NCBI GenBank assembly: GCA_021730945.1
Contig: JAKFYH010000006.1
Coordinates: 1 to 64,000 of the forward strand
Direction of reading: 5' to 3'
DNA length: 64,000 bases
DNA from: Acidobacteriota bacterium
GTDB taxonomy: Bacteria > Acidobacteriota > Vicinamibacteria > Vicinamibacterales > UBA2999
Shown here: positions 1 to 64,000 of the stretch, one piece after another
Position numbering within the stretch: the stretch's first letter is position 1
Layout: each line of letters begins with the position of its first letter
The notes under the pieces: model-generated
What the model was told of the DNA's origin: nothing
The model's input: the letters and a program-made list of their open reading frames with translations, nothing else
The model's database searches: none
Program-made: the position numbers and the translations under genes

Positions 1-53
1 GCCCTACCCGCCCTACCCGCCCGACCAGCCTTACCGGGCTGGCCTGCTCGAAA
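1..53. repeat. Short GCCCTACCC direct repeat and weak hairpin downstream of the TonB receptor gene
   Basis: The first 20 bases hold two direct copies of a GCCCTACCC-like unit. A 6-bp inverted repeat follows (CCAGCC at 25-30, GGCTGG at 37-42, 6-base loop), just past the stop codon of the minus-strand receptor gene. There is no T-run, so it would be at most a weak or Rho-assisted terminator. The window edge hides the rest. Confidence 0.3.
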
Positions 54-3000
54 CTACCAGGTCACGTCGACGCCAAGGCGAATGATGCGGCCCTGGAGAA
101 TCACGGAAGGCTGCTTGTAAGTAGCGGCGCCAAACTGCACGGTCGACACCGACGAGTAGTCGTCCGAGTTGAGCGCGTTGAACAGGTCCACCTTCGGGGT
201 CATGCGGAACGCCCCGAACTCGAAGCGCTTACTCATGGAAAAGTCCACCTGGTTGATGCGCGGAGTGTACTCGGTCTCCGGCGCCACCAGCGGCACCTGG
301 ATGTTGGCGACGCCGCTGGCCGCCAGTTCCGGCAGCACCAGCGCGCCCGGCGTGCACGGGCCGGTGCAGGTGGCCGCGTAGCGGGTGGTCGAGGTGATCT
401 GCCAGAAGGTGGCCTGGCCGTTGGGACGGTCGAAGCCCGTGCCGGCCGTGAAGCCGCCATAGGCCTGTGCCGCCGAACCGGTCAGGTAGCCGTTCAGGCT
501 CTGCCACGAACCGCTGACGGTGAGGCCGAAGAACGGCAGCGGGTAGACCACCGTGGCCTTGAACTGCTTCTGCCACGGAATGCCGCTCTTCGACTGGTCG
601 CAGTAGAGCGACCGGTTCGGGTCGCTCACCGCCGACGCGCACACGTCGTTCAGCGAGCGCTCGAGGTTGAAGCCGCCGAAGGCGCGTACGCCGCCGCCCA
701 GGCGCGCGTTGAAGTTGACGTCGAGGCCGTTGTAGGTGCGCTTCATGTCGTCGCTGGTGCTGTCGATATTCGCCACCTGGCCACGGAACTCCGGCTTGAT
801 CACCCACGCCGGCACGACCGTTCCGTCGAGCGGGCTCACCACGTTGAACTGGTTGTAACTGGCCGCGTTCAGCAGGGAGTTGCGGCGCATCGTGATGTTC
901 TTGAAGTCGATGCGATAGAACTCGGCCGCCAGCGAGAAGCCCGAGAACAGCTCACGGGTGATGCCGACGTTCATGGCCACCGAGTACGGCCGCTTGATGT
1001 CGGGGTCAAATTGCGCCAGCGAGCGGACGCCGAAGTTGGTCGGCAGGTTGGTGAAGTTGATTTCACAACCGGCGGTCAGGTAAACGCAACCGCGTTCACC
1101 CTGCGCGATGTCGTCGCCGTTGATGTCGTTCCACGGCAGCGTCGCGCTGGTGAGGGCGGTCGGGTTGTAGAGCTGGGCAAATCCGGTCGTCTGCGCGGTC
1201 ACGAACTTGTTGAAACCGGCGCGAATGGCGGTCTTGCCATTGCCCGAGATGTCATAGATCGCCGACACGCGGGGCGAGAAGTCCTTCCAGGTCGGGAAGG
1301 CGATGTCGCTGTAGGCCGGAACGTTGGCGAAGCGGCCGACCTGCGCCGACTGGCCGACGATGGTCTGCTTGTTGAGGTCGTAGCGCAGGCCGTAGTTCAG
1401 GGTCAGCCGGTCGAGGCTCCACGTGTCCTGGGCATAGATGCCAAAGTTGGTGTCGAGTGATTCTTCGACCCGCAGCGGCGTATTGAGCACCGTGACCTGG
1501 GTCGGCACGCCGTTGTTGTAGGTCTGGTAGAGGTCGGCATTGGCGTTGTTGTAGCGCGGGTACTTACCGAACTGGTGCGAGGCACCGACCTTGACGGTGT
1601 GCGAACCCGAGACGTACGACGCGGCCGCCTGGAAATTGTAGCGGTCCGGGTAGTTGCCGAGCTGGGCGCCCGACGCGTTCCACAGCAGCCCGGTGCTGGT
1701 GTCGTTCTTGCGCACGTTGCGGTACCACGCCTCGGTGCCGCGCTCGGCGAGCACACCGGGCTGGTAGAGATTGTCGTAGCGTTCGCGGTTGAACGACGTG
1801 CCGGCCTCGAGCAGCAGCTTCGACGACACCGTCGACGTCCACTTCAACGACCCGGTCGCGAAGATGGGCGTGTTCCAGACCACCGACGCCGTCCGCGGGT
1901 CGGTGTTGGCACCCATCGCGTGACCGCGCAGGCGCAGGGCGCGGTCCATGTAGACGGCGAACTTGTTGCGTTCTGACGCCTGCCAGGTGAGCCGCACGAT
2001 CGGATTGTTCATCTTCTCGTCAGAAATACCCTGGTCGCACTTGGCCGCACCCGAGCGGCACTGCTGGAAGCCCACCGGGAAGGGCACGTTCTCCGGTGTG
2101 TAGAACGTGTTGGCGATCGGCCGGTCGTACTTGGCGCGCCGGAATGCGCCGAAGAACCAGACCTTGTTCTTGACGATCGGGCCGCCCTGTTCGATGTTCC
2201 ACTCGTAGAAGTTGTCGATCTTGTCGACGGCGCTGACGCCGATCGCGCGCAGGTCGGCCGTCAGGTTGTCGCCCTGCCACTGCTTCGGCGACTTGGAGCC
2301 CTTGAACCCGCCGCGGAACTGGTTGCCACCATCCTTGGGAATCAGGTTCATGTTGACGCCGCCAGTCAGAGTCTCGGCGTTGCCGCCGGCGGTCTGGTAG
2401 ACGGCCTCCTGAGTCATCGCCTCGTTGTGGTAGCCCTGCACGGCGCCATCACCCATCAGGCCGTTGGTCATCATGCCGTCGACCAGCACCACGGTCTGGG
2501 CGCCGCCCTGGCCGCGCACGGCGAAGTAGGTCTGCTGCATCGCCCGCGAGCCGCCGACGTCGGGCACGTTCAGTGTCACGCCCACCACCAGCTGGCCGTA
2601 GCCCTGGATGGTCTTGGCGGTCGGCACGGCGTCGATCACGTCGCGCGACAGCACCTGCTGCTTGGCATTGCTCTGCACGTCGACCACCGGCGAGGCGCCG
2701 GAAACCGTGACCGACTCCTGCAGTGTCCCCACCGCCAGGTCGACATTGATCGTCGCCGTGAAGTTGCCTTGCAATTCCACGCCGTCGCGGATGACGGTGT
2801 TGAATCCGGGCAAGGTATAAGTGAGCCTGTAGGTGCCAGGCCGCAAGTCGCTAATGCGGTAGCTGCCGTTGGTATCGGTCACCGCGGACCGCACACCCTC
2901 AATCAGGGCCGGACTCGCCGCTTCCACCGTCACGCCCGGCATCACCGCGCCCGACGTGTCTTTCACCGTTCCCGTGAACACACTCTGTGCGCGCGCGATC

Positions 3001-3065
3001 GCGGGCACCAGGACGAGACTTGCCAGTACAAGGAACAACGTTCTTGCAACGAGACTTCGCGCCAT
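54..3065 (-). CDS. TonB-dependent receptor, Oar-like, with N-terminal carboxypeptidase-regulatory domain
   Basis: Outer-membrane active transporter of about 1003 residues. A signal peptide ends near residue 27 (...AIARA|Q). An Ig-like CarboxypepD_reg domain follows (about 30-110; GTVKDTSGAVMPGV), then a plug domain (about 130-250) and a long beta-barrel ending in an aromatic residue (...VDVTW). This Oar-type architecture is very common in Acidobacteriota; the substrate cannot be read from sequence. An in-frame ATG lies 21 nt upstream, but I chose 3065 because GGGGGAA sits 5 nt before it and the signal peptide starts there. The next minus-strand genes upstream encode secreted proteins; a 238-bp gap containing a terminator separates them. 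Confidence 0.93.
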   Translation of the reverse strand: MARSLVARTLFLVLASLVLVPAIARAQSVFTGTVKDTSGAVMPGVTVEAASPALIEGVRSAVTDTNGSYRISDLRPGTYRLTYTLPGFNTVIRDGVELQGNFTATINVDLAVGTLQESVTVSGASPVVDVQSNAKQQVLSRDVIDAVPTAKTIQGYGQLVVGVTLNVPDVGGSRAMQQTYFAVRGQGGAQTVVLVDGMMTNGLMGDGAVQGYHNEAMTQEAVYQTAGGNAETLTGGVNMNLIPKDGGNQFRGGFKGSKSPKQWQGDNLTADLRAIGVSAVDKIDNFYEWNIEQGGPIVKNKVWFFGAFRRAKYDRPIANTFYTPENVPFPVGFQQCRSGAAKCDQGISDEKMNNPIVRLTWQASERNKFAVYMDRALRLRGHAMGANTDPRTASVVWNTPIFATGSLKWTSTVSSKLLLEAGTSFNRERYDNLYQPGVLAERGTEAWYRNVRKNDTSTGLLWNASGAQLGNYPDRYNFQAAASYVSGSHTVKVGASHQFGKYPRYNNANADLYQTYNNGVPTQVTVLNTPLRVEESLDTNFGIYAQDTWSLDRLTLNYGLRYDLNKQTIVGQSAQVGRFANVPAYSDIAFPTWKDFSPRVSAIYDISGNGKTAIRAGFNKFVTAQTTGFAQLYNPTALTSATLPWNDINGDDIAQGERGCVYLTAGCEINFTNLPTNFGVRSLAQFDPDIKRPYSVAMNVGITRELFSGFSLAAEFYRIDFKNITMRRNSLLNAASYNQFNVVSPLDGTVVPAWVIKPEFRGQVANIDSTSDDMKRTYNGLDVNFNARLGGGVRAFGGFNLERSLNDVCASAVSDPNRSLYCDQSKSGIPWQKQFKATVVYPLPFFGLTVSGSWQSLNGYLTGSAAQAYGGFTAGTGFDRPNGQATFWQITSTTRYAATCTGPCTPGALVLPELAASGVANIQVPLVAPETEYTPRINQVDFSMSKRFEFGAFRMTPKVDLFNALNSDDYSSVSTVQFGAATYKQPSVILQGRIIRLGVDVTW

Positions 3066-3230
3066 CAGTTTCCCCCAAATCAGCAAGCGAGCTACCCGCC
3101 AACGCCCACCACGAACTCGATGCGGGCACTCCTCGCCAATAGCACAAGCACGTTAGCGTTGAGCTGGTTATCGCGTCAACGAGGAACTAAGGCGGGATGA
3201 TCCGGATATTTGGAATGCGATCGCGAAATG

Positions 3231-3266
3231 CAAAAGCCGCGATCCACACATGGGTGAACCGCGGCT
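3231..3266 (-). terminator. Intrinsic terminator after the 3304-4203 gene
   Basis: Read on the minus strand, AGCCGCG (3266-3260) and CGCGGCT (3241-3235) form a 7-bp GC-rich stem with an 18-base loop, followed at once by TTTT. It lies about 37 nt past the stop of the secreted-protein gene and ahead of the TonB receptor gene, so it probably ends the two-gene unit 5638-3304. Confidence 0.55.
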
Positions 3267-3303
3267 CTTGATGGCACGTCGCTCGCGCGATGCGCGTAAG
3301 GTC

Positions 3304-4203
3304 CTAGCGGCCGCCGGTGCTGGCCGCCTTCACGTTGACCTTGATGTAGACGGTCGACCAGCAGCACTGGAACCCGCCGCCGCCAACACCGGAGGTGTCG
3401 TTGCCCTCAACCCGGATCACGTACTCGCCAGGCATCGAGAAGGTGGCGGTGGTTGAGACCCGCTCCTTCTCAATCGTAGGCGTGGAGTCGGCAAAGGTCA
3501 CCGTGCCAGGTCCGCGAAACTTGGACAGGGTCGTGCTCACGCGTGGCCGGCGCGCGGGGCCGGCCGCTCCACCGGGGGGAGGGGCCGCGGCGCTGCCGCC
3601 GGTCGGCGTTTCCTCATGGCCGTCGTCGCTGAGCCAGAAGTTGATCGCGACCGGTTCGCCGACCGAGCCGGTCACGACCGGCGCGGTGGAGAGCGCCTTG
3701 GGCGGACCGGTCAGGGCCTCACCGTTTTCGGAGAACTTGAAGACCGGCGGCTTGTTGCCCATGGCGGCGTCCAGGTACGGCTCGATCTGGTAGCCCTTGG
3801 TCAGGCCGAAGGGCACCGAGACCGTGCGGCCGTTGGCGGTGAGGGTCCACGTGATCTTCTTGTCGCCGAAATCCTTGGGCACCCGGATGGTGGTGGTTCC
3901 CCAACCGCGGCCAACCACAAAGTGGGTCGGCTGCCCCTGGTCGGGGCCGCCGGGTTCAATCCGGTTCTCGGGACCGATCGGGATGTCGAGCGTCTGCTTC
4001 TTGTTGCGGTTGTAATAGCCGATGAGCAGCGTGTAGCTGCCATCGTCGTTCTGGTACCAGCCCTCAAATGCCGGATAGACGTTCTGCCCGGCGTCCTTGA
4101 GCGGCTCCATCACGAGCTGGCGGGCGGCCAGGTCCGTGCCGGCGGCCAGGCCCGCGACCGCCACGAGAGCGAGGGCCACGCGGCCCATGAATCGAATTGC
4201 CAT
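3304..4203 (-). CDS. Secreted protein of unknown function, partner of the copper monooxygenase
   Basis: 299 residues. A signal peptide covers about 1-25 (MAIRFMGRVALALVAVAGLA). The rest looks like beta-rich extracellular domains, with a Pro/Gly/Ala-rich linker near 215-235 (AAAPPPGGAAGPARR) and a C-terminal part reading like an Ig/PKD fold (GEYVIRVEGNDTSGVGGGGF, then a CC pair). A longer reading frame exists, but ATG 4203 has AGGAG 8 nt upstream and begins the signal peptide. It lies 73 bp downstream of the cytochrome/copper monooxygenase gene on the same strand, with a strong hairpin between, so a joint periplasmic role is plausible. I recognise no catalytic motif. Confidence 0.75.
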   Translation of the reverse strand: MAIRFMGRVALALVAVAGLAAGTDLAARQLVMEPLKDAGQNVYPAFEGWYQNDDGSYTLLIGYYNRNKKQTLDIPIGPENRIEPGGPDQGQPTHFVVGRGWGTTTIRVPKDFGDKKITWTLTANGRTVSVPFGLTKGYQIEPYLDAAMGNKPPVFKFSENGEALTGPPKALSTAPVVTGSVGEPVAINFWLSDDGHEETPTGGSAAAPPPGGAAGPARRPRVSTTLSKFRGPGTVTFADSTPTIEKERVSTTATFSMPGEYVIRVEGNDTSGVGGGGFQCCWSTVYIKVNVKAASTGGR

Positions 4204-4227
4204 CTGGAAAACTCCTGCGCAAACAGT

Positions 4228-4255
4228 GAGGGGGTGCCGTTGCTGGCACCCCCTC
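4228..4255 (-). other. Perfect 11-bp intercistronic hairpin
   Basis: GAGGGGGTGCC (4228-4238) and GGCACCCCCTC (4245-4255) are perfect inverted repeats around a 6-base loop. The hairpin lies between the stop of the monooxygenase gene (4277) and the ribosome site of the next gene (start 4203). Only a three-base T-run follows on the minus strand, so it may be an attenuator or an mRNA-processing or stability element rather than a full terminator. Confidence 0.5.
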
Positions 4256-4276
4256 GGTGAAAAACAGGCTACGGCG

Positions 4277-5638
4277 TTACTGCTGCTGCTGCCGTTCCGT
4301 GGTGGCAGCGAGCTTGGCCTTGCGGGCCTCGACTTCCTTGTTGAAGTCGTCATCGCCCATGTAGGTGATGTTGATCCAGGCGTGCGCCATCTCGTCCACG
4401 GTGCGGTCGCCCCAGCCGATCCACTGCGTCGGGTCGGGATTGCTCTTCTTGGCGGCGGTGTTGTCGTGCCACGCGGTGATCTTGATGATGGTGCCCTTCG
4501 GCAGCAGCGGCGCGTAGTCGTCGTCGAACACGTAGTTGTTCATCCAGTTGAACTCGAAGTTCGGGACGTAGCCGAGCACCTGCTGGGTGCCGTTGGGCAG
4601 GATGGCTTCGACCATCATCGCCTTGCCGCGCAGGTGCATGTGCGGCTGGAAGTTCTCGACGCGGCCGGCGCGGCGCATGACGTGGAAGTTCTGGCCGACG
4701 CTGATCGAGTTGGGCGCGATGTCGAGGTTGCGGTTGCCGCCGGTGACGCCGCTGTAAAGCGACAACGCCGTGCGGTACTTCGGCTCCTGGCCCTTCGGGT
4801 AGAAGTAGATGCCGAGTTCAACCTCGTCGGTGATGTCCTCGCCACCGGCGCTGTAGTGGATGTCCCAGCGGATCTTCGAGCCGGGCAGCATCAACTTGCC
4901 GGTGTTGGGACGCAGCAACTCGCCCTGCTTGTTGACGGCCCATTCCATGAACAGACCGGCGCCGCTGTCGGCATCGGCGTTAGTCAGCATGGCCTGGGCT
5001 TCCTTCTCGTCCTGCATCAGGTAGGCGAGGGCGTGGTGGGTGATCTTGCGGCCCTTCAGCGTGCCCGGGCGCATTTCGATGGCGCGCACCCAGCGGGGCT
5101 CGGTCAGCCCGGTCTCGACGACCGGCTTGTACCAGGCGTCCATGGCGACGGCCTTCTGCGTGTACTTCGGCGACTTGATGATGAGGTCGGGCGGACCGCC
5201 GAACTTGCTGGCGTAGTTCCAGCCGTTGCCATCGTCCCACTTCTTCGCCGCGGGCATGTCCTTGGGGTCGCCCTTCGGCGCACCGTTCGAGGCCCACTTC
5301 ACGATGGTGTCGATTTCCTTGTCGCTGAGCGACCGGTCATCCTTGTAGTGCTGGATGCCGACCGTCTTGTCGATGTGCCAGGGCGGCATGTTGCGCGAGG
5401 CGACGCGATCGCGAATCGAGCGGGCCCACGGACGGGCCTCTTCGAACGTGATCAGCGAAAACGGCGCAATCGAATCCGGACGGTGGCACGACTCGCACTT
5501 GTTCTGGAAAATCGGCGCGACGTCTTTTGTGAACGTCGGCGTTGCGGTCGTTTGAGCTGAAAGCGACGCCGGCAGAGCCAGAAGGCCCAACACGCCCACC
5601 GCCCCAGTCAATACCCGGCCGAAGATACCGTTAGCCAT
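4277..5638 (-). CDS. Cytochrome c / type II copper (PHM/DBM-like) monooxygenase fusion
   Basis: 453 residues, exported (signal peptide about 1-29). The N-terminal third is a cytochrome-like domain with one heme c site (CESCH, 48-52) and a possible axial Met at M84 (NMPPW). The rest resembles ascorbate-dependent type II copper monooxygenases. It has an HH pair (201-202) and H261 as likely CuH ligands, and HMH (333-335) plus M417 (DEMAH) as likely CuM ligands. Assigning these by analogy with peptidylglycine and dopamine monooxygenases is inference. The covalent heme suggests respiratory electrons could replace ascorbate. GGAGGGG lies 5 nt before the ATG. Substrate unknown. Confidence 0.8.
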   Translation of the reverse strand: MANGIFGRVLTGAVGVLGLLALPASLSAQTTATPTFTKDVAPIFQNKCESCHRPDSIAPFSLITFEEARPWARSIRDRVASRNMPPWHIDKTVGIQHYKDDRSLSDKEIDTIVKWASNGAPKGDPKDMPAAKKWDDGNGWNYASKFGGPPDLIIKSPKYTQKAVAMDAWYKPVVETGLTEPRWVRAIEMRPGTLKGRKITHHALAYLMQDEKEAQAMLTNADADSGAGLFMEWAVNKQGELLRPNTGKLMLPGSKIRWDIHYSAGGEDITDEVELGIYFYPKGQEPKYRTALSLYSGVTGGNRNLDIAPNSISVGQNFHVMRRAGRVENFQPHMHLRGKAMMVEAILPNGTQQVLGYVPNFEFNWMNNYVFDDDYAPLLPKGTIIKITAWHDNTAAKKSNPDPTQWIGWGDRTVDEMAHAWINITYMGDDDFNKEVEARKAKLAATTERQQQQ

Positions 5639-5682
5639 CTTCTTCCCCTCCGAAATTGTGAACGAATAGTTCGCGGTTGGGG

Positions 5683-5712
5683 AGTGTACACGCTTTTGTC
5701 ACAGCTTGTCAT
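5683..5712 (-). promoter_or_regulatory. Candidate promoter of the copper monooxygenase gene
   Basis: On the minus strand, ATGACA (5712-5707; 5 of 6 to consensus) is followed after 18 bp by TACACT (5688-5683; 4 of 6). The expected start of transcription lies about 40 nt before the ATG at 5638, leaving room for the visible GGAGGGG ribosome site. Confidence 0.35.
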
Positions 5713-5790
5713 CCCCGCGACAACCTAATGGCTACCATCAGTTACGCGAATGCTACCTCTTCCGTTTATCGGCCCGAGGCTGCCTATATT

Positions 5791-6957
5791 TTAGGCCAGC
5801 TTCCGCAGGATCAGGCACTTGAGGTAATAGGTCTCGGGAACCCCTAACAGAACCGGATGATCCCGCCCCTGCATGCGTTTTTCCACCAGATTTACCGGAA
5901 CTCTGGCATCGACGGCGGCGGCAAATACCGCCTGGCCGAACATGATCTCGTCAACGTTATAGGAGCAACTGCACGTGATCAGGTAGCCACCGGGCGCCAG
6001 CAGCCGCAGGGCACGCAGGTTGATCTCCTTATATCCGGCCAGCGCGTTCTGGACCGCTCCCTTGTTCTTGGCGAAGGCCGGCGGGTCGAGCACGATGGTG
6101 TCGAAGCGGGCGCCCTCGCGCTCGAGATGGCGCAGTTCATCAAAGACGTTGGCCTCGCGGGCGGTCAGGTTGGCCACACCGTTGGCGGCGGCGTTGGCGG
6201 TGATGCGCGCCACCGCGTCGGCCGAGACGTCGAGAGCAGTCACGCTCTGGCAGCGGGGCGCCAGCGCGAGAGCAAACCCGCCGTTGTAGCTGAAACAATC
6301 GAGCAACGTCCCGTGGGCGTAGCGCGCGGCAGCCCGCCGGTTCTCCCGTTGATCGAGAAACAACCCGGTCTTCTGGCCGCGCCACGGATCGACGTGGTAG
6401 CCGACCGCCCCCTCCCGTACGCTGATGGTCTCGGGCACCTCGCCGTGCAACACCTCGACCTTCTGCTCCAGCCCTTCGAGCACGCGCACCTTCGGGTCGT
6501 TGCGGGCCAGCACGCCGATGGCGCCGGTCAACTCGACCAGCAGTGGTACCAGCGTCGGCGTCAACCGCTCCATCCCCTGCGAGAGCGCCTGGATCACCAG
6601 GTAGTCGCCGTAGCGGTCGACCACCAGCGAGGGCAGCAAGTCGGCCTCACCGTGCACCACGCGATACGCGGTGGCGTCGATCTCGAGCACCTCGCGGAAG
6701 GCGATGGCGTTCTCGAGCCGCTCGCGCCAGAACGCCTGGTCAACCGGGCGATCGTCGCGCGTGAGCATGCGCAGCGTGATCTGTGACTGATCGCTGAACA
6801 GCGCCTGTCCGAGATCGCGGTCGCGCGGCCCGCGGACGCGGACGACCACGCCGGGCTCGACGTCGGCGACGTCCATGACGTCGGAGCGGTAGATCCAGGG
6901 GTGGCCGCCGCGAATGCGATCCTCGCCCCTGGCATTCACGATGGCAGTGGGTGTCAC
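5791..6957 (-). CDS. rlmI: Class I SAM-dependent rRNA methyltransferase, RlmI-like
   Basis: 388 residues, the usual length of RlmI (23S rRNA m5C methyltransferase). An N-terminal PUA RNA-binding domain (about 1-80; GGHPWIYRSDV) precedes an EEHEE-type central region and a Rossmann methyltransferase fold from about 215 (LLDCFSYNGGFALAL as the SAM site). Motif IV is LDPPAFAKNK and motif VI contains CSCS, whose cysteine is the expected catalytic nucleophile. The start is GTG at 6957. The gene is divergent from rpiB with only 41 bp between starts. Base specificity among the RlmI/RlmK/YwbD relatives cannot be fixed from sequence alone. Confidence 0.88.
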   Translation of the reverse strand: MTPTAIVNARGEDRIRGGHPWIYRSDVMDVADVEPGVVVRVRGPRDRDLGQALFSDQSQITLRMLTRDDRPVDQAFWRERLENAIAFREVLEIDATAYRVVHGEADLLPSLVVDRYGDYLVIQALSQGMERLTPTLVPLLVELTGAIGVLARNDPKVRVLEGLEQKVEVLHGEVPETISVREGAVGYHVDPWRGQKTGLFLDQRENRRAAARYAHGTLLDCFSYNGGFALALAPRCQSVTALDVSADAVARITANAAANGVANLTAREANVFDELRHLEREGARFDTIVLDPPAFAKNKGAVQNALAGYKEINLRALRLLAPGGYLITCSCSYNVDEIMFGQAVFAAAVDARVPVNLVEKRMQGRDHPVLLGVPETYYLKCLILRKLA

Positions 6958-6987
6958 CCATCTATAGTGTCACGGTGTCGACCGCGC

Positions 6988-6993
6988 TAGAAT
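6988..6993 (+). promoter_or_regulatory. TAGAAT -10-like box directly before rpiB
   Basis: TAGAAT ends 5 nt before the ATG at 6999, and no Shine-Dalgarno sequence is visible. If used as a -10 element, the transcript would start at or next to the start codon (leaderless). No good -35 is seen. Confidence 0.35.
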
Positions 6994-6998
6994 CACGC

Positions 6999-7430
6999 AT
7001 GCACATCGCGCTCGGCGCCGACCACGCCGGCTTCCACCTCAAGGACTCGTTGAAGCGGACGCTCGACGAGCTGGGCGTCACCTATGAGGACTTCGGCACC
7101 AACACCGCCGCCTCGGTGGACTACCCCGACTTCGCGCAAGCGGTGGCGCGGGGCGTGGCGGGCGGCCAGTTCGAACGCGGCATCCTGGTGTGCGGGACCG
7201 GCATCGGCATGGCGATTGCGGCCAACAAGGTCCCGGGCATCCGCTCGGCGGCCATCGTCGACACCGACACGGCCAAGCTGTCGCGCGAACACAACGACCT
7301 CAACGTGCTGACCCTTGGCGCGCGGGTGACGCCGGAAGTGCGCGCCCGCGAGATCGTCAAGGTGTTTCTCGCCACCCCGTTTGAAGGCGGCCGCCACAGC
7401 CAGCGGGTCAACAAAATCGAAGGCGCCTGA
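6999..7430 (+). CDS. rpiB: Ribose 5-phosphate isomerase B
   Basis: 143 residues, full length for RpiB/LacAB. It interconverts ribose 5-phosphate and ribulose 5-phosphate in the non-oxidative pentose phosphate pathway (cytoplasm). The start MHIALGADHAGFHLK matches the conserved N-terminus with the phosphate-binding region, and the active-site loop contains the catalytic base C65 (LVCGTGIGMAIAANK). I chose ATG 6999 over an in-frame ATG 48 nt upstream because the conserved fold begins here. glyA follows after 61 bp on the same strand; both are central carbon/one-carbon genes. Confidence 0.95.
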   Translation: MHIALGADHAGFHLKDSLKRTLDELGVTYEDFGTNTAASVDYPDFAQAVARGVAGGQFERGILVCGTGIGMAIAANKVPGIRSAAIVDTDTAKLSREHNDLNVLTLGARVTPEVRAREIVKVFLATPFEGGRHSQRVNKIEGA

Positions 7431-7472
7431 CCGCGGACGCGAGTCGCCCGGTGCCGTGAGCCCGGCGCACTG

Positions 7473-7478
7473 CTAGAA
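7473..7478 (+). promoter_or_regulatory. TAGAAT -10-like box before glyA
   Basis: TAGAAT ends 13 nt before the glyA ATG, in the same GCTAGAATC context as before rpiB. No clear ribosome site lies between. It suggests a separate glyA promoter with a very short or no leader. Confidence 0.3.
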
Positions 7479-7491
7479 TCGGACTGCCATC

Positions 7492-8757
7492 ATGAGCCTT
7501 CCCCTAATGCAACTGAGCCTCGCCGAGTCGGACCCGGAGATCGCCGAGGCGATCGCGCGCGAAACCGAACGCCAGGCCGACGGCCTCGAACTCATCGCCT
7601 CGGAAAACTTCGTCAGCAGCGCCGTGCTCGAAGCCGCCGGCTCGGTCATGACCAACAAGTACGCCGAAGGCTACCCGGGCAAGCGCTACTACGGCGGCTG
7701 CGAGTTCGTGGACGTCGCCGAAACCCTGGCCATCGCTCGCGCGAAGGCGCTGTTTGGCGCCGAGCATGTCAACGTGCAGCCCCACTCGGGCGCGCAGGCC
7801 AACATGGCGGTCTACCTGACGCTGCTCAAGCCGGGCGACGTCGTGCTGGGCATGAACCTCGCCCACGGCGGCCACCTGACGCACGGCCATCCTCTCAACT
7901 TCTCAGGCAAGCTCTACACCATCGTCCCTTACGGCGTGCGGCAAGACGACGAGCGGCTGGACTATGAGGAGTTCGAGCGCCTCGCGGTCGAGCACAAGCC
8001 GAAGATGATCATCGCCGGCGCCAGCGCCTACCCGCGAGCGTTCGACTTCGCGCGCATGGGCGAGGTCGCGCGCCGGGTCGGTGCGCCGCTGATGGTGGAC
8101 ATGGCGCACATCGCCGGCCTGGTCGCCGGCGGCCAGCACCCCAGCCCCGTGCCGCACGCCGACTTCGTGACCACGACGACGCACAAGACGCTGCGCGGGC
8201 CGCGCGGCGGCATGGTGATGTGCCGCGCGCAATATGCCAAGGACCTCGACCGCACGGTGTTCCCGGGCGTGCAGGGCGGTCCGCTCATGCACATCATCGC
8301 CGCCAAGGCGGTGTGCTTCCGCGAAGCGGCGACCGCGGAGTTTGCCGCCTACCAGAAGCAACTGGTGGCCAACGCCAAGCGGCTGGCGGCGGCCATGACC
8401 ACCGCCGGCTTCCGCATCGTGAGCGGCGGCACCGACAACCACATCGTGCTGGTCGACACCTTTTCCAAGGGCATCACCGGCAAGGTGGCCGAAGCGGCGC
8501 TCGGCCAGGCCGGCATCACGGTGAACAAGAACGCGATTCCGTTCGACCAGAATCCGCCGATGGTGGCCAGTGGCGTGCGGCTGGGCACGCCGGCGGTGAC
8601 CACGCGCGGCATGGGCGAGGCGCAGATGGACGAGATCGCCGGCTTCATCGCGCGGGCGCTCGCCACGCCGGGCGACGCCGCGGCCCTGGCCATGATCAAG
8701 TCAGAAGTCGAGCAGTTGTGCCGGAAGTTCCCGCTCTACCCGGAACGCCGGGCCTAG
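7492..8757 (+). CDS. glyA: Serine hydroxymethyltransferase
   Basis: 421 residues, standard length. This PLP enzyme converts serine and tetrahydrofolate to glycine and 5,10-methylene-THF. Seen: the N-terminal LELIASENF signature, the YYGGCEFVD loop, QPHSGAQAN, and the PLP lysine K232 in [14 protein letters not shown]. Substrate arginine and THF-site segments ([20 protein letters not shown]) are present. The 3' end overlaps the likely GTG start of the downstream helicase gene by 40 nt. Confidence 0.97.
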
Positions 8758-10700
8758 TCGCCGCCGTCGAGGCGGCGTTTGCCAACGGCGGAGTCCTGGC
8801 CCGGGCGGTCGATCAGTTCGAACCGCGAGCCGGCCAGCGCGCCATGGCGGTGGCGGTGGCCGAGACCCTCGACAGCGGCGGCGTGCTGCTCGCGGAAGCC
8901 GGCACCGGCACCGGTAAGACGCTGGCCTATCTGGTGCCCGCGATCCTGAGCCGGCAGCGCGTGCTGGTGTCCACCGGCACCAAGAACCTCCAGGAACAGA
9001 TCTACTTCAAGGACCTGCCGGTGCTGCGCCAGGCCCTGGGCGTGCCGTTCACGGCGGCCTACATGAAGGGGCGCGCCAACTACCTGTGCCTGCACCGGCT
9101 CGATCAGCTGCGTGCCTCGCCGGCCGTGCCGCACGACTTCGTATCGATGGTGGACGAGTGGCTGCGGGTGACCGAGACCGGCGATCGCGCCGAGCTGCGG
9201 GAGCTGCCGGAAGACTCCTCGACCTGGCACGACGTGTCGGCGACCGCCGATACCTGCCTCGGCAACGACTGCCCGCAGTACCAGGAGTGCTACGTCACGC
9301 GCATGCGCCAGCGCGCGGCCGAGTCCGACATCGTGATCGTCAATCACCACCTGTTGTGCGCCGACGCCTCGGTGCGGCAGAGCAGCTATGGTGAGGTCAT
9401 CCCGGAATGCCACTACGCCGTCCTCGACGAGGCGCACCAGCTCGAGGATGTGGCGACGCAGTACTTCGGCATCGCCGTCAGCAACTACCGCGTCGACGAC
9501 CTGGTCCGCGACGGCGAGCGGGCGCTCAACCTCGGCGTGGTCGAAGACGCCGATGCCGACATTCGCCGGTCGCTGCGCCGCGTCGACGACCATGCCCGCG
9601 AGTTCTTCGGCCGCCTGGCCATGGCCCGGCAATCGCGTTCAAGCTACGGCGAAGACCGGCTGCGTATCGGCCCCGAATGGTTCGGCGACATCATCGATGA
9701 CGGATTGGGGCTGACGAGCGCGCTCGATGCGGTCGACCGCGACATGTCGCGTGCCGCCGGCACCGGCACCGGCGGCAGTTCGGCCAACGAAGAGGCGGCG
9801 GCGCTCGGCCGGCGCGCGGCGGAGCTTCGCGAGCACCTGTCGTTCCTGCTCGAAGCCGCCAACCCGGCGTTCGTCTACTTTCTCGAGACCCGCAACCGCG
9901 GCGTCTTTCTGCGCGCGGCGCCGATCGATGTCTCGGCCATCATCCGCGAACAACTGCTCGACCGCATGCGGGCCACGGTGCTGACCTCGGCCACGCTGAC
10001 GGTCGAGGGCTCGTTTGAGTATGTGAAGCGGCGGTTGGGCGCGCACGAGGCCGCCGACCTGCGCGTGCCATCGGAGTTTGACTTCACCGAGCAGGCCATC
10101 CTTTACCTGCCGCGCCAGATGCCGGCACCCAAGTCGCCGGAGTACGCCACTGCCGTGGCGCGCGAAGTGCTCGACCTGCTGCAACGGACCGAAGGGCGCG
10201 CCTTCGTGCTGTTTACGAGTTACTCGATGCTGCGCACGGTGCGTGAGCGCGTGGAGATGGACCTGCCCTACCCGCTGATCGTGCAGGGCACGGCGCCACG
10301 CAGCCAGTTGCTCGCGCAGTTCCGCACCACGCCCAACGCGGTGTTGTTTGCCACCTCGGCGTTCTGGCAGGGCGTCGATGTGGTCGGCGAACAGTTGAGC
10401 TGCGTCATCATCGACAAGCTGCCGTTCGCCTCGCCGGGCGATCCGATCACGGCCGCGCGCATCGAAGCAATCACCGCCGAGGGCGGCGACGCGTTCCAGG
10501 AATACCAGGTGCCGCTCGCCATCCTGGCCATGCTGCAGGGACTCGGCCGGCTGATCCGCCACCGCAGCGACCGCGGCCTGCTGGCGGTGCTCGACCCCCG
10601 GCTGCGAACCATGGGCTACGGCCGCCGGTTTCTCGACTCATTTCCGCCCGCGCCAGTCACCCAGAACCCGGACGCGGTCTCTCGGTTTTTTGCTGTCTGA
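8718..10700 (+). CDS. ATP-dependent DNA helicase, DinG/Rad3 (XPD) family
   Basis: About 660 residues, a 5'-3' SF2 helicase. Seen: Walker [11 protein letters not shown] near residues 61-70, the four iron-sulfur cysteines C124, C180, C185 and C191, the DEAH box near 237 ([10 protein letters not shown]), and C-terminal motifs V/VI ([24 protein letters not shown]). The open frame runs far upstream inside glyA, but helicase homology begins only near 8750. The best start is GTG 8718, giving a 40-nt overlap with glyA; no strong ribosome site is visible. No nuclease domain is fused. Function is probably R-loop or structured-DNA resolution, inferred from the family. Confidence 0.88.
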
Positions 10701-10732
10701 CGTAAACTCAGAATACTGAGGCACGGCCGCGG

Positions 10733-11710
10733 ATGACACCGTTCAGGTCACCAGGGCCGCAGACGACACAGATGACACAGAACATTTTCTCCTCCGTTCG
10801 GCGCGTCGCCGCCCTGATCCTGGCGTTGGCGTTGGCCGCCGCATCATCGGCGTTCGCCCAATCCACCATGATCAAGGGCAAGGTGGCCGATGTGAAAGGC
10901 CAGCCGATGGTCGGCGTCGCCATCACCATCGAGTCGGTCGGCGGCATCCGCAAGTTCACGACCAAGACCGACCGGCGCGGCGAGTTCATCCAGTTGCTGA
11001 CCGAATCGGGCCAGTACCGGGTGACCGCCACCGACGAGAAGGTCGGCACGGCGCAAACCGAACTGCGGGTCATTCTCGGCCGGGTGAGTGAGGCCAATCT
11101 GGTTCTCGCCGCCGCCACCGCCGCCAACGACGACGGCAAGGCCGCCGCACTGAAGAAGGCGTTCGAGGAGGGTGTTGCCGCCAGCCGCGCCGGTAACCAG
11201 GACGACGCGATCGCGAAGTTCGAGGCGGCGCTGACCGTCTCGCCCGCGTGTTTCGACTGCCTCTACAACATCGGCGTGGCCCAACTCGCCAAGAAGGATG
11301 ACAAGGCGGCCGAGGACGCGTGGATGAAAGCCCTGGCAGTCAAGCCCGACTACACCGAGGCTCTCAACGCGCTGTCGACGCTCTACAACAACCAGAAACG
11401 CTTCGACGAGGCCTCGGCCATGAGTGCCAAGGCGGTGGCCGCGGGTGGTGGCGGCGGCGCTGACGCCACCTACAACCAGGGCATCATCCTGTGGAACCAG
11501 GGCAAGATCGCCGACGCCAAGGTCAAGTTCGAGGAGACCATCAAGGCCAACCCCACCCACGCCGACGCCCACTACCAGCTGGGCATGGCGCTGCTGAACG
11601 AGGGCAAGCTGCCCGAGGCGGTCGGCGCGTTTGAAGCCTATGTGAAGCTCGACCCCAACGGCCAGTACGCGACCCAGGCCAAGGGGATGATTGCGCAGCT
11701 CAAGAAATAG
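10733..11710 (+). CDS. Exported carboxypeptidase-regulatory domain plus TPR protein
   Basis: 325 residues (start uncertain between ATG 10733 and in-frame ATG 10772). After a signal peptide or anchor (about 25-43, ILALALAAASSAFAQ) comes a CarboxypepD_reg Ig-like domain (about 45-120; KGKVADVKGQPMVGVAI). At least four TPR-like units follow (about 140-320; YNIGVAQLAKKDDKAAEDAW, ADAHYQLGMALLNEGKLPEA). Such proteins usually act as periplasmic scaffolds. A GAGG lies 11 nt before 10733. The next gene begins 6 bp downstream, suggesting co-transcription. Confidence 0.8.
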   Translation: MTPFRSPGPQTTQMTQNIFSSVRRVAALILALALAAASSAFAQSTMIKGKVADVKGQPMVGVAITIESVGGIRKFTTKTDRRGEFIQLLTESGQYRVTATDEKVGTAQTELRVILGRVSEANLVLAAATAANDDGKAAALKKAFEEGVAASRAGNQDDAIAKFEAALTVSPACFDCLYNIGVAQLAKKDDKAAEDAWMKALAVKPDYTEALNALSTLYNNQKRFDEASAMSAKAVAAGGGGGADATYNQGIILWNQGKIADAKVKFEETIKANPTHADAHYQLGMALLNEGKLPEAVGAFEAYVKLDPNGQYATQAKGMIAQLKK

Positions 11711-11716
11711 CTGAAC

Positions 11717-12427
11717 GTGTACGAGCACATTCCCGGGCGCCTGGCCGAAGTTCGCAGCCGCATTGCCGACGCCGCCGGGCGCGCGGGCCGGCCGCCGGAA
11801 TCGGTCCGGCTGATCGCCGTCTCAAAAACCCATCCGATCGACGCGGTCCGCGCCGCCGCTGATGCCGGGCAACTCGACTTTGGCGAGAACAAGGTCCAGG
11901 AAGCCCTGCAGAAGATCGCGGCATCGACCGATACCCGCTTAAGGTGGCATCTCATCGGTCACCTGCAGTCCAACAAGGCGAAGAAGGCCGCCGCGGCAGT
12001 GCACGCGATTCACGCAGTCGACGGCGTTGACCTGCTGACTCGCCTCGACCAGGCGGCAGCCGCCGCCGGGCGCACGGTCGAGGTGCTGGTGCAAGTCGAC
12101 CTGGCCCTTGAGGACACCAAGTTCGGTGCGCCGGTGGACACCGTGCCCGCTATTTTCGCGGCCGCGGCCGGTTGCCAGGCCGCCGTCCTGGTGGGACTGA
12201 TGCTCTTGCCTCCGGTTGCCGACAACCCGGAGGACGCCCGGCCCTGGTTCGCCCGGCTGCGCGGGCTGCGCGACCAGTTGGGCGAAACCGGCGTGCCGCC
12301 GGCCAGGCTGCGTGAGTTATCGATGGGTATGAGCCACGACTACGCAGTGGCGATCGAAGAGGGCGCGACGATGGTGCGGATTGGGACCGCGATCTTCGGC
12401 CAACGCGACTACCAAACGACGAATTAA
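11717..12427 (+). CDS. PLP homeostasis protein, YggS/PROSC family
   Basis: 236 residues, the family's length. YggS-type proteins bind PLP on a TIM barrel like the alanine racemase N-domain and buffer vitamin B6; no enzymatic reaction is established. The PLP lysine lies in LIAVSKTHP (about residue 36). Other family signatures are FGENKVQEA, WHLIGHLQSNK and LSMGMSHDYAVAIEEG...VRIGTAIFG. The start is GTG 11717, 6 bp after the TPR gene. In many bacteria this gene sits near divIVA and a YggU/DUF167 gene, as it does here (next two genes), which supports the call. Confidence 0.93.
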   Translation: MYEHIPGRLAEVRSRIADAAGRAGRPPESVRLIAVSKTHPIDAVRAAADAGQLDFGENKVQEALQKIAASTDTRLRWHLIGHLQSNKAKKAAAAVHAIHAVDGVDLLTRLDQAAAAAGRTVEVLVQVDLALEDTKFGAPVDTVPAIFAAAAGCQAAVLVGLMLLPPVADNPEDARPWFARLRGLRDQLGETGVPPARLRELSMGMSHDYAVAIEEGATMVRIGTAIFGQRDYQTTN

Positions 12428-12445
12428 GAATCACTGGCAGAAACC

Positions 12446-13012
12446 ATGAAAGTCACACCACTCGATCTCCGGCAGCAACGCTTCCAGACCGTGATGCGCG
12501 GGTACGACCGCGGCGAAGTGCAGGCGTTCATGCTCGAAGTCGCCGACGACTACGAAAATGCCCTGCGCGACAACGACAAGCTGCGCCAGGACATCGCCAA
12601 GCTCGACGCCGTGCTCGGCGAACACCGCGGCCAGGAGCGCAACCTGCGCAACACCCTGCTGACGGCGCAGAAGCTGGCCGACGAGATCAAGGAACACGCG
12701 CAGGCCGAGGCCGCGCTGATCGTCCGCGAAGCCGAAGGCCGCGCCGACATGCTCCTGCAGAAATCGCAAACCCGCCTGGAAGACGTCCAGCGCGAGATCG
12801 ACGGCCTGCGCATGAAGCGGCGGGAAGTCGAGAACGACATCGAGGCGCTGGTGCGCACGCTCAACAGCACGCTGGAGTTCATCCGCGACCAGGATGCTCG
12901 GGCCCGCGAGGAACGCGTCCTGCTCCACCGCCCGCGCGCGGCTGAGGCGGCGCCAGCACAGGCGCCGCGACCGGCGGATGTCACGCCCAAAGCCGACGGC
13001 CAGCGCGGCTGA
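12446..13012 (+). CDS. DivIVA-domain coiled-coil protein
   Basis: 188 residues. The N-terminal 55 or so residues match the DivIVA membrane-binding module (MKVTPLDLRQQRFQTVMRGY, then DRGEVQAFMLEVADDYE). A long coiled coil runs to about 155, and the tail is Ala/Pro-rich and probably disordered. DivIVA-type proteins sense negative membrane curvature and organise poles or septa; the specific role here is unknown. It follows the YggS gene by 18 bp and overlaps the DUF167 gene, the classical yggS-divIVA-yggU neighbourhood. Confidence 0.88.
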   Translation: MKVTPLDLRQQRFQTVMRGYDRGEVQAFMLEVADDYENALRDNDKLRQDIAKLDAVLGEHRGQERNLRNTLLTAQKLADEIKEHAQAEAALIVREAEGRADMLLQKSQTRLEDVQREIDGLRMKRREVENDIEALVRTLNSTLEFIRDQDARAREERVLLHRPRAAEAAPAQAPRPADVTPKADGQRG

Positions 13013-13292
13013 CGCCGGCCTGATCGACGTGCGCGTGGTGCCGCGCGCCGGGCGCAGCGGCGTGGCCGGCCTGCGCGACGGCGCGCTGCTGGTGCGCCTC
13101 GCCGCGGCGCCGGTGGACGGCGCGGCCAATGCCGAGCTCGTCGCCGTGCTCGCCACCGCGCTCCACCTGCCCAAGCGCGACATCCAGATCGTCAGTGGCG
13201 AACGTTCGCGGTCGAAGCGCGTGCGGGTCGACGGCCTGGCGACTGAGACCATCCTCGCGGCACTCGGTCTCGCTCACCCGCGCCAGCCCTGA
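12978..13292 (+). CDS. DUF167 (YggU-family) protein
   Basis: 104 residues from ATG 12978. The conserved core is VRVVPRAGRSGVAGL, the VRLAAAPVDGAANAELVAVL block and the IVSGERSRSKRVRVDG strand, typical of the small alpha/beta DUF167 fold. Biochemical function is not established for the family. A longer in-frame ORF exists, but family homology starts after 12978. It overlaps the end of the DivIVA gene by 35 nt in another frame, so the two are probably translationally coupled. Confidence 0.88.
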   Translation: MSRPKPTASAADAGLIDVRVVPRAGRSGVAGLRDGALLVRLAAAPVDGAANAELVAVLATALHLPKRDIQIVSGERSRSKRVRVDGLATETILAALGLAHPRQP

Positions 13293-13374
13293 GCACCTGA
13301 GTCGGGTCGCAGGCGAAGGCCCGGGCGCCCTTGCTCCCGTCCTGGAAACTGCGTACGCTGCCTGTTGGATCCCA

Positions 13375-14619
13375 TTGACCGCTGATTTCCTCATTCGCAA
13401 CGCCGAACTCGTGGCCACCTGCGCCGGGCCCGGTCCGCGCGTGGGCGCGGCACAGAACGACATTTCGGCGCTGGCCGGCGCCTCCGTCGCCGGGTTCGAG
13501 GGCCACATCGTCTTTGTCGGGCCGGCCGACGAGTGCGACCGGGCGATCAACCTCACGTCCACCGCGCAAGTGATCGACGCGTATGGCTGCACCGTGGTCC
13601 CGGGATTCGTCGACCCGCACACCCACCTGGTGTTCGGCGGCGACCGGCGCGAAGAGCTGCGCCGGCGGCTCGGGGGCGCCACCTACGCGGAGATCGCCGC
13701 CGATGGCGGTGGCATCGTCAAGACCGTCGCGGCGACCCGCGCGGCCAGCGAGCACGAGCTGATCGAGGGCGGCCGGGCGCGGCTCGCGGAGATGCTGGCG
13801 TTTGGCACGACCACCGCCGAGGCCAAGAGCGGCTATGGCCTCGACCTCGTCACCGAATTGCGAATGCTGCGGGCGATCCGGGCGCTGACCGCCGGTCAGC
13901 CTGTCGATCTCACCGCCACCTTCATGGGCGCTCACGAAGTGCCGATCGAGTACCGCGGGCGCCGCGGCGAGTACGTGAAGCTGGTGATCGACGAGATGAT
14001 TCCCGCTGTCGCCCGCGAGGGCCTGGCCGAGTGGTGTGACGTCTTCTGCGAAACCGGCGTGTTCACGCCCGAGGAATCACAGGCGATTCTCGAGGCGGGC
14101 GCCCGGCACGGGCTCAAGCCGCGTATCCACGCCGACGAGCTGGGCCTGAGCGGCGGCGCCGGCGTTGCCGCCACGATCGGCGCGCGGTCGGCCGATCACC
14201 TGATCTATGTCGACGAGCCGCACGCGCGGCGGATGGCCGGGCGCGGGGTGGTCGCCACCCTGCTGCCGGCCGCCGCGTTCTTCCTGAAGCTGGGCCGCTT
14301 CGCACCGGCGCGCATGCTGATCGACCAGGGGGTCGCCGTCGCACTGGCCACCGACCTCAATCCCGGCGGCGGCTTCACCACCTCGATGCCCTTTGTCATG
14401 TCGCTCGCCTGCTTCGGCATGAACATGACGCTCGAGGAATCCCTGATTGCCGCCACCCTCAACGCCGCGGCCAGCATCGATCGCGCCGACACGGTCGGCA
14501 GCCTCGAGACCGGCAAGCTCTTCGATGCCGTGATCGTGAACGGCGCCCTTGCCGACTTAATCCGCGTCGGCGGACCGGTGGTACGAACGGTGGTCAAGCG
14601 AGGGAGAATAGTGCCATGA
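13375..14619 (+). CDS. hutI: Imidazolonepropionase
   Basis: 414 residues from TTG 13375. HutI hydrolyses 4-imidazolone-5-propanoate to N-formimino-L-glutamate in histidine degradation. Seen: a metal-dependent amidohydrolase fold with the HxH ligand motif (GFVDPHTHLVFGG, near 75-87), HEVP (FMGAHEVPIEYRG), HADELG, and DLNPGG near the C-terminus. No ATG is available at the homology start. TTG gives MTADFLIRNAELV, where family homology begins. The stop overlaps the next start as ATGA. No hutH or hutU lies in the window, so earlier pathway steps must be encoded elsewhere. Confidence 0.92.
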   Translation: MTADFLIRNAELVATCAGPGPRVGAAQNDISALAGASVAGFEGHIVFVGPADECDRAINLTSTAQVIDAYGCTVVPGFVDPHTHLVFGGDRREELRRRLGGATYAEIAADGGGIVKTVAATRAASEHELIEGGRARLAEMLAFGTTTAEAKSGYGLDLVTELRMLRAIRALTAGQPVDLTATFMGAHEVPIEYRGRRGEYVKLVIDEMIPAVAREGLAEWCDVFCETGVFTPEESQAILEAGARHGLKPRIHADELGLSGGAGVAATIGARSADHLIYVDEPHARRMAGRGVVATLLPAAAFFLKLGRFAPARMLIDQGVAVALATDLNPGGGFTTSMPFVMSLACFGMNMTLEESLIAATLNAAASIDRADTVGSLETGKLFDAVIVNGALADLIRVGGPVVRTVVKRGRIVP

Positions 14620-15233
14620 AGTTCGCCGACATGACGGTGGCGCAGTTGCTCGACGCGCTGGCCAGTCCCGCCCCGACCCCCGGCGGCGGCACGGCATCGG
14701 CGATCGCCGGTGCCATGGCCGTCGCCCTGCTCGAAATGGTGACCGGACTCGCGAAGGGCAACACCAACAGCGAAGCGGAACAAGCCGCGCTGGCCGGCGC
14801 CCGGCAGGCGCTGGCGCCGCTGCGCGTGACCCTCGCGGCATTGGCCGACGCCGATGCGCAATCGTTTGATGAAGTGATGCAGGCCTACCGCCTGCCCAAA
14901 GCCACCGAGTCGGACAAGAGCGCGCGCTCGGCCGCGATCCAACTCGCGCTGCAGGGCGCGACGACGGTGCCGCTGCAGACGCTGCGCGCGTGCGCCGAGG
15001 CGATGGGGCCGGCGGAGACGGTGGCCGCCGGAGGCAATCGCTCGGCGGTCAGCGATGTTGGCGTGGCCATTGGACTGCTGGAAGCGGCGGCCGCCGGCGC
15101 CGAAGCCAACGTGCGGATCAATCTGGCGAGCGTGCGCGACCTGAAGTTCACGGCCGACGCGGCTGATGAAACCGGGCGGCTGATTTCAGATATCACCCGG
15201 CAAGCGGCCGTTGCCCGCGCCCGCCTGGCCTGA
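14616..15233 (+). CDS. Formiminotetrahydrofolate cyclodeaminase / methenyl-THF cyclohydrolase
   Basis: 205 residues, matching only the C-terminal cyclodeaminase half of formiminotransferase-cyclodeaminase; such stand-alone FchA-like proteins are known. It would convert 5-formimino-THF to 5,10-methenyl-THF and ammonia, or hydrolyse methenyl-THF. Seen: the folate-binding signature PTPGGGTASAIAGAMA (about 20-35) and an otherwise helical domain. It is coupled to hutI by a 4-nt ATGA overlap, which ties it to formimino-group handling from histidine. No formiminotransferase domain is visible nearby. Its stop abuts the stop of the next, convergent gene. Confidence 0.9.
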   Translation: MKFADMTVAQLLDALASPAPTPGGGTASAIAGAMAVALLEMVTGLAKGNTNSEAEQAALAGARQALAPLRVTLAALADADAQSFDEVMQAYRLPKATESDKSARSAAIQLALQGATTVPLQTLRACAEAMGPAETVAAGGNRSAVSDVGVAIGLLEAAAAGAEANVRINLASVRDLKFTADAADETGRLISDITRQAAVARARLA

Positions 15234-15581
15234 CTAGCGTCGTCCCTGCGTGAGCAGCCGTACCGAGGCGCTGGGGCGGAAGGTCATCGGTTGGGTGATG
15301 ATGCCGGGAATGAACGCCACGTCGGTGGTGTAGACCACCTCGACGACGCGGTCGGAGCCGTGCTGGCTGACGGCGACGGCGTCGGCGTCCACCGGCAAGT
15401 CATACTCGGCGGCGATTGCGACCACCTGCTGCGTGACCTCGGCATCCGAGGCATTGGGCGCAAACAACAGCGCCTGTTCCACCGCATCCTCAAACTGGTA
15501 GTTCGACATCATGGCCCGCGCGCCTTGGAACGCGGCAGTCAACAGCAGCAGGGCCAGAACGAGCTTGATGATGGTTGTCAT
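15234..15581 (-). CDS. Small exported or membrane-anchored protein of unknown function
   Basis: 115 residues. A hydrophobic N-terminal segment (residues 4-24, IIKLVLALLLLTAAFQGARA) could be a signal peptide or one membrane anchor. The remainder is a small alpha/beta domain (helix FEDAVEQALLFAPNASDAEV, then beta strands ending IPGIITQPMTFRPSASV), reminiscent of short anchored DUF4845-like proteins, but I cannot assign a family. A TATGAT -10-like box lies on the minus strand at 15625-15620. It is convergent with the cyclodeaminase gene with no intergenic base, and the repeat cassette lies just upstream. Confidence 0.7.
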   Translation of the reverse strand: MTTIIKLVLALLLLTAAFQGARAMMSNYQFEDAVEQALLFAPNASDAEVTQQVVAIAAEYDLPVDADAVAVSQHGSDRVVEVVYTTDVAFIPGIITQPMTFRPSASVRLLTQGRR

Positions 15582-15918
15582 GTCGCCACGGGCGCGCGGG
15601 GGGACCGGCGCCTGCCGCCATCATACGCCGATCGGGAGTTGAAAGTGGACAGTTGAAAGTGGAAAGTTTCAGTTTCAGTTTCAGTTTCAGTTTTTCAGTT
15701 CGGAGTCTCAGTTCGGAGTCTCAGTTCGGAGTCTCAGTTCGGAGTCTCAGTTGGGAGTCTCAGTTGGGCGTGATCCGCGCGGAGCAGGGGCCACGCCTAC
15801 CCACTGGCGCCCGAAGCGTAAACCTGAGACTCAAACTAAAACTAACAACTGAAACTAAAACTAACAACTGAAACTGAAACTGAAACTCTCCACTTTCAAC
15901 TGTCAACTTTCAACTTTT
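15582..15918. repeat. Intergenic nested repeat cassette: inverted repeat arms enclosing tandem arrays
   Basis: This 337-bp gap has no gene. It is framed by imperfect inverted arms: 15637-15694 (starts AGTTGAAAGTGGACAGTTGA) and about 15871-15917 read on the minus strand (starts AGTTGAAAGTTGACAGTTGA). Inside the left arm is a hexamer array of AGTTTC (15665-15694; four perfect units plus one variant). Then comes a 13-bp array TCAGTTCGGAGTC with units at 15695, 15708, 15721, 15734 and a variant at 15747, plus a partial at 15760. On the right, a 19-bp unit AAACTAAAACTAACAACTG occurs twice exactly (15833-15851, 15852-15870), followed by GAAACT hexamers. The base composition is AT-richer than the surroundings. 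A related fragment occurs at 50158-50190. Confidence 0.85.
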
Positions 15919-16572
15919 CTAGTGAATCTGATGCAGCAGCCGGTCCCAGCGGACGCCCAGAAATGACGCCGGCGACGCGCCATCGTCGGGGGTATCGAAC
16001 GACCAGTAGATGAAGAGGGCGCGGCCCTTGACGTACGACACGGGGAGAAAGCCCCAGTATCGGCTGTCCTGCGAATCGTCGCGGTTGTCGCCCATCATGA
16101 AATAGTGGCCCTCGGGAACCGTGACCGGGCCGTATTTGCGCCGCAAGTCAAAGCTGTCGGCCTGGCCGTCGTCCATGGGCGGGAACAGGTAGTGGGCGTA
16201 GGGCTCGAGCAACGGCATGCCGTTGATGTGAATGGTCTGGTTGCGCAGCTCGAGGGTGTCGCCTGGCAGGCCGATGACGCGCTTGATGAAATCGCGGTCC
16301 GGTTCCTCTGGATACTTGAACACCACGATGTCGCCGCGTTCGATCGTGCGCATCGGCAGGAGGGCGCGTTCGAGTGCGGTCGCCGCCGGCGCGAAGATGA
16401 ACTTGTTGACCAGCAGATGATCGCCGACCAGCAGGTTGGGCTTCATCGAGCCGGTGGGAATCTTGAAGGCCTGGAACACGAAGGTGCGGACGAACAACGC
16501 CAGAATTACGGCGACGACAATCGACTCGAAGTACTCCCGCACGGTCGACTTCCGGAAGGTCGCCTCGGTCAT
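15919..16572 (-). CDS. lepB: Signal peptidase I
   Basis: 217 residues. This type I signal peptidase cleaves Sec/Tat signal peptides at the periplasmic face. One N-terminal membrane segment covers about 17-35 (SIVVAVILALFVRTFVFQAF), followed by the catalytic serine S42 (KIPTGSMKPNL) and the general-base lysine K97 (DRDFIKRVIGLPGD). Box E is also present (GHYFMMGDNRDDSQDSRYWG). It starts 2 bp downstream of the lepA stop on the same strand, the classic lepA-lepB pair. The repeat cassette follows its stop. Confidence 0.95.
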   Translation of the reverse strand: MTEATFRKSTVREYFESIVVAVILALFVRTFVFQAFKIPTGSMKPNLLVGDHLLVNKFIFAPAATALERALLPMRTIERGDIVVFKYPEEPDRDFIKRVIGLPGDTLELRNQTIHINGMPLLEPYAHYLFPPMDDGQADSFDLRRKYGPVTVPEGHYFMMGDNRDDSQDSRYWGFLPVSYVKGRALFIYWSFDTPDDGASPASFLGVRWDRLLHQIH

Positions 16573-16574
16573 CG

Positions 16575-18377
<1,803 letters not shown>

Positions 18378-18468
18378 TGAAGATTCTGGTCCTGTGCCGG
18401 GCCGACGTGTCCCGCCGCAGCGCCAGACGCGAAGGCGTGAGGCGGCTGGTGCGAAGGCGGATCCTGAC

Positions 18469-18474
18469 TATTAT
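18469..18474 (+). promoter_or_regulatory. TATTAT -10-like box directly before the S1C protease gene
   Basis: TATTAT ends 5 nt before ATG 18480. No Shine-Dalgarno sequence is visible for that ATG, which fits a leaderless transcript. No convincing -35 hexamer is seen 16-18 bp upstream. Confidence 0.35.
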
Positions 18475-18479
18475 GACTC

Positions 18480-19904
18480 ATGCCCGACCCAGGCCAGGGA
18501 ATGAGCCGCGTCTGCCCTTCGTGCGGCCGCCGTCTCCCCAAATCGGTGTCCGTGTGCCGCTGTGGCCTCGAAGTGCTGGCGGCGGAAGACGAAGCGGCAG
18601 ACGAGACGGGCCCCGCCGGGGGCCGATCGCCGGCCACCCTGGCCGCCGGTGCCCTGTTGCTGGCCGCTCTGGCTGGCGCGGGCTATTGGTTCGTGTCGGC
18701 GCCGGGCGCTGCCGACGCCGAAGGGCAAAGGGCGATCACCAGCCCGGCTGATCCGGAAAACCTCCGGGCTCCATCCGCGGGTGATCCCGCCCAGTCCACC
18801 GCCGATCCCCCGGCCGAGGTGTCTCTGGCGCGCCGGGCATGGGACGCGGAACGGGCCCTTGCCGACATGCGGCCGGCCGGCGACGCCGCACCGGCACCCG
18901 CGCCAGTGGCCGCACCCATGGCTGCCGCGTCCATTGAGGACATGGTTGGCCTGGTCATGCCGGCCGTCGTCCTGGTCGAGACCTCGACGGGCCGCGGCAG
19001 CGGTTTCTTCGTGCGGCCAGATACCGTCATCACCAACGCGCATGTGGTGAAAGACGACGGCTTCGTCCGGCTGCGCCGCATGGACGGCACCAACACGACC
19101 GCCCGTGTCGACTTGAAGTCGCCGGCTTTCGACATCGCGATTCTCAAGGTAGCCGCGGCGGCCGCCGGCCAGGTGGTCATCCCCATGGGATCGGCCGAGA
19201 CCCTGCGCCCGGGCCAGGAGGTCGTAATGATCGGCTCGGCGCTTGGCACACTGCAGAACAGCGTGACGCGCGGGATCGTGAGCGGCGTGCGCCGATCGGG
19301 CGAGGCGACGCTGGTGCAGACCGACGCCTCGGCGAACCCGGGCAACAGCGGCGGTCCGCTGCTCGATCGCCAGGGCGTGGCCATCGGCATCACGACCATG
19401 GGCTATCGCGACCAGCAGGGACTGAACTTCGCCGTTGCGATCGATCACGCCCGCGCGATCCTCGAAGGCCGGGTGGCCCCGCCCGGCTCGCTTCCCCTGG
19501 CGCTGGACGAGGTCAAGGCGCTACCCCCGGCTGGGTCTGATGCCGATCGGGTTCGCGACGAGGGCCAGCGGGCGTTTCTCGCCGCCATCGGGCAACTGGC
19601 GCGCCAGGCTGACGCGCTCGACGGCGATTGGCGGCAGTTCCGCAGATCGTGCTTCACGGCAACGATCAGCGGCTCGTTCAGCCGCGAGTGGTTCGTGATG
19701 TTCACGCCGGGCGCGATTACGGCGGCGCAGTCGGGCGGCGGATCGTGCGCGGCCTTCCTGGTGGAGTTTCAGGCCGACACCGGCCGGATGGCTGCCGAGA
19801 TGCGCGCCGCGCTCGATCGGGCGCGGCGGACGAGCGTGCTGCCGGGCGTGGTGCGCGATGCGCTGCGGTCGAGCCGGCTCGAGTTCGACGGCTGGGACCG
19901 ATAG
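18480..19904 (+). CDS. Membrane-anchored trypsin-like serine protease (S1C) with N-terminal zinc ribbon
   Basis: 474 residues. An N-terminal cytoplasmic zinc ribbon (C12, C15, C26, C28; CPSCGRRLPKSVSVCRCG) is followed by one membrane helix (about 52-74) and a Pro/Ala-rich linker. A DegP-like chymotrypsin-fold protease domain (about 155-330) comes next, with catalytic H188 (TNAHVV), D218 (FDIAIL) and S290 (GNSGGPLL). No PDZ domain is evident; the C-terminal 130 or so residues are unassigned. ATG 18501 is an alternative start that would keep the zinc ribbon. The cytoplasmic sensor-like ribbon joined to an external protease suggests signal-responsive quality control (inference). Confidence 0.85.
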   Translation: MPDPGQGMSRVCPSCGRRLPKSVSVCRCGLEVLAAEDEAADETGPAGGRSPATLAAGALLLAALAGAGYWFVSAPGAADAEGQRAITSPADPENLRAPSAGDPAQSTADPPAEVSLARRAWDAERALADMRPAGDAAPAPAPVAAPMAAASIEDMVGLVMPAVVLVETSTGRGSGFFVRPDTVITNAHVVKDDGFVRLRRMDGTNTTARVDLKSPAFDIAILKVAAAAAGQVVIPMGSAETLRPGQEVVMIGSALGTLQNSVTRGIVSGVRRSGEATLVQTDASANPGNSGGPLLDRQGVAIGITTMGYRDQQGLNFAVAIDHARAILEGRVAPPGSLPLALDEVKALPPAGSDADRVRDEGQRAFLAAIGQLARQADALDGDWRQFRRSCFTATISGSFSREWFVMFTPGAITAAQSGGGSCAAFLVEFQADTGRMAAEMRAALDRARRTSVLPGVVRDALRSSRLEFDGWDR

Positions 19905-19940
19905 GCGATTGGCGACCATTCTGTGAGATCGTAGGCCGTC

Positions 19941-20540
19941 GTGACCACGAAAGCCCTGTTCGCCACCGTCCTGTCGACTGCCGTGCTGCTGGCGACAATT
20001 CACGCCGCCCCTGAGATCACGGTGGTGATCGAGACCTCGGCGGGAGTAATCGAGGTGGCCGTCGACCCGGTGCACGCGCCGATTACCACGGCCAATTTCC
20101 TGCGCTACGTCGACGCCGGGATGTACGACGGCGGCCGGTTTCATCGCGCCGTCCGGCTCGACAACCAGGCCCGGCAGGACGTGCTGATCGAGGTGATCCA
20201 GGGCGGCCGCGATCCTGCCCAGGCCAAGGCCCGGCCCGGCTTTGGCGCCATTCCACTCGAGCGAACGTCGGTGACCACACTGACCCATGTCGATGGCGCC
20301 ATCTCCATGGCGCGCGGCAACACCGCCGACAGCGGATCGTCGGACTTCTTCCTGTGCGTGGGCCCACAACCATCGCTGGACTTTGGCGGCGCCCGGGCCG
20401 CCGACGGCCAGGGCTTCGCGGCCTTTGGCCGCGTCACCCGCGGCATGGAGGTGGTGCGCAAGATCCAGGCAGCCCGCACCAACGAGCGCGAGCAGCTGCT
20501 CGCGCCGGTCATGATCGTGCGGGTGTCGCGGAAGCAGTGA
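19941..20540 (+). CDS. Secreted cyclophilin-type peptidyl-prolyl cis-trans isomerase
   Basis: 199 residues from GTG 19941. A signal peptide covers about 1-22 (LFATVLSTAVLLATIHA). The cyclophilin core follows (ITTANFLRYVDAGMYDGGRFHRAVR, then SMARGNTADSGSSDFFLCVG and FAAFGRVTRGMEVV). The usual FHRVI...QGG and S-Q-FFI elements appear in modified form: the FFICLG-type motif is FFLCVG, and the sequence before QGG contains an insertion (RLDNQARQDVLIEVIQGG). It would assist proline isomerisation in periplasmic folding, and it follows the anchored protease gene by 36 bp, suggesting an envelope protein-quality pair. Confidence 0.85.
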   Translation: MTTKALFATVLSTAVLLATIHAAPEITVVIETSAGVIEVAVDPVHAPITTANFLRYVDAGMYDGGRFHRAVRLDNQARQDVLIEVIQGGRDPAQAKARPGFGAIPLERTSVTTLTHVDGAISMARGNTADSGSSDFFLCVGPQPSLDFGGARAADGQGFAAFGRVTRGMEVVRKIQAARTNEREQLLAPVMIVRVSRKQ

Positions 20541-20555
20541 TAGCATTCGCGCTCG

Positions 20556-21650
20556 ATGCAATTTCGCGGCGACATCGCCACCCCCGCCCTGCTCCTCGAC
20601 CTCGATGCGTTTGAATCCAACCTCGCGGCCATGGCCACGCACCTGCGGGACCGAGGCAAGCGGTTTCGGCCGCACGGCAAGACACACAAGTGTCCCGAGG
20701 TGGCGCGGGCGCAGATCGCGGCCGGCGCGGTGGGTTGTTGCGCGGCCAGGCTGGCCGAGGCCGAGGTGTTTGCCGACCATGGCATCCCCGGCCTGCTGGT
20801 CACTACCGCCGTGGTCGGCAGCGGCAAGCTTGCCCGTGCCGTGGGCCTGGCGGCGCGGGCGCCGGACACCGTCTTCTGTGTCGACGATCAGGACAACGCG
20901 CGGGAACTGAATGCGGTGGCGCGGGCGGCCGGCGTGATCGTGCATGTGGCGATCGACCTCTACTTCGGCCGCACCGGGGTGCCGCCGGGCGAACCGGCGC
21001 TGGCACTGGCCAGGGTCATCGCGGCCCTGCCCAACCTGGCGCTGGCCGGCCTGCAGTCCTACGACGGCGAGGCCTCGCATACCACGCCGTTCGCGGCGCG
21101 CAAGGCGCGCACCGACGATTCGATGGGCCGCGCCATCGCGACGAGGACGCTGATCGAGCGCGACGGCATCCCCTGCCCGATGATCACCGGCGGCTCGACC
21201 GGCACCTACCGCTTCGACGCTGACAATCCCGGCGTCACCGAGCTGCAGCCCGGCAGTTTCATCTTCATGGACATTGACTACGGCCGCATCGGCGGCGCCG
21301 ACGGTCCCGAGTACCGCGATTTCAAGAATGCGCTCACGGTGATGACCACCGTGGTCTCGCGGCCGCCCGGATTTGCCATCGTCGACGGCGGCTACAAGGC
21401 CTTCTCCACCGATCGGCCGTTCACGCCGCGGCCGGTGAACCTGGCGGGCGTCACCTACGGGTGGGCCGGCGACGAACACGGCCGGCTGGACCTGGCCCAC
21501 GCGGCGAGCGAGGTCACGGTCGGCGACCGCATCGAGTTCATCCCGCCACACTGCGACCCCACCGTCAACCTGTACGATCATATTCATGCCCTGCGCGGCG
21601 ACCGGGTCGAAGCGGTGTGGCCGATCGCCGCCCGCGGCAAGAGCCAGTAG
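20556..21650 (+). CDS. D-threonine aldolase / D-serine dehydratase-like PLP enzyme
   Basis: 364 residues. Fold-type III PLP enzyme (alanine-racemase-like N-terminal barrel plus DSD1-like C-terminal domain). Seen: the PLP lysine region RPHGKTHKCPE (K42 likely), the phosphate-binding GGSTGTYR, and the metal-binding HCDPTVNLYD near the C-terminus, which this family uses for a divalent metal. Members cleave D-3-hydroxy amino acids to glycine plus an aldehyde, or dehydrate D-serine; erythro-3-hydroxyaspartate aldolase belongs to the same family. TAGCAT ends 9 nt before the ATG. The next gene starts 3 bp after the stop, so it is almost certainly in one operon with the dehydrogenase and carrier. Confidence 0.87.
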   Translation: MQFRGDIATPALLLDLDAFESNLAAMATHLRDRGKRFRPHGKTHKCPEVARAQIAAGAVGCCAARLAEAEVFADHGIPGLLVTTAVVGSGKLARAVGLAARAPDTVFCVDDQDNARELNAVARAAGVIVHVAIDLYFGRTGVPPGEPALALARVIAALPNLALAGLQSYDGEASHTTPFAARKARTDDSMGRAIATRTLIERDGIPCPMITGGSTGTYRFDADNPGVTELQPGSFIFMDIDYGRIGGADGPEYRDFKNALTVMTTVVSRPPGFAIVDGGYKAFSTDRPFTPRPVNLAGVTYGWAGDEHGRLDLAHAASEVTVGDRIEFIPPHCDPTVNLYDHIHALRGDRVEAVWPIAARGKSQ

Positions 21651-21653
21651 GCG

Positions 21654-24539
21654 ATGAGCGAGGCCCTCAGGCGGGAACTGGCCGCTGCGGTGGATGGCGA
21701 GGTGCGCTTCGACAGGGTTTCGAGAGCGCTGTACTCGACCGACGCCAGCGTCTACCAGATCGAGCCACTGGGCGTGGTCATCCCGCGGACAGCCGAGGCG
21801 GTGAGCAGGGCGGTCGGCATCGCGGCGCGGCATGGAGTGCCGATCACACCGCGCGGGGCCGGCACGTCGCAGGCGGGACAGGCCATTGGCGCCGGGCTGG
21901 TGCTCGATACCTCGAAGCACTTGAATCGCATCGTCGAGATCAATCCCGGCGAGCGCTGGGCGCGCGTCGAACCCGGGGTCGTGCTGGACGAGTTGAATGC
22001 CGCGTTGCGGCCGTACCACCTGCGCTTCGCTCCTGACGTGTCGTCAGCCAGCCGGGCCACCCTCGGCGGCATGATGGCCAACAACTCCAGCGGCGCGCGG
22101 TCGGTGTTGTACGGCAAGACCATCGACCATGTCCGCGAACAGCACGTGGTGCTGTCGGACGGCGCGCTGGCACACCTGCGGCCGCTGAGCGCGGCTCAGT
22201 ATGCGGAGGCGCGGCAGGGCGACAGCATTGCCGCCCGCGCCTATCGGGCGGTGCCGGCGCTCGGCCAGCGCCACGCCGCCGAGATCGATCGCCGGTTTCC
22301 CAAGGTGCTGCGCCGCGTCGGCGGCTACAACCTCGACCAGTTCGTCGACGCCGGGCGCGCGGTCGACCTGACCCGCATCATGGTCGGCTCGGAAGGCACG
22401 CTCGGCTTCATTGTCGAGGCGAAGATCGGCCTGGTGCCGTTGCCGGCGAGCAAGGCGGTGCTCACGATCGAGTTCGATGAGCTGCTGGCGGCGCTCGGCG
22501 CCACACCGCTGATCCTCCGGCATGGGCCGTCGGCGGTCGAAGTGATGGACGACTTCATCCTGCGTCACGCGCAGGGCCACACCGCGCTCGAGACACAACG
22601 GCGCTCGATGATCGATCGCGACGGCTCGGCCTTGCTGTGCGTGGAGTTCTACGCGGAACACGCTGACGAGCTGCCCGGGCGACTTGACGCGGTGGAACGC
22701 GATCTGCGGGGCGCCGGCATTGACTGCCGCTGCCGGCAGGTAATCGATCCGTCGGCGCAGGCGCGCATCTGGAGTTTCCGCGAGGCCGCGCTCGGACTGT
22801 CGACCGCCATGAAGTCCGACGGCAAGGCGATCTCCTTCGTCGAAGACACCGCCGTCGCCCCCGAGAAACTGCGCGACTACATCGAGCGCTTCATCCGCAT
22901 TGTCGAACGCCACGACACCGTGGCGGGGGTCTACGCGCACGCCTCGGTGGGCTGCCTGCATGTGCGGCCGGTCGTCAACCTGAAGACCGCTCGCGGCGTG
23001 GCCGTGTTCGAAGCCATTGCCGGCGAGGTGGCCGACCTGGTGCTGGAGTTCGGCGGCGCGCTGTCAGGTGAGCACGGCGACGGGCTGGTGCGCGGCGCCT
23101 TCAACGAGCGGATGTTCGGCAGCGAGCTCTACCAGGCGTTTCGCGAGGTCAAGCGGACCTTTGATCCGCACGGTCTCTTCAATCCCGGCCGCATCGTCGA
23201 CACTCCGCCGATCACGTCGCACCTGCGCTTCGGCGCCGGCTACCAGACCCCCACGCCGGTCACCTTCTTCGACTACTCCGATCACAACGGCTTCGGCGGC
23301 GCGGTCGAGATGTGCAGCGGCGTCGGCCTCTGCCGCAAGAAGCGCGAGGGGACGATGTGCCCGTCGTACATGGTGACTGAAGACGAGGCGCACTCGACAC
23401 GCGGACGGGCCAACGTGCTGCGGCTGGCGATGAGCGGGCGCCTGGGCGAGGCCGGGTTGGCGGATGCCGGCGTGCATGAGGTGCTCGACCTTTGCCTCGA
23501 GTGCCGTGCGTGCAAGTCGGAATGCCCGGTCGGCGTCGACGTGGCCAGGTTCAAGAGCGAGTTTCTGGCCGGATACTGGGAGCGGCACGGGCTGTCGGCC
23601 AGCGCCCAGGTGTTTGGCCACGCGCGCTCGGCCGCTGAATGGGCGAGCATGCTGGCACCGGTCTCGAATGCGCTGGCGGGCAGTGGGCCGGCGCGGTGGC
23701 TGGCCGAAACCACCGTCGGCATCGATCGCCGGCGCCAGTTGCCGCAGTTCACGAGGCGGACATTGCGCAAGCGGATGGCCGGGCGTCGTTCCCCGGTGGC
23801 CGCGCCGAGGTCGGCTCTGTTTGTCGACACCTTCACCGAGTTCGAGGATCCCGAAATCGGCGTCGCCGCCGTCGACGTGCTGGATGCGGCAGGCCTCGGC
23901 GCCCGGCTGGCCCCCAACGTGTGTTGCGGACGCCCGCTGATATCGCAGGGACTGCTGCGCGAAGCCCGCAAGCAGGCCGAGGCCAACGTGCACGCACTCT
24001 ACGGCCTGGCCGCGCAAGGTACGGCGATCGTCTTCGTGGAGCCCAGTTGCCTGTCGGCAGTCCGCGAGGACGCACCCGGTTTGTTGCGTGGCGAGATGCA
24101 GCGGCGGGCGCGCGTCATCGCCGGCGCTTCGGTGCTGTTCGAGGAGTACCTCGAGGGCGAGCTGGCGGCCGGCCGCGCGGCACTCCGGTTCGGGCGCGGG
24201 CCGGCCCGGGTGCAGTTGCATCCGCATTGCCACCAGCGCGCGATGGGCCTGGCGGCGCCGGCGCGATCACTGCTGGCCCGCATTCCCGGCGCCGAGGTCA
24301 CCGACCTCGAGGCCGGCTGCTGCGGCATGGCCGGGTCGTTCGGCTACACCCGTGATCACTACGACGTCTCACGCGCCATCGGCGAGCGCAAGCTGCTGCC
24401 GGCCGCGCGCGCGCTCGATGCGGACGCCACGCTGGTGGCCGGCGGCACGTCGTGCCGGCATCAAGTGGCCCACTTCACCGGCGTGCACGCGGTGCACCCG
24501 GCCACCCTGCTCAGATCGCTCCTGGAGGAGACTCGATGA
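21654..24539 (+). CDS. FAD-linked 2-hydroxyacid dehydrogenase fused to iron-sulfur/CCG domains (GlcD-GlpC type)
   Basis: 961 residues. Part 1 is a VAO-type FAD-binding domain (about 20-210; VVIPRTAEAVSRAV, TPRGAGTSQAGQA) and its C-terminal cap (about 240-520; SGEHGDGLVRG). Part 2 has two ferredoxin-type cysteine clusters (CSGVGLCRKKREGTMCPSYM near 550; CLECRACKSECPVGVD near 620). Part 3 has paired cysteine-rich CCG modules (CCGRPLISQG; CHQRAMG...AGCCGMAGSFGY). This single-chain layout matches D-lactate, D-2-hydroxyglutarate or glycolate dehydrogenases such as YdiJ. The substrate is open. It overlaps the carrier gene as ATGA. Confidence 0.9.
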   Translation: MSEALRRELAAAVDGEVRFDRVSRALYSTDASVYQIEPLGVVIPRTAEAVSRAVGIAARHGVPITPRGAGTSQAGQAIGAGLVLDTSKHLNRIVEINPGERWARVEPGVVLDELNAALRPYHLRFAPDVSSASRATLGGMMANNSSGARSVLYGKTIDHVREQHVVLSDGALAHLRPLSAAQYAEARQGDSIAARAYRAVPALGQRHAAEIDRRFPKVLRRVGGYNLDQFVDAGRAVDLTRIMVGSEGTLGFIVEAKIGLVPLPASKAVLTIEFDELLAALGATPLILRHGPSAVEVMDDFILRHAQGHTALETQRRSMIDRDGSALLCVEFYAEHADELPGRLDAVERDLRGAGIDCRCRQVIDPSAQARIWSFREAALGLSTAMKSDGKAISFVEDTAVAPEKLRDYIERFIRIVERHDTVAGVYAHASVGCLHVRPVVNLKTARGVAVFEAIAGEVADLVLEFGGALSGEHGDGLVRGAFNERMFGSELYQAFREVKRTFDPHGLFNPGRIVDTPPITSHLRFGAGYQTPTPVTFFDYSDHNGFGGAVEMCSGVGLCRKKREGTMCPSYMVTEDEAHSTRGRANVLRLAMSGRLGEAGLADAGVHEVLDLCLECRACKSECPVGVDVARFKSEFLAGYWERHGLSASAQVFGHARSAAEWASMLAPVSNALAGSGPARWLAETTVGIDRRRQLPQFTRRTLRKRMAGRRSPVAAPRSALFVDTFTEFEDPEIGVAAVDVLDAAGLGARLAPNVCCGRPLISQGLLREARKQAEANVHALYGLAAQGTAIVFVEPSCLSAVREDAPGLLRGEMQRRARVIAGASVLFEEYLEGELAAGRAALRFGRGPARVQLHPHCHQRAMGLAAPARSLLARIPGAEVTDLEAGCCGMAGSFGYTRDHYDVSRAIGERKLLPAARALDADATLVAGGTSCRHQVAHFTGVHAVHPATLLRSLLEETR

Positions 24540-25807
24540 ATCTTGCCTGGATTTCGCTGTTGGCGCTGGTCATCGCCATCACGCTCAGCATCATCACGAG
24601 CGTCAACGTCGGTGTGGTCTCGCTTGCCTTCGCGTGGATCGTCGGCGTCTACCTGGGTGGCATGCCGCTCAATGCGGTGATCGGCGGGTTCCCGGTCCAG
24701 TTGTTCCTGACCCTCGTCGGCGTGACCCTGCTCTTTGGCATGGCCAACGTCAACGGCACCCTCGGGCGGGTGGCGACGCGCGCCGTCGGGTTGTGCCGCG
24801 GCAATGCCGGCGTGATTCCGGTGATGTTCTTCCTGATTGCCCTGGGCTTGTCGAGCATCGGGCCCGGCAACATCGGCACCACGGCGATCCTGGCGCCGAT
24901 GGCCATGGCGGTCGGCGCGCGCGCGGCGGTGCCGCCGTTCCTGATGGCGTTGATGGTGGGCAACGGCGCCCAGGCCGGGGCGCTGTCGCCGTTTGCCCCG
25001 ACCGGCGTGATCGTCAACGGCATCATGGATCGCATTGGACTGCCGGGCCACGAGTTGCAGACCTACGCCAACAACCTGCTGGCCCACGCGCTGGTGACCT
25101 TCGCCGCCTACCTGCTGTTCGGCGGTTGGCAGCTGTTTGCCAAGCGCCGGATCGAACCGATGATGTCCCAGAACGATCAGGCCGGTGCCCGCGGCAACGA
25201 CAGCCTGATCGACGCTGAGCCGTTCGAGTGGCTCCACTGGGTGACCCTCGGGATTCTGACTACCCTGGTCATGGTGGTGGTGTTCTTCGACATGCAGGTC
25301 GGGATGGCCGCCCTCACCGGCGCGGCGCTGCTCGCCCTGCTCAAGCCCGGTCACGAAAAGGAAGCCATCAAGAAGATGCCGTGGGGCGTGGTGATCCTGG
25401 TGTGCGGCGTCACCGTGCTGATTGGGGTGCTCGAGAAGACGCAGGGCATGTCGCTCTTTGCCGACCTGCTGGCGACCATCTCGACGTCGGGCACAGTGAC
25501 GCTCACCATCGGTTTTGTCACCGGCGTGGTCTCGGCCTACAGCAGCACGTCGGGAGTGGTGCTGCCCGCGTTTCTCCCCACCGTGCCGGCGCTGGCCGCG
25601 CAACTCGGCGCCGACCCGCTGGCCATCGCCTCGGCGATGAATGTCGGCGGCCACCTGGTGGATCTGTCGCCGCTGTCGACGATCGGCGCGCTGTGCATCG
25701 CCGCGCTGCCGCCCGAAGCCGATGCGAAGAAGCTGTTCAACCAGCTGCTGGCATGGGGCCTGTCGATGACCGTCGTGGGCGGCCTGATCTGCTGGGTACT
25801 GTTCTAG
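24536..25807 (+). CDS. MatC-type (SLC13-like) dicarboxylate/hydroxyacid carrier
   Basis: 423 residues from ATG 24536, which overlaps the stop of the dehydrogenase gene by 4 nt; the longer in-frame ORF start is not needed. About 10-12 membrane helices are visible. The N-terminal part reads like the MatC_N dicarboxylate carrier domain, and the helical hairpins carry GLSSIGPGNIGTTAILAPMA and the matching YSSTSGVVLPAFLPTVPALA, as in ion-transporter-superfamily permeases. It would import a carboxylate, plausibly the substrate of the adjacent dehydrogenase or aldolase (inference from coupling). Confidence 0.85.
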   Translation: MNLAWISLLALVIAITLSIITSVNVGVVSLAFAWIVGVYLGGMPLNAVIGGFPVQLFLTLVGVTLLFGMANVNGTLGRVATRAVGLCRGNAGVIPVMFFLIALGLSSIGPGNIGTTAILAPMAMAVGARAAVPPFLMALMVGNGAQAGALSPFAPTGVIVNGIMDRIGLPGHELQTYANNLLAHALVTFAAYLLFGGWQLFAKRRIEPMMSQNDQAGARGNDSLIDAEPFEWLHWVTLGILTTLVMVVVFFDMQVGMAALTGAALLALLKPGHEKEAIKKMPWGVVILVCGVTVLIGVLEKTQGMSLFADLLATISTSGTVTLTIGFVTGVVSAYSSTSGVVLPAFLPTVPALAAQLGADPLAIASAMNVGGHLVDLSPLSTIGALCIAALPPEADAKKLFNQLLAWGLSMTVVGGLICWVLF

Positions 25808-25816
25808 GGGAGGAGT

Positions 25817-26593
25817 TCAGGAAAAATTGGGCTTGCGGCCCTCGAGAAACGCCGCGACGCCTTCCTGGAAATCGGCGCTGCCATAACACTCGCGCAGGAT
25901 GTCGTCCGCCGAGCCGGCGGCCGGACGGCGGTGGTCGCGCAGCCGCAGCAGCATGGCCTTGGTCGCCGCGATGGTGCTGGGGGCGCGACTCGCGAGTGCC
26001 TCCGCCAGCTTGATCGCTTCACCGGGGAGCTGGTCCGCGGGCCAGACGCCGGTGGCCAGTCCCCGCCGGTAGGCCTCGTCGGCCTCGATCAGCCGGCCGC
26101 TCAGCAGCAGATCGCGGGTGGCGGCCACACCCAACACGTCGACCAGCCGCGCCGTATTGGCCATGGAGAGGCAATTCCCCAGCGTGCGCGCCACCGGGAC
26201 GCCGAAGCGCGCGCGGTCCGAGCACAGGCGGAAATCGCACGCCAGCGCGATCGCGCAGCCGCCGCCGACGGCGGCGCCGTCGACTTCGGCAATCGTGGGA
26301 ATCGACAGCCGCTCGATCCGGTCGATGACCGCGTCCAGCCGGCGCTCGTAGGCCACGCCGGCGTCGCCGGTGCTGAACTCCCTGAACTGCGCGATATCGG
26401 TGCCCGCCGCGAAGGCGCCCCCGGCTCCGCGTATGATGAGCACACGCACGTCGCCGGCCGCGTCGGCCGTTTCACACGCCGCGACGAGTGCGTCGTACAT
26501 CTCCCAGGTCAGCGCGTTGCGCGACTCGGGACGATTGAACGTCACCACTCCGACGGATCCGTTGATGTCCCAGTCCAGGTTGCTCGAAGGCAT
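25817..26593 (-). CDS. Enoyl-CoA hydratase/isomerase family protein
   Basis: 258 residues (crotonase fold). Seen: the CoA-site FNRPESRNALTWEMYDAL, oxyanion-hole segment FAAGTDIAQF and VDGAAVGGGCAIALACD. The second region reads RFGVPVARTLGNCLSMANTA, where classical hydratases carry catalytic glutamates, so it may be a variant isomerase or hydrolase. The ORF extends far upstream, but homology begins at ATG 26593. GAG lies 7 nt before that ATG. Its 5' end overlaps the 5' end of the divergent CoA-transferase gene by 29 bp. Confidence 0.88.
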   Translation of the reverse strand: MPSSNLDWDINGSVGVVTFNRPESRNALTWEMYDALVAACETADAAGDVRVLIIRGAGGAFAAGTDIAQFREFSTGDAGVAYERRLDAVIDRIERLSIPTIAEVDGAAVGGGCAIALACDFRLCSDRARFGVPVARTLGNCLSMANTARLVDVLGVAATRDLLLSGRLIEADEAYRRGLATGVWPADQLPGEAIKLAEALASRAPSTIAATKAMLLRLRDHRRPAAGSADDILRECYGSADFQEGVAAFLEGRKPNFS

Positions 26594-27755
26594 AGTGGTT
26601 CTCGATATGACCCAGGTCATGGCCGGGCCGTATTGCGCGATGTTACTGGCTGACATGGGCGCGCGCGTGATCAAAGTGGAGCCGCCGGCCGGCGACTCGA
26701 CACGGGTCATGGCCGGTGCCAAGGGCCATGACAGCGCCGCGTTTAATGCCGTCAACCGCGGCAAGCTCGGCATGGTGCTCGACCTCGGCACCGTCAAGGG
26801 CCGCGAGGTCTTCTTGCGGCTGGCCAGAGGCGCCGACATCCTGGTGGAGAACTACCGGCCGGGCGTCATGGCCAAACTGGGGCTCGACTATGCCACCGTC
26901 GCGGCAGAGAACCCGCGGCTGATCTATGCCTCGATTTCCGGCCATGGCCAGACCGGGCCGTGGGCGTCAAAGGGCGGCTTCGATCTGATTGCCCAGGGGC
27001 TCTCGGGCATCATGTCGGTCACCGGCTCGCCGGGCGGACCGCCGGTCAAGACCGGGTTGCCGATCACCGACCTCGGTGCCGGGCTGTTTGCGACCATCGG
27101 CATCCTTGGCGCTCTTCATCACCGCTCCCACTCCGGACAGGGCCAGCATGTCGACACCTCGCTGGTCGATGCAGGGCTCGCCCTATCGGTATGGGAAGTA
27201 ACCGACTACGGGACGACCGGCCAGATCCCCGGGCCGATCGGGTCGGCGCACCGCCTGACCGCGCCCTACCAGGCCTTTCACTGCGCCGACGGCCACATCA
27301 CGATCGGCGCCGCCAACGATCGTAACTTTGCCAAGCTGACCACCGTGCTCGGACATCCCGAATGGGCCACCGACCCTCGCTTCGTCACCAATCACCAGCG
27401 CGTCCAGCATCGCCAGGTCCTGGCCGAACTGATTGACGCCGTCACCGGAACGCAACCTCGCGCCGCCTGGCTCGAGCGCCTCGACGCCGCCGGCATCCCC
27501 TGCGGTCCGATCCTGAACTACGAGGACGCCCTGGCCACGCCGCAGGCGGTCGCCCGAGAGATGACCACCGAAGTCGATCACCCGATTCTCGGCCGGTTGC
27601 GCACGATGGGGACACCCATCAAGTTGTCGGCCACGCCGCTTGACCCCCATCGCCGGGCGCCCATGCTCGGCGAGCACACCGACGATGTGCTGGCCGCGGC
27701 CGGCTACAGCCAGGACGAGATCGAGCAGCTGCGCTACGCCGGCGCCGTCATGTAG
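26565..27755 (+). CDS. Family III CoA-transferase (CaiB/BaiF type)
   Basis: 396 residues from ATG 26565. Seen: the conserved N-terminus LEGIVVLDMTQVMAGPYCAM, LLADMGARVIKVEPP, FNAVNRGKLGMVLDL, and the catalytic aspartate region GQHVDTSLVDAGLAL; a C-terminal small domain follows (AGIPCGPILNYEDALATPQA). It moves CoA between acyl-CoA and a free carboxylate. The N-terminal homology requires a start at or before TTG 26580, so the overlap with the divergent hydratase gene is real whichever start is used. With the hydratase gene it probably serves catabolism of an organic acid. Confidence 0.9.
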   Translation: MSQSRLLEGIVVLDMTQVMAGPYCAMLLADMGARVIKVEPPAGDSTRVMAGAKGHDSAAFNAVNRGKLGMVLDLGTVKGREVFLRLARGADILVENYRPGVMAKLGLDYATVAAENPRLIYASISGHGQTGPWASKGGFDLIAQGLSGIMSVTGSPGGPPVKTGLPITDLGAGLFATIGILGALHHRSHSGQGQHVDTSLVDAGLALSVWEVTDYGTTGQIPGPIGSAHRLTAPYQAFHCADGHITIGAANDRNFAKLTTVLGHPEWATDPRFVTNHQRVQHRQVLAELIDAVTGTQPRAAWLERLDAAGIPCGPILNYEDALATPQAVAREMTTEVDHPILGRLRTMGTPIKLSATPLDPHRRAPMLGEHTDDVLAAAGYSQDEIEQLRYAGAVM

Positions 27756-27758
27756 GCA

Positions 27759-28700
27759 TCACGCCGATGGCGGTGGGGCGGCCCGCCCCTGCAACTGCGC
27801 CTGCCCCATGGCCGCCGCGCCCATCAGGCCGCCCATGCCCAGCGATTCGACCGCGCTGCTCGGCACCACCATCAGGCCGCCCCGTTCCTTGAGGCCCTCG
27901 TAGAGCATGTTCATGGCCCGCAGTTGCAGGGCCACCGGGTTGGCTTGGTACGACAGCGCGGCGGTCTCGAAACTCCGCGCGATCTCCACCTCGGCCTGGC
28001 TGAGGATGACGCGCGCCTGCTTCTCCCGCGTCGCCTGCGCTTCTCGAGACATCGCGTCCTGGAGCGAGGCCGGAATCACGATGTCGCGCATGTCCACCGA
28101 CTGCACCGTGATCCCCCACGGATTGGTCCGCACGTCGATGCTGCGCTGCAACTCTTCCTCGATCTGCTCGCGCCCCCGCAGCAAGTCCGACAGCGAGGTC
28201 CGGCCGATGATGTCGCGCAGGGCGGTCTGTGCCGACCAGCTCACGGCATTGCGGAAGTTCTGCACCTCGAGCGCGGCCTTCTCGGTGTCGTGCACCATCC
28301 AGAACAGTACGGCGTCGACGTTGACCGGCACCATGTCGGCCGTCAACGTCTGCTCGGCAGCGAAACCGGTGGTCACAATGCGTTGATCGATCGTCGCCGG
28401 CAGGGTCTCGACAAACGGCACGATCCAGAACAGTCCGGGGCCGCGCAGCCCGGTATAGCGGCCGAGCCGGAACACGACCGCCCGCTCCCACTGCGCCGCC
28501 ACCCGCGGCGACTGCCCGAAGACCCAACCGGCCAGTAGTCCCAGGACGGCAAAGTACGGATTGGCGCCGCCGAGGACCACGGCCAGCCCAAACAGGGCCG
28601 GCACGAGGAACACCACGAAGGCGATGACGTTGATCGGACGGCTGCCCGCCGCCACCTCGCGATCGTCACGCCGCAAGCTGAGAATTGTGGCCACGCTCAT
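27759..28700 (-). CDS. Slipin / SPFH-domain (stomatin-like) membrane protein
   Basis: 313 residues. Two N-terminal hydrophobic segments (about 23-45 and 48-62) are followed by an SPFH/Band-7 domain (about 65-255; WERAVVFRLGRYTGLRGPGL, then TLTADMVPVNVDAVLFWMV). A charged helix REAQATREKQARVILSQAE leads to a Gly/Ala-rich tail. Slipins scaffold membrane microdomains; bacterial ones often pair with NfeD proteases, but no nfeD is present here. The start overlaps the stop of the upstream GntR gene as ATGA, so the regulator and slipin form one operon. It converges with the CoA-transferase gene 3 bp away. Confidence 0.9.
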   Translation of the reverse strand: MSVATILSLRRDDREVAAGSRPINVIAFVVFLVPALFGLAVVLGGANPYFAVLGLLAGWVFGQSPRVAAQWERAVVFRLGRYTGLRGPGLFWIVPFVETLPATIDQRIVTTGFAAEQTLTADMVPVNVDAVLFWMVHDTEKAALEVQNFRNAVSWSAQTALRDIIGRTSLSDLLRGREQIEEELQRSIDVRTNPWGITVQSVDMRDIVIPASLQDAMSREAQATREKQARVILSQAEVEIARSFETAALSYQANPVALQLRAMNMLYEGLKERGGLMVVPSSAVESLGMGGLMGAAAMGQAQLQGRAAPPPSA

Positions 28701-29089
28701 CCTCCCTGTTTGGCTATCGATTGCTTCAGCTGACGCAAGACCTCATCGGCCGAGAAGCCGCGCACGGCGGCCTCGTCCAGGCATCGCTGCACCAACGCGC
28801 GCAGTTCCGGTTCGCGCGCTCCGCTCTTCTTCGGCGCCGGCGCGGGTTCATCGGCGACAAAGGTGCCGGCGCCCCGCCGGGTCTGGAGCACGCCGCCGCG
28901 TTCCAGGTCGAGGTAGACCCGGGCAACCGTGTTGGCGTTGACCTTCAGTTCGACCGCCAGTTCGCGCACCGTGGGTAGCCTGTCGCCGGCCGCCAGCCGC
29001 CCGGTGGCAATGGCGGCGCGAATGCCGCGCTCCAACTGGGCGTAGAGCGGGGTGGGGTGGCGATGGTCGAGGGTCAATAACCCGGTCAC
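28697..29089 (-). CDS. GntR-family (YtrA-like) transcriptional regulator
   Basis: About 130 residues. A GntR winged helix covers about 8-75 (HRHPTPLYAQLERGIRAAI; GDRLPTVRELAVELKVNANT; GTFVADEP). The only C-terminal part is a short helical tail of about 45 residues, the reduced effector/dimer domain of the YtrA subfamily. An upstream in-frame ATG (29098) overlaps a -10 box, so I prefer GTG 29089, which would coincide with the transcription start. It is coupled to the slipin gene by a 4-nt overlap and is probably autoregulated through the palindrome at 29098-29111. Confidence 0.85.
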   Translation of the reverse strand: MTGLLTLDHRHPTPLYAQLERGIRAAIATGRLAAGDRLPTVRELAVELKVNANTVARVYLDLERGGVLQTRRGAGTFVADEPAPAPKKSGAREPELRALVQRCLDEAAVRGFSADEVLRQLKQSIAKQGG

Positions 29090-29096
29090 AACACCC

Positions 29097-29124
29097 ATTG
29101 TACTAGTACAAGAGTACAAGTCAA
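29097..29124 (-). promoter_or_regulatory. Promoter with embedded operator for the gntR-slipin operon
   Basis: On the minus strand, TTGACT (29124-29119; 5 of 6) and TACAAT (29102-29097; 5 of 6) are spaced 16 bp, a near-consensus promoter. The perfect 14-bp palindrome TTGTACTAGTACAA (29098-29111) covers the -10 box, and a second half-site GTACAAG occurs in the spacer (29114-29120), repeating 29106-29112. This is what an autorepressor operator looks like. The expected transcript start is next to GTG 29089. Confidence 0.65.
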
Positions 29125-29195
29125 GCGCTACCGTGGAATGGCGCCGCCCCGTGTAAGATCGTGACCTGAACCCCGTCCAACCGCCGCAGTCATCT

Positions 29196-30389
29196 ATGAC
29201 CAAATCCCGAATCGTCGTGTCCCTCCTCGCCGTCATTGTTGCCACCGCCGCGCTCGCCGGGCAGGGGATGCGGGGTGGCACGCAGATCGCTGCCGGGCAG
29301 GAGTGCCCGCCCGGGACCACCGAGGTCAGGCCCCGCACGTGCCAGGCGCCATCGGAGCCGCCGCCGAGCATCCTCGATTACCGCCCGCGCACGACGCTGG
29401 TGACGGCCGAGCACTTGGTGCCCAAGGCGAAGTACCCCGCCGTCGACGTGCACGGCCACCCGGGCAGCCTGACCACGCCCGAGGCGATCAACCGGGTCGT
29501 CGGAATCATGGACTCGCTCAACCTGAAGGTGATGCTGGTGGCCGAGAACGTCTCGGGCGCCCGCTTGACGAGCACGATGGCCGCCCTCAACCTGTCGCCG
29601 CACAAGGAACGGTTCCGCGTGCTGGCGGGCATTGATTTTCGCAACGTCGGACCGGAGTGGGGGGCCAAGGCCGCCGCGCAGCTTGAAGCCGACCTCAAGG
29701 CCGGCGCGATCGGCGTGGGCGAGGTTGGCAAGCAGTTCGGTCTTCGCACCACCAAGCCCGATGGTTCGCGCCTGAAGGTGGACGATCCCGAACTGGATCC
29801 GCTGTGGGCGGCATTTGCCCGGCTGGACGTGCCGGCCTTCATTCACACCGCCGAGCCGCAGGAATTCTTCCAGCCGCAGGACTTCAAGAACGAGCGCTGG
29901 CTGGAGCTGTCGCTATTTGCCGACCGCCGCAACAATCAGCCCGGGCAGGTGAGCTTCGAACAGTTGATCACCGAGCGCAACAACGTGTTCCGCAAGCATC
30001 CGAAGACGCGCTTCGTCGCCGCCCACTTCGGCTGGCACGCCAACGACCTGGCGCGGGCGTCGAAGATGCTCGACGAGTTTCCGAACGTGACCATCGAGGC
30101 CGGTGCGATCCTCTACGACCTCGGCCGCCAGCCGCGGGCCGCACGGGAATTCTTCGTCAAGTACGCCGACCGCATCATGTTCGGCAAGGACTCGTTCCAG
30201 CCCAACGAGTATCCGTACTACTGGCGGGTGTTTGAGACCGCCGACGAGTACTTTGACTACTACCGCGACTATCACGCCTTCTGGAAGCTCTACGGCCTGT
30301 CGTTGCCGGACGAGGTGCTGAAGAAGGTGTATTACAAGACCGCGCTCAAAGTGTTCAAGGGGTTGCCGCAAGGCGGCTGGCCGCAATAG
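29196..30389 (+). CDS. Secreted metal-dependent hydrolase, amidohydrolase-2 family
   Basis: 397 residues. A signal peptide covers about 1-22. The mature protein has an amidohydrolase_2 TIM barrel starting at about residue 80 (KYPAVDVHGHPGSLTTPEAI, with the HxH-type VDVHGH). Further elements are FIHTAEPQEF, FVAAHFGWHANDL and the late aspartate in IMFGKDSFQPNEYPYYWRV. Related enzymes decarboxylate or hydrolyse aromatic or cyclic compounds; the substrate here is unknown, and export is unusual for the group. A TAAGAT box lies 37 nt upstream. Its last 35 bp overlap the 3' end of the convergent TPR gene. Confidence 0.83.
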   Translation: MTKSRIVVSLLAVIVATAALAGQGMRGGTQIAAGQECPPGTTEVRPRTCQAPSEPPPSILDYRPRTTLVTAEHLVPKAKYPAVDVHGHPGSLTTPEAINRVVGIMDSLNLKVMLVAENVSGARLTSTMAALNLSPHKERFRVLAGIDFRNVGPEWGAKAAAQLEADLKAGAIGVGEVGKQFGLRTTKPDGSRLKVDDPELDPLWAAFARLDVPAFIHTAEPQEFFQPQDFKNERWLELSLFADRRNNQPGQVSFEQLITERNNVFRKHPKTRFVAAHFGWHANDLARASKMLDEFPNVTIEAGAILYDLGRQPRAAREFFVKYADRIMFGKDSFQPNEYPYYWRVFETADEYFDYYRDYHAFWKLYGLSLPDEVLKKVYYKTALKVFKGLPQGGWPQ

Positions 30390-31920
30390 CCAGGGCCTTG
30401 ACCGACGGCGTGCGCTTCGGGGTTCGCTGTAGTGACAGCTCCAACGCCGCCGCCGCTTCTGCGGGGCGCCCGGCCTCCAGCAGCATCTCGCCGTAGAACT
30501 CCGGCGCCGGCTTGATCGGATCGGGCGGACCCGACGGCGCCGACAGCGTCAGTTCGATTTCCATCGCCTCCCTGGCGAGGCGCAGTGCCTCGTCCTTCTG
30601 GCCGCGGCCGTAGCGGATCAGCGCACCCACCTGCTTCTCCATGATCGCGACCGGCTTGGCGCTGTATGGGTTGGCACCGGCTTCGAGTTTTTCGCGCGCC
30701 TGGGCGAGCATCGTCTCGGCGGCGGCGGCGGCGGCGAAGTCGCCCAATTTCGCCGCGCTGTAGCCGGCAATAAAGGTCCAGGTGTTGCTGGCACCGTAGG
30801 CCGGCATCGCCATCCCCGGCATGCCGGCATGGGCGGGGGCAGCTGCGGCGGTGGCCGGCGGCGGGCTGTCGATCGTGATCTTCTCCCACTTCTCGGTCTC
30901 GAGGATCAGGCGCGCCCGCATGCCGAGATAGCCGTCGCGAATACCACGATTGCCGGCATTGCGATCAGCGGCCTGCTTCGCCGATTCGACGTTCCGCCTG
31001 GCCTCGTCCATGTCGCCGCGCATCAGGTTGGCGTAGGTCAACCAGGACAGCGTGTGAAAGTCCTCGCGGCCCTCGGCCAGTTTCATGCGGGCATTGAGTT
31101 CGCTGGCTGCCTTGTAGGCGGCAATGTTCGAGGTCCGCACGGCGTCCCACATTCCCAACTGCACGAAGATGTGCGACGGCATATGCAGCGCATGCGCGGC
31201 GGCGGGGGCAATGCCGGCGTAGGCAAGGGCGGCCGGCAGCGCCAGCGGCGCGTGGTCCGGGTCATCAAACGCATGGATGATGAAGTGCGCCGCGCCCGGA
31301 TGCTTCGGGTTGGCCTGGTAGACCTTTTCGACAATCGACGCCGCCAGCGCCTGGCGGCGGAAACCCCGGTCGGCTGGGCGCACGGTGCCGAGCAGCGACA
31401 GCGCATACCAGGTGGCCACCTCGTGATCGTCCGGCCATTTCGCGAAATTGGCCGCCATGGCATTGGCATACGCGGTGTCGCGAGCCAGCTTGCTTGCGCT
31501 GAGCGAAGTCGAAGCGTCGCCGGGCGAGTAATACAGCACGTCGATGGCTTCGATGAACGCCTTCTCTTTTGGCGTCTTGACCTTGGCCACGCGGCCGGCC
31601 AGCGTTGGCGCAATCTTCTCCAGCACCTTCCTGGCGGCCTCGGTATCCTGCTGCGCCCACAGCGGATGGTTATGGCTCATGGCCTCGCCCCAGTAGGCCA
31701 TGGCGAAGGTGGGATCGATCTTCTGCGCTCGCTGGAACGCCGCCGCCGCCTCGTCGAACTGAAAGCTGTGCAGGTTCTTCACGCCCTCGAGAAACGCCGG
31801 CTGCGCCGCCGCCGCACCCGAGGTGGGAAAGGTGATGGTGCCGAGTTCTTGCGACGCCAACGGCGTGGAGAGGGCGCACCAGGCGACCACCACAGACGCG
31901 CGAACGAGATGCTTCATCAT
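30355..31920 (-). CDS. Exported TPR-repeat protein of unknown function
   Basis: 521 residues from ATG 31920 (ATG 31917 also possible); GAGGAGA lies 5-8 nt upstream. A signal peptide covers about 1-24 (ASVVVAWCALSTPLASQ). TPR-like helical pairs span most of the protein (FQFDEAAAAFQRAQKIDPTF, HAFDDPDHAPLALPAALAYA, LHMPSHIFVQLGMWDAVRTS). A Pro/Ala/Met-rich loop near 365-385 interrupts them. A short element (minus strand 31516-31497) is inserted in frame, reading DASTSLSAS. It starts 10 bp after the citrate synthase stop, so they may share a transcript. Its 3' end overlaps the amidohydrolase gene. Confidence 0.83.
   Translation of the reverse strand: MMKHLVRASVVVAWCALSTPLASQELGTITFPTSGAAAAQPAFLEGVKNLHSFQFDEAAAAFQRAQKIDPTFAMAYWGEAMSHNHPLWAQQDTEAARKVLEKIAPTLAGRVAKVKTPKEKAFIEAIDVLYYSPGDASTSLSASKLARDTAYANAMAANFAKWPDDHEVATWYALSLLGTVRPADRGFRRQALAASIVEKVYQANPKHPGAAHFIIHAFDDPDHAPLALPAALAYAGIAPAAAHALHMPSHIFVQLGMWDAVRTSNIAAYKAASELNARMKLAEGREDFHTLSWLTYANLMRGDMDEARRNVESAKQAADRNAGNRGIRDGYLGMRARLILETEKWEKITIDSPPPATAAAAPAHAGMPGMAMPAYGASNTWTFIAGYSAAKLGDFAAAAAAETMLAQAREKLEAGANPYSAKPVAIMEKQVGALIRYGRGQKDEALRLAREAMEIELTLSAPSGPPDPIKPAPEFYGEMLLEAGRPAEAAAALELSLQRTPKRTPSVKALAIAASRLAATP
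31497..31516 (-). repeat. Second copy of the 20-bp in-frame element, in the TPR gene
   Basis: On the coding (minus) strand it reads CGCTTCGACTTCGCTCAGCG and encodes the start of DASTSLSAS. It matches the mutS2 copy at 17 of 20 positions. The inverted ends CGCT/AGCG keep base pairing through a double change relative to CCCT/AGGG. Confidence 0.55.
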
Positions 31921-31930
31921 GAGTTCTCCT

Positions 31931-33070
31931 CTACCGCTGCTCGACGGGAATCCAGGTTTGCGGATATGCGGGGCCAATGTAGTCGGCACGCGGCCGGATC
32001 AGCCGGTTGTTGGCCAGTTGCTCCAGCACGTGGGCGGTCCAGCCGGAAATCCGGCTCACGGCAAAGATCGGCGTGTAGAGGTCGATGGCAATGCCCATCG
32101 TGTAATAGGTGGACGCCGAATAGAAGTCGACGTTGGGATGGAGCTTCTTCTCGGCCTTGACCAGTGCCTCGATCCGCTCGCTCATCTCGAACCAGCGGGT
32201 GTTGCCGGCCCGGGCGCCCAACTGCTTGGACATCTGGCGCAGGTGGGTGGCGCGCGGATCCTCGGTGTTGTAGACGCGATGGCCGAAGCCGGAGATCTTC
32301 TCCTTGCGCGCGAACTTGCCCTTCACGAACGCGTCGATGCGCTCGCCCGGCGCGTCCTGGCCGATTTCGATCAGCATCTTCATGACTTCGGCATTGGCGC
32401 CGCCGTGAAGCGGCCCCTTCAGGGTGCCGATGCCGGCGACAATCGCGGAATGGATGTCGGTGAGCGTCGCGGCGGCGACGCGGGCGGCAAAGGTCGACGC
32501 GTTCAGCTCGTGATCGGCATGCAGCGTCAGCGCGACATCCATGGCCCGAATCGCGGTGGCGTGGGGCCGCGTGCCCGTGAGCATGTAGAGAAAATTGGCG
32601 GCGTGCCCCATGGCCGGATCGGGAGCGATCGGTCCGCCGCCCTGCTGCATGCGGCCCCAGGTGGCCACCAGGCTGGCGACCTGCCCGGTCAGGCGCACGG
32701 CCTTGCGATACGACGCGGCCAGCGAGTTGTCGTGGGCGTCCGGATCGTAGTGGCCCAGCGCCGAGGTCAGCGTCCGCAGCGCGTCCATGCCGTCCGACGG
32801 CGGCAGCATGTTCATCAGCCGGATGATCGCTTCGGGGAGCGGCCGCGCGGCGGCCAGTTGCGACTGCAGGTCGCCGAGCTCCGCGCGGTTCGGCAACCGG
32901 CCATGCCATAGCAGGTAGCACGTTTCCTCGAAGGTGGCGTGCCGGGCCAGGTCGTGAATGTCGTGGCCGCAATACGCCAGCACCCCGCGATCGCCGTCCA
33001 GGAAACAAATCCTGGACGAGGTCGCCACCACATCTTCCAACCCGCCTTTTGGTTTCGCCTCAGCCGCCAT
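31931..33070 (-). CDS. gltA: Citrate synthase (or 2-methylcitrate synthase)
   Basis: 379 residues, the short prokaryotic/archaeal-type length. It condenses oxaloacetate with acetyl-CoA (or propionyl-CoA). Catalytic residues are visible: His in LTLHADHELNASTF, His in GPLHGGANAEVMKM, the GFGHRVYNTEDPRA substrate segment, and Asp in VDFYSASTYYTMGI. The longer ORF start is unsupported; ATG 33070 begins the family match (GLEDVVATSSRICFLDGDRG). TAAGAT lies 7 nt before the ATG on the minus strand with no ribosome site, again suggesting a leaderless message. No prp genes are near, so citrate synthase is favoured. Confidence 0.92.
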   Translation of the reverse strand: MAAEAKPKGGLEDVVATSSRICFLDGDRGVLAYCGHDIHDLARHATFEETCYLLWHGRLPNRAELGDLQSQLAAARPLPEAIIRLMNMLPPSDGMDALRTLTSALGHYDPDAHDNSLAASYRKAVRLTGQVASLVATWGRMQQGGGPIAPDPAMGHAANFLYMLTGTRPHATAIRAMDVALTLHADHELNASTFAARVAAATLTDIHSAIVAGIGTLKGPLHGGANAEVMKMLIEIGQDAPGERIDAFVKGKFARKEKISGFGHRVYNTEDPRATHLRQMSKQLGARAGNTRWFEMSERIEALVKAEKKLHPNVDFYSASTYYTMGIAIDLYTPIFAVSRISGWTAHVLEQLANNRLIRPRADYIGPAYPQTWIPVEQR

Positions 33071-33077
33071 GCCAGTG

Positions 33078-33083
33078 ATCTTA
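33078..33083 (-). promoter_or_regulatory. TAAGAT -10-like box directly before the citrate synthase gene
   Basis: On the minus strand TAAGAT is followed by 7 nt and then the ATG at 33070. No Shine-Dalgarno sequence is present, so the transcript would start at about the start codon. Confidence 0.35.
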
Positions 33084-33191
33084 CTGCCTTCGGCCGGGCC
33101 CCGCTGCGGCGGCCAGGGGCGGCGGCCGGCCCGGCCCGGGCAGTTGCGTGCCGGTGATTGGGGTAAGCTGAGGCCCCCAAGGAGGGTCCTC

Positions 33192-33620
33192 ATGGCCGAA
33201 CAGAGCTACAGCAGCCACACCCGGTGGTTGCCGGCGTTTCACTTTTTCGCATTCCCCGTTCTACTTCTCAACACGATTAACGAACTGCGTCACCTCTACC
33301 TGGCCCCGTCGCGCAGCACGGCGTTTGCGGCGCTGGTGGCAGCGGCAATCATGACCTCGCTCTTTCTCGCCCGGGTCATGGCCCTGACCGCGCAGGATCG
33401 GCTGATCCGCCTCGAGATGCGGCTGCGCCTCCAGGCATTGTTGCCGCCCGATCTGATGGCGCGGTTCAACGAACTCACCGTGTCGCAACTGGTCGGGCTC
33501 CGGTTTGCCAGCGACGGCGAGCTGCCGGCGCTGGTTGGCACCGTGCTCAAGGACGGCACCAAGCAGAGCGAGATCAAGAAGATGATCAAGCAGTGGGTAC
33601 CCGACCTGGTGCGCGTGTAA
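33192..33620 (+). CDS. DUF6526-like membrane protein
   Basis: 142 residues. Two membrane helices (about 13-30, FHFFAFPVLLLNTIN; about 43-62, AALVAAAIMTSLFLARVMAL) are followed by a conserved cytoplasmic region: TAQDRLIRLEMRLRLQALLP, then LTVSQLVGLRFASDGELPAL and IKKMIKQWVPDLVRV. This matches small proteins classed as DUF6526, function unknown. ATG 33192 has a perfect AAGGAGG 6 nt upstream, one of the strongest ribosome sites in the window. The gene is divergent from the citrate synthase gene. Confidence 0.82.
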   Translation: MAEQSYSSHTRWLPAFHFFAFPVLLLNTINELRHLYLAPSRSTAFAALVAAAIMTSLFLARVMALTAQDRLIRLEMRLRLQALLPPDLMARFNELTVSQLVGLRFASDGELPALVGTVLKDGTKQSEIKKMIKQWVPDLVRV

Positions 33621-33627
33621 GCGGGCG

Positions 33628-35133
33628 CTAGCGGCCGGAGATTCCGAGCACCTGACGCCACCCCGACGGCACGGCCGCGCCGCCGCCGGGTTCGTAGGAC
33701 GGCCCGTCGTCCGTCGTCGAGGTGGTGGGCAGGCCTTCGAGCACCGCGATCGCCCACTCGAGCGCCGCATTCTCGCGTTCCTGGTGTTCGATGATCCAGA
33801 CCAGCCGGTCGCCGGGATCGCCGGTCGTCGCGGCATCGATTCCGTCACGGTAGTGGTCGGTGTCTTCAACTTCGTCGATCGCATCCTCGGTGGGCTCCGC
33901 GGTCGCGCTGTCGGCGCGATCGCGGTAGAACTCGTAGCGGTCGTGGATGTCCTGGGCCTGCTCAATGCGCTCGCCCCACCGCTCGAATGCGCCCTGCAGC
34001 GCCGGGAAGGCCGCTGACAGCCGGTAGGCGGCGTGAATCACGCGCGCGGCGGGCGCCGCCACCACGCCACGGCTGCGAGGCCGTGAACGGTGAAAGGTGA
34101 AGCCCTGGTCGTGAATCTCGTGGACTTCGCGCCGGCCACCGGCGGCCGGCCGGCTGAAGCGGATGGTCTTGAACGCGTAGGCGGTCAAACGGGCGTCGCG
34201 CGGATGCCGCCGCGGGGCTATCGTGTCGTCGTAGATGGTTTCGGTGCGGCCGCCGCGCTCGTCGTCGATGGCAATGATGCGGTTGAGCCGATCGCGGGTC
34301 ACGTTGACCCGGCCTGGCATCAGCACCTCGACGCGCGTGTTCGCGAATGAGTCTGGAAAGAAGCGGATGAAGTAGCCGCGTGGGTGCCGTGACCACTGGC
34401 CGCGCTGAACGGTATTCGGGCTGTCCGCGGGCACGCCGCTCAGTACGGCGATCCGTTCGGCCTCGTCATAGGTGGCATCGGCGCGACTGAACAGGGAGCG
34501 CAGATCCGACTCAACCTCGAGCGCCTGCCTCACGGGCGTCGTCAGACCACCGAACAAGCGGGTGCGCTCGGCCGCGGCCAACACGTCGAAGCCATTGGCG
34601 TTGATCGCGCGGATCTCACTGGCCGGCAGCAGCAGCCGCGCCGCGAGTTGCAGCGCCGGCGGCATGTCACTGGTGCGAACCCGCGACAGGATGGCCCAGA
34701 GCAGCATCTGCACGTCGCCCCTGGGCACTTCGGGGTGCCTGACCGTGCCCCCCAGGATGGCCTGGATCGCGCCGGCACGGGCGCCCTTGAACGGCGCGAA
34801 CATGTAGCCGTCGCCCTGGTCCGGCGCGTGGGTGGCGGTGCGCAGGCAATAGCTTTCGAAGGTGCCTTCCCACAGCCCCGGGCGCAAGACAAACCCGCCC
34901 GTGGCGGTACGTGGCAGGTCGCGCAGCGGCCGCGCCGTTCGCCGCACGGGCTTGCGGTCGAGGACGCGGAGTGGCCTGGCCGTGTCGTCGAATGTCGTGG
35001 TCAACGGCGCGCCGCGCAGCAGGGCGTCGAGCGAGGGCAGCTTTCGCGCAATCGCGCCAAGATCCCTCGGCAACTGAGCAGCGGCCGTGAGTGGCAACGC
35101 GGCGACCAACACGAGCGTCGCGACTGTGCGCAT
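33628..35133 (-). CDS. Secreted protein of unknown function, about 500 residues
   Basis: 501 residues. A signal peptide covers about 1-20 (VATLVLVAALPLTAAA). I recognise no catalytic motif. The middle is probably beta-rich (RVEVLMPGRVNVTRDRLNRI; DDERGGRTETIYDD), resembling a porin-like or carbohydrate-interacting domain, and is followed by an acidic helical stretch (about 400-450; AEPTEDAIDEVEDTDHYRD). ATG 35133 has AAGGAG 7 nt upstream and starts the signal peptide; the longer ORF start does not. It converges with the DUF6526 gene 7 bp away. Confidence 0.72.
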   Translation of the reverse strand: MRTVATLVLVAALPLTAAAQLPRDLGAIARKLPSLDALLRGAPLTTTFDDTARPLRVLDRKPVRRTARPLRDLPRTATGGFVLRPGLWEGTFESYCLRTATHAPDQGDGYMFAPFKGARAGAIQAILGGTVRHPEVPRGDVQMLLWAILSRVRTSDMPPALQLAARLLLPASEIRAINANGFDVLAAAERTRLFGGLTTPVRQALEVESDLRSLFSRADATYDEAERIAVLSGVPADSPNTVQRGQWSRHPRGYFIRFFPDSFANTRVEVLMPGRVNVTRDRLNRIIAIDDERGGRTETIYDDTIAPRRHPRDARLTAYAFKTIRFSRPAAGGRREVHEIHDQGFTFHRSRPRSRGVVAAPAARVIHAAYRLSAAFPALQGAFERWGERIEQAQDIHDRYEFYRDRADSATAEPTEDAIDEVEDTDHYRDGIDAATTGDPGDRLVWIIEHQERENAALEWAIAVLEGLPTTSTTDDGPSYEPGGGAAVPSGWRQVLGISGR

Positions 35134-35228
35134 CTTGGGCTCCTTGGGGTGGAGGCCGGTATTGTACACAGCCGTCCGGCAAAGTCACGATGCCAGCTTG
35201 AGCGAGCGACTACACTGGATCGGTAGCC

Positions 35229-35582
35229 ATGCCGACCACGATGCAGACGCTCTCAACCGCCGCTGAACTCGATCGGGCAATCGCCGGCTCGGCGCAGCGG
35301 CCGGTCGTGATCTTCAAGCACAGCCCGACCTGCGGCATCAGCGCCCAGGCGTACGAGTCGATCCTGGCGTGGCTGTCGGCGGCGACCCCGGACGCCGCGA
35401 TGTTCGTCCTGCCGGTGCAGTCCGGCCGGCTGCTGTCGCGCGCCGTCGCGGAGCGCTTCGGTATTCGCCATGAATCGCCGCAGGTGCTGGTGATCGATCA
35501 GGACCGGGTCGTGTGGCACGGCTCGCACTTCCGCGCGACCGCCGAAGGGATTCGCGCGGCCCTCGACAAGCTCGCCGCCTAG
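35229..35582 (+). CDS. YtxJ-like monothiol redox protein (bacillithiol-associated family)
   Basis: 117 residues, thioredoxin-like. The active-site region is FKHSPTCGISAQAYE with a single cysteine, C35, as in YtxJ proteins annotated as bacillithiol-system redox proteins. The cis-Pro segment is ESPQVLVIDQDRVVWHGSHF. It may reduce thiol-mixed disulfides; whether this organism makes bacillithiol cannot be judged here, since no bsh genes are in the window. TACACT lies 12 nt before the ATG. Its last 4 bp overlap the 3' end of the convergent acyltransferase gene. Confidence 0.85.
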   Translation: MPTTMQTLSTAAELDRAIAGSAQRPVVIFKHSPTCGISAQAYESILAWLSAATPDAAMFVLPVQSGRLLSRAVAERFGIRHESPQVLVIDQDRVVWHGSHFRATAEGIRAALDKLAA

Positions 35583-37579
35583 CGGACCAATCGGGCGATT
35601 GGCGCGGCGGCCGCGGCCGCCATCCGGCGCGACCACGTGGCCGTGAAGTGGTCTTCATCGGTGTACATCACGATGCCGTCGCGGACCACGAAGCAGGTCT
35701 CGGCGTCGCAGAGACTGTCGAGCGGATCCCAGATATCGATGCCGTCAAGACCGGACGCCGCGGCGCGGATCGCCGAGAGCGCCGGGGCGCGGCGTTGTTC
35801 CACCGCGCTGCGCCGGGTGCCACACGCCCCTTCGTGGCGCCGTGCCAGGCACTCGGGAACGGTGAAGGCCATCTCCGGAGTCGGGGCCACCACCATCACC
35901 GACAGTCCGGCCGCCCGCAACGCGACAAAGGTCTCGCGCAGCGAACGTTCGAGCGTCTGCGCGGAGCCGGCCAGATCATGCGGCCAGACGCCCAGCCTGG
36001 CGCCCGGATCGATCACACCGCCTGGATGAGCGTCGACACGGGTCAGGCCACGCACAAACGTTTCACGCGGATTGGGGGTGGGCGAGGTCAGATAGATCAT
36101 CCACCGCGCGTTCAGGATCACGCCGCGCAGGCCCTCGCCGGCTCGCCAGGTCAGGTCGGCCATCATCGCCGCGTTGAACTGGCTGCAATCCTGATCGATG
36201 CGTCCAAGGGCGATGCTGGTCGCCGTCAGCAGCGGCGGGCAGCCGTTGCGGGTCCGCTGCAGCACCGCCAGCTGGTGCGGGGCAATCGCCTCGCCCGCCA
36301 TTGGCAGCAAGTGGCTGGCATGCGAGTCGCCCCAGACCACCACCCCGACCGGGGCGCCGGCGGCGCCGTCCGAACACATCGCGTCCGGGGTCGGGAAACC
36401 CTGAAACCTGCCTCCCGGATTGCACCTGACTTGTAACGGCGGCTTGTCGGCCGCTGCCTCCGCAAGCCGGCTCGAGACATTGCGGTTGGCCGCGACAACG
36501 GCGGTCTGGGCCGCTGCAAAGCCAACCAGGCACAGCGCGGCGCCGAAGGCGAACGTCCAGCGTTGCTGCCGCAAGAACGGGAATCGCATCGTGCGCACCG
36601 GCGTCTCGATGTACCGGTACGACAGGTAGGCCAGTCCCAGCGCGACGATGCACACCAGCAGGTCGGGAAGTAGCGCGCGCTCGCCAAGGACATACAAGCG
36701 ACGCAACGCCAGCAGCGGCCAGTGCCACAGGTACCAGGAATACGACAACAGGCCTACCATCACCACGGGCCTGGCGGTGAGGATCGACCCCTTGTCGCCA
36801 GGCGCCAGCCCCTCGACACTGGCAATCACCAGGGCGGTTGACGCCACCGGCAGCAAGGCGGCCACGCCAGGAAAGGCGGTCTCGGCGCTGAAGGTTGTCG
36901 CGGCGCCAACGATTCCGGCCAGGCCGGCCAGGCCCAAGGCGGTCCGCACCGGCGGGCGCCATCCCCGCCGCCATCCGGCGCTCGCCATCAGCAGGCCGCC
37001 CGCAGCCAGTTCGAACGCGCGTGACGGCATCAGGTAGAAGGCCGCCAGCGGTTGATGGCGAGTACTCCACATGCTGAATGCCAGCGATGCGATCAGGACC
37101 GCTGCGAAGAACCCCGCCGCCAGGTTGACCAGGTCCCACTTCCACCGGCGCGCCGCCACCACCACCGCCGCGAGCGCCAGCGGCCAGACCAGGTAGAACT
37201 GCTCTTCGATTGCCAGCGACCAGGTGTGGAGCAGCGGGTTGAGGTCGAGTTGGGGGGCGAAGTAGCTGTCGGCCTGGTTCCAGAAGAAGAAGTTCGAGTA
37301 GAAGAAGATGGCGGCGACGCCCGACGCCGAGGCCTGCTCCATCTGCTCGCGGGTGAAGCTGACAAGCGGCATCGCCGCCAGCGTGACCACGACGACCGCC
37401 ACCAGCGCCGGCAGGATGCGCCGCACACGGCGGGCGTAGAAATCACCCAGGTCGATGTGTCCGTGCCGGGCGGCATCGTCCAGCAGGATTCTGCTGATCA
37501 GGAATCCGGAGATGACGAAGAAGACGTCGACGCCGATGAAGCCGCCCGAGAAACCGGGCACGCCGGCGTGATAGGCCAC
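35579..37579 (-). CDS. Acyltransferase 3 (OafA/YrhL type) with C-terminal SGNH domain; start unresolved
   Basis: At least 666 residues. The N-terminal part has about 10 membrane helices typical of acyltransferase 3 (FIGVDVFFVISGFLI; FYARRVRRILPALV; WSLAIEEQFYLVWP). The C-terminal extracytoplasmic SGNH hydrolase-like domain has GDSHASHL near 415 and the Asp-His pair in TDEDHFTA near 640. Such proteins O-acetylate surface polysaccharides. The listed GTG start is the only usual codon available, but the conserved N-terminus YRPGIDGLRAVAVGLVVAYH reads on upstream to about 37627 with no ATG, GTG or TTG before a TGA at 37682. It lies 77 bp after the GT2 gene. Confidence 0.88.
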   Translation of the reverse strand: MAYHAGVPGFSGGFIGVDVFFVISGFLISRILLDDAARHGHIDLGDFYARRVRRILPALVAVVVVTLAAMPLVSFTREQMEQASASGVAAIFFYSNFFFWNQADSYFAPQLDLNPLLHTWSLAIEEQFYLVWPLALAAVVVAARRWKWDLVNLAAGFFAAVLIASLAFSMWSTRHQPLAAFYLMPSRAFELAAGGLLMASAGWRRGWRPPVRTALGLAGLAGIVGAATTFSAETAFPGVAALLPVASTALVIASVEGLAPGDKGSILTARPVVMVGLLSYSWYLWHWPLLALRRLYVLGERALLPDLLVCIVALGLAYLSYRYIETPVRTMRFPFLRQQRWTFAFGAALCLVGFAAAQTAVVAANRNVSSRLAEAAADKPPLQVRCNPGGRFQGFPTPDAMCSDGAAGAPVGVVVWGDSHASHLLPMAGEAIAPHQLAVLQRTRNGCPPLLTATSIALGRIDQDCSQFNAAMMADLTWRAGEGLRGVILNARWMIYLTSPTPNPRETFVRGLTRVDAHPGGVIDPGARLGVWPHDLAGSAQTLERSLRETFVALRAAGLSVMVVAPTPEMAFTVPECLARRHEGACGTRRSAVEQRRAPALSAIRAAASGLDGIDIWDPLDSLCDAETCFVVRDGIVMYTDEDHFTATWSRRMAAAAAAPIARLVR

Positions 37580-37656
37580 GACAAGGCCGACGGCGACGGC
37601 TCGCAGGCCGTCGATGCCCGGTCGGTAGGAGGACTGGTGTGACGTCGCGGTGGACC

Positions 37657-39153
37657 CTAGGCTTCTTTGCCCTGAACCACTTCAACCGCCGAGTCGCCGC
37701 CGTACTGCTGAAGCAGCGAGAGCATGCCGGTGTAGAGGAAGCCGACCTGGAACAGCATGAGGAACGGCACGGTGCCATAGATGCCGTTGGCCAGCGCGTA
37801 GAACAACGTGGCGGTGAAATACAGGCCCAGCGCCAGTTCCACCAGCGGCTGCACCGCGACCGACTGGCGGTACTTCTTCTGGCTCCACTCGTCGCCGTTG
37901 GCTTCAACCGCGTACTTCGGCGTGCGCACGAACTCGCTCGGCTTCTTGAACAGCGCCTCGAAGACCGCGCGGGTGTTGTTGACGGCGAGGCCGATGCCAA
38001 TCGACATCAGGAATGGCAGGTACTTCAGGCGCTCGGTCCAGGTCTGCGGGTAGAGCTCGCGTTGGCAGACCATGTAGAAGTTGGCCACCGACGCCGTCGC
38101 CGCGAAGAACAGCGGGATGTCGATCAGCAGCATTTCGTACCAGCCCATGTTGTAGCGGATGACCATCGACGGGGCCATTAGCACCGAGAGCAGGCACATG
38201 AGCGGATAGTTGAAGTTGGCCGACAGGTGGAAGAAGGCTTCCGCCTTCACCTTGAACGGCTGATCCGACTGCAGGATGCGCGGCATCAGCTTCAGGAACG
38301 TCTGGATCGAGCCCTTCGCCCAGCGATGCTGCTGCGACTTGAAGGCGTTCATCTCGACCGGCAGTTCGGCCGGGGCGACATGATCCTGGACGAACACGAA
38401 CTGCCAGCCCTTGAGCTGCGTGCGATAGCTCAAATCGAGGTCTTCGGTCAGGGTGTCGTGCTGCCAGCCGCCGCCATCGGCGATGGCGACCTTGCGCCAG
38501 ATGCCGGCGGTGCCGTTGAAGTTGAAGAAGCAGCCGGCGCGATTGCGGCTGCCGTGCTCGAGCACGAAGTGCGCATCGAGCAACACGGCCTGAATCTTGG
38601 TGAGCAGTGAGTAGTCTTCGTTGATGTGGCCCCAGCGCGCCTGGACCAGGGCAACCTTGGGGTCGGTGAAGTAGTGCACCGAACGCATCAGGAAGTCGGG
38701 TTGGGGAATGAAGTCGGCATCGAAGATTGCGACGTATTCGCCGCGGCACACCTTGAGGCCTTCGTCGAGCGCGCCCGCCTTGTAGCCGGTGCGATCCTCG
38801 CGATGCAGGTACTTGATGTCCACGCCCTGCAAGGCATGGCGGCGCACCGCCAGCTCGGTGATCTGGCGGGTCTCGTCCGTCGAGTCGTCCAGGACCTGGA
38901 TCTCCAGCTTCTCCCGTGGATAGTCGATCTGGCACACTGCGTCGATCAGCCGGTCGACGACATACATCTCGTTGTAGAGCGGGAGCTGAATCGTGACCAC
39001 CGGCAGGTCATCAAACGCCGCCTTCGGCACCGGCTGCTCATGCTTGTGCTTCATGTAGGCGTACACCAGGTAGTACCGGTGCCAGCCGTACACGGCGAGA
39101 ATGAGCAGCACAAAAAAATACGAGGCGAGGATGAGGGTTTCGACTGCGGTCAT
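37657..39153 (-). CDS. Processive family 2 glycosyltransferase (cellulose/mannan synthase-like)
   Basis: 498 residues. An N-terminal membrane helix (about 5-25) is followed by a GT-A domain with VLDDSTDET, DXD-type IFDADFIP, the third Asp in LTEDLDLSYR, and QXXRW (SQQHRWAKG). Three or more C-terminal helices follow (LMCLLSVLMAP, LLIDIPLFFAATA, LGLYFTATLFYA). The layout fits CslA/beta-mannan synthase-like enzymes that polymerise and export a beta-glycan; the sugar is unknown. No PilZ domain is seen. The acyltransferase gene downstream could modify the product. A near-consensus promoter lies at 39191-39220. Confidence 0.9.
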   Translation of the reverse strand: MTAVETLILASYFFVLLILAVYGWHRYYLVYAYMKHKHEQPVPKAAFDDLPVVTIQLPLYNEMYVVDRLIDAVCQIDYPREKLEIQVLDDSTDETRQITELAVRRHALQGVDIKYLHREDRTGYKAGALDEGLKVCRGEYVAIFDADFIPQPDFLMRSVHYFTDPKVALVQARWGHINEDYSLLTKIQAVLLDAHFVLEHGSRNRAGCFFNFNGTAGIWRKVAIADGGGWQHDTLTEDLDLSYRTQLKGWQFVFVQDHVAPAELPVEMNAFKSQQHRWAKGSIQTFLKLMPRILQSDQPFKVKAEAFFHLSANFNYPLMCLLSVLMAPSMVIRYNMGWYEMLLIDIPLFFAATASVANFYMVCQRELYPQTWTERLKYLPFLMSIGIGLAVNNTRAVFEALFKKPSEFVRTPKYAVEANGDEWSQKKYRQSVAVQPLVELALGLYFTATLFYALANGIYGTVPFLMLFQVGFLYTGMLSLLQQYGGDSAVEVVQGKEA

Positions 39154-39190
39154 CTATGATTGGGGTTTCTGCCCCGTAGTCCAGTCCAAC

Positions 39191-39220
39191 ATTATAGGAA
39201 TCGACTGCCAGTAAAGTCAA
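39191..39220 (-). promoter_or_regulatory. Near-consensus sigma-70 promoter for the GT2 gene
   Basis: On the minus strand, TTGACT (39220-39215; 5 of 6) and a perfect TATAAT (39196-39191) are separated by 18 bp. Transcription would start about 30 nt before the ATG at 39153. This is one of the best core promoters in the window and would drive the GT2 gene and perhaps the acyltransferase gene after it. Confidence 0.6.
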
Positions 39221-39241
39221 CAAAACACGGACGATAGCGCC

Positions 39242-39997
39242 ATGACCCCGGCTGAACTACGCACCATTCTGGAACAGGTCCGCGAGGGCCAGACCGACAC
39301 CACCCAGGCCTATGACCAACTTCTGGGAGCCTTTCGCGACCAACCCTTCGAGGACCTGGGGTTCGCCAAGGTCGACCACCACCGGTCAATCCGGCAGGGT
39401 TTTGCCGAAGTCATCCTCGGCATCGGCAAGACGCCCGCCCAGATCGCCTCAATTGCCGCCGAAATTGTCACTCGGGAGCGGCCCCTCCTGGTGACCCGGA
39501 CCGACCGCGCCGCCTGGGAAGCGGTTGCCGCCGTGGTGCCGGGCGCCGAGTTTCATGAGGCGGCCAGGGCGATTACGCTCAAGCGCGACATGCCGCCGGG
39601 GATCGGCACCATCGCCCTGTGCTCGGCCGGGACTTCGGACATCCCGGTCGCCGAGGAGGCAGCGGTGACGGCTGAACTGATGGGCAACTCGGTCGACCGC
39701 TTGTATGACGTCGGCATCGCCGGCATCCACCGTATCCTGAAGCAACGCGCGCGCCTCGAAGCCGCCCGCGTGATCATCGTCGTCGCCGGTATGGAAGGCG
39801 CGCTGCCCAGCGTGGTGGCGGGCATGGTCAGCGTGCCGGTGATCGCGGTGCCGACCAGCATCGGTTACGGCGCCAGCTTCGGCGGCGTGGCGGCGTTGCT
39901 CGGGATGCTCAATTCGTGCGCCAACGGCGTCTCGGTCGTCAACATCGACAACGGCTACGGCGCGGGATGTATCGCCAGTATGATCAACCACCTTTAA
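39242..39997 (+). CDS. larB: Nickel pincer cofactor biosynthesis protein LarB
   Basis: 251 residues. LarB carboxylates and hydrolyses nicotinic acid adenine dinucleotide, the first step to the nickel-pincer nucleotide of lactate racemase and related enzymes. The C-terminal half has the PurE-like fold ([40 protein letters not shown], then [20 protein letters not shown]). The N-terminal part carries [20 protein letters not shown]. No larC, larE or lactate racemase gene lies in the window, so the rest of the pathway must be elsewhere. A hairpin terminator follows directly. Confidence 0.92.
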
Positions 39998-40056
39998 CAG
40001 GAGGGCAGAAGATCAGAAGAAGCCGACTGTTCTTGTTTTCTTGATCTCCTGTTTTT
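39998..40056 (+). terminator. Probable intrinsic terminator after larB
   Basis: CAGGAG (39998-40003) pairs with CTCCTG (40046-40051). Inner segments can also pair (AGATCA with TGATCT; GAAGAA with TTCTT), giving an imperfect hairpin, followed by TTTTT (40052-40056). It begins at the base after the larB stop and ends just before mutS2. Confidence 0.45.
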
Positions 40057-40065
40057 GTGTTCCCC

Positions 40066-42480
40066 ATGCTGGCCCTCCGCACCCTCGAATTCGATCGCAT
40101 CGTTGACGCGGTCACCGCGCTCGCGCTGACCCCGCTCGGCTCCGTCGCGCTGCTTGCGCTCGAACCCTCGACCGATCCGAAGGCCGTGGTGGCGATGCAG
40201 GCAGCCACCAGCGAGACCGTCCGCTTCCTCGAACGTCACCCGTTGTTTCCCTTGCGCGCCGGCGACCGCCTGCCCGAGGCGCTGGCCTCGCTGGCCATCA
40301 CCGGCCGGCCGCTCGAGCCGTTGCAGTTACGCCTGCTCGGCGAGTTCGTTGACTCGGTCGATCAGTCCGGTGTCAGTGTGCGCCGGGCTGGGGCTGACTT
40401 CCCGATCCTGGGCGCGCTGGTCGCCCCGGTCACCTCGTTCAAGGACGAAGTCGCCGCCGTGCGGCACGCCATCGATCCCGGCGGCGAGGTGCTGGACCAC
40501 GCCAGCCCCGAGCTGAAGCGCATTCGCAACGAGCTGCGCCAGAAACGCCAGAAGCTGCGCGGCACACTGGAGCAGTTCACACGCGGCAGCTCGGCGAAGT
40601 ACCTGCAGGAAGAGATCGTCACCGAGCGCAACGGCCGCTTCGTCCTGATGGTGCGAGCCGAACACCGCGGCAACGTGCCCGGCATCGTCCACGGCAGTTC
40701 CACCACCGGCGCCACGCTTTTCATGGAGCCGGCCGCCACCGTCGAGATCAACAACGACATCGTCCAGCTCGAGGACCGCGAGCGCGAGGAGATCTTCCGC
40801 GTCCTGCTCGAGCTCACCGATCGCTTTCGCGCCCGGCCGGCCGACCTCGCTGGTGTCCAGGACGCCGCCCGCGGCCTCGATACGCTCCAGGCCAAGGCGC
40901 GTTACAGCGCGGCGGTCAATGGCGTCGAACCGGAATTCACCGCCGACCCTTCGACTCCGCTCAGGGCAGGCACCAGCCTCGAACTCAAGGCGGCGCGGCA
41001 TCCGATGCTCGAGCGCGCAGTCCCGGTTGACGTATTGCTGGATCCGCCCAACCGGGTGCTGTTGATTACCGGTCCCAACACCGGCGGCAAGACGGTGGCG
41101 CTCAAGACTGCCGGCTTGTTCGCACTGATGGCGCAGTCGGGCCTGCACGTGCCGGCCACCGTCGCTCGCTTGCCCGTGTTCCGCTCGGTGTTTGCCGACA
41201 TCGGCGACGAACAGTCGATCGAGAACAGCTTGAGCACGTTCTCGTCCCACATCACCAACCTGGTATCGATGGACCGCGCGCTGCAGTTGCCCGCCCTCAT
41301 CCTGCTCGACGAAGTCGGCACCGGGACCGATCCCAACGAAGGCGGCGCGCTGGCCACCGCCATCGTCCAGCATTTCCGCCAACGCGGCGCGCTGGTCATG
41401 GCGACGACTCACTTCGATTCGGTGAAGACCTGGGGCATCGGCACCGAGGGTGTGGCGGTGGCGGCGTTCGCGTTTGATCCGCAGAACTTCGCGCCCACCT
41501 ACCGGCTGATTTACGGCGCGCCGGGACGCAGCCTCGCCATCGAAATGGCGCAGCGGCTCGGCATGCCGCCGGCAGTGATTGCCGCCGCGCGTGGGTATCT
41601 CAGCGACGACCAGAAGCGGCTCCAAGCCCACCTGTCGCGCCTGGATTCTCAGGCGCGCGGGCTCGAGGCCGACCGCATCAAGCTCGAACGCGACCGCCGG
41701 ACCTTCAACGAAACCAACGCCGCACTCACCCAGCGCGAACGATCGCTGGCCGAACGCGAAGAGGTGTTCAAGAAACGGCTCAACGAACGGCTCGACGAGC
41801 GCTTGCGGCAGGCCCGCCGCGACGTCGACGCGGTGATCGATCAGCTGAAGGAGAAGTCCGAGGCACTGGTCGAGAAGGCGTCGCTGCGGGCGGCGATCAA
41901 CACCGGTGAGTCGGGATCAGCCAGGGCCGGGGCGCGCGCCGAGATCGACCGGATTGTCGAGGACCTGCGGCATCCGGACCCGCGGGCAGCCCAACGCGCG
42001 GCCGGCGCCGGCGAGGCGCCGCCGCCGTTTGTCGGCGCCAGGGTCTCCCTTGGCATGGGCCTCGAGGGCACGATCGTGTCGATCGACAGCAACCAGGCTG
42101 AAGTGGACGTGCGCGGCAAGCGCATGCGCGCCAAATTGAAAGAGGTGCGGGTGATTGGCGGCCCGCCTTCGCCAAAGGCTCCGGCGGGACAGTCTCGCGT
42201 CCGCGTGAATGTCGATCTCAAGCCGCGCGAAGGGATGTTGAGCGAGCTGAAGGTGATCGGCATGACGGTCGACGAAGCAATCGACCGCGTCTCGCGCTTT
42301 CTCGACGACACGCTGGTCACCGACATTCAACAAGTCCGCATCGTGCACGGCCACGGCACCGGCGCGTTGCGCAAGGGCTTGCAGGCGTTCCTGAAGACTC
42401 ACCCACTGGTCGAGAAGCACTACCCTGCCCCCGACAACCAGGGCGGCGGTGGGGCGACCATCGTCGAGCTGAAGGACTAG
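40066..42480 (+). CDS. mutS2: MutS2 family protein (ATPase plus Smr domain)
   Basis: 804 residues from ATG 40066 (GTG 40057 is also possible). It has a MutS core and clamp, the ATPase with Walker A GPNTGGKTVALKT near 340, Walker B LILLDEVGTGTDPNEGG, and THFDSVK. A long coiled coil (about 515-640) and a KOW-like segment follow, then a C-terminal Smr domain with IVHGHGTGALRKGL. The first Smr motif reads LKVIG instead of LDLRG, so nuclease activity is uncertain. MutS2 proteins act in recombination suppression or in rescue of collided ribosomes. A 20-bp palindromic element is inserted in frame at 40947-40966. Confidence 0.93.
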   Translation: MLALRTLEFDRIVDAVTALALTPLGSVALLALEPSTDPKAVVAMQAATSETVRFLERHPLFPLRAGDRLPEALASLAITGRPLEPLQLRLLGEFVDSVDQSGVSVRRAGADFPILGALVAPVTSFKDEVAAVRHAIDPGGEVLDHASPELKRIRNELRQKRQKLRGTLEQFTRGSSAKYLQEEIVTERNGRFVLMVRAEHRGNVPGIVHGSSTTGATLFMEPAATVEINNDIVQLEDREREEIFRVLLELTDRFRARPADLAGVQDAARGLDTLQAKARYSAAVNGVEPEFTADPSTPLRAGTSLELKAARHPMLERAVPVDVLLDPPNRVLLITGPNTGGKTVALKTAGLFALMAQSGLHVPATVARLPVFRSVFADIGDEQSIENSLSTFSSHITNLVSMDRALQLPALILLDEVGTGTDPNEGGALATAIVQHFRQRGALVMATTHFDSVKTWGIGTEGVAVAAFAFDPQNFAPTYRLIYGAPGRSLAIEMAQRLGMPPAVIAAARGYLSDDQKRLQAHLSRLDSQARGLEADRIKLERDRRTFNETNAALTQRERSLAEREEVFKKRLNERLDERLRQARRDVDAVIDQLKEKSEALVEKASLRAAINTGESGSARAGARAEIDRIVEDLRHPDPRAAQRAAGAGEAPPPFVGARVSLGMGLEGTIVSIDSNQAEVDVRGKRMRAKLKEVRVIGGPPSPKAPAGQSRVRVNVDLKPREGMLSELKVIGMTVDEAIDRVSRFLDDTLVTDIQQVRIVHGHGTGALRKGLQAFLKTHPLVEKHYPAPDNQGGGGATIVELKD
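40947..40966 (+). repeat. Palindromic 20-bp element inserted in frame in mutS2
   Basis: CCCTTCGACTCCGCTCAGGG, with inverted ends CCCT/AGGG, encodes the start of DPSTPLRAG in a loop before the conserved LELKAARHP segment. A 17/20 match lies in the same orientation and frame in the TPR gene (minus strand 31516-31497). Confidence 0.6.
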
Positions 42481-42520
42481 CCGAGAACAAACCGGGCGGC
42501 TTCCCTCGTCTTACTCCCTG

Positions 42521-45070
42521 ATGAACATCGGATCACTGGCCGGCGACCTGCGGATGTCCGTGCGCCAACTGAGAAAGGCCCCCGGCTTTACCGTGGCGGC
42601 GGTCGTCGTACTCGCGCTGGGCATCGGCCTGAATGCGGCGATGTTCAGCCTCGTCTACGCTCTCGGGTTCATGGGGCGGCCCTACGCCGAGCCGGATCGC
42701 GTGGTCCAGCTGTACTCGAGCCGGGTCAGCGAAGTCGACTCCTACCGCGCATTCTCGTACGCCGCCTTTCGGGAGATCGCGGCCCCCGGTGGGCCGTTCG
42801 CGGCGGTGCTGGCCCATACTCCCACACTCGTGGGCGTGAACGATGGCGGCGTGTCGCGCCGGACCTTCGCGGAACTGGTCAGCCGCAACTACTTCGAACT
42901 GCTGGGCGTGCCGCTGGTCCAGGGCCGCGGGTTCACCGCCGAGGAAGACCGGCCGGGCCAGGACATTCCAGTCGTGGTCGTGACCTATGCGTATTGGCAA
43001 CGCACCGGCCTCAAGCCCGACCTCATCGGCTCAACCATCGTCGTGAACGAACGCGCTTTCACGGTGATCGGCGTGACGCCGCGGGGCTTCACCGGCACGA
43101 TGATGGTGTTTGGTCCGGAGCTGTTCTTCCCCCTCGGTGTATTCCACACGCTGTCGACCGACTTCGACAACGAAGTCAACCGCAGCTTGCAGGCCAGCGG
43201 CGCCTACAACCTGTTCCTGGTCGCGCGGCTGGCCGACGGCGTCTCACGCGATGCTGCCGCGACCCGCCTTGATGCCATCGGGCCGCAACTGACCCGCGCC
43301 TTCCCATCTGAATACCGCGACGCGCGGTTGACCCTGGCCACACTGCCTCGCTTTGGCACCAGCACGACCCCGAGAGACGAGGGGGTGATCGCCGTGCTCG
43401 GAGCCATGATGTTGGGACTGACGAGCGCGGTGCTGCTCACGGTGTGCCTGAACCTGGCCGCGATGCTGATGGCGCGGGGGCGGGCCCGTCGCAAGGAGTT
43501 CGCCATTCGCCTCGCGCTCGGCGGCGGCCGTGGCCGCATCGTCCGCCAGTTGCTGACCGAAGGCCTGCTGCTGGCGCTGGCCGGAGGCCTCGGCGGCGTC
43601 GCGCTTGGCCTGTGGGCGACGACGTCGCTGGTGAGCGCGCTGGCTGCGGTCCTGCCGGTGTCGATTGTCCTTGAAGGCGCGCTTTCCCCGGCCCTGGTGA
43701 TTGCCACGCTGCTGTTCTGCGGGCTGGCCACCTCATGGTTTGCCCTCGGCCCGGCGCTGCGCTACTCGCGCCTGGATGTCATGACCGACCTCAAGCCGCA
43801 GGCCGGCGAGGACGTGCTGGAGCGGCGGCGCCGCTTCATGCCGCGCAACCCGCTGCAGGTCGCGCAGGTCGCGCTCTCGATTTCGCTCTTGATTGCCGCC
43901 GGCATGTTCGTGCGGATGGTACTCGGCGCGGTGACCGTCGACTTTGGCTTCCGCGGCGATGCCACCGTGCTCGCCGAAGTCGACAGCCGGCTCGGTGGCT
44001 ACACCACGGCGCAGTCACTGGATCTCTATGCCGATCTCGAGCGGCGGCTGTCGGCGCTGCCCAACGTCGAAGCCGCGAGCATTGCCGCGATCGTGCCGCT
44101 TGGCATGGTGGAGATCAGCCGGAGCGTCCGCCGCGCCGGCATCAACGTGCCCGCCGGCGTGCGTCCCGAGCGGCCTGAAGATGGCCAGCAATTCGATGCG
44201 CCGTGGAATGCCGTCAGTGGCGGCTACTTCACGGCGATGGGCGTGCCGCTGAAGCAAGGGCGCACATTCACCGCCGCCGAGGATTACCTGACCGGCGGCC
44301 CCGGTGTGGCCGTCGTCGACGAAACCCTGGCCCGGCGCTTGTGGCCCGATGGCGGAGCGCTCGGCCAGCGAATCGAGATCATCCAGCGCGAGCCGGGTGC
44401 CTCGGCCACGCCCGCCACTTTCGACATCGTCGGCATCGCCGGCTCGACGCGACGCCAGTTATTCGAGGATGAGCTGCGTGGCGCGATCTACCTGCCGTTC
44501 GCGCAGGGCGCGATGGGCAACGCCACGTTCCATGTCCGGCCGAGAGCTGCCGGGGGCCAATCGGCGGCGCTCGCCGACGCGGTCCGCCGCGAGATTCGCA
44601 CCGCGGCGCCGGGACTGCCGCTGTTTGGCGTGCGCACCTTCGCGGAACACATGTCCTCGGCGCTTGAGTACTGGGCGCTCTGGATCACGGGCGGGTTGTT
44701 CGCGGCGTTTGGGGCACTCGCCATGCTCGTGGCGCTGGTCGGCATTTACGCCGTCATGAACTACGCGGTGGCGCGGCGCACCCGCGAGATTGGCATTCGC
44801 ATGGCGGTGGGTGCGATGCCGGTAGCAGTGAAGCGGATGATCCTGGGCGAGGGGCTCAGACTGACGCTGATCGGGGTCGGCGCCGGGCTGGTGCTCGGCA
44901 TCGGCGTCGGCCGCATGATGGGCAGCCTGTTCGTCGACCTGGAGGCCTTCGACCCGCTGACCTTCACGGTGGTGCCGGTCGGATTTCTGATCGCGGCGGT
45001 GGTCGCGGTCTGGCTGCCGGCACGACGAGCGACGCGCGTCGACCCCCTGGCCGCCCTGCGCAGCGAATAG
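42521..45070 (+). CDS. ABC-type permease, MacB-periplasmic-core/FtsX type (acidobacterial duplicated-orphan style)
   Basis: 849 residues. An N-terminal membrane helix (about 25-48) is followed by a MacB-like periplasmic domain, an FtsX block of three helices (about 290-410), a second N-terminal-like helix (about 450-470; QVAQVALSISLLIAAGMFVR), a second periplasmic domain and a second FtsX block to the C-terminus (WLPARRATRVDPLAALRSE). This two-lobe permease without an ATPase is typical of Acidobacteriota. No ABC ATPase gene is adjacent, so its partner is elsewhere or it acts without one. Substrate unknown. It follows mutS2 by 40 bp. Confidence 0.88.
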   Translation: MNIGSLAGDLRMSVRQLRKAPGFTVAAVVVLALGIGLNAAMFSLVYALGFMGRPYAEPDRVVQLYSSRVSEVDSYRAFSYAAFREIAAPGGPFAAVLAHTPTLVGVNDGGVSRRTFAELVSRNYFELLGVPLVQGRGFTAEEDRPGQDIPVVVVTYAYWQRTGLKPDLIGSTIVVNERAFTVIGVTPRGFTGTMMVFGPELFFPLGVFHTLSTDFDNEVNRSLQASGAYNLFLVARLADGVSRDAAATRLDAIGPQLTRAFPSEYRDARLTLATLPRFGTSTTPRDEGVIAVLGAMMLGLTSAVLLTVCLNLAAMLMARGRARRKEFAIRLALGGGRGRIVRQLLTEGLLLALAGGLGGVALGLWATTSLVSALAAVLPVSIVLEGALSPALVIATLLFCGLATSWFALGPALRYSRLDVMTDLKPQAGEDVLERRRRFMPRNPLQVAQVALSISLLIAAGMFVRMVLGAVTVDFGFRGDATVLAEVDSRLGGYTTAQSLDLYADLERRLSALPNVEAASIAAIVPLGMVEISRSVRRAGINVPAGVRPERPEDGQQFDAPWNAVSGGYFTAMGVPLKQGRTFTAAEDYLTGGPGVAVVDETLARRLWPDGGALGQRIEIIQREPGASATPATFDIVGIAGSTRRQLFEDELRGAIYLPFAQGAMGNATFHVRPRAAGGQSAALADAVRREIRTAAPGLPLFGVRTFAEHMSSALEYWALWITGGLFAAFGALAMLVALVGIYAVMNYAVARRTREIGIRMAVGAMPVAVKRMILGEGLRLTLIGVGAGLVLGIGVGRMMGSLFVDLEAFDPLTFTVVPVGFLIAAVVAVWLPARRATRVDPLAALRSE

Positions 45071-45137
45071 CCGACCTTGCGCCCGCGGCCGCGCTGCACA
45101 ACAATCCCGGCATGGCCACGCGTCGGGATTCGCGCCA

Positions 45138-46400
45138 GTGAAGCAGACCGACGACCCCCATCCGCCGGCGTGGCGGCGGTGGATCACCAGCCTGTTGCTG
45201 GTGCGACGGTCGCATGCCCCGGCAGTGACCCTGAGCGTGTGGGCAGCGCTGGCGGTGTCCAGTGTGTCCATCGCCACCTTCGTCGGCCTTCGTCCCGGCG
45301 CCATGCAGGACCTGTGGACGGTTCGCAACTGGCTGAACCATTGGGTCAACCGCGGCGATCCCTATAGCTACTTCGATCAGCTCGACTATCCGCCCACCGC
45401 CTTCTTCGTACTCTGGCCGTTGCACTTGCCCGATGCCGGGAACCTCGCCTTCTGGCTCATCCCGTCGATGCTGGTGGCGGTCGGCGTGGGTGCGGTCATT
45501 CTGGTTCGTTGGTTTGCCGCGCGTCTCGGCGTGAGGCTGCTGTGGTACGAGCAGGCGGTGTATGTCTCGATGCTGCTCGCGGGCAGCCCGCTGCGCGGCA
45601 CGATCTGGCGGGGCCAGACCACACCGCTGGCGTTTCTGTTTGGCGCCCTGGCACTGCACTGGAGCCGGAGCCGTCCGGTGCTGTCCGCCTTGGCGCTCGC
45701 GCTTTGCGCCTTCAAGCCACACATTGCGATCGGCTTCGGGCTGATCCTGCTCCTGATCGGGCAGCGCGCGGTCGTGCTCGCCGCGGTCGCCGTGGTGATC
45801 GCCAGCTCATTCGTATTCGCAGCGACGGTCAATCGCTCGTTGTTCGAGGTGCTGGTGTCGTACGCGGAGAACTTGATCGGCCTGTATGACGGGCCCGAGC
45901 GCCTGCGCGGCCTGCTCAGCATCCGCTGGGTGCTCGATGACATCTTTGGCGGCTACCGTTCGGGCACCTACGCCTACATCACGCTGGCGGTGGCGACACT
46001 CGGATTGATCGTCTCGGCGACCCGCCGATCGCAAAGCGGCGTCACCGTCGTCCAGGCGGCCGCGGCCTGCCTGCTGTGGTCGCTCGTGTTCTTGCCGCAG
46101 CAGCTCTACAACGGCGTGCTGGCGGCACCGGCACTCTGGCTGATGATGTGGCCCGAAAGCAAACTGATTACCAGTATGCGAACGCGGCTGGTGCTGGTCG
46201 GGGGATATCTCCTGTTCGGCCTGCTCGACGTCCAGCGTCTCGCGCGAATGTCCGCCGACGCGATCGGGGACGAAGATCTGGCGATGAGCGCCTACTACCT
46301 GGCCCCAACCCGGCTGACCATTGTGTTCGGCGTGGTGCTGTACGGGCTGTGGCGGACCCGCGCCGCCGGCCCGGCCGCACCGGCCGCCGGATCCGCGTAG
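45138..46400 (+). CDS. Polytopic GT87-like (DUF2029) glycosyltransferase
   Basis: 420 residues, about 9-11 membrane helices. An acidic loop after the first helix carries WLNHWVNRGDPYSYFDQLDYPPTAF; DYPP-type motifs in this loop are characteristic of GT87/GT-C transferases that use polyprenyl-phosphate sugars. Further segments GQTTPLAFLFGALALHW and FKPHIAIGFGLILLL match DUF2029. It would act at the outer face of the cytoplasmic membrane in glycan or lipoglycan synthesis. It ends 63 bp before dnaG. Confidence 0.82.
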   Translation: MKQTDDPHPPAWRRWITSLLLVRRSHAPAVTLSVWAALAVSSVSIATFVGLRPGAMQDLWTVRNWLNHWVNRGDPYSYFDQLDYPPTAFFVLWPLHLPDAGNLAFWLIPSMLVAVGVGAVILVRWFAARLGVRLLWYEQAVYVSMLLAGSPLRGTIWRGQTTPLAFLFGALALHWSRSRPVLSALALALCAFKPHIAIGFGLILLLIGQRAVVLAAVAVVIASSFVFAATVNRSLFEVLVSYAENLIGLYDGPERLRGLLSIRWVLDDIFGGYRSGTYAYITLAVATLGLIVSATRRSQSGVTVVQAAAACLLWSLVFLPQQLYNGVLAAPALWLMMWPESKLITSMRTRLVLVGGYLLFGLLDVQRLARMSADAIGDEDLAMSAYYLAPTRLTIVFGVVLYGLWRTRAAGPAAPAAGSA

Positions 46401-46463
46401 GCGCCGGTTGGCCCGCCGCCAGGGTGGCGAACGCGGTAAGCTGGTAGCCAGCCGGTAGCTCCA

Positions 46464-48245
46464 GTGGCCCTGTTCCCTCAAACCTTCATCGACGAAGTCC
46501 GCGCGGCGGCCGATATTGTCGCGGTCGTGTCGGACTCGGTGTCGCTGCGCAAGGCCGGCGCCACCTACAAGGGGCTCTGTCCGTTCCACGGGGAGAAGAC
46601 GCCGTCGTTCAACGTCAATCGCGACCGCGGCTTCTTTCATTGCTTCGGCTGCGGCGTCGGCGGCGACGTCTTCAAGTTCATCGAGCTGCAGGACAAGATC
46701 GGTTTCCAGGAGGCGGTGCGCACCCTGGCCGGACGCTTTGGCGTGCCGATTCCCGAGATGGAGGCCAGCGGCGAGCAGCGCGAGACCGCCGCTGAGCGCG
46801 AGGCGCTGGTCAAGATTCACGAGATCGCCGTCACCCACTTCCGCGAGCAACTCGACTCGGCGGCGGGCGCCCGCATTCGCGACTACCTGCTCAAGCAGCG
46901 CGGCCTCACCGCCCAGACCATCGAGAAGCTGCAGATCGGTTTCGCGCCGCAGGGCCGCGATGCCTTGCGCCAGCGCCTGCTCAAGCAGGGCTTCTCGCCG
47001 TTGCAGCTCGTCACCAGCGGACTGGTCAGCCGGCGCGACGATGGCAGCGAGGCGGACCGGTTCAGGAATCGCCTGATGATTCCGATCGCCCGCGACACCG
47101 GCACCGTGATCGCGTTCGGCGGCCGTGCCCTGGACCAGGATCAGCAGCCGAAGTACTTGAATTCGCCCGAGACACCGATCTACACCAAGAGCCGCACGCT
47201 CTACGGCCTCAACCTGACCAAGGGCGACCTGCGTAAGCTGCGCTACGCCATCATCGTCGAAGGCTATTTCGATTTTGCCCAGGTCTATCAGGCGGGGCCA
47301 TTCCCCGTGGTGGCCACGTGCGGCACCGCGCTCACGCCGCAGCAGGCGCAGATTCTGCACCGGTTCACATCGAAGACCGTGCTCTGCTACGACCCCGACA
47401 GCGCCGGCCAGACCGCGGCTGAACGCAGCTCCGAGCTGCTGGTCGCCGAGGGGTTCGACGTGAACGTGATGACGCTGCCGGGCCGGGAAGACCCCGATAC
47501 CTTCATCCAGAAGCACGGCGCCGAGGCGTTCCGCGGGCAGCTCAAGAACTCGCGGCGCTACCTGGAATTTCTGCTGGATCGGGCGGCGGCGGAACACGAC
47601 CTGACGCGCGACGACAGCCGGCGTGAATTCCTGAAACGCATGCTGGGCGTGGCGGCGCGCATTCCTGACCCGGCCGTGCGCGACCAGTTCGCCGACCGCC
47701 TGGCCCACAAGGCCCGGGTCACCGAGGACGTGGTTCGCGCCGAAATCAGGAAGGCGGCCGCCAACCGCAAGACCGAACTGCCGGCCGAGCGCGTCCCAAG
47801 CTTGCAGGGCAATGTGCGCAAGGCCGAAAAGGGCCTGATCTGGAGCCTGGTGCACGATCCGGTGGGAACCATGCAGTGGCTGAATCAGCTCGAACCCGAT
47901 GATTTAAAGGGACTTAGCACGGCCAATATCCTGAAAACGGCGCAAAGCCTGGACGTCAGTCCGCAAGACGTGCCCGGCGCGTTGATGGAGCGTCTAAGTA
48001 CGCAGGAGGCGGAACTGCTGGCGTCGGTGGCGGCGGAACCATTCGCGCCGGCCGTGCTCCCGGATCTGTGCGTGGTGGCCTTGAAGTATGTCCGGCTCGA
48101 GCGCGAGCTGGCTGAGGTCCAAAGAGAGCTTAAACGACTGCAGGATATGGGAGATAGCGGCCCGGCCTCGATGTTGCTTCTGGCCAGAAAGTCGCAGATG
48201 GTCCGGGCGCTCGAGGCGATGAAGCCGCCAAAAGAGCTACAATAG
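46464..48245 (+). CDS. dnaG: DNA primase
   Basis: 593 residues from GTG 46464. The N-terminal CHC2 zinc-binding domain reads CPFHGEKTPSFNV...FHCFGCGVGGDV (about 39-66). The TOPRIM/RNA polymerase core carries FGGRALDQD, IVEGYFDFAQVYQAG, ATCGTALTPQQ and CYDPDSAGQTAAERS. The C-terminal helicase-interaction region is about 450-593. It makes RNA primers for lagging-strand replication. It is followed 75 bp later by rpoD, the conserved macromolecular-synthesis order (rpsU is not seen upstream). Confidence 0.97.
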   Translation: MALFPQTFIDEVRAAADIVAVVSDSVSLRKAGATYKGLCPFHGEKTPSFNVNRDRGFFHCFGCGVGGDVFKFIELQDKIGFQEAVRTLAGRFGVPIPEMEASGEQRETAAEREALVKIHEIAVTHFREQLDSAAGARIRDYLLKQRGLTAQTIEKLQIGFAPQGRDALRQRLLKQGFSPLQLVTSGLVSRRDDGSEADRFRNRLMIPIARDTGTVIAFGGRALDQDQQPKYLNSPETPIYTKSRTLYGLNLTKGDLRKLRYAIIVEGYFDFAQVYQAGPFPVVATCGTALTPQQAQILHRFTSKTVLCYDPDSAGQTAAERSSELLVAEGFDVNVMTLPGREDPDTFIQKHGAEAFRGQLKNSRRYLEFLLDRAAAEHDLTRDDSRREFLKRMLGVAARIPDPAVRDQFADRLAHKARVTEDVVRAEIRKAAANRKTELPAERVPSLQGNVRKAEKGLIWSLVHDPVGTMQWLNQLEPDDLKGLSTANILKTAQSLDVSPQDVPGALMERLSTQEAELLASVAAEPFAPAVLPDLCVVALKYVRLERELAEVQRELKRLQDMGDSGPASMLLLARKSQMVRALEAMKPPKELQ

Positions 48246-48320
48246 AGGGCTCCGCTCTCTGGAGGACAAACCTAGCAGGGATTGTCCCCTACATATCTGT
48301 TTTTGGGGGTCGCACGCGAT

Positions 48321-50033
<1,713 letters not shown>

Positions 50034-50076
50034 GGGGCAGGAGCCTGCCTCGACGAAGCGCGAAGCGCGTAGTCGG

Positions 50077-50150
<74 letters not shown>

Positions 50151-50157
50151 CTCTTAA

Positions 50158-50190
50158 GTGGAAACTTGGAAGTTGACAGTTGAAAGTTTG
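50158..50190. repeat. Fragment of the dispersed GTTGACAGTTGAAAG repeat between the tRNA and the zinc-ribbon gene
   Basis: The stretch from 50158 to the next start codon contains AGTTGACAGTTGAAAGT, the same core that forms the arms of the cassette at 15637-15917. It sits between the tRNA 3' end and the ATG at 50191, so it also forms the leader of that gene and may supply its weak ribosome site (GAAAG). Confidence 0.55.
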
Positions 50191-50928
50191 ATGCTCCCAG
50201 ACCTCGAACGGCTGATTCAACTGCAGGACATCGAAAGCAAGGCCGCGGTGGCCGCCAAGGCCATCGCCGAGGCGCCCGGGCGCATTGCCGCCCTTGACGC
50301 CCTCCTGAAGGCCGCCACCACGGCGCTCGAAACCGCCAAACACGCGCTCGCCGAGAACAAGACCCGCCGCGGACTGATCGACAAGGACCTGGCATCCGCG
50401 CAGCAGCGCCAGGACAAGTACAAAGATCAGGTCATGGCGGTGAAGACCAACGAGCAGCTGCATGCCATGCAGCACCAGATCAAGGCCGTCGCCGACGAGA
50501 TCGGCGTGCACGAGGAGAAGGTGCTCGTGAACATGATGGAGGCCGACGAGATCAACGCCACCATCAAGCAGGCCGAGGCCGCGCTCAAGGCGGCCCAGGC
50601 CAAGGTCGGTACCGAGCGCAGCGCAATCGAGGCCGACGTCATCGTGCAGCAGGGCGTGGTCACCGAGTGCGCCGCGGCGCGGACAAGCCTGATCGCCACC
50701 CTGGACGACAAGGGACTGGTCGACACCTTCGCGCGCATCGTCAAGGTCCGCGGCACGGCGGTGGCCCGCGCCGAGGGCGAGCGTTGCACGGTGTGCCAGG
50801 TCCGCCTGCGCCCGGCGGTGTTCGTCAACGTGCTGAAGAACGATCAGATCGTGCAGTGCGACAGTTGCAACCGCATCCTGTATTTCATCGCCCCGAAGCC
50901 GGCCGAGCCGGCGTCCGCGCAGTCGTGA
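50191..50928 (+). CDS. Coiled-coil protein with C-terminal C4 zinc ribbon (CT398-like)
   Basis: 245 residues from ATG 50191. A long antiparallel coiled coil (about 1-175; DLERLIQLQDIESKAAVAAK, then QMAVKTN-like segment VMAVKTNEQLHAMQHQIKA) leads into a zinc ribbon with CTVCQVRLRPAVF and CDSCNRILYF (four cysteines). This architecture matches the CT398/HP0958-type family, some of which act as RNA- or sigma-54/flagellar-related chaperones; the role here is unknown. The next gene is RNase HI, a neighbour seen for related zinc-ribbon genes in other phyla. Confidence 0.87.
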   Translation: MLPDLERLIQLQDIESKAAVAAKAIAEAPGRIAALDALLKAATTALETAKHALAENKTRRGLIDKDLASAQQRQDKYKDQVMAVKTNEQLHAMQHQIKAVADEIGVHEEKVLVNMMEADEINATIKQAEAALKAAQAKVGTERSAIEADVIVQQGVVTECAAARTSLIATLDDKGLVDTFARIVKVRGTAVARAEGERCTVCQVRLRPAVFVNVLKNDQIVQCDSCNRILYFIAPKPAEPASAQS

Positions 50929-51007
50929 TCGACACAAGCGGCAACCCCGCGAGCCCCACCAGGCCGCATGGCGGCCGGCCCCACGAGCGCCGTCAGGCGC
51001 GAGCCGC

Positions 51008-51406
51008 ATGATCACCGCCTATTTTGACGGCGGCTCGCGGGGCAACCCGGGCCTCGCCGGTTGGGGCGCCTACATCGTGGATGACGATGGCACGGTGCTG
51101 GCGGAACTGAGCGGTGCGCTGGGCGTGGCCACCAACAACGTCGCCGAATATCACGGCTTAATCGCCGCGCTGCAGTGGGCGGCCGACCACGACGTGAGCG
51201 CGATCGCGATCAAGGGCGATTCACTCCTGCTGGTCGAGCAGATGCGCGGCAACTACAAGGTCAAGAACGAAGGCCTGAAGCCGCTGCACATGAAGGCACG
51301 GATGCTGGTCATGCAAATCGGCAACGTCAGCTTCGCCCACGTGCCGCGGGAGAAGAACAAGGACGCCGACCGGCTGTCGAACGTCGGCATGGACGCCAAC
51401 AGCTAA
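51008..51406 (+). CDS. Ribonuclease HI family protein
   Basis: 132 residues, RNase H fold. The four acidic active-site residues are visible: D7 (YFDGGSRGNPG), E47 (NNVAEYHGL), D71 (KGDSLLLVEQ) and D121 (NKDADRLSN). It lacks the basic protrusion of E. coli RNase HI, like the RHase/Rv2228c-type branch. It would cleave RNA in RNA-DNA hybrids. It starts 79 bp after the zinc-ribbon gene. Confidence 0.92.
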   Translation: MITAYFDGGSRGNPGLAGWGAYIVDDDGTVLAELSGALGVATNNVAEYHGLIAALQWAADHDVSAIAIKGDSLLLVEQMRGNYKVKNEGLKPLHMKARMLVMQIGNVSFAHVPREKNKDADRLSNVGMDANS

Positions 51407-51530
51407 CCGCCCGCCACTAAGGCGCCGACCTCCCTGGCAGCGACGCCTGCCAGTTCACCAACACGGTCAACGCCAACGTCAAACGGCGGCGTTGCTTCGC
51501 CGGACTGGAATCGCGGGCCCGTCCCGTGGC

Positions 51531-51559
51531 TTGTGAATGTGCTTAGCGGTAAGTATAAT
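51531..51559 (+). promoter_or_regulatory. Promoter of the small-protein/nucleotidyltransferase module
   Basis: TTGTGA (51531-51536; 4 of 6) and a perfect TATAAT (51554-51559) are spaced by exactly 17 bp. The predicted transcript start, about 51566, coincides with the GTG start of the first gene, so the message would be leaderless. Confidence 0.55.
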
Positions 51560-51565
51560 GAGAAC

Positions 51566-51829
51566 GTGAACAACACCAGTGCAATCGCGGCTGCCCTCGG
51601 ACGCCTTGGTGGTCAGGCGCGAGCCCGACGACTGGATACCGCGCAGCGAAAGCGAATTGCCGCGCTCGGCGGCGCGGCGAGAAAACGGTCGCTCGATGTC
51701 ACGCGGCGCATTGCCGACAACTTCGCCTACGCCGCTGCGGTCCAGGAGCTCAGCGGGCGGCCAGTGACGCCTGCTCGAGTCAAAGCTTGCAAGGGGCCGC
51801 TGCCTGGTCTCTACCCGGACCGGACGTGA
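51566..51829 (+). CDS. Small basic repeat protein, putative antitoxin-like partner of the nucleotidyltransferase
   Basis: 87 residues from GTG 51566 (an in-frame GTG at 51533 lies inside the promoter and is unlikely). It contains two related Gly/Ala/Arg-rich motifs, LGRLGGQARARRL (11-23) and IAALGGAARKRS (31-42), then a helical segment ADNFAYAAAVQELSG and a short C-terminal tail GPLPGLYPDR. The strongly basic first half suggests nucleic-acid binding. I know of no named family. One base separates it from the nucleotidyltransferase gene, so the two are surely co-expressed. Role as antitoxin or regulator is inference from this layout. Confidence 0.7.
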   Translation: MNNTSAIAAALGRLGGQARARRLDTAQRKRIAALGGAARKRSLDVTRRIADNFAYAAAVQELSGRPVTPARVKACKGPLPGLYPDRT

Positions 51830-51830
51830 G

Positions 51831-52367
51831 ATGCGGGACGCCGTCACGTTGCTCGACGACGCCGGCCGAATCGTGGCCGCTCTGACCAGGCTGGGCTTGG
51901 AGCCCGTTCTCGTTGGCGGCATGGCCCTGGTGACGATGGGGTCGCGCCGCGTCACCCGCGATTTTGATTTCGTCATCCCGATTCCAGGCGATCGGCTCGA
52001 AGCTCTCGTCAACCTCTTCTACGACCAGGGCCTCGAGCTGGCCGCGCGCGTCAACCAGGCCGGCGACATCACGGCCACCATCGACAACCCCAAGGTGGCC
52101 ACGATCCGGCTGCGCCTGGACGCGCCATCCAGCGCCTACTTCTCTCATCCGAAGACCGGCCTGCGCGTGGATTTGCTTTTCGATTTTCCTGTGCCCGCCT
52201 CGCAACTCGCCGAGCGCGCTACGCGGATCACCGTCCGTTCCCAAGGCTTTCTCGTCGCCTCGGAGGATGACCTGCTGCACCTCAAGCGCATGGCTCGCGC
52301 CAACCGGCTTTCGCCCGGCGATGCCGAAGACATCGCGTTCCTCGAAGAACGGCGCCCCCATTCGTAG
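51831..52367 (+). CDS. MNT/AbiEii-like nucleotidyltransferase
   Basis: 178 residues. The nucleotidyltransferase core is visible: GG at 29-30 (VLVGGMALVTMGSRRVTRDF), the metal-binding pair D44 and D46 (DFDF) and a third acidic residue D114 (LRVDLLFDF). A helical C-terminal part follows (ASEDDLLHLKRMARANRLSP). It resembles stand-alone nucleotidyltransferases used as toxins (AbiEii/MenT group, which modify tRNA 3' ends) or otherwise uncharacterised DUF6036-like proteins. Activity and target are unknown. It is encoded 1 bp after the small basic protein. Confidence 0.78.
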   Translation: MRDAVTLLDDAGRIVAALTRLGLEPVLVGGMALVTMGSRRVTRDFDFVIPIPGDRLEALVNLFYDQGLELAARVNQAGDITATIDNPKVATIRLRLDAPSSAYFSHPKTGLRVDLLFDFPVPASQLAERATRITVRSQGFLVASEDDLLHLKRMARANRLSPGDAEDIAFLEERRPHS

Positions 52368-52460
52368 CGAGTGAGGGGTAGCGGTGGCATGGGTGATGCC
52401 GTGGGATTCTGGGCCGCAATCCCCCTGCGGCCACCTTTCCGTTCGGGCTAGGATGCACCC

Positions 52461-54170
52461 GTGACATTCGCCAGAATCGCTCTCCTCCTCCCGCTGGCTT
52501 TCAGCATCAGCACGCTCGCGCAATCGCGGCTGCCAGAAGGCCCCCTGGTCATTCGCGATTTCACCCTTCAGTTCAATCCGGCCGGAACGTTCTCGTTGTC
52601 AGGCGCCGGCTGGCCGACGATGACCGGAACGTTTGCGATCACTGGCGGCGACGTCACGCTGCAGATGGCCGTTGTCGACCAGGACTGCGCTGGTGCCGGG
52701 CGCTACTCGTTTTCAATCGCCGGGCCGCAGGTGAGCTTCCGCGTGGTCACCGATACCTGCACGCCACGCCGGATGATTCTCGATAACAGCAACTGGCTGC
52801 CGCGCGGGGTGGTCGCCCCGCGCGCTGAGCGGCGAATTACGCACACGGCCGGCACGGCAACGACGCCGCTGCCCAAGCCGGCGGCCGCGGCGGGCGCCTG
52901 GCCGTCGTTTCGCGGGCGCGAAGCCGCCGGCGTGGCCGATGGGCAGAACCTGCCCGACACCTGGAACCCGGCCACCGGCGCCAACATCCTGTGGCGGACG
53001 CCGATTGCCGGCCTCGCCCACTCCAGTCCCATCGTCTGGGGCGATCTCGTGTTCGTGACCAGCGCGATTAGCGGCAAGGGCGGCGCCACCTTCAAGCCGG
53101 GACTCTACGGCGACGGCGACGCCTCCGAGGATCGATCGAGTCATCGCTGGATGTTGTCGGCGATCGACAAGCGCTCCGGCAAGGTCCGATGGGAGCGAAC
53201 GGCCGCGCAGGGCCAACCACTCAACCTGCGCCACATCAAGTCCACCTACGCCAGCGCCTCGCCGGTCACCGATGGCCGCGTGGTGGTGGCCTGGTTTGGC
53301 TCGCAGGGAGTCTACGCCTACGACCTCAAGGGCACGTTGCGCTGGAAGGTGGACCTTGGTCGCGTGGACATGGGCGCCTACGACATTCCGTCGTACGAAT
53401 GGGGTCCGGCCAGCTCACCCATCATCTGGAACGGGATGGTGATCGTGCAGTGCGACACCCAGGCCGATTCGTTCCTGCTCGCACTCAACGCCGAGACCGG
53501 AGAAACGGTGTGGCAGACGACCCGCGACGAGTTGCCCTCGTGGGGCACGCCCACGGTGGTCACGACCCCGGCCGGCCCCGAACTGATAACCAATGCCTCA
53601 AACTTTGTCCGCGGCTACGATCCACGCACCGGCCGTGAACTGTGGAAGCTCGGCGGCAGTTCGAAGATCACGGCGCCGACGCCAATCTTCGGCGGCGGCC
53701 TGCACATCGTGGCCAGCGGCCGCGCGCCGGAGCGGCCGGTGTTCGCGGTGCGGCCCGGCGCCCGCGGCGACCTCACGCTGGCGAAGGGCGAGGACCACAG
53801 CGCGCAGGTGGCCTGGAGCAAGACCGGCCGCGGCTCGTACATGCCGACGCCGCTGGCGTATCGGGGCGTGTTGTACGTGCTGGCCAACAACGGCGTGCTC
53901 GACGCCTATGACCTTTCCACCGGCAAGGAGATCTACCGCCAACGGCTGCCGCTGGTCGGCAGCGGCTACAGCGCATCGCCAGTGGCCGCCGACGGCAAGC
54001 TCTACCTGGCCAACGAAGACGGCGAGATGCTGGTGATCGAAGCGGGGCCGGTCTTCAAGCTGGTCGCCACCAACACGATCGGCGAGTCGTTGATGGCCAC
54101 GCCGGCCCTGTCGGAGGGCGTGATGTACGTTCGCGCACTCGCAACCTTGTTCGCCATAGGAGGGCGATGA
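52461..54170 (+). CDS. Exported PQQ-like beta-propeller protein
   Basis: 569 residues from GTG 52461. A signal peptide covers about 1-20 ([16 protein letters not shown]). A small N-terminal beta domain (about 25-120) is followed by a quinoprotein-type beta-propeller from about 150. Tryptophan-docking blades are visible ([60 protein letters not shown]). No dehydrogenase metal site (Glu/Asn/Asp set) is evident, so it is probably a BamB-like or sensory propeller rather than a PQQ enzyme. The glycan cluster begins 41 bp downstream. Confidence 0.85.
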
Positions 54171-54197
54171 CCCGGCCGCCCCTCGCGACCCGGCCTA

Positions 54198-54203
54198 TAT
54201 AAT
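54198..54203 (+). promoter_or_regulatory. TATAAT box directly before the glycan gene cluster
   Basis: A perfect TATAAT ends 8 nt before ATG 54212, with no ribosome site between, which fits a leaderless transcript of the GT9-led operon. No recognisable -35 lies 16-18 bp upstream. Confidence 0.4.
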
Positions 54204-54211
54204 TGGCATTC

Positions 54212-55297
54212 ATGCAGGACGATGGCCCGCGGGCGCTCGTGTATCGTCCCGGCTCCCTGGGCGACACGCTGGTGGCCCTGCCGGCGGTCGCGGACATTCG
54301 CAGGCGCTACCCGCAACATCGCCTGACCCTGCTCACCGAACGCGACGTACCGGGTTCCGGGCGCGTCTCGCCGTGGGCCGTTCTCGAGCCAACCGGCTGG
54401 TTCGACAACGTCTACTTCTACGACGTCCGCCCCTCGTCGCTTCGCCAACGGCTGGCCAACGTGGCGCTGGCCTTGCGGCTGCGCCGGACCGGCTACGACG
54501 ACATCTTCTCGCTCGCGCCGCCACGCAATCGCAAGCAACTCCGCACCGACTCGCTGATCTTTCGTGGGGTCGTCGGCACGGGGCGATACCATGCGGCGAC
54601 TGAACCCTGGTCGGACTCGAACGGCAAGGATGCGGTCGATCACGAAGGCCTTCGCCTGCTCCGCATCGTCGACCCCGGCGCCACCGGCGCGGCGCTCGAG
54701 GATTTCCTGCTGCCCTTGCCGGCCGCTGAAGTGGAGCGGGCGCGGCAGCTCTTGACCGGCCTCGGCGTGCGGCCGGGCCAGTTCCTGGTGGGCGTGGGCC
54801 CTGGGTCCGGCCGGCCGACGACGACCTGGCCGCTCGATCGGTTTGCCGCGGTGGGCGCGGCATTGCTGCACCAGTTTCCAGACCTGGTATTGGTGGCGAT
54901 CGGCAGCGCGAACGACCAGTCACTTTGCGAACAGCTATGCGAGGCGTGGGGACCACGATCGCACAACCTGGCCGGACGGTTCAGCGTCCTCGGCTCTGCC
55001 GCCGTCCTCGAGCGCTGTGCCACGTTCATTGGCAATGACTCCGGCGTCACGCACCTGGCGGCCATGGTCGGGGTTCCCTGCGTGGCGATCTTCAGCGCCC
55101 GCAATGCCCCCGGACACTGGGATCCGCTCGGCCGCAACCATCTGGTGCACCAGGAGCGTCCGGAGTGCGCGGGCTGTATGCTCGACGTGTGCGTGGACGA
55201 GGGGAACAAGTGCCTGGTTCGCATCGAGACCGGCCCGGTGGTGCACAGCGCCGTGACGCTGATCGACCGGCGAAACGCCGCAGGCCTGGCCCCGTGA
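54212..55297 (+). CDS. Family 9 glycosyltransferase (ADP-heptose:LPS heptosyltransferase type)
   Basis: 361 residues from ATG 54212. GT-B fold: the N-terminal ALVYRPGSLGDTLVALPAVA is the hallmark of GT9, and the C-terminal nucleotide site includes VGVGPGSGRPTTTWPLDRFA and FIGNDSGVTHLAAMVGVPCV. It transfers heptose or a similar sugar onto lipid A core or another surface glycan (cytoplasmic side). A TTG start at 54203 would begin inside the -10 box and is rejected. Its stop overlaps the next start (GTGA). It is the first gene of a five-gene chain. Confidence 0.9.
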   Translation: MQDDGPRALVYRPGSLGDTLVALPAVADIRRRYPQHRLTLLTERDVPGSGRVSPWAVLEPTGWFDNVYFYDVRPSSLRQRLANVALALRLRRTGYDDIFSLAPPRNRKQLRTDSLIFRGVVGTGRYHAATEPWSDSNGKDAVDHEGLRLLRIVDPGATGAALEDFLLPLPAAEVERARQLLTGLGVRPGQFLVGVGPGSGRPTTTWPLDRFAAVGAALLHQFPDLVLVAIGSANDQSLCEQLCEAWGPRSHNLAGRFSVLGSAAVLERCATFIGNDSGVTHLAAMVGVPCVAIFSARNAPGHWDPLGRNHLVHQERPECAGCMLDVCVDEGNKCLVRIETGPVVHSAVTLIDRRNAAGLAP

Positions 55298-56286
55298 GGC
55301 CCGGCCGGGAGTGGCTGCGCCACTTCGACGGTCGGACCGTCGTGATCACCGGCGCCGGCGGCTTCCTGGGGCGGCGGCTGGTCGAACAGCTTGCCGCCGT
55401 GTCGTGCCGCATCATTCGCGTCTCGCGAACCTCGGCGCTGCCGGCAGCGCCGTCATCGGCGGCCACACTGGTGAACATCACCGGCGATCTGCGCGAGGCC
55501 GCGTTATGGGTGCGCCTGCTCACCGGCGCTGACATCGTCCTCCACCTCGCGGCGCAGACCAGTGTCACCGTCGCGGCCGCCGATCCGGATGCGGATTTCG
55601 AGGCCAACGTGTTGCCGATGCGGCGCATGCTGCAAGCGTGCCGCGACCTGTCGCACCGGCCCACGATCGTGTCGGCGGGAACGGTCACCCAGGCCGGCTT
55701 GCCCCGGCAATTGCCGGTGGACGAGGACGCCGAAGATCTTCCGATCACGGTCTACGATCGGCACAAGCTCGCCGCCGAACGCGACCTCGAAACTTCGGTG
55801 GCGGCCGGCACGGCGGCGGGCACGACGCTGCGGCTGGTCAACCTTTACGGTCCGGGATCGTCGATGGCCGGCCGCGATCGCCATGTCCTCAATCGGATGG
55901 TTCGCGCCGCGTTGCGTGGTGAGGCGCTGACGGTGTTTGGCGCTGGTGACTATGTGAGAGACTACCTGTTTGTTGACGATGCGGTGGACGCATTCCTGGC
56001 GGCAGGTGCGCACGCCGATCGGCTCAACGGGCGCCACTTCGTGGTCGGCAGCGGGAGCGGCGTCACCATTCGCGAGGCCTTCGAGCTGGTCGCCGCGCGG
56101 GTCGGCGTGTTGACCGGACGGGTCGTGCCGGTAATCGCGGCGGAACCGCCGCGTCCGCTCTCGGCGATTGAGCAGCGTAGTTTCGTCGCCAACCCGGCAC
56201 GATTTGCCGCCGCCACCGGCTGGCGATCCAGTTGGAGTCTGGCCGACGGCATCGATCGGACCATCGAGGCAGCCACGTGCGAATAG
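55294..56286 (+). CDS. NAD-dependent nucleotide-sugar epimerase/dehydratase (extended SDR)
   Basis: 330 residues from GTG 55294. The Rossmann NAD site is VVITGAGGFLGRRL (near 17-30), and VLHLAAQTSV is present. The catalytic YxxxK is Y154-K158 (TVYDRHKLAAE). C-terminal substrate elements are RLVNLYGPGS and YVRDYLFVDDAVDAFL. It probably acts on a UDP-, GDP- or dTDP-sugar. It is coupled at both ends: 4 nt overlap with the GT9 gene and 10 nt overlap with the second SDR gene. Substrate not assignable. Confidence 0.88.
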   Translation: MRPGREWLRHFDGRTVVITGAGGFLGRRLVEQLAAVSCRIIRVSRTSALPAAPSSAATLVNITGDLREAALWVRLLTGADIVLHLAAQTSVTVAAADPDADFEANVLPMRRMLQACRDLSHRPTIVSAGTVTQAGLPRQLPVDEDAEDLPITVYDRHKLAAERDLETSVAAGTAAGTTLRLVNLYGPGSSMAGRDRHVLNRMVRAALRGEALTVFGAGDYVRDYLFVDDAVDAFLAAGAHADRLNGRHFVVGSGSGVTIREAFELVAARVGVLTGRVVPVIAAEPPRPLSAIEQRSFVANPARFAAATGWRSSWSLADGIDRTIEAATCE

Positions 56287-57239
56287 TCATCACCGGCGCG
56301 CTCGGACACATCGGCTCGCGGTTGATTCGCGAACTGGCCGTGGCGTTCCCCGGTGACGACATCGTCATGGTCGACAACCTGGCCACCGAGCGCTACGTGT
56401 CGCTGTACGATCTGCCGGCCGCCGGACACTACGAGTTCATCGAGGCCGACATTCTGATGGCCGACCTGGCGCGGCTGTTCGAGGGTGCCGACGCCGTGAT
56501 TCACCTGGCCGCGGTAACGCACGCCGGCCCGGGCGAACCCCAGAGTGAGATGAGACGGGTCAACGTCAGGGGAACCGAGCTCGTGGCGCAGGCGTGCCTG
56601 GCGACCGGCAGCGCGCTGCTGTTCCCCTCGACCACCAGCGTCTACGGCACGCCCGACGGTGTCGTAACCGAGGACTGCCCGCCGGACGAGTTGCGGCCGC
56701 AAAGCCCGTACGCCACCTGGAAATTGGAGTCCGAGATGTTCCTGCGCGGACTGGCGGCCGACGGTCTGCGGTTTGTCATCTTCCGGATGGGCACTATTTT
56801 CGGCCCTTCACCCGGCATGCGGTTTCACACCGCGGTGAACCAGTTCTGCTGGCGGGCCGTCGCCCGCCAGCCGCTCGAAGTGTGGCGCACGGCGTCACAC
56901 CAATACCGCCCCTACCTCGACCTGGCCGACGCGGTTCGGGCCATGGCGTTCGTGCTGGAACGGCGCCAGTTCGATGGCCGCGTCTACAACGTGCTGTCGG
57001 TCAACGCCACGGTGGAGCAGGTGGTCGAGGTGTTGTCGGGCTACGTGCCGGACGTGCGCATCAGCTATGTCGACTCGCCGCTGATGAACGACCTGTCGTA
57101 CCGGGTCGACAGCCGGCGATTCGCGGACCTGGGTTTCACCTTCACCGGCACTCTCGCGCGCGGCATCGGCGACACCGTGGCCATGTTGACTGGCGCGCGG
57201 TCGCCGATGACCGCCGGTCCGGACCGGCAGCCCCGATGA
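56277..57239 (+). CDS. Second NAD-dependent nucleotide-sugar epimerase/dehydratase
   Basis: 320 residues from GTG 56277. The NAD site is RIVITGALGHIGSRLIREL, and VIHLAAVTHAG is present. The Ser/Thr-Tyr-Lys set is FPSTTSVYG with YATWK (Y145, K149). C-terminal motifs RMGTIFGPSPGMRFHTAVNQ and YRPYLDLADAVRAMAFVLE match UDP-glucose 4-epimerase-like SDRs. The start overlaps the first SDR gene by 10 nt, and its stop overlaps the methyltransferase start as ATGA. Two different SDRs in one chain suggest synthesis of a modified sugar. Confidence 0.88.
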   Translation: MRIVITGALGHIGSRLIRELAVAFPGDDIVMVDNLATERYVSLYDLPAAGHYEFIEADILMADLARLFEGADAVIHLAAVTHAGPGEPQSEMRRVNVRGTELVAQACLATGSALLFPSTTSVYGTPDGVVTEDCPPDELRPQSPYATWKLESEMFLRGLAADGLRFVIFRMGTIFGPSPGMRFHTAVNQFCWRAVARQPLEVWRTASHQYRPYLDLADAVRAMAFVLERRQFDGRVYNVLSVNATVEQVVEVLSGYVPDVRISYVDSPLMNDLSYRVDSRRFADLGFTFTGTLARGIGDTVAMLTGARSPMTAGPDRQPR

Positions 57240-57988
57240 CCGGGAGTCGCGCGGGCTGGCCGGTTGGTAACGCCGATCAACCGCCGGTGTGGATGGATCC
57301 CAGTTTCAGCCGGCTGCTCGCCAGCCACCCGGCGCTTCACGCGGTCCGCCGCTACCTTCCCTCGGCCGATTTTTCCGCGGAGTTCGAGGGCCAGGCCGAC
57401 ATCGCCGCGCTCCAGTCGTCCTATGCCGACCGCGGCTACGGAGCGCTGATCTATGCGCTGGTTCGCGTGCTCAGGCCTCGGCGGTGCGTCGAGATCGGTC
57501 TGTTCCAGGGTTTCAGCCTGTTGACCGCGGCCGCCGCCCTGCGCGACAACGGTGCAGGCACCATTACCGGCTATGACTTGTTCGAAGACTACCCCTACCG
57601 TCACGCGCGGCAAGACCAGGTCGCTCGACAGGTGGTCGAGTCCGGGCTGAGTGCGTGGACGCGGCTGCAGCAGGCGGACGTCGCGGCAGTTCACGGGCAG
57701 TGGGACACCGTGGACTACCTCCACGTCGACGTCTCCAACACCGGCGACACCTATCGACAGGTATTTGCGCAGTGGGCGGCCAAGGTCACCCAGATCATCC
57801 TGCTGGAGGGTGGCAGTGCCGAGCGCGATAATGTGGACTGGATGCACCAGTACGGCAAACCGGCGATCGCGCCCACCCTGGCCGGGATTCGCCTGGCACA
57901 CCCCGAGTGGAGCGTCTCGGTGCTCGAGCCCTTCCCGTCGATGACCGTCGCGGTGAAGGCGGCAGCGCTGCCGGGTCGCGAGCCATGA
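57236..57988 (+). CDS. SAM-dependent methyltransferase-like protein of the glycan cluster
   Basis: 250 residues from ATG 57236 (ATGA overlap with the upstream stop; a far longer ORF start is not real). A class I methyltransferase-like Rossmann domain is visible: CVEIGLFQGFSLLTAAAALR near 84 as motif I, TITGYDLFEDYPYRH, and DYLHVDVSNTGDTYRQVF. It looks like the small-molecule/cephalosporin-hydroxylase-like methyltransferases found in O-antigen clusters. A sugar or amino-sugar substrate is inferred from its neighbours. Its stop again overlaps the next start as ATGA. Confidence 0.78.
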   Translation: MTGSRAGWPVGNADQPPVWMDPSFSRLLASHPALHAVRRYLPSADFSAEFEGQADIAALQSSYADRGYGALIYALVRVLRPRRCVEIGLFQGFSLLTAAAALRDNGAGTITGYDLFEDYPYRHARQDQVARQVVESGLSAWTRLQQADVAAVHGQWDTVDYLHVDVSNTGDTYRQVFAQWAAKVTQIILLEGGSAERDNVDWMHQYGKPAIAPTLAGIRLAHPEWSVSVLEPFPSMTVAVKAAALPGREP

Positions 57989-59145
57989 CCGCCTCGGACG
58001 ATCTGACGATCGTGTTGACGCTGAAGGACCGGGTCCCGTTCACCCTCCGGTGGCTCGACTATGCCGCGCGGGCGCCGCTGCCGTTCCGCATTCTGATCGC
58101 CGACGGTGGCGCCGACAACGACCTCGCGCAGGTGGTGGCGGCAAGACAATCCGGGGGTCTGAACGTCGAATACATCCGCTATCCCCTCGATCGCGCCTAC
58201 GCCGACTACTACGCCAAGATCGCGGACGCACTGTCACGGGTGACGACGCCCTTCGTGGTCCTGGCCGACAACGACGATTTGTTCGTGCCCGCTGGCCTGG
58301 CCGCCGCGGTGGAGTTTCTCGGCGCGAATGAGGACTACGTCGCTTGTGGCGGGCAGTGCGCCGTGTTCTGGCTGGCCGCCGAGCGGCAGCCTGACCAGGA
58401 CACCGTCTACGGCGACGCAGACTGGAAGTGCAGCAGCCAGATGCACTCGGATGTCGCCCAGACCGCCCGGCAGCGCATCGTCGACCAGTCGCTGGGCGCA
58501 AGCGACGTGTTCTATGCGGTGCACCGCACCGAACTGCTGCGCCGCCAGTTCGAGACGATTCGCGACTTCAATCCGCACGACCTCTTCCTGATGGAACAGC
58601 TGGTGGCATTCCTGACGGCCATCGCCGGCAAGTGCCGCCAGCTTGACCTGCTCTACATCGCCCGCCAGCAGGACTCGCCGGGCAGCAGCGGCGGCGACCA
58701 CCAGGAGCAGTTCGGCGACTGGTTCGACCGCATGTTGCTGCCGACGTGGTCCGGCGATTTCACGCGCTTTGTCGACCTGGCCGCCGCCGCCCTGGCGCGC
58801 GCCGACGGCATCGCGCCAGGCGAGGCGCGCGAGGCGATCATCAAGTGCTACAAGATGTCGGTGGCGCCGTCGCTGCTGTCGGACCTGCTGGATGAACCGA
58901 CCGTCAGTGCCACCATGCCATTGGTGTTACAGCTGGTGCGTCGACTGGTGCGGCTGCCGCGGACGAGCCTGATTCGCCGGACCGCTCAACGGCTGTATCG
59001 GCGCACCCGGTGGGTGTCGCACGATCTCGTGCACGGTACCGAGCTGCGCACGGCTCATACCCGCGGGGCTGCCGGCGCGTTCGCGCCCATTCGCGATTTC
59101 CTGACCGGCCGCCACACTCACAGTTCCCCGACCCGCGGCACGTAG
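57985..59145 (+). CDS. Glycosyltransferase, family-2-like (TIGR00180-type)
   Basis: 386 residues from ATG 57985. The N-terminal GT-A domain reads LTIVLTLKDRVPFTLRWLDY, PFRILIADGGADNDL and the DXD-like FVVLADNDDLFVPAGLAAAV (near 88-107). The C-terminal half is helical and includes a basic, possibly membrane-associated segment (LVRLPRTSLIRRTAQRLYRR). It would add a sugar to the cell-surface glycan. It is the last gene of the five-gene overlapping chain, and its final 28 bp overlap the 3' end of the convergent methyltransferase gene. Confidence 0.82.
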   Translation: MTASDDLTIVLTLKDRVPFTLRWLDYAARAPLPFRILIADGGADNDLAQVVAARQSGGLNVEYIRYPLDRAYADYYAKIADALSRVTTPFVVLADNDDLFVPAGLAAAVEFLGANEDYVACGGQCAVFWLAAERQPDQDTVYGDADWKCSSQMHSDVAQTARQRIVDQSLGASDVFYAVHRTELLRRQFETIRDFNPHDLFLMEQLVAFLTAIAGKCRQLDLLYIARQQDSPGSSGGDHQEQFGDWFDRMLLPTWSGDFTRFVDLAAAALARADGIAPGEAREAIIKCYKMSVAPSLLSDLLDEPTVSATMPLVLQLVRRLVRLPRTSLIRRTAQRLYRRTRWVSHDLVHGTELRTAHTRGAAGAFAPIRDFLTGRHTHSSPTRGT

Positions 59146-60335
59146 ACGATCCACTTGCCGCCGCCGGCGGTGAACGCCCGTTCCTTGGCCAGCACCTCGG
59201 CGGCGTGATTCCACAGAAACAGGAGCGCGCGATCCGGATACGCCGCGGCGAACTCGTCGTGCGACCGTACCGGGATGTGCGCACCGGGGGTGAACGTGCC
59301 GTGCTTGGCCGGCGTGGTGTCGCAGATGAATGGCACCAGATCGGCGGTCATGCCGAAATGGTTAATCGTCGTCGTGCTCTTGGAGGTGGCGCCGTAGCCA
59401 ACCACACGCTTGCCTTGTCGCTTGAGATCGCCAAGCAGCGCCATCAAGTCCCGCCCAGCGGCCGTCACCCGATCCTGAAATGCCGCGCGGATCTCGGGGC
59501 GATGTAACCCGGTAGCCTCTTCCTGCGCCAACCCCTGCGATACCCGCGCCGACACCTCGTGCTGGCCGGCATGACCGATCAGGTAGCGCACCGAACCGCC
59601 ATGCACCGGCTGGCGCTGCAGGTCGAACACGGCAAGGTCGAACTGGCCGAACAGGTACTGCACCGACGCCACGGAGAAGTACGACGCATGCTCGTCGTAG
59701 ATCTGATCGAACGCGGTCTGCTCGACGACATCGCCCCAGTACGGATCCTCGACGATGCACACCCCGCCGGGGGCGAGCAACGCCTTGATGCCTTCGACCA
59801 CCGCGCCGGGGTTGCTGATGTGCGACAACGCATTGGCGGCAATCACGGCGTGCGCCTGCCCGTGGGCGGCGATCACTTCACTGGCCAGCGCGGCGTCGAA
59901 GAACCGGCAATCGGTGTTCACGCCGAGGGCGGTCGCCACCTGCGCCACGCTGGCGGATGGCTCGATGCCGAGATGGCGGATGCCCGATTGGGCGAAGTGC
60001 CGAAGAAAGGTGCCGTCATTGCTGCCAATCTCGACCACGAAGGGATCGGCGGCCGGCAGATATGAGGCGCCGATCTCGCCCGCCAGACGCTCGAAGTGGG
60101 CGGCCATCCGGGTCGAGCTGGCCGTGAAGAACGGGTAGCGGTCGTGAAACATCCGTTCGCGTTCGGGCTGTTCGACCAGCTGCACGTGGCGGCAGCGCGG
60201 ACAGGCGCCGGCGGCAAGATCGAAGAAGTATTCGCCGGCGAACTGGTCAGGCGTGAGAAAGCCATTGGCCAGTGGCATCGGACCAAAGTCGATGAAGGTT
60301 TCAATCGGCGAGCGGCAGATGCGGCAACCAGGCAT
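59118..60335 (-). CDS. Zinc-containing sugar C-methyltransferase (TylCIII/NovU-like)
   Basis: 405 residues from GTG/ATG-type start at 60335 (ATG). The N-terminal zinc module has C4, C7, C45 and C48 (CRICR...CPRCRH). The central SAM domain has FVVEIGSNDGTFLRHF (near 105) and the methyltransferase loop IYDEHASYFSVASVQYLF. The C-terminal Rossmann-like domain (KRVVGYGATSKSTTTINHFG) binds the nucleotide-sugar end. This three-domain layout matches C-methyltransferases acting on dTDP-keto-deoxysugars. The gene is convergent with the GT gene and divergent from the exostosin-like gene. Confidence 0.88.
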   Translation of the reverse strand: MPGCRICRSPIETFIDFGPMPLANGFLTPDQFAGEYFFDLAAGACPRCRHVQLVEQPERERMFHDRYPFFTASSTRMAAHFERLAGEIGASYLPAADPFVVEIGSNDGTFLRHFAQSGIRHLGIEPSASVAQVATALGVNTDCRFFDAALASEVIAAHGQAHAVIAANALSHISNPGAVVEGIKALLAPGGVCIVEDPYWGDVVEQTAFDQIYDEHASYFSVASVQYLFGQFDLAVFDLQRQPVHGGSVRYLIGHAGQHEVSARVSQGLAQEEATGLHRPEIRAAFQDRVTAAGRDLMALLGDLKRQGKRVVGYGATSKSTTTINHFGMTADLVPFICDTTPAKHGTFTPGAHIPVRSHDEFAAAYPDRALLFLWNHAAEVLAKERAFTAGGGKWIVYVPRVGEL

Positions 60336-60396
60336 GACCGATCCCAAGGTTATCGCGAATCGCGGAAGCGGCTACAATGAGGCGCGAGCCGCCCGG

Positions 60397-61383
60397 ATGG
60401 CACAAGTTCTCCTGATCTCCACGGCGGCGACGGTTCGGGATTTCTGGTATGACGAGTGCGCTCGCATCCGGGCCTGCGTCGACAAGGACTCCTTCAAGGT
60501 CCACACCGTCACGAGCGATCCTGATGCGGCCGACCTGATCATCTTCTTCGAGCCGGAGGATCCTCACCTCGCGCGGGACATCACCCGGCATCCTTATGTG
60601 AAGCGCTTTCCCGAGAAGTCCTTCGTCTTCGATCCCAGCGATCGCGTCGTGCCCTTCCTGCCGGGGATCTACGCCTCGATTCAGCGGTGGCAGTATGACC
60701 CCAGCCGGATGCGATCCGGTTTCTATCCCGCGGTGTTCGACCACGACTGGATTAGCTACGACCCTCACCGCCGCGAGCCCGAACTGCTGTTCTCGCTCGT
60801 CGGCGACATTCGTGGCATTCCCGTGAGGGAGGCGATCGCCACCATCAAGCATCCGCGCGCCGTCATCCTCGACACCGGCAGCGATCCCGCCAACGTTGAC
60901 GGCGGCAGCGTCCCGGAGGTTGAGCGTTTCCGGAAGGTCTTCGCCGACACCCTGGCCAACAGCAAGTTCTCGTTGTGCCCGCGCGGGGCGGGCGCTTCGA
61001 CGTTCCGGTTGTTCGAGACGATGAAGGCTGGGCGCGTGCCCGTGATCTTGTCGGACGACTGGGTGCCGCCTGAGGGACCGTTGTGGGAAGCCTTCGCGCT
61101 CGTAGTCAAGGAGCGCCACGCCAGGCGGCTGCCGGCGATCCTCGAGGCACACGAGGCGGCGGCGGCGCAAATGGGTGCGGTCGCCCGCGAACAGTGGGAA
61201 CTCTGGTTCTCGGAGTCGGTGGCGTTTCACCGAATAGTGGAGTCGTGCCTCAGCATCCGGTCTGCCCGCCGCCTGCCGGAACGGCTCATGCGCACGCTGG
61301 TACGGTGGCAGCTACTCACTCCCGCCAACTTCCGGCGCAAGCTCGTACCCGGACTCCGCCTGCTGCTCGGCGGCCGGGGCTGA
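60397..61383 (+). CDS. Exostosin-like glycosyltransferase (GT47-type)
   Basis: 328 residues from ATG 60397 (an upstream in-frame ATG 60334 overlaps the divergent gene). The C-terminal nucleotide-sugar region is typical of exostosins: SKFSLCPRGAGASTFRLFET followed by GRVPVILSDDWVPP. The N-terminal part has AADLIIFFEPEDPHLARDIT. Exostosin-domain enzymes transfer glucuronic acid, galactose or arabinose in plants and animals; bacterial members occur in surface-glycan loci. TACAAT lies 18 nt before the ATG. Confidence 0.82.
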   Translation: MAQVLLISTAATVRDFWYDECARIRACVDKDSFKVHTVTSDPDAADLIIFFEPEDPHLARDITRHPYVKRFPEKSFVFDPSDRVVPFLPGIYASIQRWQYDPSRMRSGFYPAVFDHDWISYDPHRREPELLFSLVGDIRGIPVREAIATIKHPRAVILDTGSDPANVDGGSVPEVERFRKVFADTLANSKFSLCPRGAGASTFRLFETMKAGRVPVILSDDWVPPEGPLWEAFALVVKERHARRLPAILEAHEAAAAQMGAVAREQWELWFSESVAFHRIVESCLSIRSARRLPERLMRTLVRWQLLTPANFRRKLVPGLRLLLGGRG

Positions 61384-61385
61384 CC

Positions 61386-62405
61386 TCAGGACGTGCTGGA
61401 CAGTTCGCCCGTGCCCGGCCCGGTGCCGCGGCCGATGTGCGCCACCGTAATCAGTGCGTAGGCGATCACGGCAGGGAAAGCAGCGAATACCATTCGCCCG
61501 AGATTCCCCGACAGCACCGCGAGTGCCGCGGCGACAGGGATCGTCGCCACCACGACAGGTGGAATCGTGACGTATTGATGGCGGGCGTTCAGCCACGCCC
61601 CAACGGCGGCCAGCGGGATCAGGAGCGAGAAGCCGCTGACCAGATCGTGGATCCCCCCTGGTGTGATCAAGGATTGCAGACTGAGCAGCGTCTGCTCGAG
61701 GTGTTCCGACAGGTTGTCAACCAGCGATGGTCCGTGGGCGCCATACAGCGCATCGACGACGCGGCCGCTGATGATGAAGGTCAACACGGCGCCGGCCAGC
61801 GCTGCCCCGTACGCGCGTGACCGGCGCAGATCGGTAAGCAGCGGCAGCAGCAGAAAAGGAAGAATCGTCTCCTTGCTGAGCGCCAGGATTGGCAGCAGAA
61901 GCACCAGGGCGGCCGTCTTTCGGGCGACGGTCAAGTACAGCACGGCGACCACCGCACAGAAATAGACGGCGTCGGCCATGGGGGTGGCGGTCACAAGCAC
62001 CGTGACGCGGCTGGTGGCGAAGGCGGCGACGCCCAGCAGGGACAAGACCGTCGAGAAGCCCACGCCCTGTAGCAGCGCGAACAGGACGAGGCCGGTGACG
62101 GTACTGATCGCCAGGTTCACGGCATAGAACGACAGCTTGGCGGCCAGCTCGGGGTCGCCGGCCAGACGATCGCTCACGGGCTGGATGAGCCGGGCCGCGG
62201 CCGGCGTAACCCAGCGATGGAAATGAGGGCCGGTCAGGTCCACGTCCGGTTCGCCGCGGGCGATCTTGACGTACTCGAGCGCGTCGGTGGCGGCACCGGG
62301 GTCGGCAAGACGGAAGTTCTTGAACGTTTCGTACGTCGATCCGTACAGCATCGCCAACGACATCGCGGTGACCAGCGCGTAGCGACAGGCGGTCGAGGTT
62401 CGCAC
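61386..62405 (-). CDS. Polytopic membrane protein of the glycan cluster, unknown function
   Basis: 339 residues with about 8-9 hydrophobic helices. The periplasmic loop after the first helix (DALEYVKIARGEPDVDLTGP, then HFHRWVTPAAARLI) resembles the acidic first loop of GT-C transferases. The helix-loop pattern TPMADAVYFCAVVAVLYLTV and LPILALSKETILPFLLLPLL fits polyprenyl-linked sugar transferases or DUF2029/DUF2142-like proteins. No signature is strong enough for a family call. It is convergent with the exostosin gene (2 bp between stops). Confidence 0.7.
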   Translation of the reverse strand: MRTSTACRYALVTAMSLAMLYGSTYETFKNFRLADPGAATDALEYVKIARGEPDVDLTGPHFHRWVTPAAARLIQPVSDRLAGDPELAAKLSFYAVNLAISTVTGLVLFALLQGVGFSTVLSLLGVAAFATSRVTVLVTATPMADAVYFCAVVAVLYLTVARKTAALVLLLPILALSKETILPFLLLPLLTDLRRSRAYGAALAGAVLTFIISGRVVDALYGAHGPSLVDNLSEHLEQTLLSLQSLITPGGIHDLVSGFSLLIPLAAVGAWLNARHQYVTIPPVVVATIPVAAALAVLSGNLGRMVFAAFPAVIAYALITVAHIGRGTGPGTGELSSTS

Positions 62406-62443
62406 GTTCCCGGTATGGTATCCAATGTCGCCCGGGGTGCGAG

Positions 62444-63223
62444 TCAGATTACGGCCGGAACCGCGATCACCGCCGCCATGCGTCCAGCGCGTTCGCCGGC
62501 CGAGCGATACGAGTCGAAGACGTCAGGATGGGCGAGTGTACTCAGGCCACACGTGAAGATCTGGTCGGGCGGGACTCCTGCAGCCCGCAGCTGATCGCGA
62601 TTGGCCGACCACAAATCGAGGGTCAGCCGCGACTGACGGCGCTCGAACCATGTGGACAATTCGGCCTGGGTGTGTCCGGCCTGTTGAAACGCTTCCATCA
62701 ACGACTCACCCACTTCGTAATCGTCGGGGCCGATGCTCGGCCCGATTGCGGCCACCAGGTTGGCAGGGTCGGTGCCGAAATGGCGCCGCATCTGCTCGAT
62801 CGCCGTTGGCGCCACCCGCGCGCAGGTACCACGCCAGCCGGCGTGAATGGCGGCGGCGGCGCCGCCGGTTCGGTCCGCAACCAGGATCGGCACGCAGTCG
62901 GCGACCAGGACCGCCAGCACCAGGCCCGGCACGTTCGCGACCACGGCGTCGCCATCGGGCCGGTCGTCGGCATCGGAGGGTCCTGTGTCGCCCTGCTTCA
63001 GCACCCGCACCACATTGCCATGCACCTGCTTGACCCGCCTCAACTGACCCGGCGCGGCGCCGACTGACGCCGCGGCGGCGGCCCACCCCTGCAGGTCCGG
63101 CAACCGCAGTTGCTTCGAGGTAAACGCGTGTTGCGCGATCGCCTCAAGTGGCGTGCACCGCAACGCGCGGCCCCAAGGCTCGACGGTCCAATGAAATGCG
63201 GCGTCCGGAGCCGGCGGTGTCAT
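62444..63223 (-). CDS. pgeF: Peptidoglycan editing factor / purine nucleoside phosphorylase (PgeF, YfiH family)
   Basis: 259 residues, usual length. The multi-copper-oxidase-like laccase fold is recognised by KQVHGNVVRVL, VLAVLVADCVPILVAD, the zinc-site AAIHAGWRGTCARVAP and AAIGPSIGPDDYEVGESLME. The active-site His and Cys are in HAGWRG and ADCVP. Members degrade adenosine and other purine nucleosides and, in E. coli, prevent wrong peptides entering peptidoglycan. The start is ATG 63223, with an in-frame ATG 24 nt upstream. Confidence 0.92.
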   Translation of the reverse strand: MTPPAPDAAFHWTVEPWGRALRCTPLEAIAQHAFTSKQLRLPDLQGWAAAAASVGAAPGQLRRVKQVHGNVVRVLKQGDTGPSDADDRPDGDAVVANVPGLVLAVLVADCVPILVADRTGGAAAAIHAGWRGTCARVAPTAIEQMRRHFGTDPANLVAAIGPSIGPDDYEVGESLMEAFQQAGHTQAELSTWFERRQSRLTLDLWSANRDQLRAAGVPPDQIFTCGLSTLAHPDVFDSYRSAGERAGRMAAVIAVPAVI

Positions 63224-63354
63224 CGCGCGCCTCCGGCCACAGCGCAACCTGGGTTGTCATTCGCTCCGACGTGCGCCGCGCGATCCGCCAGATTACGGGC
63301 CTTTCGCCTTGGCATCGCCCTTGATATCTCCCCAACCGTGTAGCAACCGAACGT

Positions 63355-63377
63355 GACGGCGCGCCCGACGCGCCGTC
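63355..63377 (+). other. Perfect 9-bp hairpin in the leader of the 63392 gene
   Basis: GACGGCGCG (63355-63363) and CGCGCCGTC (63369-63377) form a perfect stem with a 5-base loop CCCGA, ending 14 nt before ATG 63392. GGAG lies between the hairpin and the ATG. It could stabilise the message or modulate ribosome access; on the other strand it is well upstream of pgeF. Confidence 0.5.
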
Positions 63378-63391
63378 GACTGGAGTAAACC

Positions 63392-63694
63392 ATGGTGGTC
63401 AAGATCATGCCGAACGACAAGGGAACGCCGTCAGGAAAACTGGCGGACGCGGAAGTGCACTTCACGGATGGAGAATTGGAGGGGCTGCGGCTGCTCGGAT
63501 TTGCGGTGTGGGAGCGCCGCACCGGCGTCGGCCGCAACGTCACCTTCCCCGCCCGCACTTACTCGGTAAACGGCGAGCGGCGGAGCTTCTCGCTGCTCCG
63601 GCCGGTGACCGATCAGACCGCGCAAGACAAGGTGCGCGACCTGGTGCTGCAGGCATACTCGGAATACGAAGCCCAGGCGGCCGTGGCCAGTTGA
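63392..63694 (+). CDS. Small conserved-looking protein of unknown function
   Basis: 100 residues from ATG 63392 (GGAG 6 nt upstream; ATG 63407 is an alternative). It is a compact alpha/beta protein: beta-rich core ADAEVHFTDGELEGLRLLGF, AVWERRTGVGRNVTFPARTY, SVNGERRSFSLLRPV, then a helix QDKVRDLVLQAYSEYEAQAA. The strand order and the PAR-type segment recall SpoVG-like nucleic-acid-binding proteins, but this is only a resemblance and I assign no function. Confidence 0.7.
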   Translation: MVVKIMPNDKGTPSGKLADAEVHFTDGELEGLRLLGFAVWERRTGVGRNVTFPARTYSVNGERRSFSLLRPVTDQTAQDKVRDLVLQAYSEYEAQAAVAS

Positions 63695-63731
63695 AAGGCG
63701 CCGCGACGACGCCGGCTGTCGTGCCGGATCA

Positions 63732-64000
63732 TCAACTGATCACCGGCAGCAGCGCCGCGTTCTCCTTGGCGCGCTTGGGCGGCAAGGTCCACTCGGCGCG
63801 GGTGCTCTTGTCGAACTCGGCACGGAAGAACGGTTCCTTCATGCCGCCGTCGATGATGTTCCAGGGCAGCACGGCGTCGTTGGAGCGGTCGCGGTAGATG
63901 TAGAAATCGCCGTCGAGGCCGGCGTCGGCCAGGGCGCGCCGCCATTGGCCGCCGTTGGCCTCGGCATGTTCGATGGCCGGGGCAATGCGACGGTCGCCGA
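63732..64000 (-). CDS. C-terminal end of a radical SAM family protein (partial, cut by window edge)
   Basis: The last 89 codons are in the window; the 5' part lies beyond 64000. The frame ends DAVLPWNIIDGGMKEPFFRA, then EWTLPPKRAKENAALLPVIS and a TGA at 63734-63732. GDRR at the start of the visible part, the LPWxxID(x)G motif and the following FF(L)xxE match the C-terminus of B12-binding-type radical SAM proteins (TIGR03960-like), in which LPWDxI is conserved. Without the N-terminal CxxxCxxC motif this remains an inference from the tail. Confidence 0.72.
   Translation of the reverse strand, partial: GDRRIAPAIEHAEANGGQWRRALADAGLDGDFYIYRDRSNDAVLPWNIIDGGMKEPFFRAEFDKSTRAEWTLPPKRAKENAALLPVIS

Follow-up and report, generated by a model that had tools for sequence, protein, structure and literature searches.

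The window analysed in this work (64,000 nucleotides, positions 1 to 64,000 of contig JAKFYH010000006.1 from an Acidobacteriota genome) carries a pair of neighbouring genes near its start, followed by a third gene of what is probably the same operon. The first gene of the pair (4277..5638) encodes P0001, an exported protein of 453 amino acids that was assigned as a heme c/type II copper monooxygenase fusion from its open reading frame, conservation, predicted fold and profiles. The second (3304..4203) encodes P0002, a secreted partner of 299 amino acids with two beta-sandwich domains, as judged from the open reading frame, profiles, a predicted model and the neighbourhood. Between them lies an intercistronic hairpin with an 11-bp perfect stem and a 6-nt loop (4228..4255, arms 4228-4238 and 4245-4255), located by repeat search and folding. 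The next gene of the probable operon (54..3086; Pfam and neighbourhood) encodes a TonB-dependent receptor with a carboxypeptidase-regulatory N-terminal domain, which we take to be Oar-like. All of these features, and those given below for the window, lie on the minus strand.

The N terminus of P0001 resembles a Sec signal on inspection by eye. It is followed by a CXXCH heme c attachment site (residues 48-52, 5483..5497) and, 36 residues after C48, by M84 of an MPPW motif (5387..5389), the candidate distal heme ligand. CXXCH, the export signal judged by eye and heme c assembly genes in the same cell (Ccm type; PF01578, two matches over the cut-off in the genome), which were used together as the marks of a c-type cytochrome, are all present. 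The PHM/DBM-like copper core extends over approximately residues 145-432 (4343..5206), as delimited by VIA-align against PHM and DBH. On the basis of conservation and profile alignments, the predicted CuH ligands are H201-H202 (5033..5038) and H261 (4856..4858), aligning with PHM H107/H108 and H172, and the predicted CuM ligands are H333 and H335 of the H333-M334-H335 stretch (4634..4642) together with M417 (4388..4390), aligning with PHM H242/H244 and M314. A preliminary description had read an exported chain with a heme site at 48-52 and copper ligands at 201-202, 261, 333, 335 and 417; the CXXCH motif is exact, the start is Sec-like, and each of these residues is in place.

P0001 itself fell below every Pfam cut-off, with no row for PF01082 or PF03712 and 18.7 bits for PF13442 (cut-off 27), and the curated NCBI families returned nothing except a CXXCH model far under its cut-off. 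PHM was absent from the PDB-chain sequence matches of P0001 and of profiles A1 and A2, and likewise from those of two more divergent paralogs. Within the 83 sequences of profile A2 (82 of 89 relatives plus the window protein), PF13442 was matched at E<=0.01 by 79 members, PF03712 by only five and PF01082 by one; a relative with 42% identity (G126:C6) scored above the PF03712 cut-off (26.1 versus 23 bits). One of the 83 members matched the QcrC model of NCBIfam. Kinship with hydrazine synthase was considered and rejected: the PDB match covered only the surroundings of CXXCH and a weak second stretch, and the NCBIfam model of the alpha subunit gave weak matches in seven of the 83 members (best E 0.0011).

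Structure prediction, which had been proposed as a check and which would have spoken against the assignment had it not yielded two copper sites, gave the PHM/DBH core. The AlphaFold model of P0001 (pLDDT 87.5, pTM 0.84) was submitted to Foldseek, and the top 31 rows (E 3.5e-10 to 4.0e-8) were without exception PHM or DBH. With VIA-align, the best structural match was DBH (Z 19.4, 258 residues, 3.1 Å), and PHM was matched with Z 18.7 over 244 residues (model span 145-431); the PHM/DBH range was Z 16-19, and the next fold, PNGase F, followed at Z 8.5. The sequence link between P0001 and PHM runs only via an intermediate profile (A4), with no direct match. A4 was assembled from the five proteins that a PF01082 search of 247 genomes from the phylum had yielded (three of them over the cut-off), and all five carry CXXCH...MPPW ahead of the copper core. 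Against rat PHM it scored E 4e-14, the HH, H, HxH and M positions being in register, and hhalign of A2 against A4 gave E 6e-73 across 378 columns. Counting along the printed alignment placed the ligands on PHM H107, H108, H172 and M314, in agreement with the mutant names in PDB titles. The copper ligands of DBH are named as His262, His263, His333, His412, His414 and Met487 in an excerpt of the literature on that enzyme (PMC4846438). The copper site is judged to be real because conservation, predicted fold and residue-level profile mapping all point to it, and P0001 belongs, by its ligands, its predicted fold and profiles joined through intermediates, to the type II copper monooxygenases (PHM/DBM superfamily).

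Lack of conservation of the ligand set among homologs had been named beforehand as the result that would speak against this assignment. The set was found to be conserved: none of the 83 aligned sequences departs from CXXCH, M84 or any of the six copper ligands. A more diverse set (103 ORF hits, cut to those of at least 350 aa and with repeats removed) held the full ligand set in 52 of 54 rows, equal to 48 of 50 distinct genes. The only two exceptions, L011 and L013, are divergent paralogs from the window's own genome from which the copper ligands are absent and in which the heme motif is kept. Q331, D392, N393, H419 and W421, which adjoin the ligands or belong to the core, each show conservation in 80 to 83 of the 83 members. 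A ligand motif arising by chance was ruled out by the invariance in 83/83, and a pseudogene or frameshift chimera by the retention of the fusion in the 83 sequences.

The association of the heme domain with the core was followed more widely in 35 loci of the phylum (five found with PF01082 and 30 with PF03712; a subset of all matches, in which three genes occur twice). CXXCH followed in one frame by MPPW or MPPF was present in 32 of the 35, and in 31 of these 32 heme-bearing loci the spacing from CXXCH to M equalled the 36 residues of the window. The three exceptions were L214 (CXXCH with MPAW), L241 (both motifs, CXXCH and MPPW, in an adjacent frame) and L223 (no CXXCH seen; its start looks frame-shifted by eye). 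Heme and copper core are thus kept together, and the fusion is, at the level of sequence motifs, the rule among the family members seen. In the window's own genome, 13 match rows correspond to 11 genes of the fusion family, two of the genes accounting for two rows each; PF03712 matches at E<=0.001 reached up to 11 per genome in the Acidobacteriota. Two of the 11 genes, the above-mentioned L011 (G000:C8:38685-39722) and L013 (G000:C11:49430-49942), lack the copper ligands; as both keep CXXCH and M84, they could be cytochrome-only derivatives. Spread on plasmids was rejected after a search of a plasmid collection, which gave no match.

The partner protein was examined in the same manner. P0002 remained under all Pfam cut-offs (best PKD, 14.8 of 23.5 bits), gave no NCBIfam row, and found nothing significant by sequence in the PDB (best E 0.051, ulvan lyase), in keeping with the earlier statement that the partner is without a known family. 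Its model (pLDDT 89.2) has two beta-sandwich domains, for which Foldseek returned only Ig-like and similarly generic matches; VIA gave Z values of up to 9.6, with rows mostly covering residues 149-297, a common arrangement. PF00801 is matched at E<=0.01 by 11 of the 73 sequences in profile A3 (72 of 77 relatives plus the window protein), P0002 not being among the 11; domain 2 thus appears PKD/Ig-like from profile matches and the predicted model. Domain 1 (approximately residues 36-140, 3784..4098, delimited by partner profile matches) is the part met by the f49 short partners, whose matches fall inside partner residues 19-178 and whose open frames measure 190-205 aa in nine of 11 cases. A vicinal cysteine pair, C280-C281 (3361..3366, each conserved in 72/73), lies in domain 2 in a glycine-rich GGGGFQCCW loop of this exported protein and might form a metal site or a vicinal disulfide.

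Co-occurrence of the two genes was counted from both sides. From the monooxygenase side, 80 named loci were inspected (the best 80 of 531 confirmed fusion relatives, and thus biased towards the window's subfamily); the partner gene adjoins the monooxygenase in 75 of them, the remainder being L105 and L123, both near contig ends, and L153, L154 and L171. From the partner side, 297 genomes of the phylum were searched and 105 matches were counted after removal of 12 second-piece rows. A monooxygenase was found beside 96 of these 105 matches: 71 had a listed monooxygenase within 1.5 kb, and 25 of the other 34 were recognised on reading the surrounding DNA. Of the partners in these 71 pairs, 50 are located downstream of the monooxygenase, 20 precede it and one is on the opposite strand; opposite-strand pairs amount to two of the 96 (G259 and L207). 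The pairing therefore outlives rearrangement. Nine matches lack a monooxygenase. Four of them (L180, L181, L202 and L206) are close to the end of a contig, the 1 kb between L179 and the end of its contig contains no monooxygenase, and the last four (L208-L211) proved weak or absent on re-test. In G221, monooxygenase and partner form a single ORF of 676 aa (L035/L062; L062 181-2211, G221:C79) from which the CC motif is absent. As this fused partner has no CC and the f49 short partners match residues 19-178 only, the cysteine pair is dispensable in some members. Pairwise distances of monooxygenase and partner were correlated (r 0.75, 72 pairs; maximum 0.12 in 1000 permutations), which partly reflects shared descent.

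The co-occurrence count suggested in the preliminary description shows a pairing that is near-obligate when seen from the partner side, with the single-ORF fusion in addition. In the window's genome, all five partners stand beside a monooxygenase and six of the 11 monooxygenase genes are without a partner, which makes the partner a trait of one subfamily. Per-genome counts in the phylum sample (monooxygenase in 66 of the 297 genomes versus partner in 35) are lower bounds, given that five and seven candidates, respectively, were scored per genome. The heme fusion is, judged from sequence, a large paralogous family with the partner tied to one subfamily, a case that the preliminary description understated. 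The same pair was also seen in L151, L155, L172 and L173, from MAGs labelled Gemmatimonadaceae, Gemmatimonadetes or Longimicrobiales, with the partner upstream in all four.

The hairpin reported between the two genes was reproduced as an exact inverted repeat, with a folding z-score of -3.4 and none of 200 shuffles as good. The window's stem also occurs in L094 and L095. In 15 hand-picked intergenic stretches (the window included), inspected by eye without shuffles, 11 strong stems were seen, eight of them differing in sequence; of the other four stretches, two had weaker stems and two short ones were stemless. Stems are followed by T-rich stretches in L097 and L137, and the window hairpin has no T-run. 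A special element was rejected on these grounds, and the hairpin looks like an ordinary intercistronic/attenuator stem; the plainest reading is that it adjusts the ratio of the two proteins by attenuation or by stabilising the message.

The wider gene order was compared among relatives. Two loci of the same genus, L085 and L087, show the order monooxygenase, partner, receptor, redoxin, second monooxygenase (the last with TPR repeats in L085); L086, also of this genus, has the same order minus the receptor, L084 of the same genus has monooxygenase, partner and redoxin, and the full five-gene order of L085 and L087 recurs in L097. In the window's genome, the end of contig C36 (G000, L080 11954-12540) carries, in fitting orientation, a redoxin and a monooxygenase with TPR repeats, the latter being seen in L008. 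As position 1 of the window is likewise the end of a contig, and C36 holds these two genes, the same operon was probably broken by assembly; the genome thus probably has an operon of the L085 type, split across contigs. Positions 1-54 of the window and the end of C36 both show GGGCGGGT-like repeats. All 75 named pairs were also screened for same-strand genes whose start lies no more than 700 bp downstream: eight pairs are followed by a PQQ dehydrogenase (L126, L129, L131, L133, L135, L140, L143 and L155; family assigned by Pfam in L131 only), four by a receptor and two by a redoxin. Because PQQ dehydrogenases are frequent in these genomes (18 loci hold one, 10 of them elsewhere) and a receptor follows the pair in only 4/75, these context links are weak.

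The active site was compared with that of PHM through the profile alignments. The position of PHM R240 is occupied by Q331 in 83/83 members, that of N316 by H419 in 82/83, that of Y318 by W421 in 80/83, and that of Q170 by D/E259 in 83/83. The set R240, N316 and Y318, which we take to be the peptide-carboxylate contacts of PHM, is hence absent from the 83 aligned sequences, and since conserved non-PHM residues stand at these positions, the substrate is probably not a peptide with a C-terminal (extended) glycine. P0001 shares the copper-core fold, as predicted, and the copper ligands with rat PHM and differs from it in the fused heme c domain; because its only cysteines are C48 and C51, both within CXXCH, it is also without the conserved disulfides of PHM. 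DBH, the best structural match, has the same core; an excerpt of PMC4846438 describes this core together with an Ig-like beta-sandwich DOMON, which recalls the P0001 core and its beta-sandwich partner. In DBH, however, the DOMON is carried on the same chain, whereas the chain of P0001 carries heme c and the beta-sandwich is a separate protein. L174-L178, the PF01082-positive proteins of the phylum, resemble P0001 in having CXXCH...MPPW and the copper core in one chain; unlike the window family, they have more cysteines, the Q of QVHY, and matches to PF01082 and PF03712, and the partner belongs to the window's subfamily in contrast to theirs.

We read the gene pair, with a probability of roughly 0.6, as a periplasmic type II (non-coupled binuclear) copper monooxygenase composed of a cytochrome c domain and a PHM/DBM-type core, together with a dedicated two-domain beta-sandwich partner. 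The heme would most likely act as a built-in electron donor in place of free ascorbate. As to heme loading, electron direction, substrate and partner role, we infer the following course. Both proteins would be exported by Sec, and heme would be attached by the cell's Ccm system. A respiratory donor in the periplasm or the membrane would then supply electrons to the heme c domain, which would pass them to CuH, and O2 and substrate would react at CuM (H333, H335, M417) to give the hydroxylated product and water. The partner may grip the substrate or steady the complex, as DOMON may in dopamine beta-hydroxylase. Substrate could enter through the TonB-dependent receptor encoded beside the pair, and in some relatives an alcohol product might be oxidised further by the adjoining PQQ dehydrogenase. 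A built-in cytochrome serving as electron relay, as proposed here, is known from cellobiose dehydrogenase and similar cytochrome-fused oxidoreductases; cellobiose dehydrogenase differs from P0001 in its unrelated catalytic fold and in its heme b.

The role of the heme could be read otherwise. Known PHM/DBM enzymes rely on ascorbate, and a working PHM-type core might likewise receive its electrons from a small diffusible reductant, as the animal enzymes do, with the heme sensing redox state or oxygen or tethering the protein to a membrane cytochrome complex. In the excerpt of PMC4846438, the DBH DOMON is placed in a heme- or sugar-binding class of domains, and no heme ligands are reported to have been found in it, so that electron transfer need not be the function of an added domain. 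The presence of CXXCH and M84 in 83/83 sequences, and of the domain in 32/35 loci, nevertheless fits an essential step better, and we consider this reading unlikely. Electrons might also flow in reverse, from the substrate through the heme into respiration, with the protein acting as a copper-dependent dehydrogenase or oxidase. Cytochrome c domains are often electron acceptors in such enzymes, and the PQQ dehydrogenase neighbours of eight of the 75 pairs suggest periplasmic oxidation at some loci. No ligand of the CuH and CuM set is missing, however, not even the CuM methionine, and in known enzymes this set activates O2, which leaves reverse flow quite improbable.

The proposal to which we give the least credence dispenses with catalysis: P0001 would be a copper-handling or structural protein binding copper and heme, with the CC pair of the partner taking part in a copper relay. 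It draws on the conservation of C280-C281 in 72/73 partners and on the two paralogs of the same genome that retain the heme motif after losing the copper ligands, by which non-catalytic members seem to exist. Against it stand the fused partner of L062 without CC, the f49 short partners that match residues 19-178 only, and the conservation (80 to 83 of 83 sequences) of Q331, D392, N393, H419 and W421, residues next to the ligands or within the core.

PHM and DBM are textbook animal enzymes in which two distant coppers are reduced by ascorbate, the former bringing peptide hormones to their final form and DBH making noradrenaline; how the electrons arrive and cross in these enzymes is a long-standing question. 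The heme c-fused PHM-type family described here is real and conserved, and is nameless in the libraries searched. Among the titles and abstract openings listed in literature searches, none describes the fusion, which is weak evidence of absence. At about even odds, the family constitutes an undescribed large bacterial class of PHM/DBM-type hydroxylases that would be hard-wired through heme c to the periplasmic respiratory chain and independent of ascorbate, with about ten genes in a genome like this one; one subfamily (five genes here) would form a two-protein system with a beta-sandwich subunit, and the paralogs would probably act on different substrates. In a natural fusion of heme and PHM, the heme spectrum would provide an optical reporter of electron entry within one chain, and a gene family with many members in the Acidobacteriota (11 genes in this genome) would gain a role.

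Follow-up and report, generated by a model that had tools for sequence, protein, structure and literature searches.

REPIN/RAYT systems place many short paired inverted repeats between genes, and every repeat family has a single protein gene associated with it that bears those repeats on its flanks. That protein is the REP-associated Y1 transposase (RAYT; PMC3116915 and PMC2817692). Another described system is the intervening sequence (IVS) of 23S rRNA, which in Coxiella and Leptospira carries an S23p open reading frame (ORF) inside an inverted-repeat hairpin. In Coxiella, two to three tandem heptamers (GACAGAT), whose number varies by strain, precede the S23p ORF (PMC4990558). The S23 protein of X. 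campestris (2gsc), a structure that we found by sequence, forms a five-membered ring of four-helix bundles (PMC4990558), and its four-helix homologue Avd is an accessory protein that works with reverse transcriptase in DGRs (PMC10053308). Tandem heptamers, some in inverted pairs and often near gene ends, have also been described between genes, as the STRR of cyanobacteria, as TAACTGA in Beggiatoaceae and others, and as GGGAATC/GGGGATT in Xanthomonas and Nostoc (PMC4679880, PMC4692102). No protein is named for them there: PMC4679880 goes no further than the speculation that the mobile element could be a protein that binds TAACTGA, and the Xanthomonas GGGAATC repeats are generally unassociated with mobile elements (PMC4692102).

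The locus described here lies in a stretch of 64,000 nucleotides (the window) from a genome of the order Vicinamibacterales, Acidobacteriota (G000), whose congeners include G002, G003 and G005 to G008. Positions 15637-15917 form a near-perfect inverted repeat built from 7-, 6-, 13- and 19-bp arrays, with arms (15637-15686 and 15866-15915) that are 96% complementary across 50 nt at a spacing of 179 nt. An initial annotation had placed a large inverted repeat here, correctly to within a few bases, and all three arrays that it had reported inside the arms (hexamer AGTTTC, 13 bp and 19 bp) were recovered by Tandem Repeats Finder, the source of the units and copy numbers below. The features are as follows.

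15234-15581, minus strand: 115-aa gene, on the opposite side of the element from lepB
15637-15917, no strand assigned: whole hairpin element, gene-less and almost certainly of the AGTTGAA family
15637-15668, plus strand: left outer arm, AGTTGAA-type heptamers in 14/7-bp units (14-bp register AGTTGAAAGTGGAC / AGTTGAAAGTGGAA), in an outer position common to other G000 copies
15665-15693, plus strand: left inner arm, hexamer array AGTTTC, 4.8 copies, 100% (Tandem Repeats Finder)
15695-15765, plus strand: 13-bp array TCAGTTCGGAGTC, 5.5 copies, 98%; other copies have different 13-mers
15766-15828, no strand assigned: core or loop, 63 bp, G+C-rich, repeat-free and gene-free; the place of the S23 gene in the copy on contig C7
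15829-15881, minus strand: right inner arm, 19-bp tandem, 2.8 copies, 94%, continuing into GAAACT hexamers
15884-15917, minus strand: right outer arm, mirrored AGTTGAA heptamers (7-bp units); its end at 15917, the right end of the cassette, is 1 base short of the lepB stop codon
15919-16572, minus strand: lepB (signal peptidase I), its 3' end abutted by the element
16575-18377, minus strand: lepA, upstream of lepB on the same strand
50156-50188, plus strand: second small copy, heptamers only, a few bases 3' of the end of a tRNA gene

The 13-mer is a composite of hexamer and heptamer, and two successive copies of the 19-bp tandem are exact in the register AAACTAAAACTAACAACTG. Allowing up to three mismatches, AGTTGAAAGTTGAAAGT occurred nine times in the window against zero expected. 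A long hairpin had been proposed, and RNA from either strand indeed folds far better than shuffled sequence: the minus strand reached -152.6 kcal/mol (z = -14.2; equalled by 0 out of 200 shuffles) and the plus strand -139 kcal/mol (z = -12.5). The earlier view that a 13-bp period is non-coding also held, and we ruled out a coding sequence because periods of 7 and 13 bp disrupt the reading frame and the neighbouring ORFs end at the element. The single Rfam match in the window was a tRNA, with none in the cassette; no intrinsic terminator or promoter pattern was found, and no GTCCGGCTnnAGCCGGAC REP in the window. The 63-bp core holds no S23 ORF, and we therefore term the cassette a gene-less derivative.

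A whole-genome search revealed about 40 places in G000 related to the cassette, which rules out a one-off spacer. This was the alternative left by the initial annotation, with arms found only here and an identical locus in relatives, and the lepB site also varies among congeners; the same two results support its suggestion of a "non-autonomous mobile or hypervariable element". Read side by side in 37 further G000 stretches, the family has its parts in a common order: (AGTTGAA)2-5 on the outside, a linker (for example AGTTGGCAGTT or AGTGGGCAGTTGAAAGTT), (AGTTTC)n, a core, and then the reverse complement of that order. The (AGTTTC)n part is frequently interspersed with other 7-mers, giving a period of 13, and copy numbers and inner units differ from copy to copy. 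The family comprises full hairpins (such as L149, L153, L163, L167, L177 and L180-L182), half elements and heptamers alone. The window cassette is of the dispersed between-gene type, with tandem 7-mers and paired inverted repeats as in other G000 copies, and has its arm unit and part order in common with the S23-bearing G000 copy L150. We are close to certain that it belongs to this AGTTGAA/S23 family, and within this local family it is unremarkable.

With genes taken from a simple codon-usage gene caller, 26 out of 39 G000 copies had an end no more than 10 bp away from a stop codon, compared with 6.9% of random intergenic bases. By inspection, about 16 of the single-armed copies beside a stop codon agree in sense with the gene that they follow and 7 disagree, so sense agreement is a tendency; in 50 kb of G005 around a GCCAGTA S23 gene, single stop-abutting arrays, likewise inspected, read in the sense of the preceding gene. 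Two tandem signal-peptidase paralogues (G000 C26:13683-14783; L196, L201) lie near the AGTTGAA hairpin L167, and pairs like them also occur in G003, G005, G006 and G007.

The copy at G000 C7:65903-66613 (L150, 711 bp) carries, between AGTTGAA arms, an ORF of 137 aa for an S23 / 23S_rRNA_IVP four-helix protein. This ORF matched TIGR02436 "four helix bundle protein" with E 5.5e-10 (39.4 bits, cut-off 24) and PF05635 (23S_rRNA_IVP) with E 4.1e-7, just under the Pfam cut-off. The same layout, an S23 gene between AGTTGAA arms, was found at G005 C13:160092-160788, and the S23 gene on G002 C159 has an AGTTGAA array on one side. In an IQ-TREE phylogeny of 65 S23 proteins, these three formed one clade (92/94), the nearest relatives of which have the units AGTTCAA and AGTCAGC. 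S23 is under purifying selection, with dN of 0.1-0.2 versus dS of 1.3-2.8 (dN/dS about 0.05-0.15).

As in the rRNA IVS, the S23 ORF here lies inside an inverted-repeat hairpin, and the window cassette shares the inverted-repeat stem, but it sits between lepB and the 115-aa gene and not in 23S rRNA; the elements here lie between protein genes, their arms are long tandem arrays and many copies are gene-less. Like REPINs, the cassette family consists of dispersed paired inverted repeats between genes. By contrast, its arms are tandem 6-19-mers and not single palindromes, its protein is a four-helix bundle and not an HUH enzyme, and the Y1 genes of these genomes carry other repeats, none of them with AGTTGAAAGT (26 Y1_Tnp loci). 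A likely RAYT locus of G000 is L254 (C10:44007-47327), where an inverted REP array of great length (GACGTTCGGAGAGCGACGG..., Smith-Waterman 243) surrounds a Y1_Tnp gene. The cassette resembles MITEs in being small and gene-less with inverted ends, although the gene-bearing C7 copy codes for S23 and not a transposase, and a non-exhaustive search found no parent transposase with these ends. It differs from the published heptamer repeats in having a candidate protein, S23. A full-text search of open-licence PMC papers found no link between S23/IVP and flanking heptamer arrays.

S23 genes lay between inverted repeat arms at 71 out of 117 loci, which are phylogenetically non-independent, versus 0 out of 320 random positions. 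Two-sided tandem arrays were counted up to 450 bp away, and inverted arms from a Smith-Waterman score of 40 upwards. The genus sample, 71 loci from a search listing just over 70 PF05635 matches, some of them below the Pfam cut-off, had two-sided arrays at 44 and inverted arms at 46. Cyanobacterial and other plasmid S23 genes had them at 9 and 10 out of 16, respectively, and those of other named genomes at 15 and 15 out of 30, with an array on at least one side at 27 of the 30 and 7-mers the commonest unit. The corresponding values were 2 and 0 out of 320 for random positions, 0 and 0 out of 22 for signal peptidase genes, and 2 and 13 out of 26 for Y1_Tnp genes, the positive control for REP hairpins. 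Clear two-sided arms were missing from about 40% of S23 genes.

In most cases one short tandem unit, most commonly a 7-mer, is found in both S23 arms, inverted from one to the other. Within the genus, units differ by lineage (GCCAGTA, GGGATCC, GGGATCA, AGATCAAC-type 8-mers, 18-mers and 24-25-mers), and unit sequence and length follow the S23 tree (Mantel Spearman 0.18, p 0.001), a co-variation that would also follow from plain co-inheritance of gene and arms. S23 with mirrored arrays was seen in Cyanobacteria, Gemmatimonadota, Pseudomonadota, Elusimicrobia and other Acidobacteriota. The genomes of other phyla were reached through a LepB scan of named genomes and are mostly distant relatives; 18 out of 50 named genomes of other groups contain S23. 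By tblastn, 37 plasmid records contained S23, most of them from Nostocales; at most of the 16 loci read in detail, mirrored heptamers hug the ORF, with L310, L311 and L316 weak. No S23 was found in phage records. Cyanobacterial units were AGTAGGG in Nostoc edaphicum, AGGGTGT in Calothrix, GCTAAAA-type in Pseudanabaena, GGGAACA in Nostoc C052 and AAAAGGG in Geminocystis, and we read these S23-flanking units as candidates for classical STRR; others were GAGGGCAG in Gemmatirosa and GAGGACA in Azospirillum. The strongest arms outside the genus, long 16/32-bp inverted arrays with a Smith-Waterman score of 176, flank an S23 gene of Gemmatimonadota REEB316 (L346, G068). On plasmid pNe_5 of N. edaphicum (L305, 258476-260668), an AGTAGGG-armed S23 element lies between both ribonucleotide reductase subunit genes, on the strand opposite to both.

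Gene-less arrays were also compared with cognate S23 genes among the congeners. Exact 17-mers of the AGTTGAA type (AGTTGAAAGTTGAAAGT) numbered 53 in G000, 128 in G002, 2 in G005 and 0-1 in the others, and a looser DNA search gave 43 similarity matches to AGTTGAA arrays in G005 despite the two exact ones. A reversed-pattern control was uninformative for this unit because AGTTGAA read backwards is one of its own rotations. GCCAGTA arrays (78 pattern matches) occurred in G005 only, and only G005 has a GCCAGTA-flanked S23. The most widespread arrays were GGGATCM, with 152 in G005, 91 in G006, 50 in G000 and up to 21 in others; an S23 with this unit was not found in the 85% complete assembly of G006 despite its 91 arrays. 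Dispersed arrays go together with a cognate S23, to which GGGATCM in G006 is an exception. The GCCAGTA arrays of G005 (5.4 Mb) cluster around the cognate S23 gene at C8:422.8 kb: roughly half of their sites fall no farther than about 75 kb from it (C8:350724-427601; L381-L383 cover C8:380000-429900), as if spreading were local.

Orthologous sites were compared between species, four of them through their flanks. At the lepB 3' end, G006 is empty, G007 has about 30 bp, G005 has a 130-bp AGTTGAA hairpin, G002 has a hairpin of a different unit (AGAGTTA/AGAGTGC), and G003 and G008 have short unrelated hairpins. The array at L147 is absent from G003, G005, G006 and G007; at L148, the other four species have REP-like GTCCGGCTTTAGCCGGAC-type hairpins instead; and at L153 the AGTTGAA hairpin of G003 is shorter, with a REP-like hairpin in G006 and another array in G007. 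Different repeat families thus occupy orthologous sites, so the slots are reused by unrelated families. No clear target-site duplication was seen in these empty/filled comparisons, and no transposition event. The GTCCGGCTTTAGCCGGAC family, a separate REP-like family of G003, G005, G006 and G007, uses the same 3'-end slots (L187, L359, L361, L363, L365, L256); one copy flanks a Y1_Tnp gene in G006 (L256), and none lies in the window.

Taken together, the cassette is probably a gene-less copy of a small S23-coding hairpin element that is related to 23S-rRNA intervening sequences but intergenic. The coding form would consist of a gene for the S23 four-helix bundle (23S_rRNA_IVP, TIGR02436/PF05635) between inverted arms built from short tandem repeats, with a unit specific to each S23 lineage (AGTTGAA/AGTTTC for the window family). 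Gene-less arms would scatter between genes, mostly directly behind stop codons, and slippage and foldback would alter arm length or copy number. The S23 protein may recognise its own array as a DNA or RNA hairpin and may help it to spread with host nucleases, polymerases or ligases; we regard this S23-driven step as about equally likely to be right or wrong. Arrays would persist at gene 3' ends, where damage is least and a hairpin would be tolerated, and where it may stabilise or end transcripts. To our knowledge, S23 has no catalytic centre. PF00078 (reverse transcriptase) had no match in G000 or in 7 out of 8 congeners (one of the nine congeneric genomes matches), which rules out the RT/DGR route for G000; with no reverse transcriptase available there, hairpin binding as DNA or RNA together with host enzymes is favoured.

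S23 might instead be a passenger, selfish or regulatory, that settled between arrays moved by other machinery such as a Y1/RAYT transposase acting in trans. All nine congeners have Y1_Tnp genes, and REP hairpins and arrays share slots in different species. However, the 26 Y1_Tnp loci with complete flanks carry palindromic REPs of their own and lack the AGTTGAAAGT word, which rules out a Y1 transposase as parent of the AGTTGAA unit; two-sided tandem arrays accompany 2 out of 26 Y1 genes as against 44 out of 71 S23 genes, and unit and S23 co-vary. We consider a passenger S23 unlikely. The hairpins could also be host-selected 3'-end elements that protect or end mRNAs, with S23 as the host RNA-binding protein for them. 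The strong fold, the location directly behind stop codons and the differing hairpin families at the same 3' ends would fit, but some sites are empty in congeners, no intrinsic terminator pattern was found, and S23 genes lie within hairpins that have a unit of their own. As a complete explanation this is quite unlikely, though a 3'-end role could be compatible with an S23-coding hairpin element as a later use.

That low-complexity intergenic DNA simply expanded through slippage during replication and foldback, without any underlying element, is already disfavoured and seems very improbable. The initial annotation had seen the cassette as grown by slippage from one seed, and slippage has been invoked for heptamer abundance (PMC4692102). 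It can set copy numbers, which, like the inner units, differ between copies, but it leaves the second, inverted arm and the identical order of parts at many loci unexplained; moreover, the family occurs only where the genome has a cognate S23, and S23 genes are nested inside it.

Reports of tandem heptamer repeats in cyanobacteria and other bacteria go back decades, yet their source has not been known; the S23/IVP protein, although its structure is solved (PDB 2gsc), has likewise lacked an assigned role. The gene-by-gene link between S23 and heptamers across phyla offers a testable explanation for both. S23 with mirrored tandem arrays looks like an undescribed, widespread pairing, which may explain the origin of many unexplained heptamer repeats. 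Eighteen IVP genes in cas loci have been listed (PMC3936711). Repeat-armed S23 genes lie between cas6 and cas4 on plasmids pANA02 of Anabaena sp. 90 (L307), where the CRISPR locus is type I-D, and pPg_01 of Pseudanabaena galeata (L308); these two cases with repeat arms suggest that S23 genes in cas loci may be hitchhikers rather than CRISPR parts. In a broader reading, to which we give slightly less than even credence, S23 would, throughout bacteria, recognise tandem heptamer arrays sequence-specifically and spread them. These would form a widespread class of mobile element with no known recombinase and would account for the STRR of cyanobacteria and similar repeats, for the 23S rRNA IVS and for the S23 genes in CRISPR-cas operons. 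A second REP/RAYT-like system is possible, one whose protein is no known enzyme.
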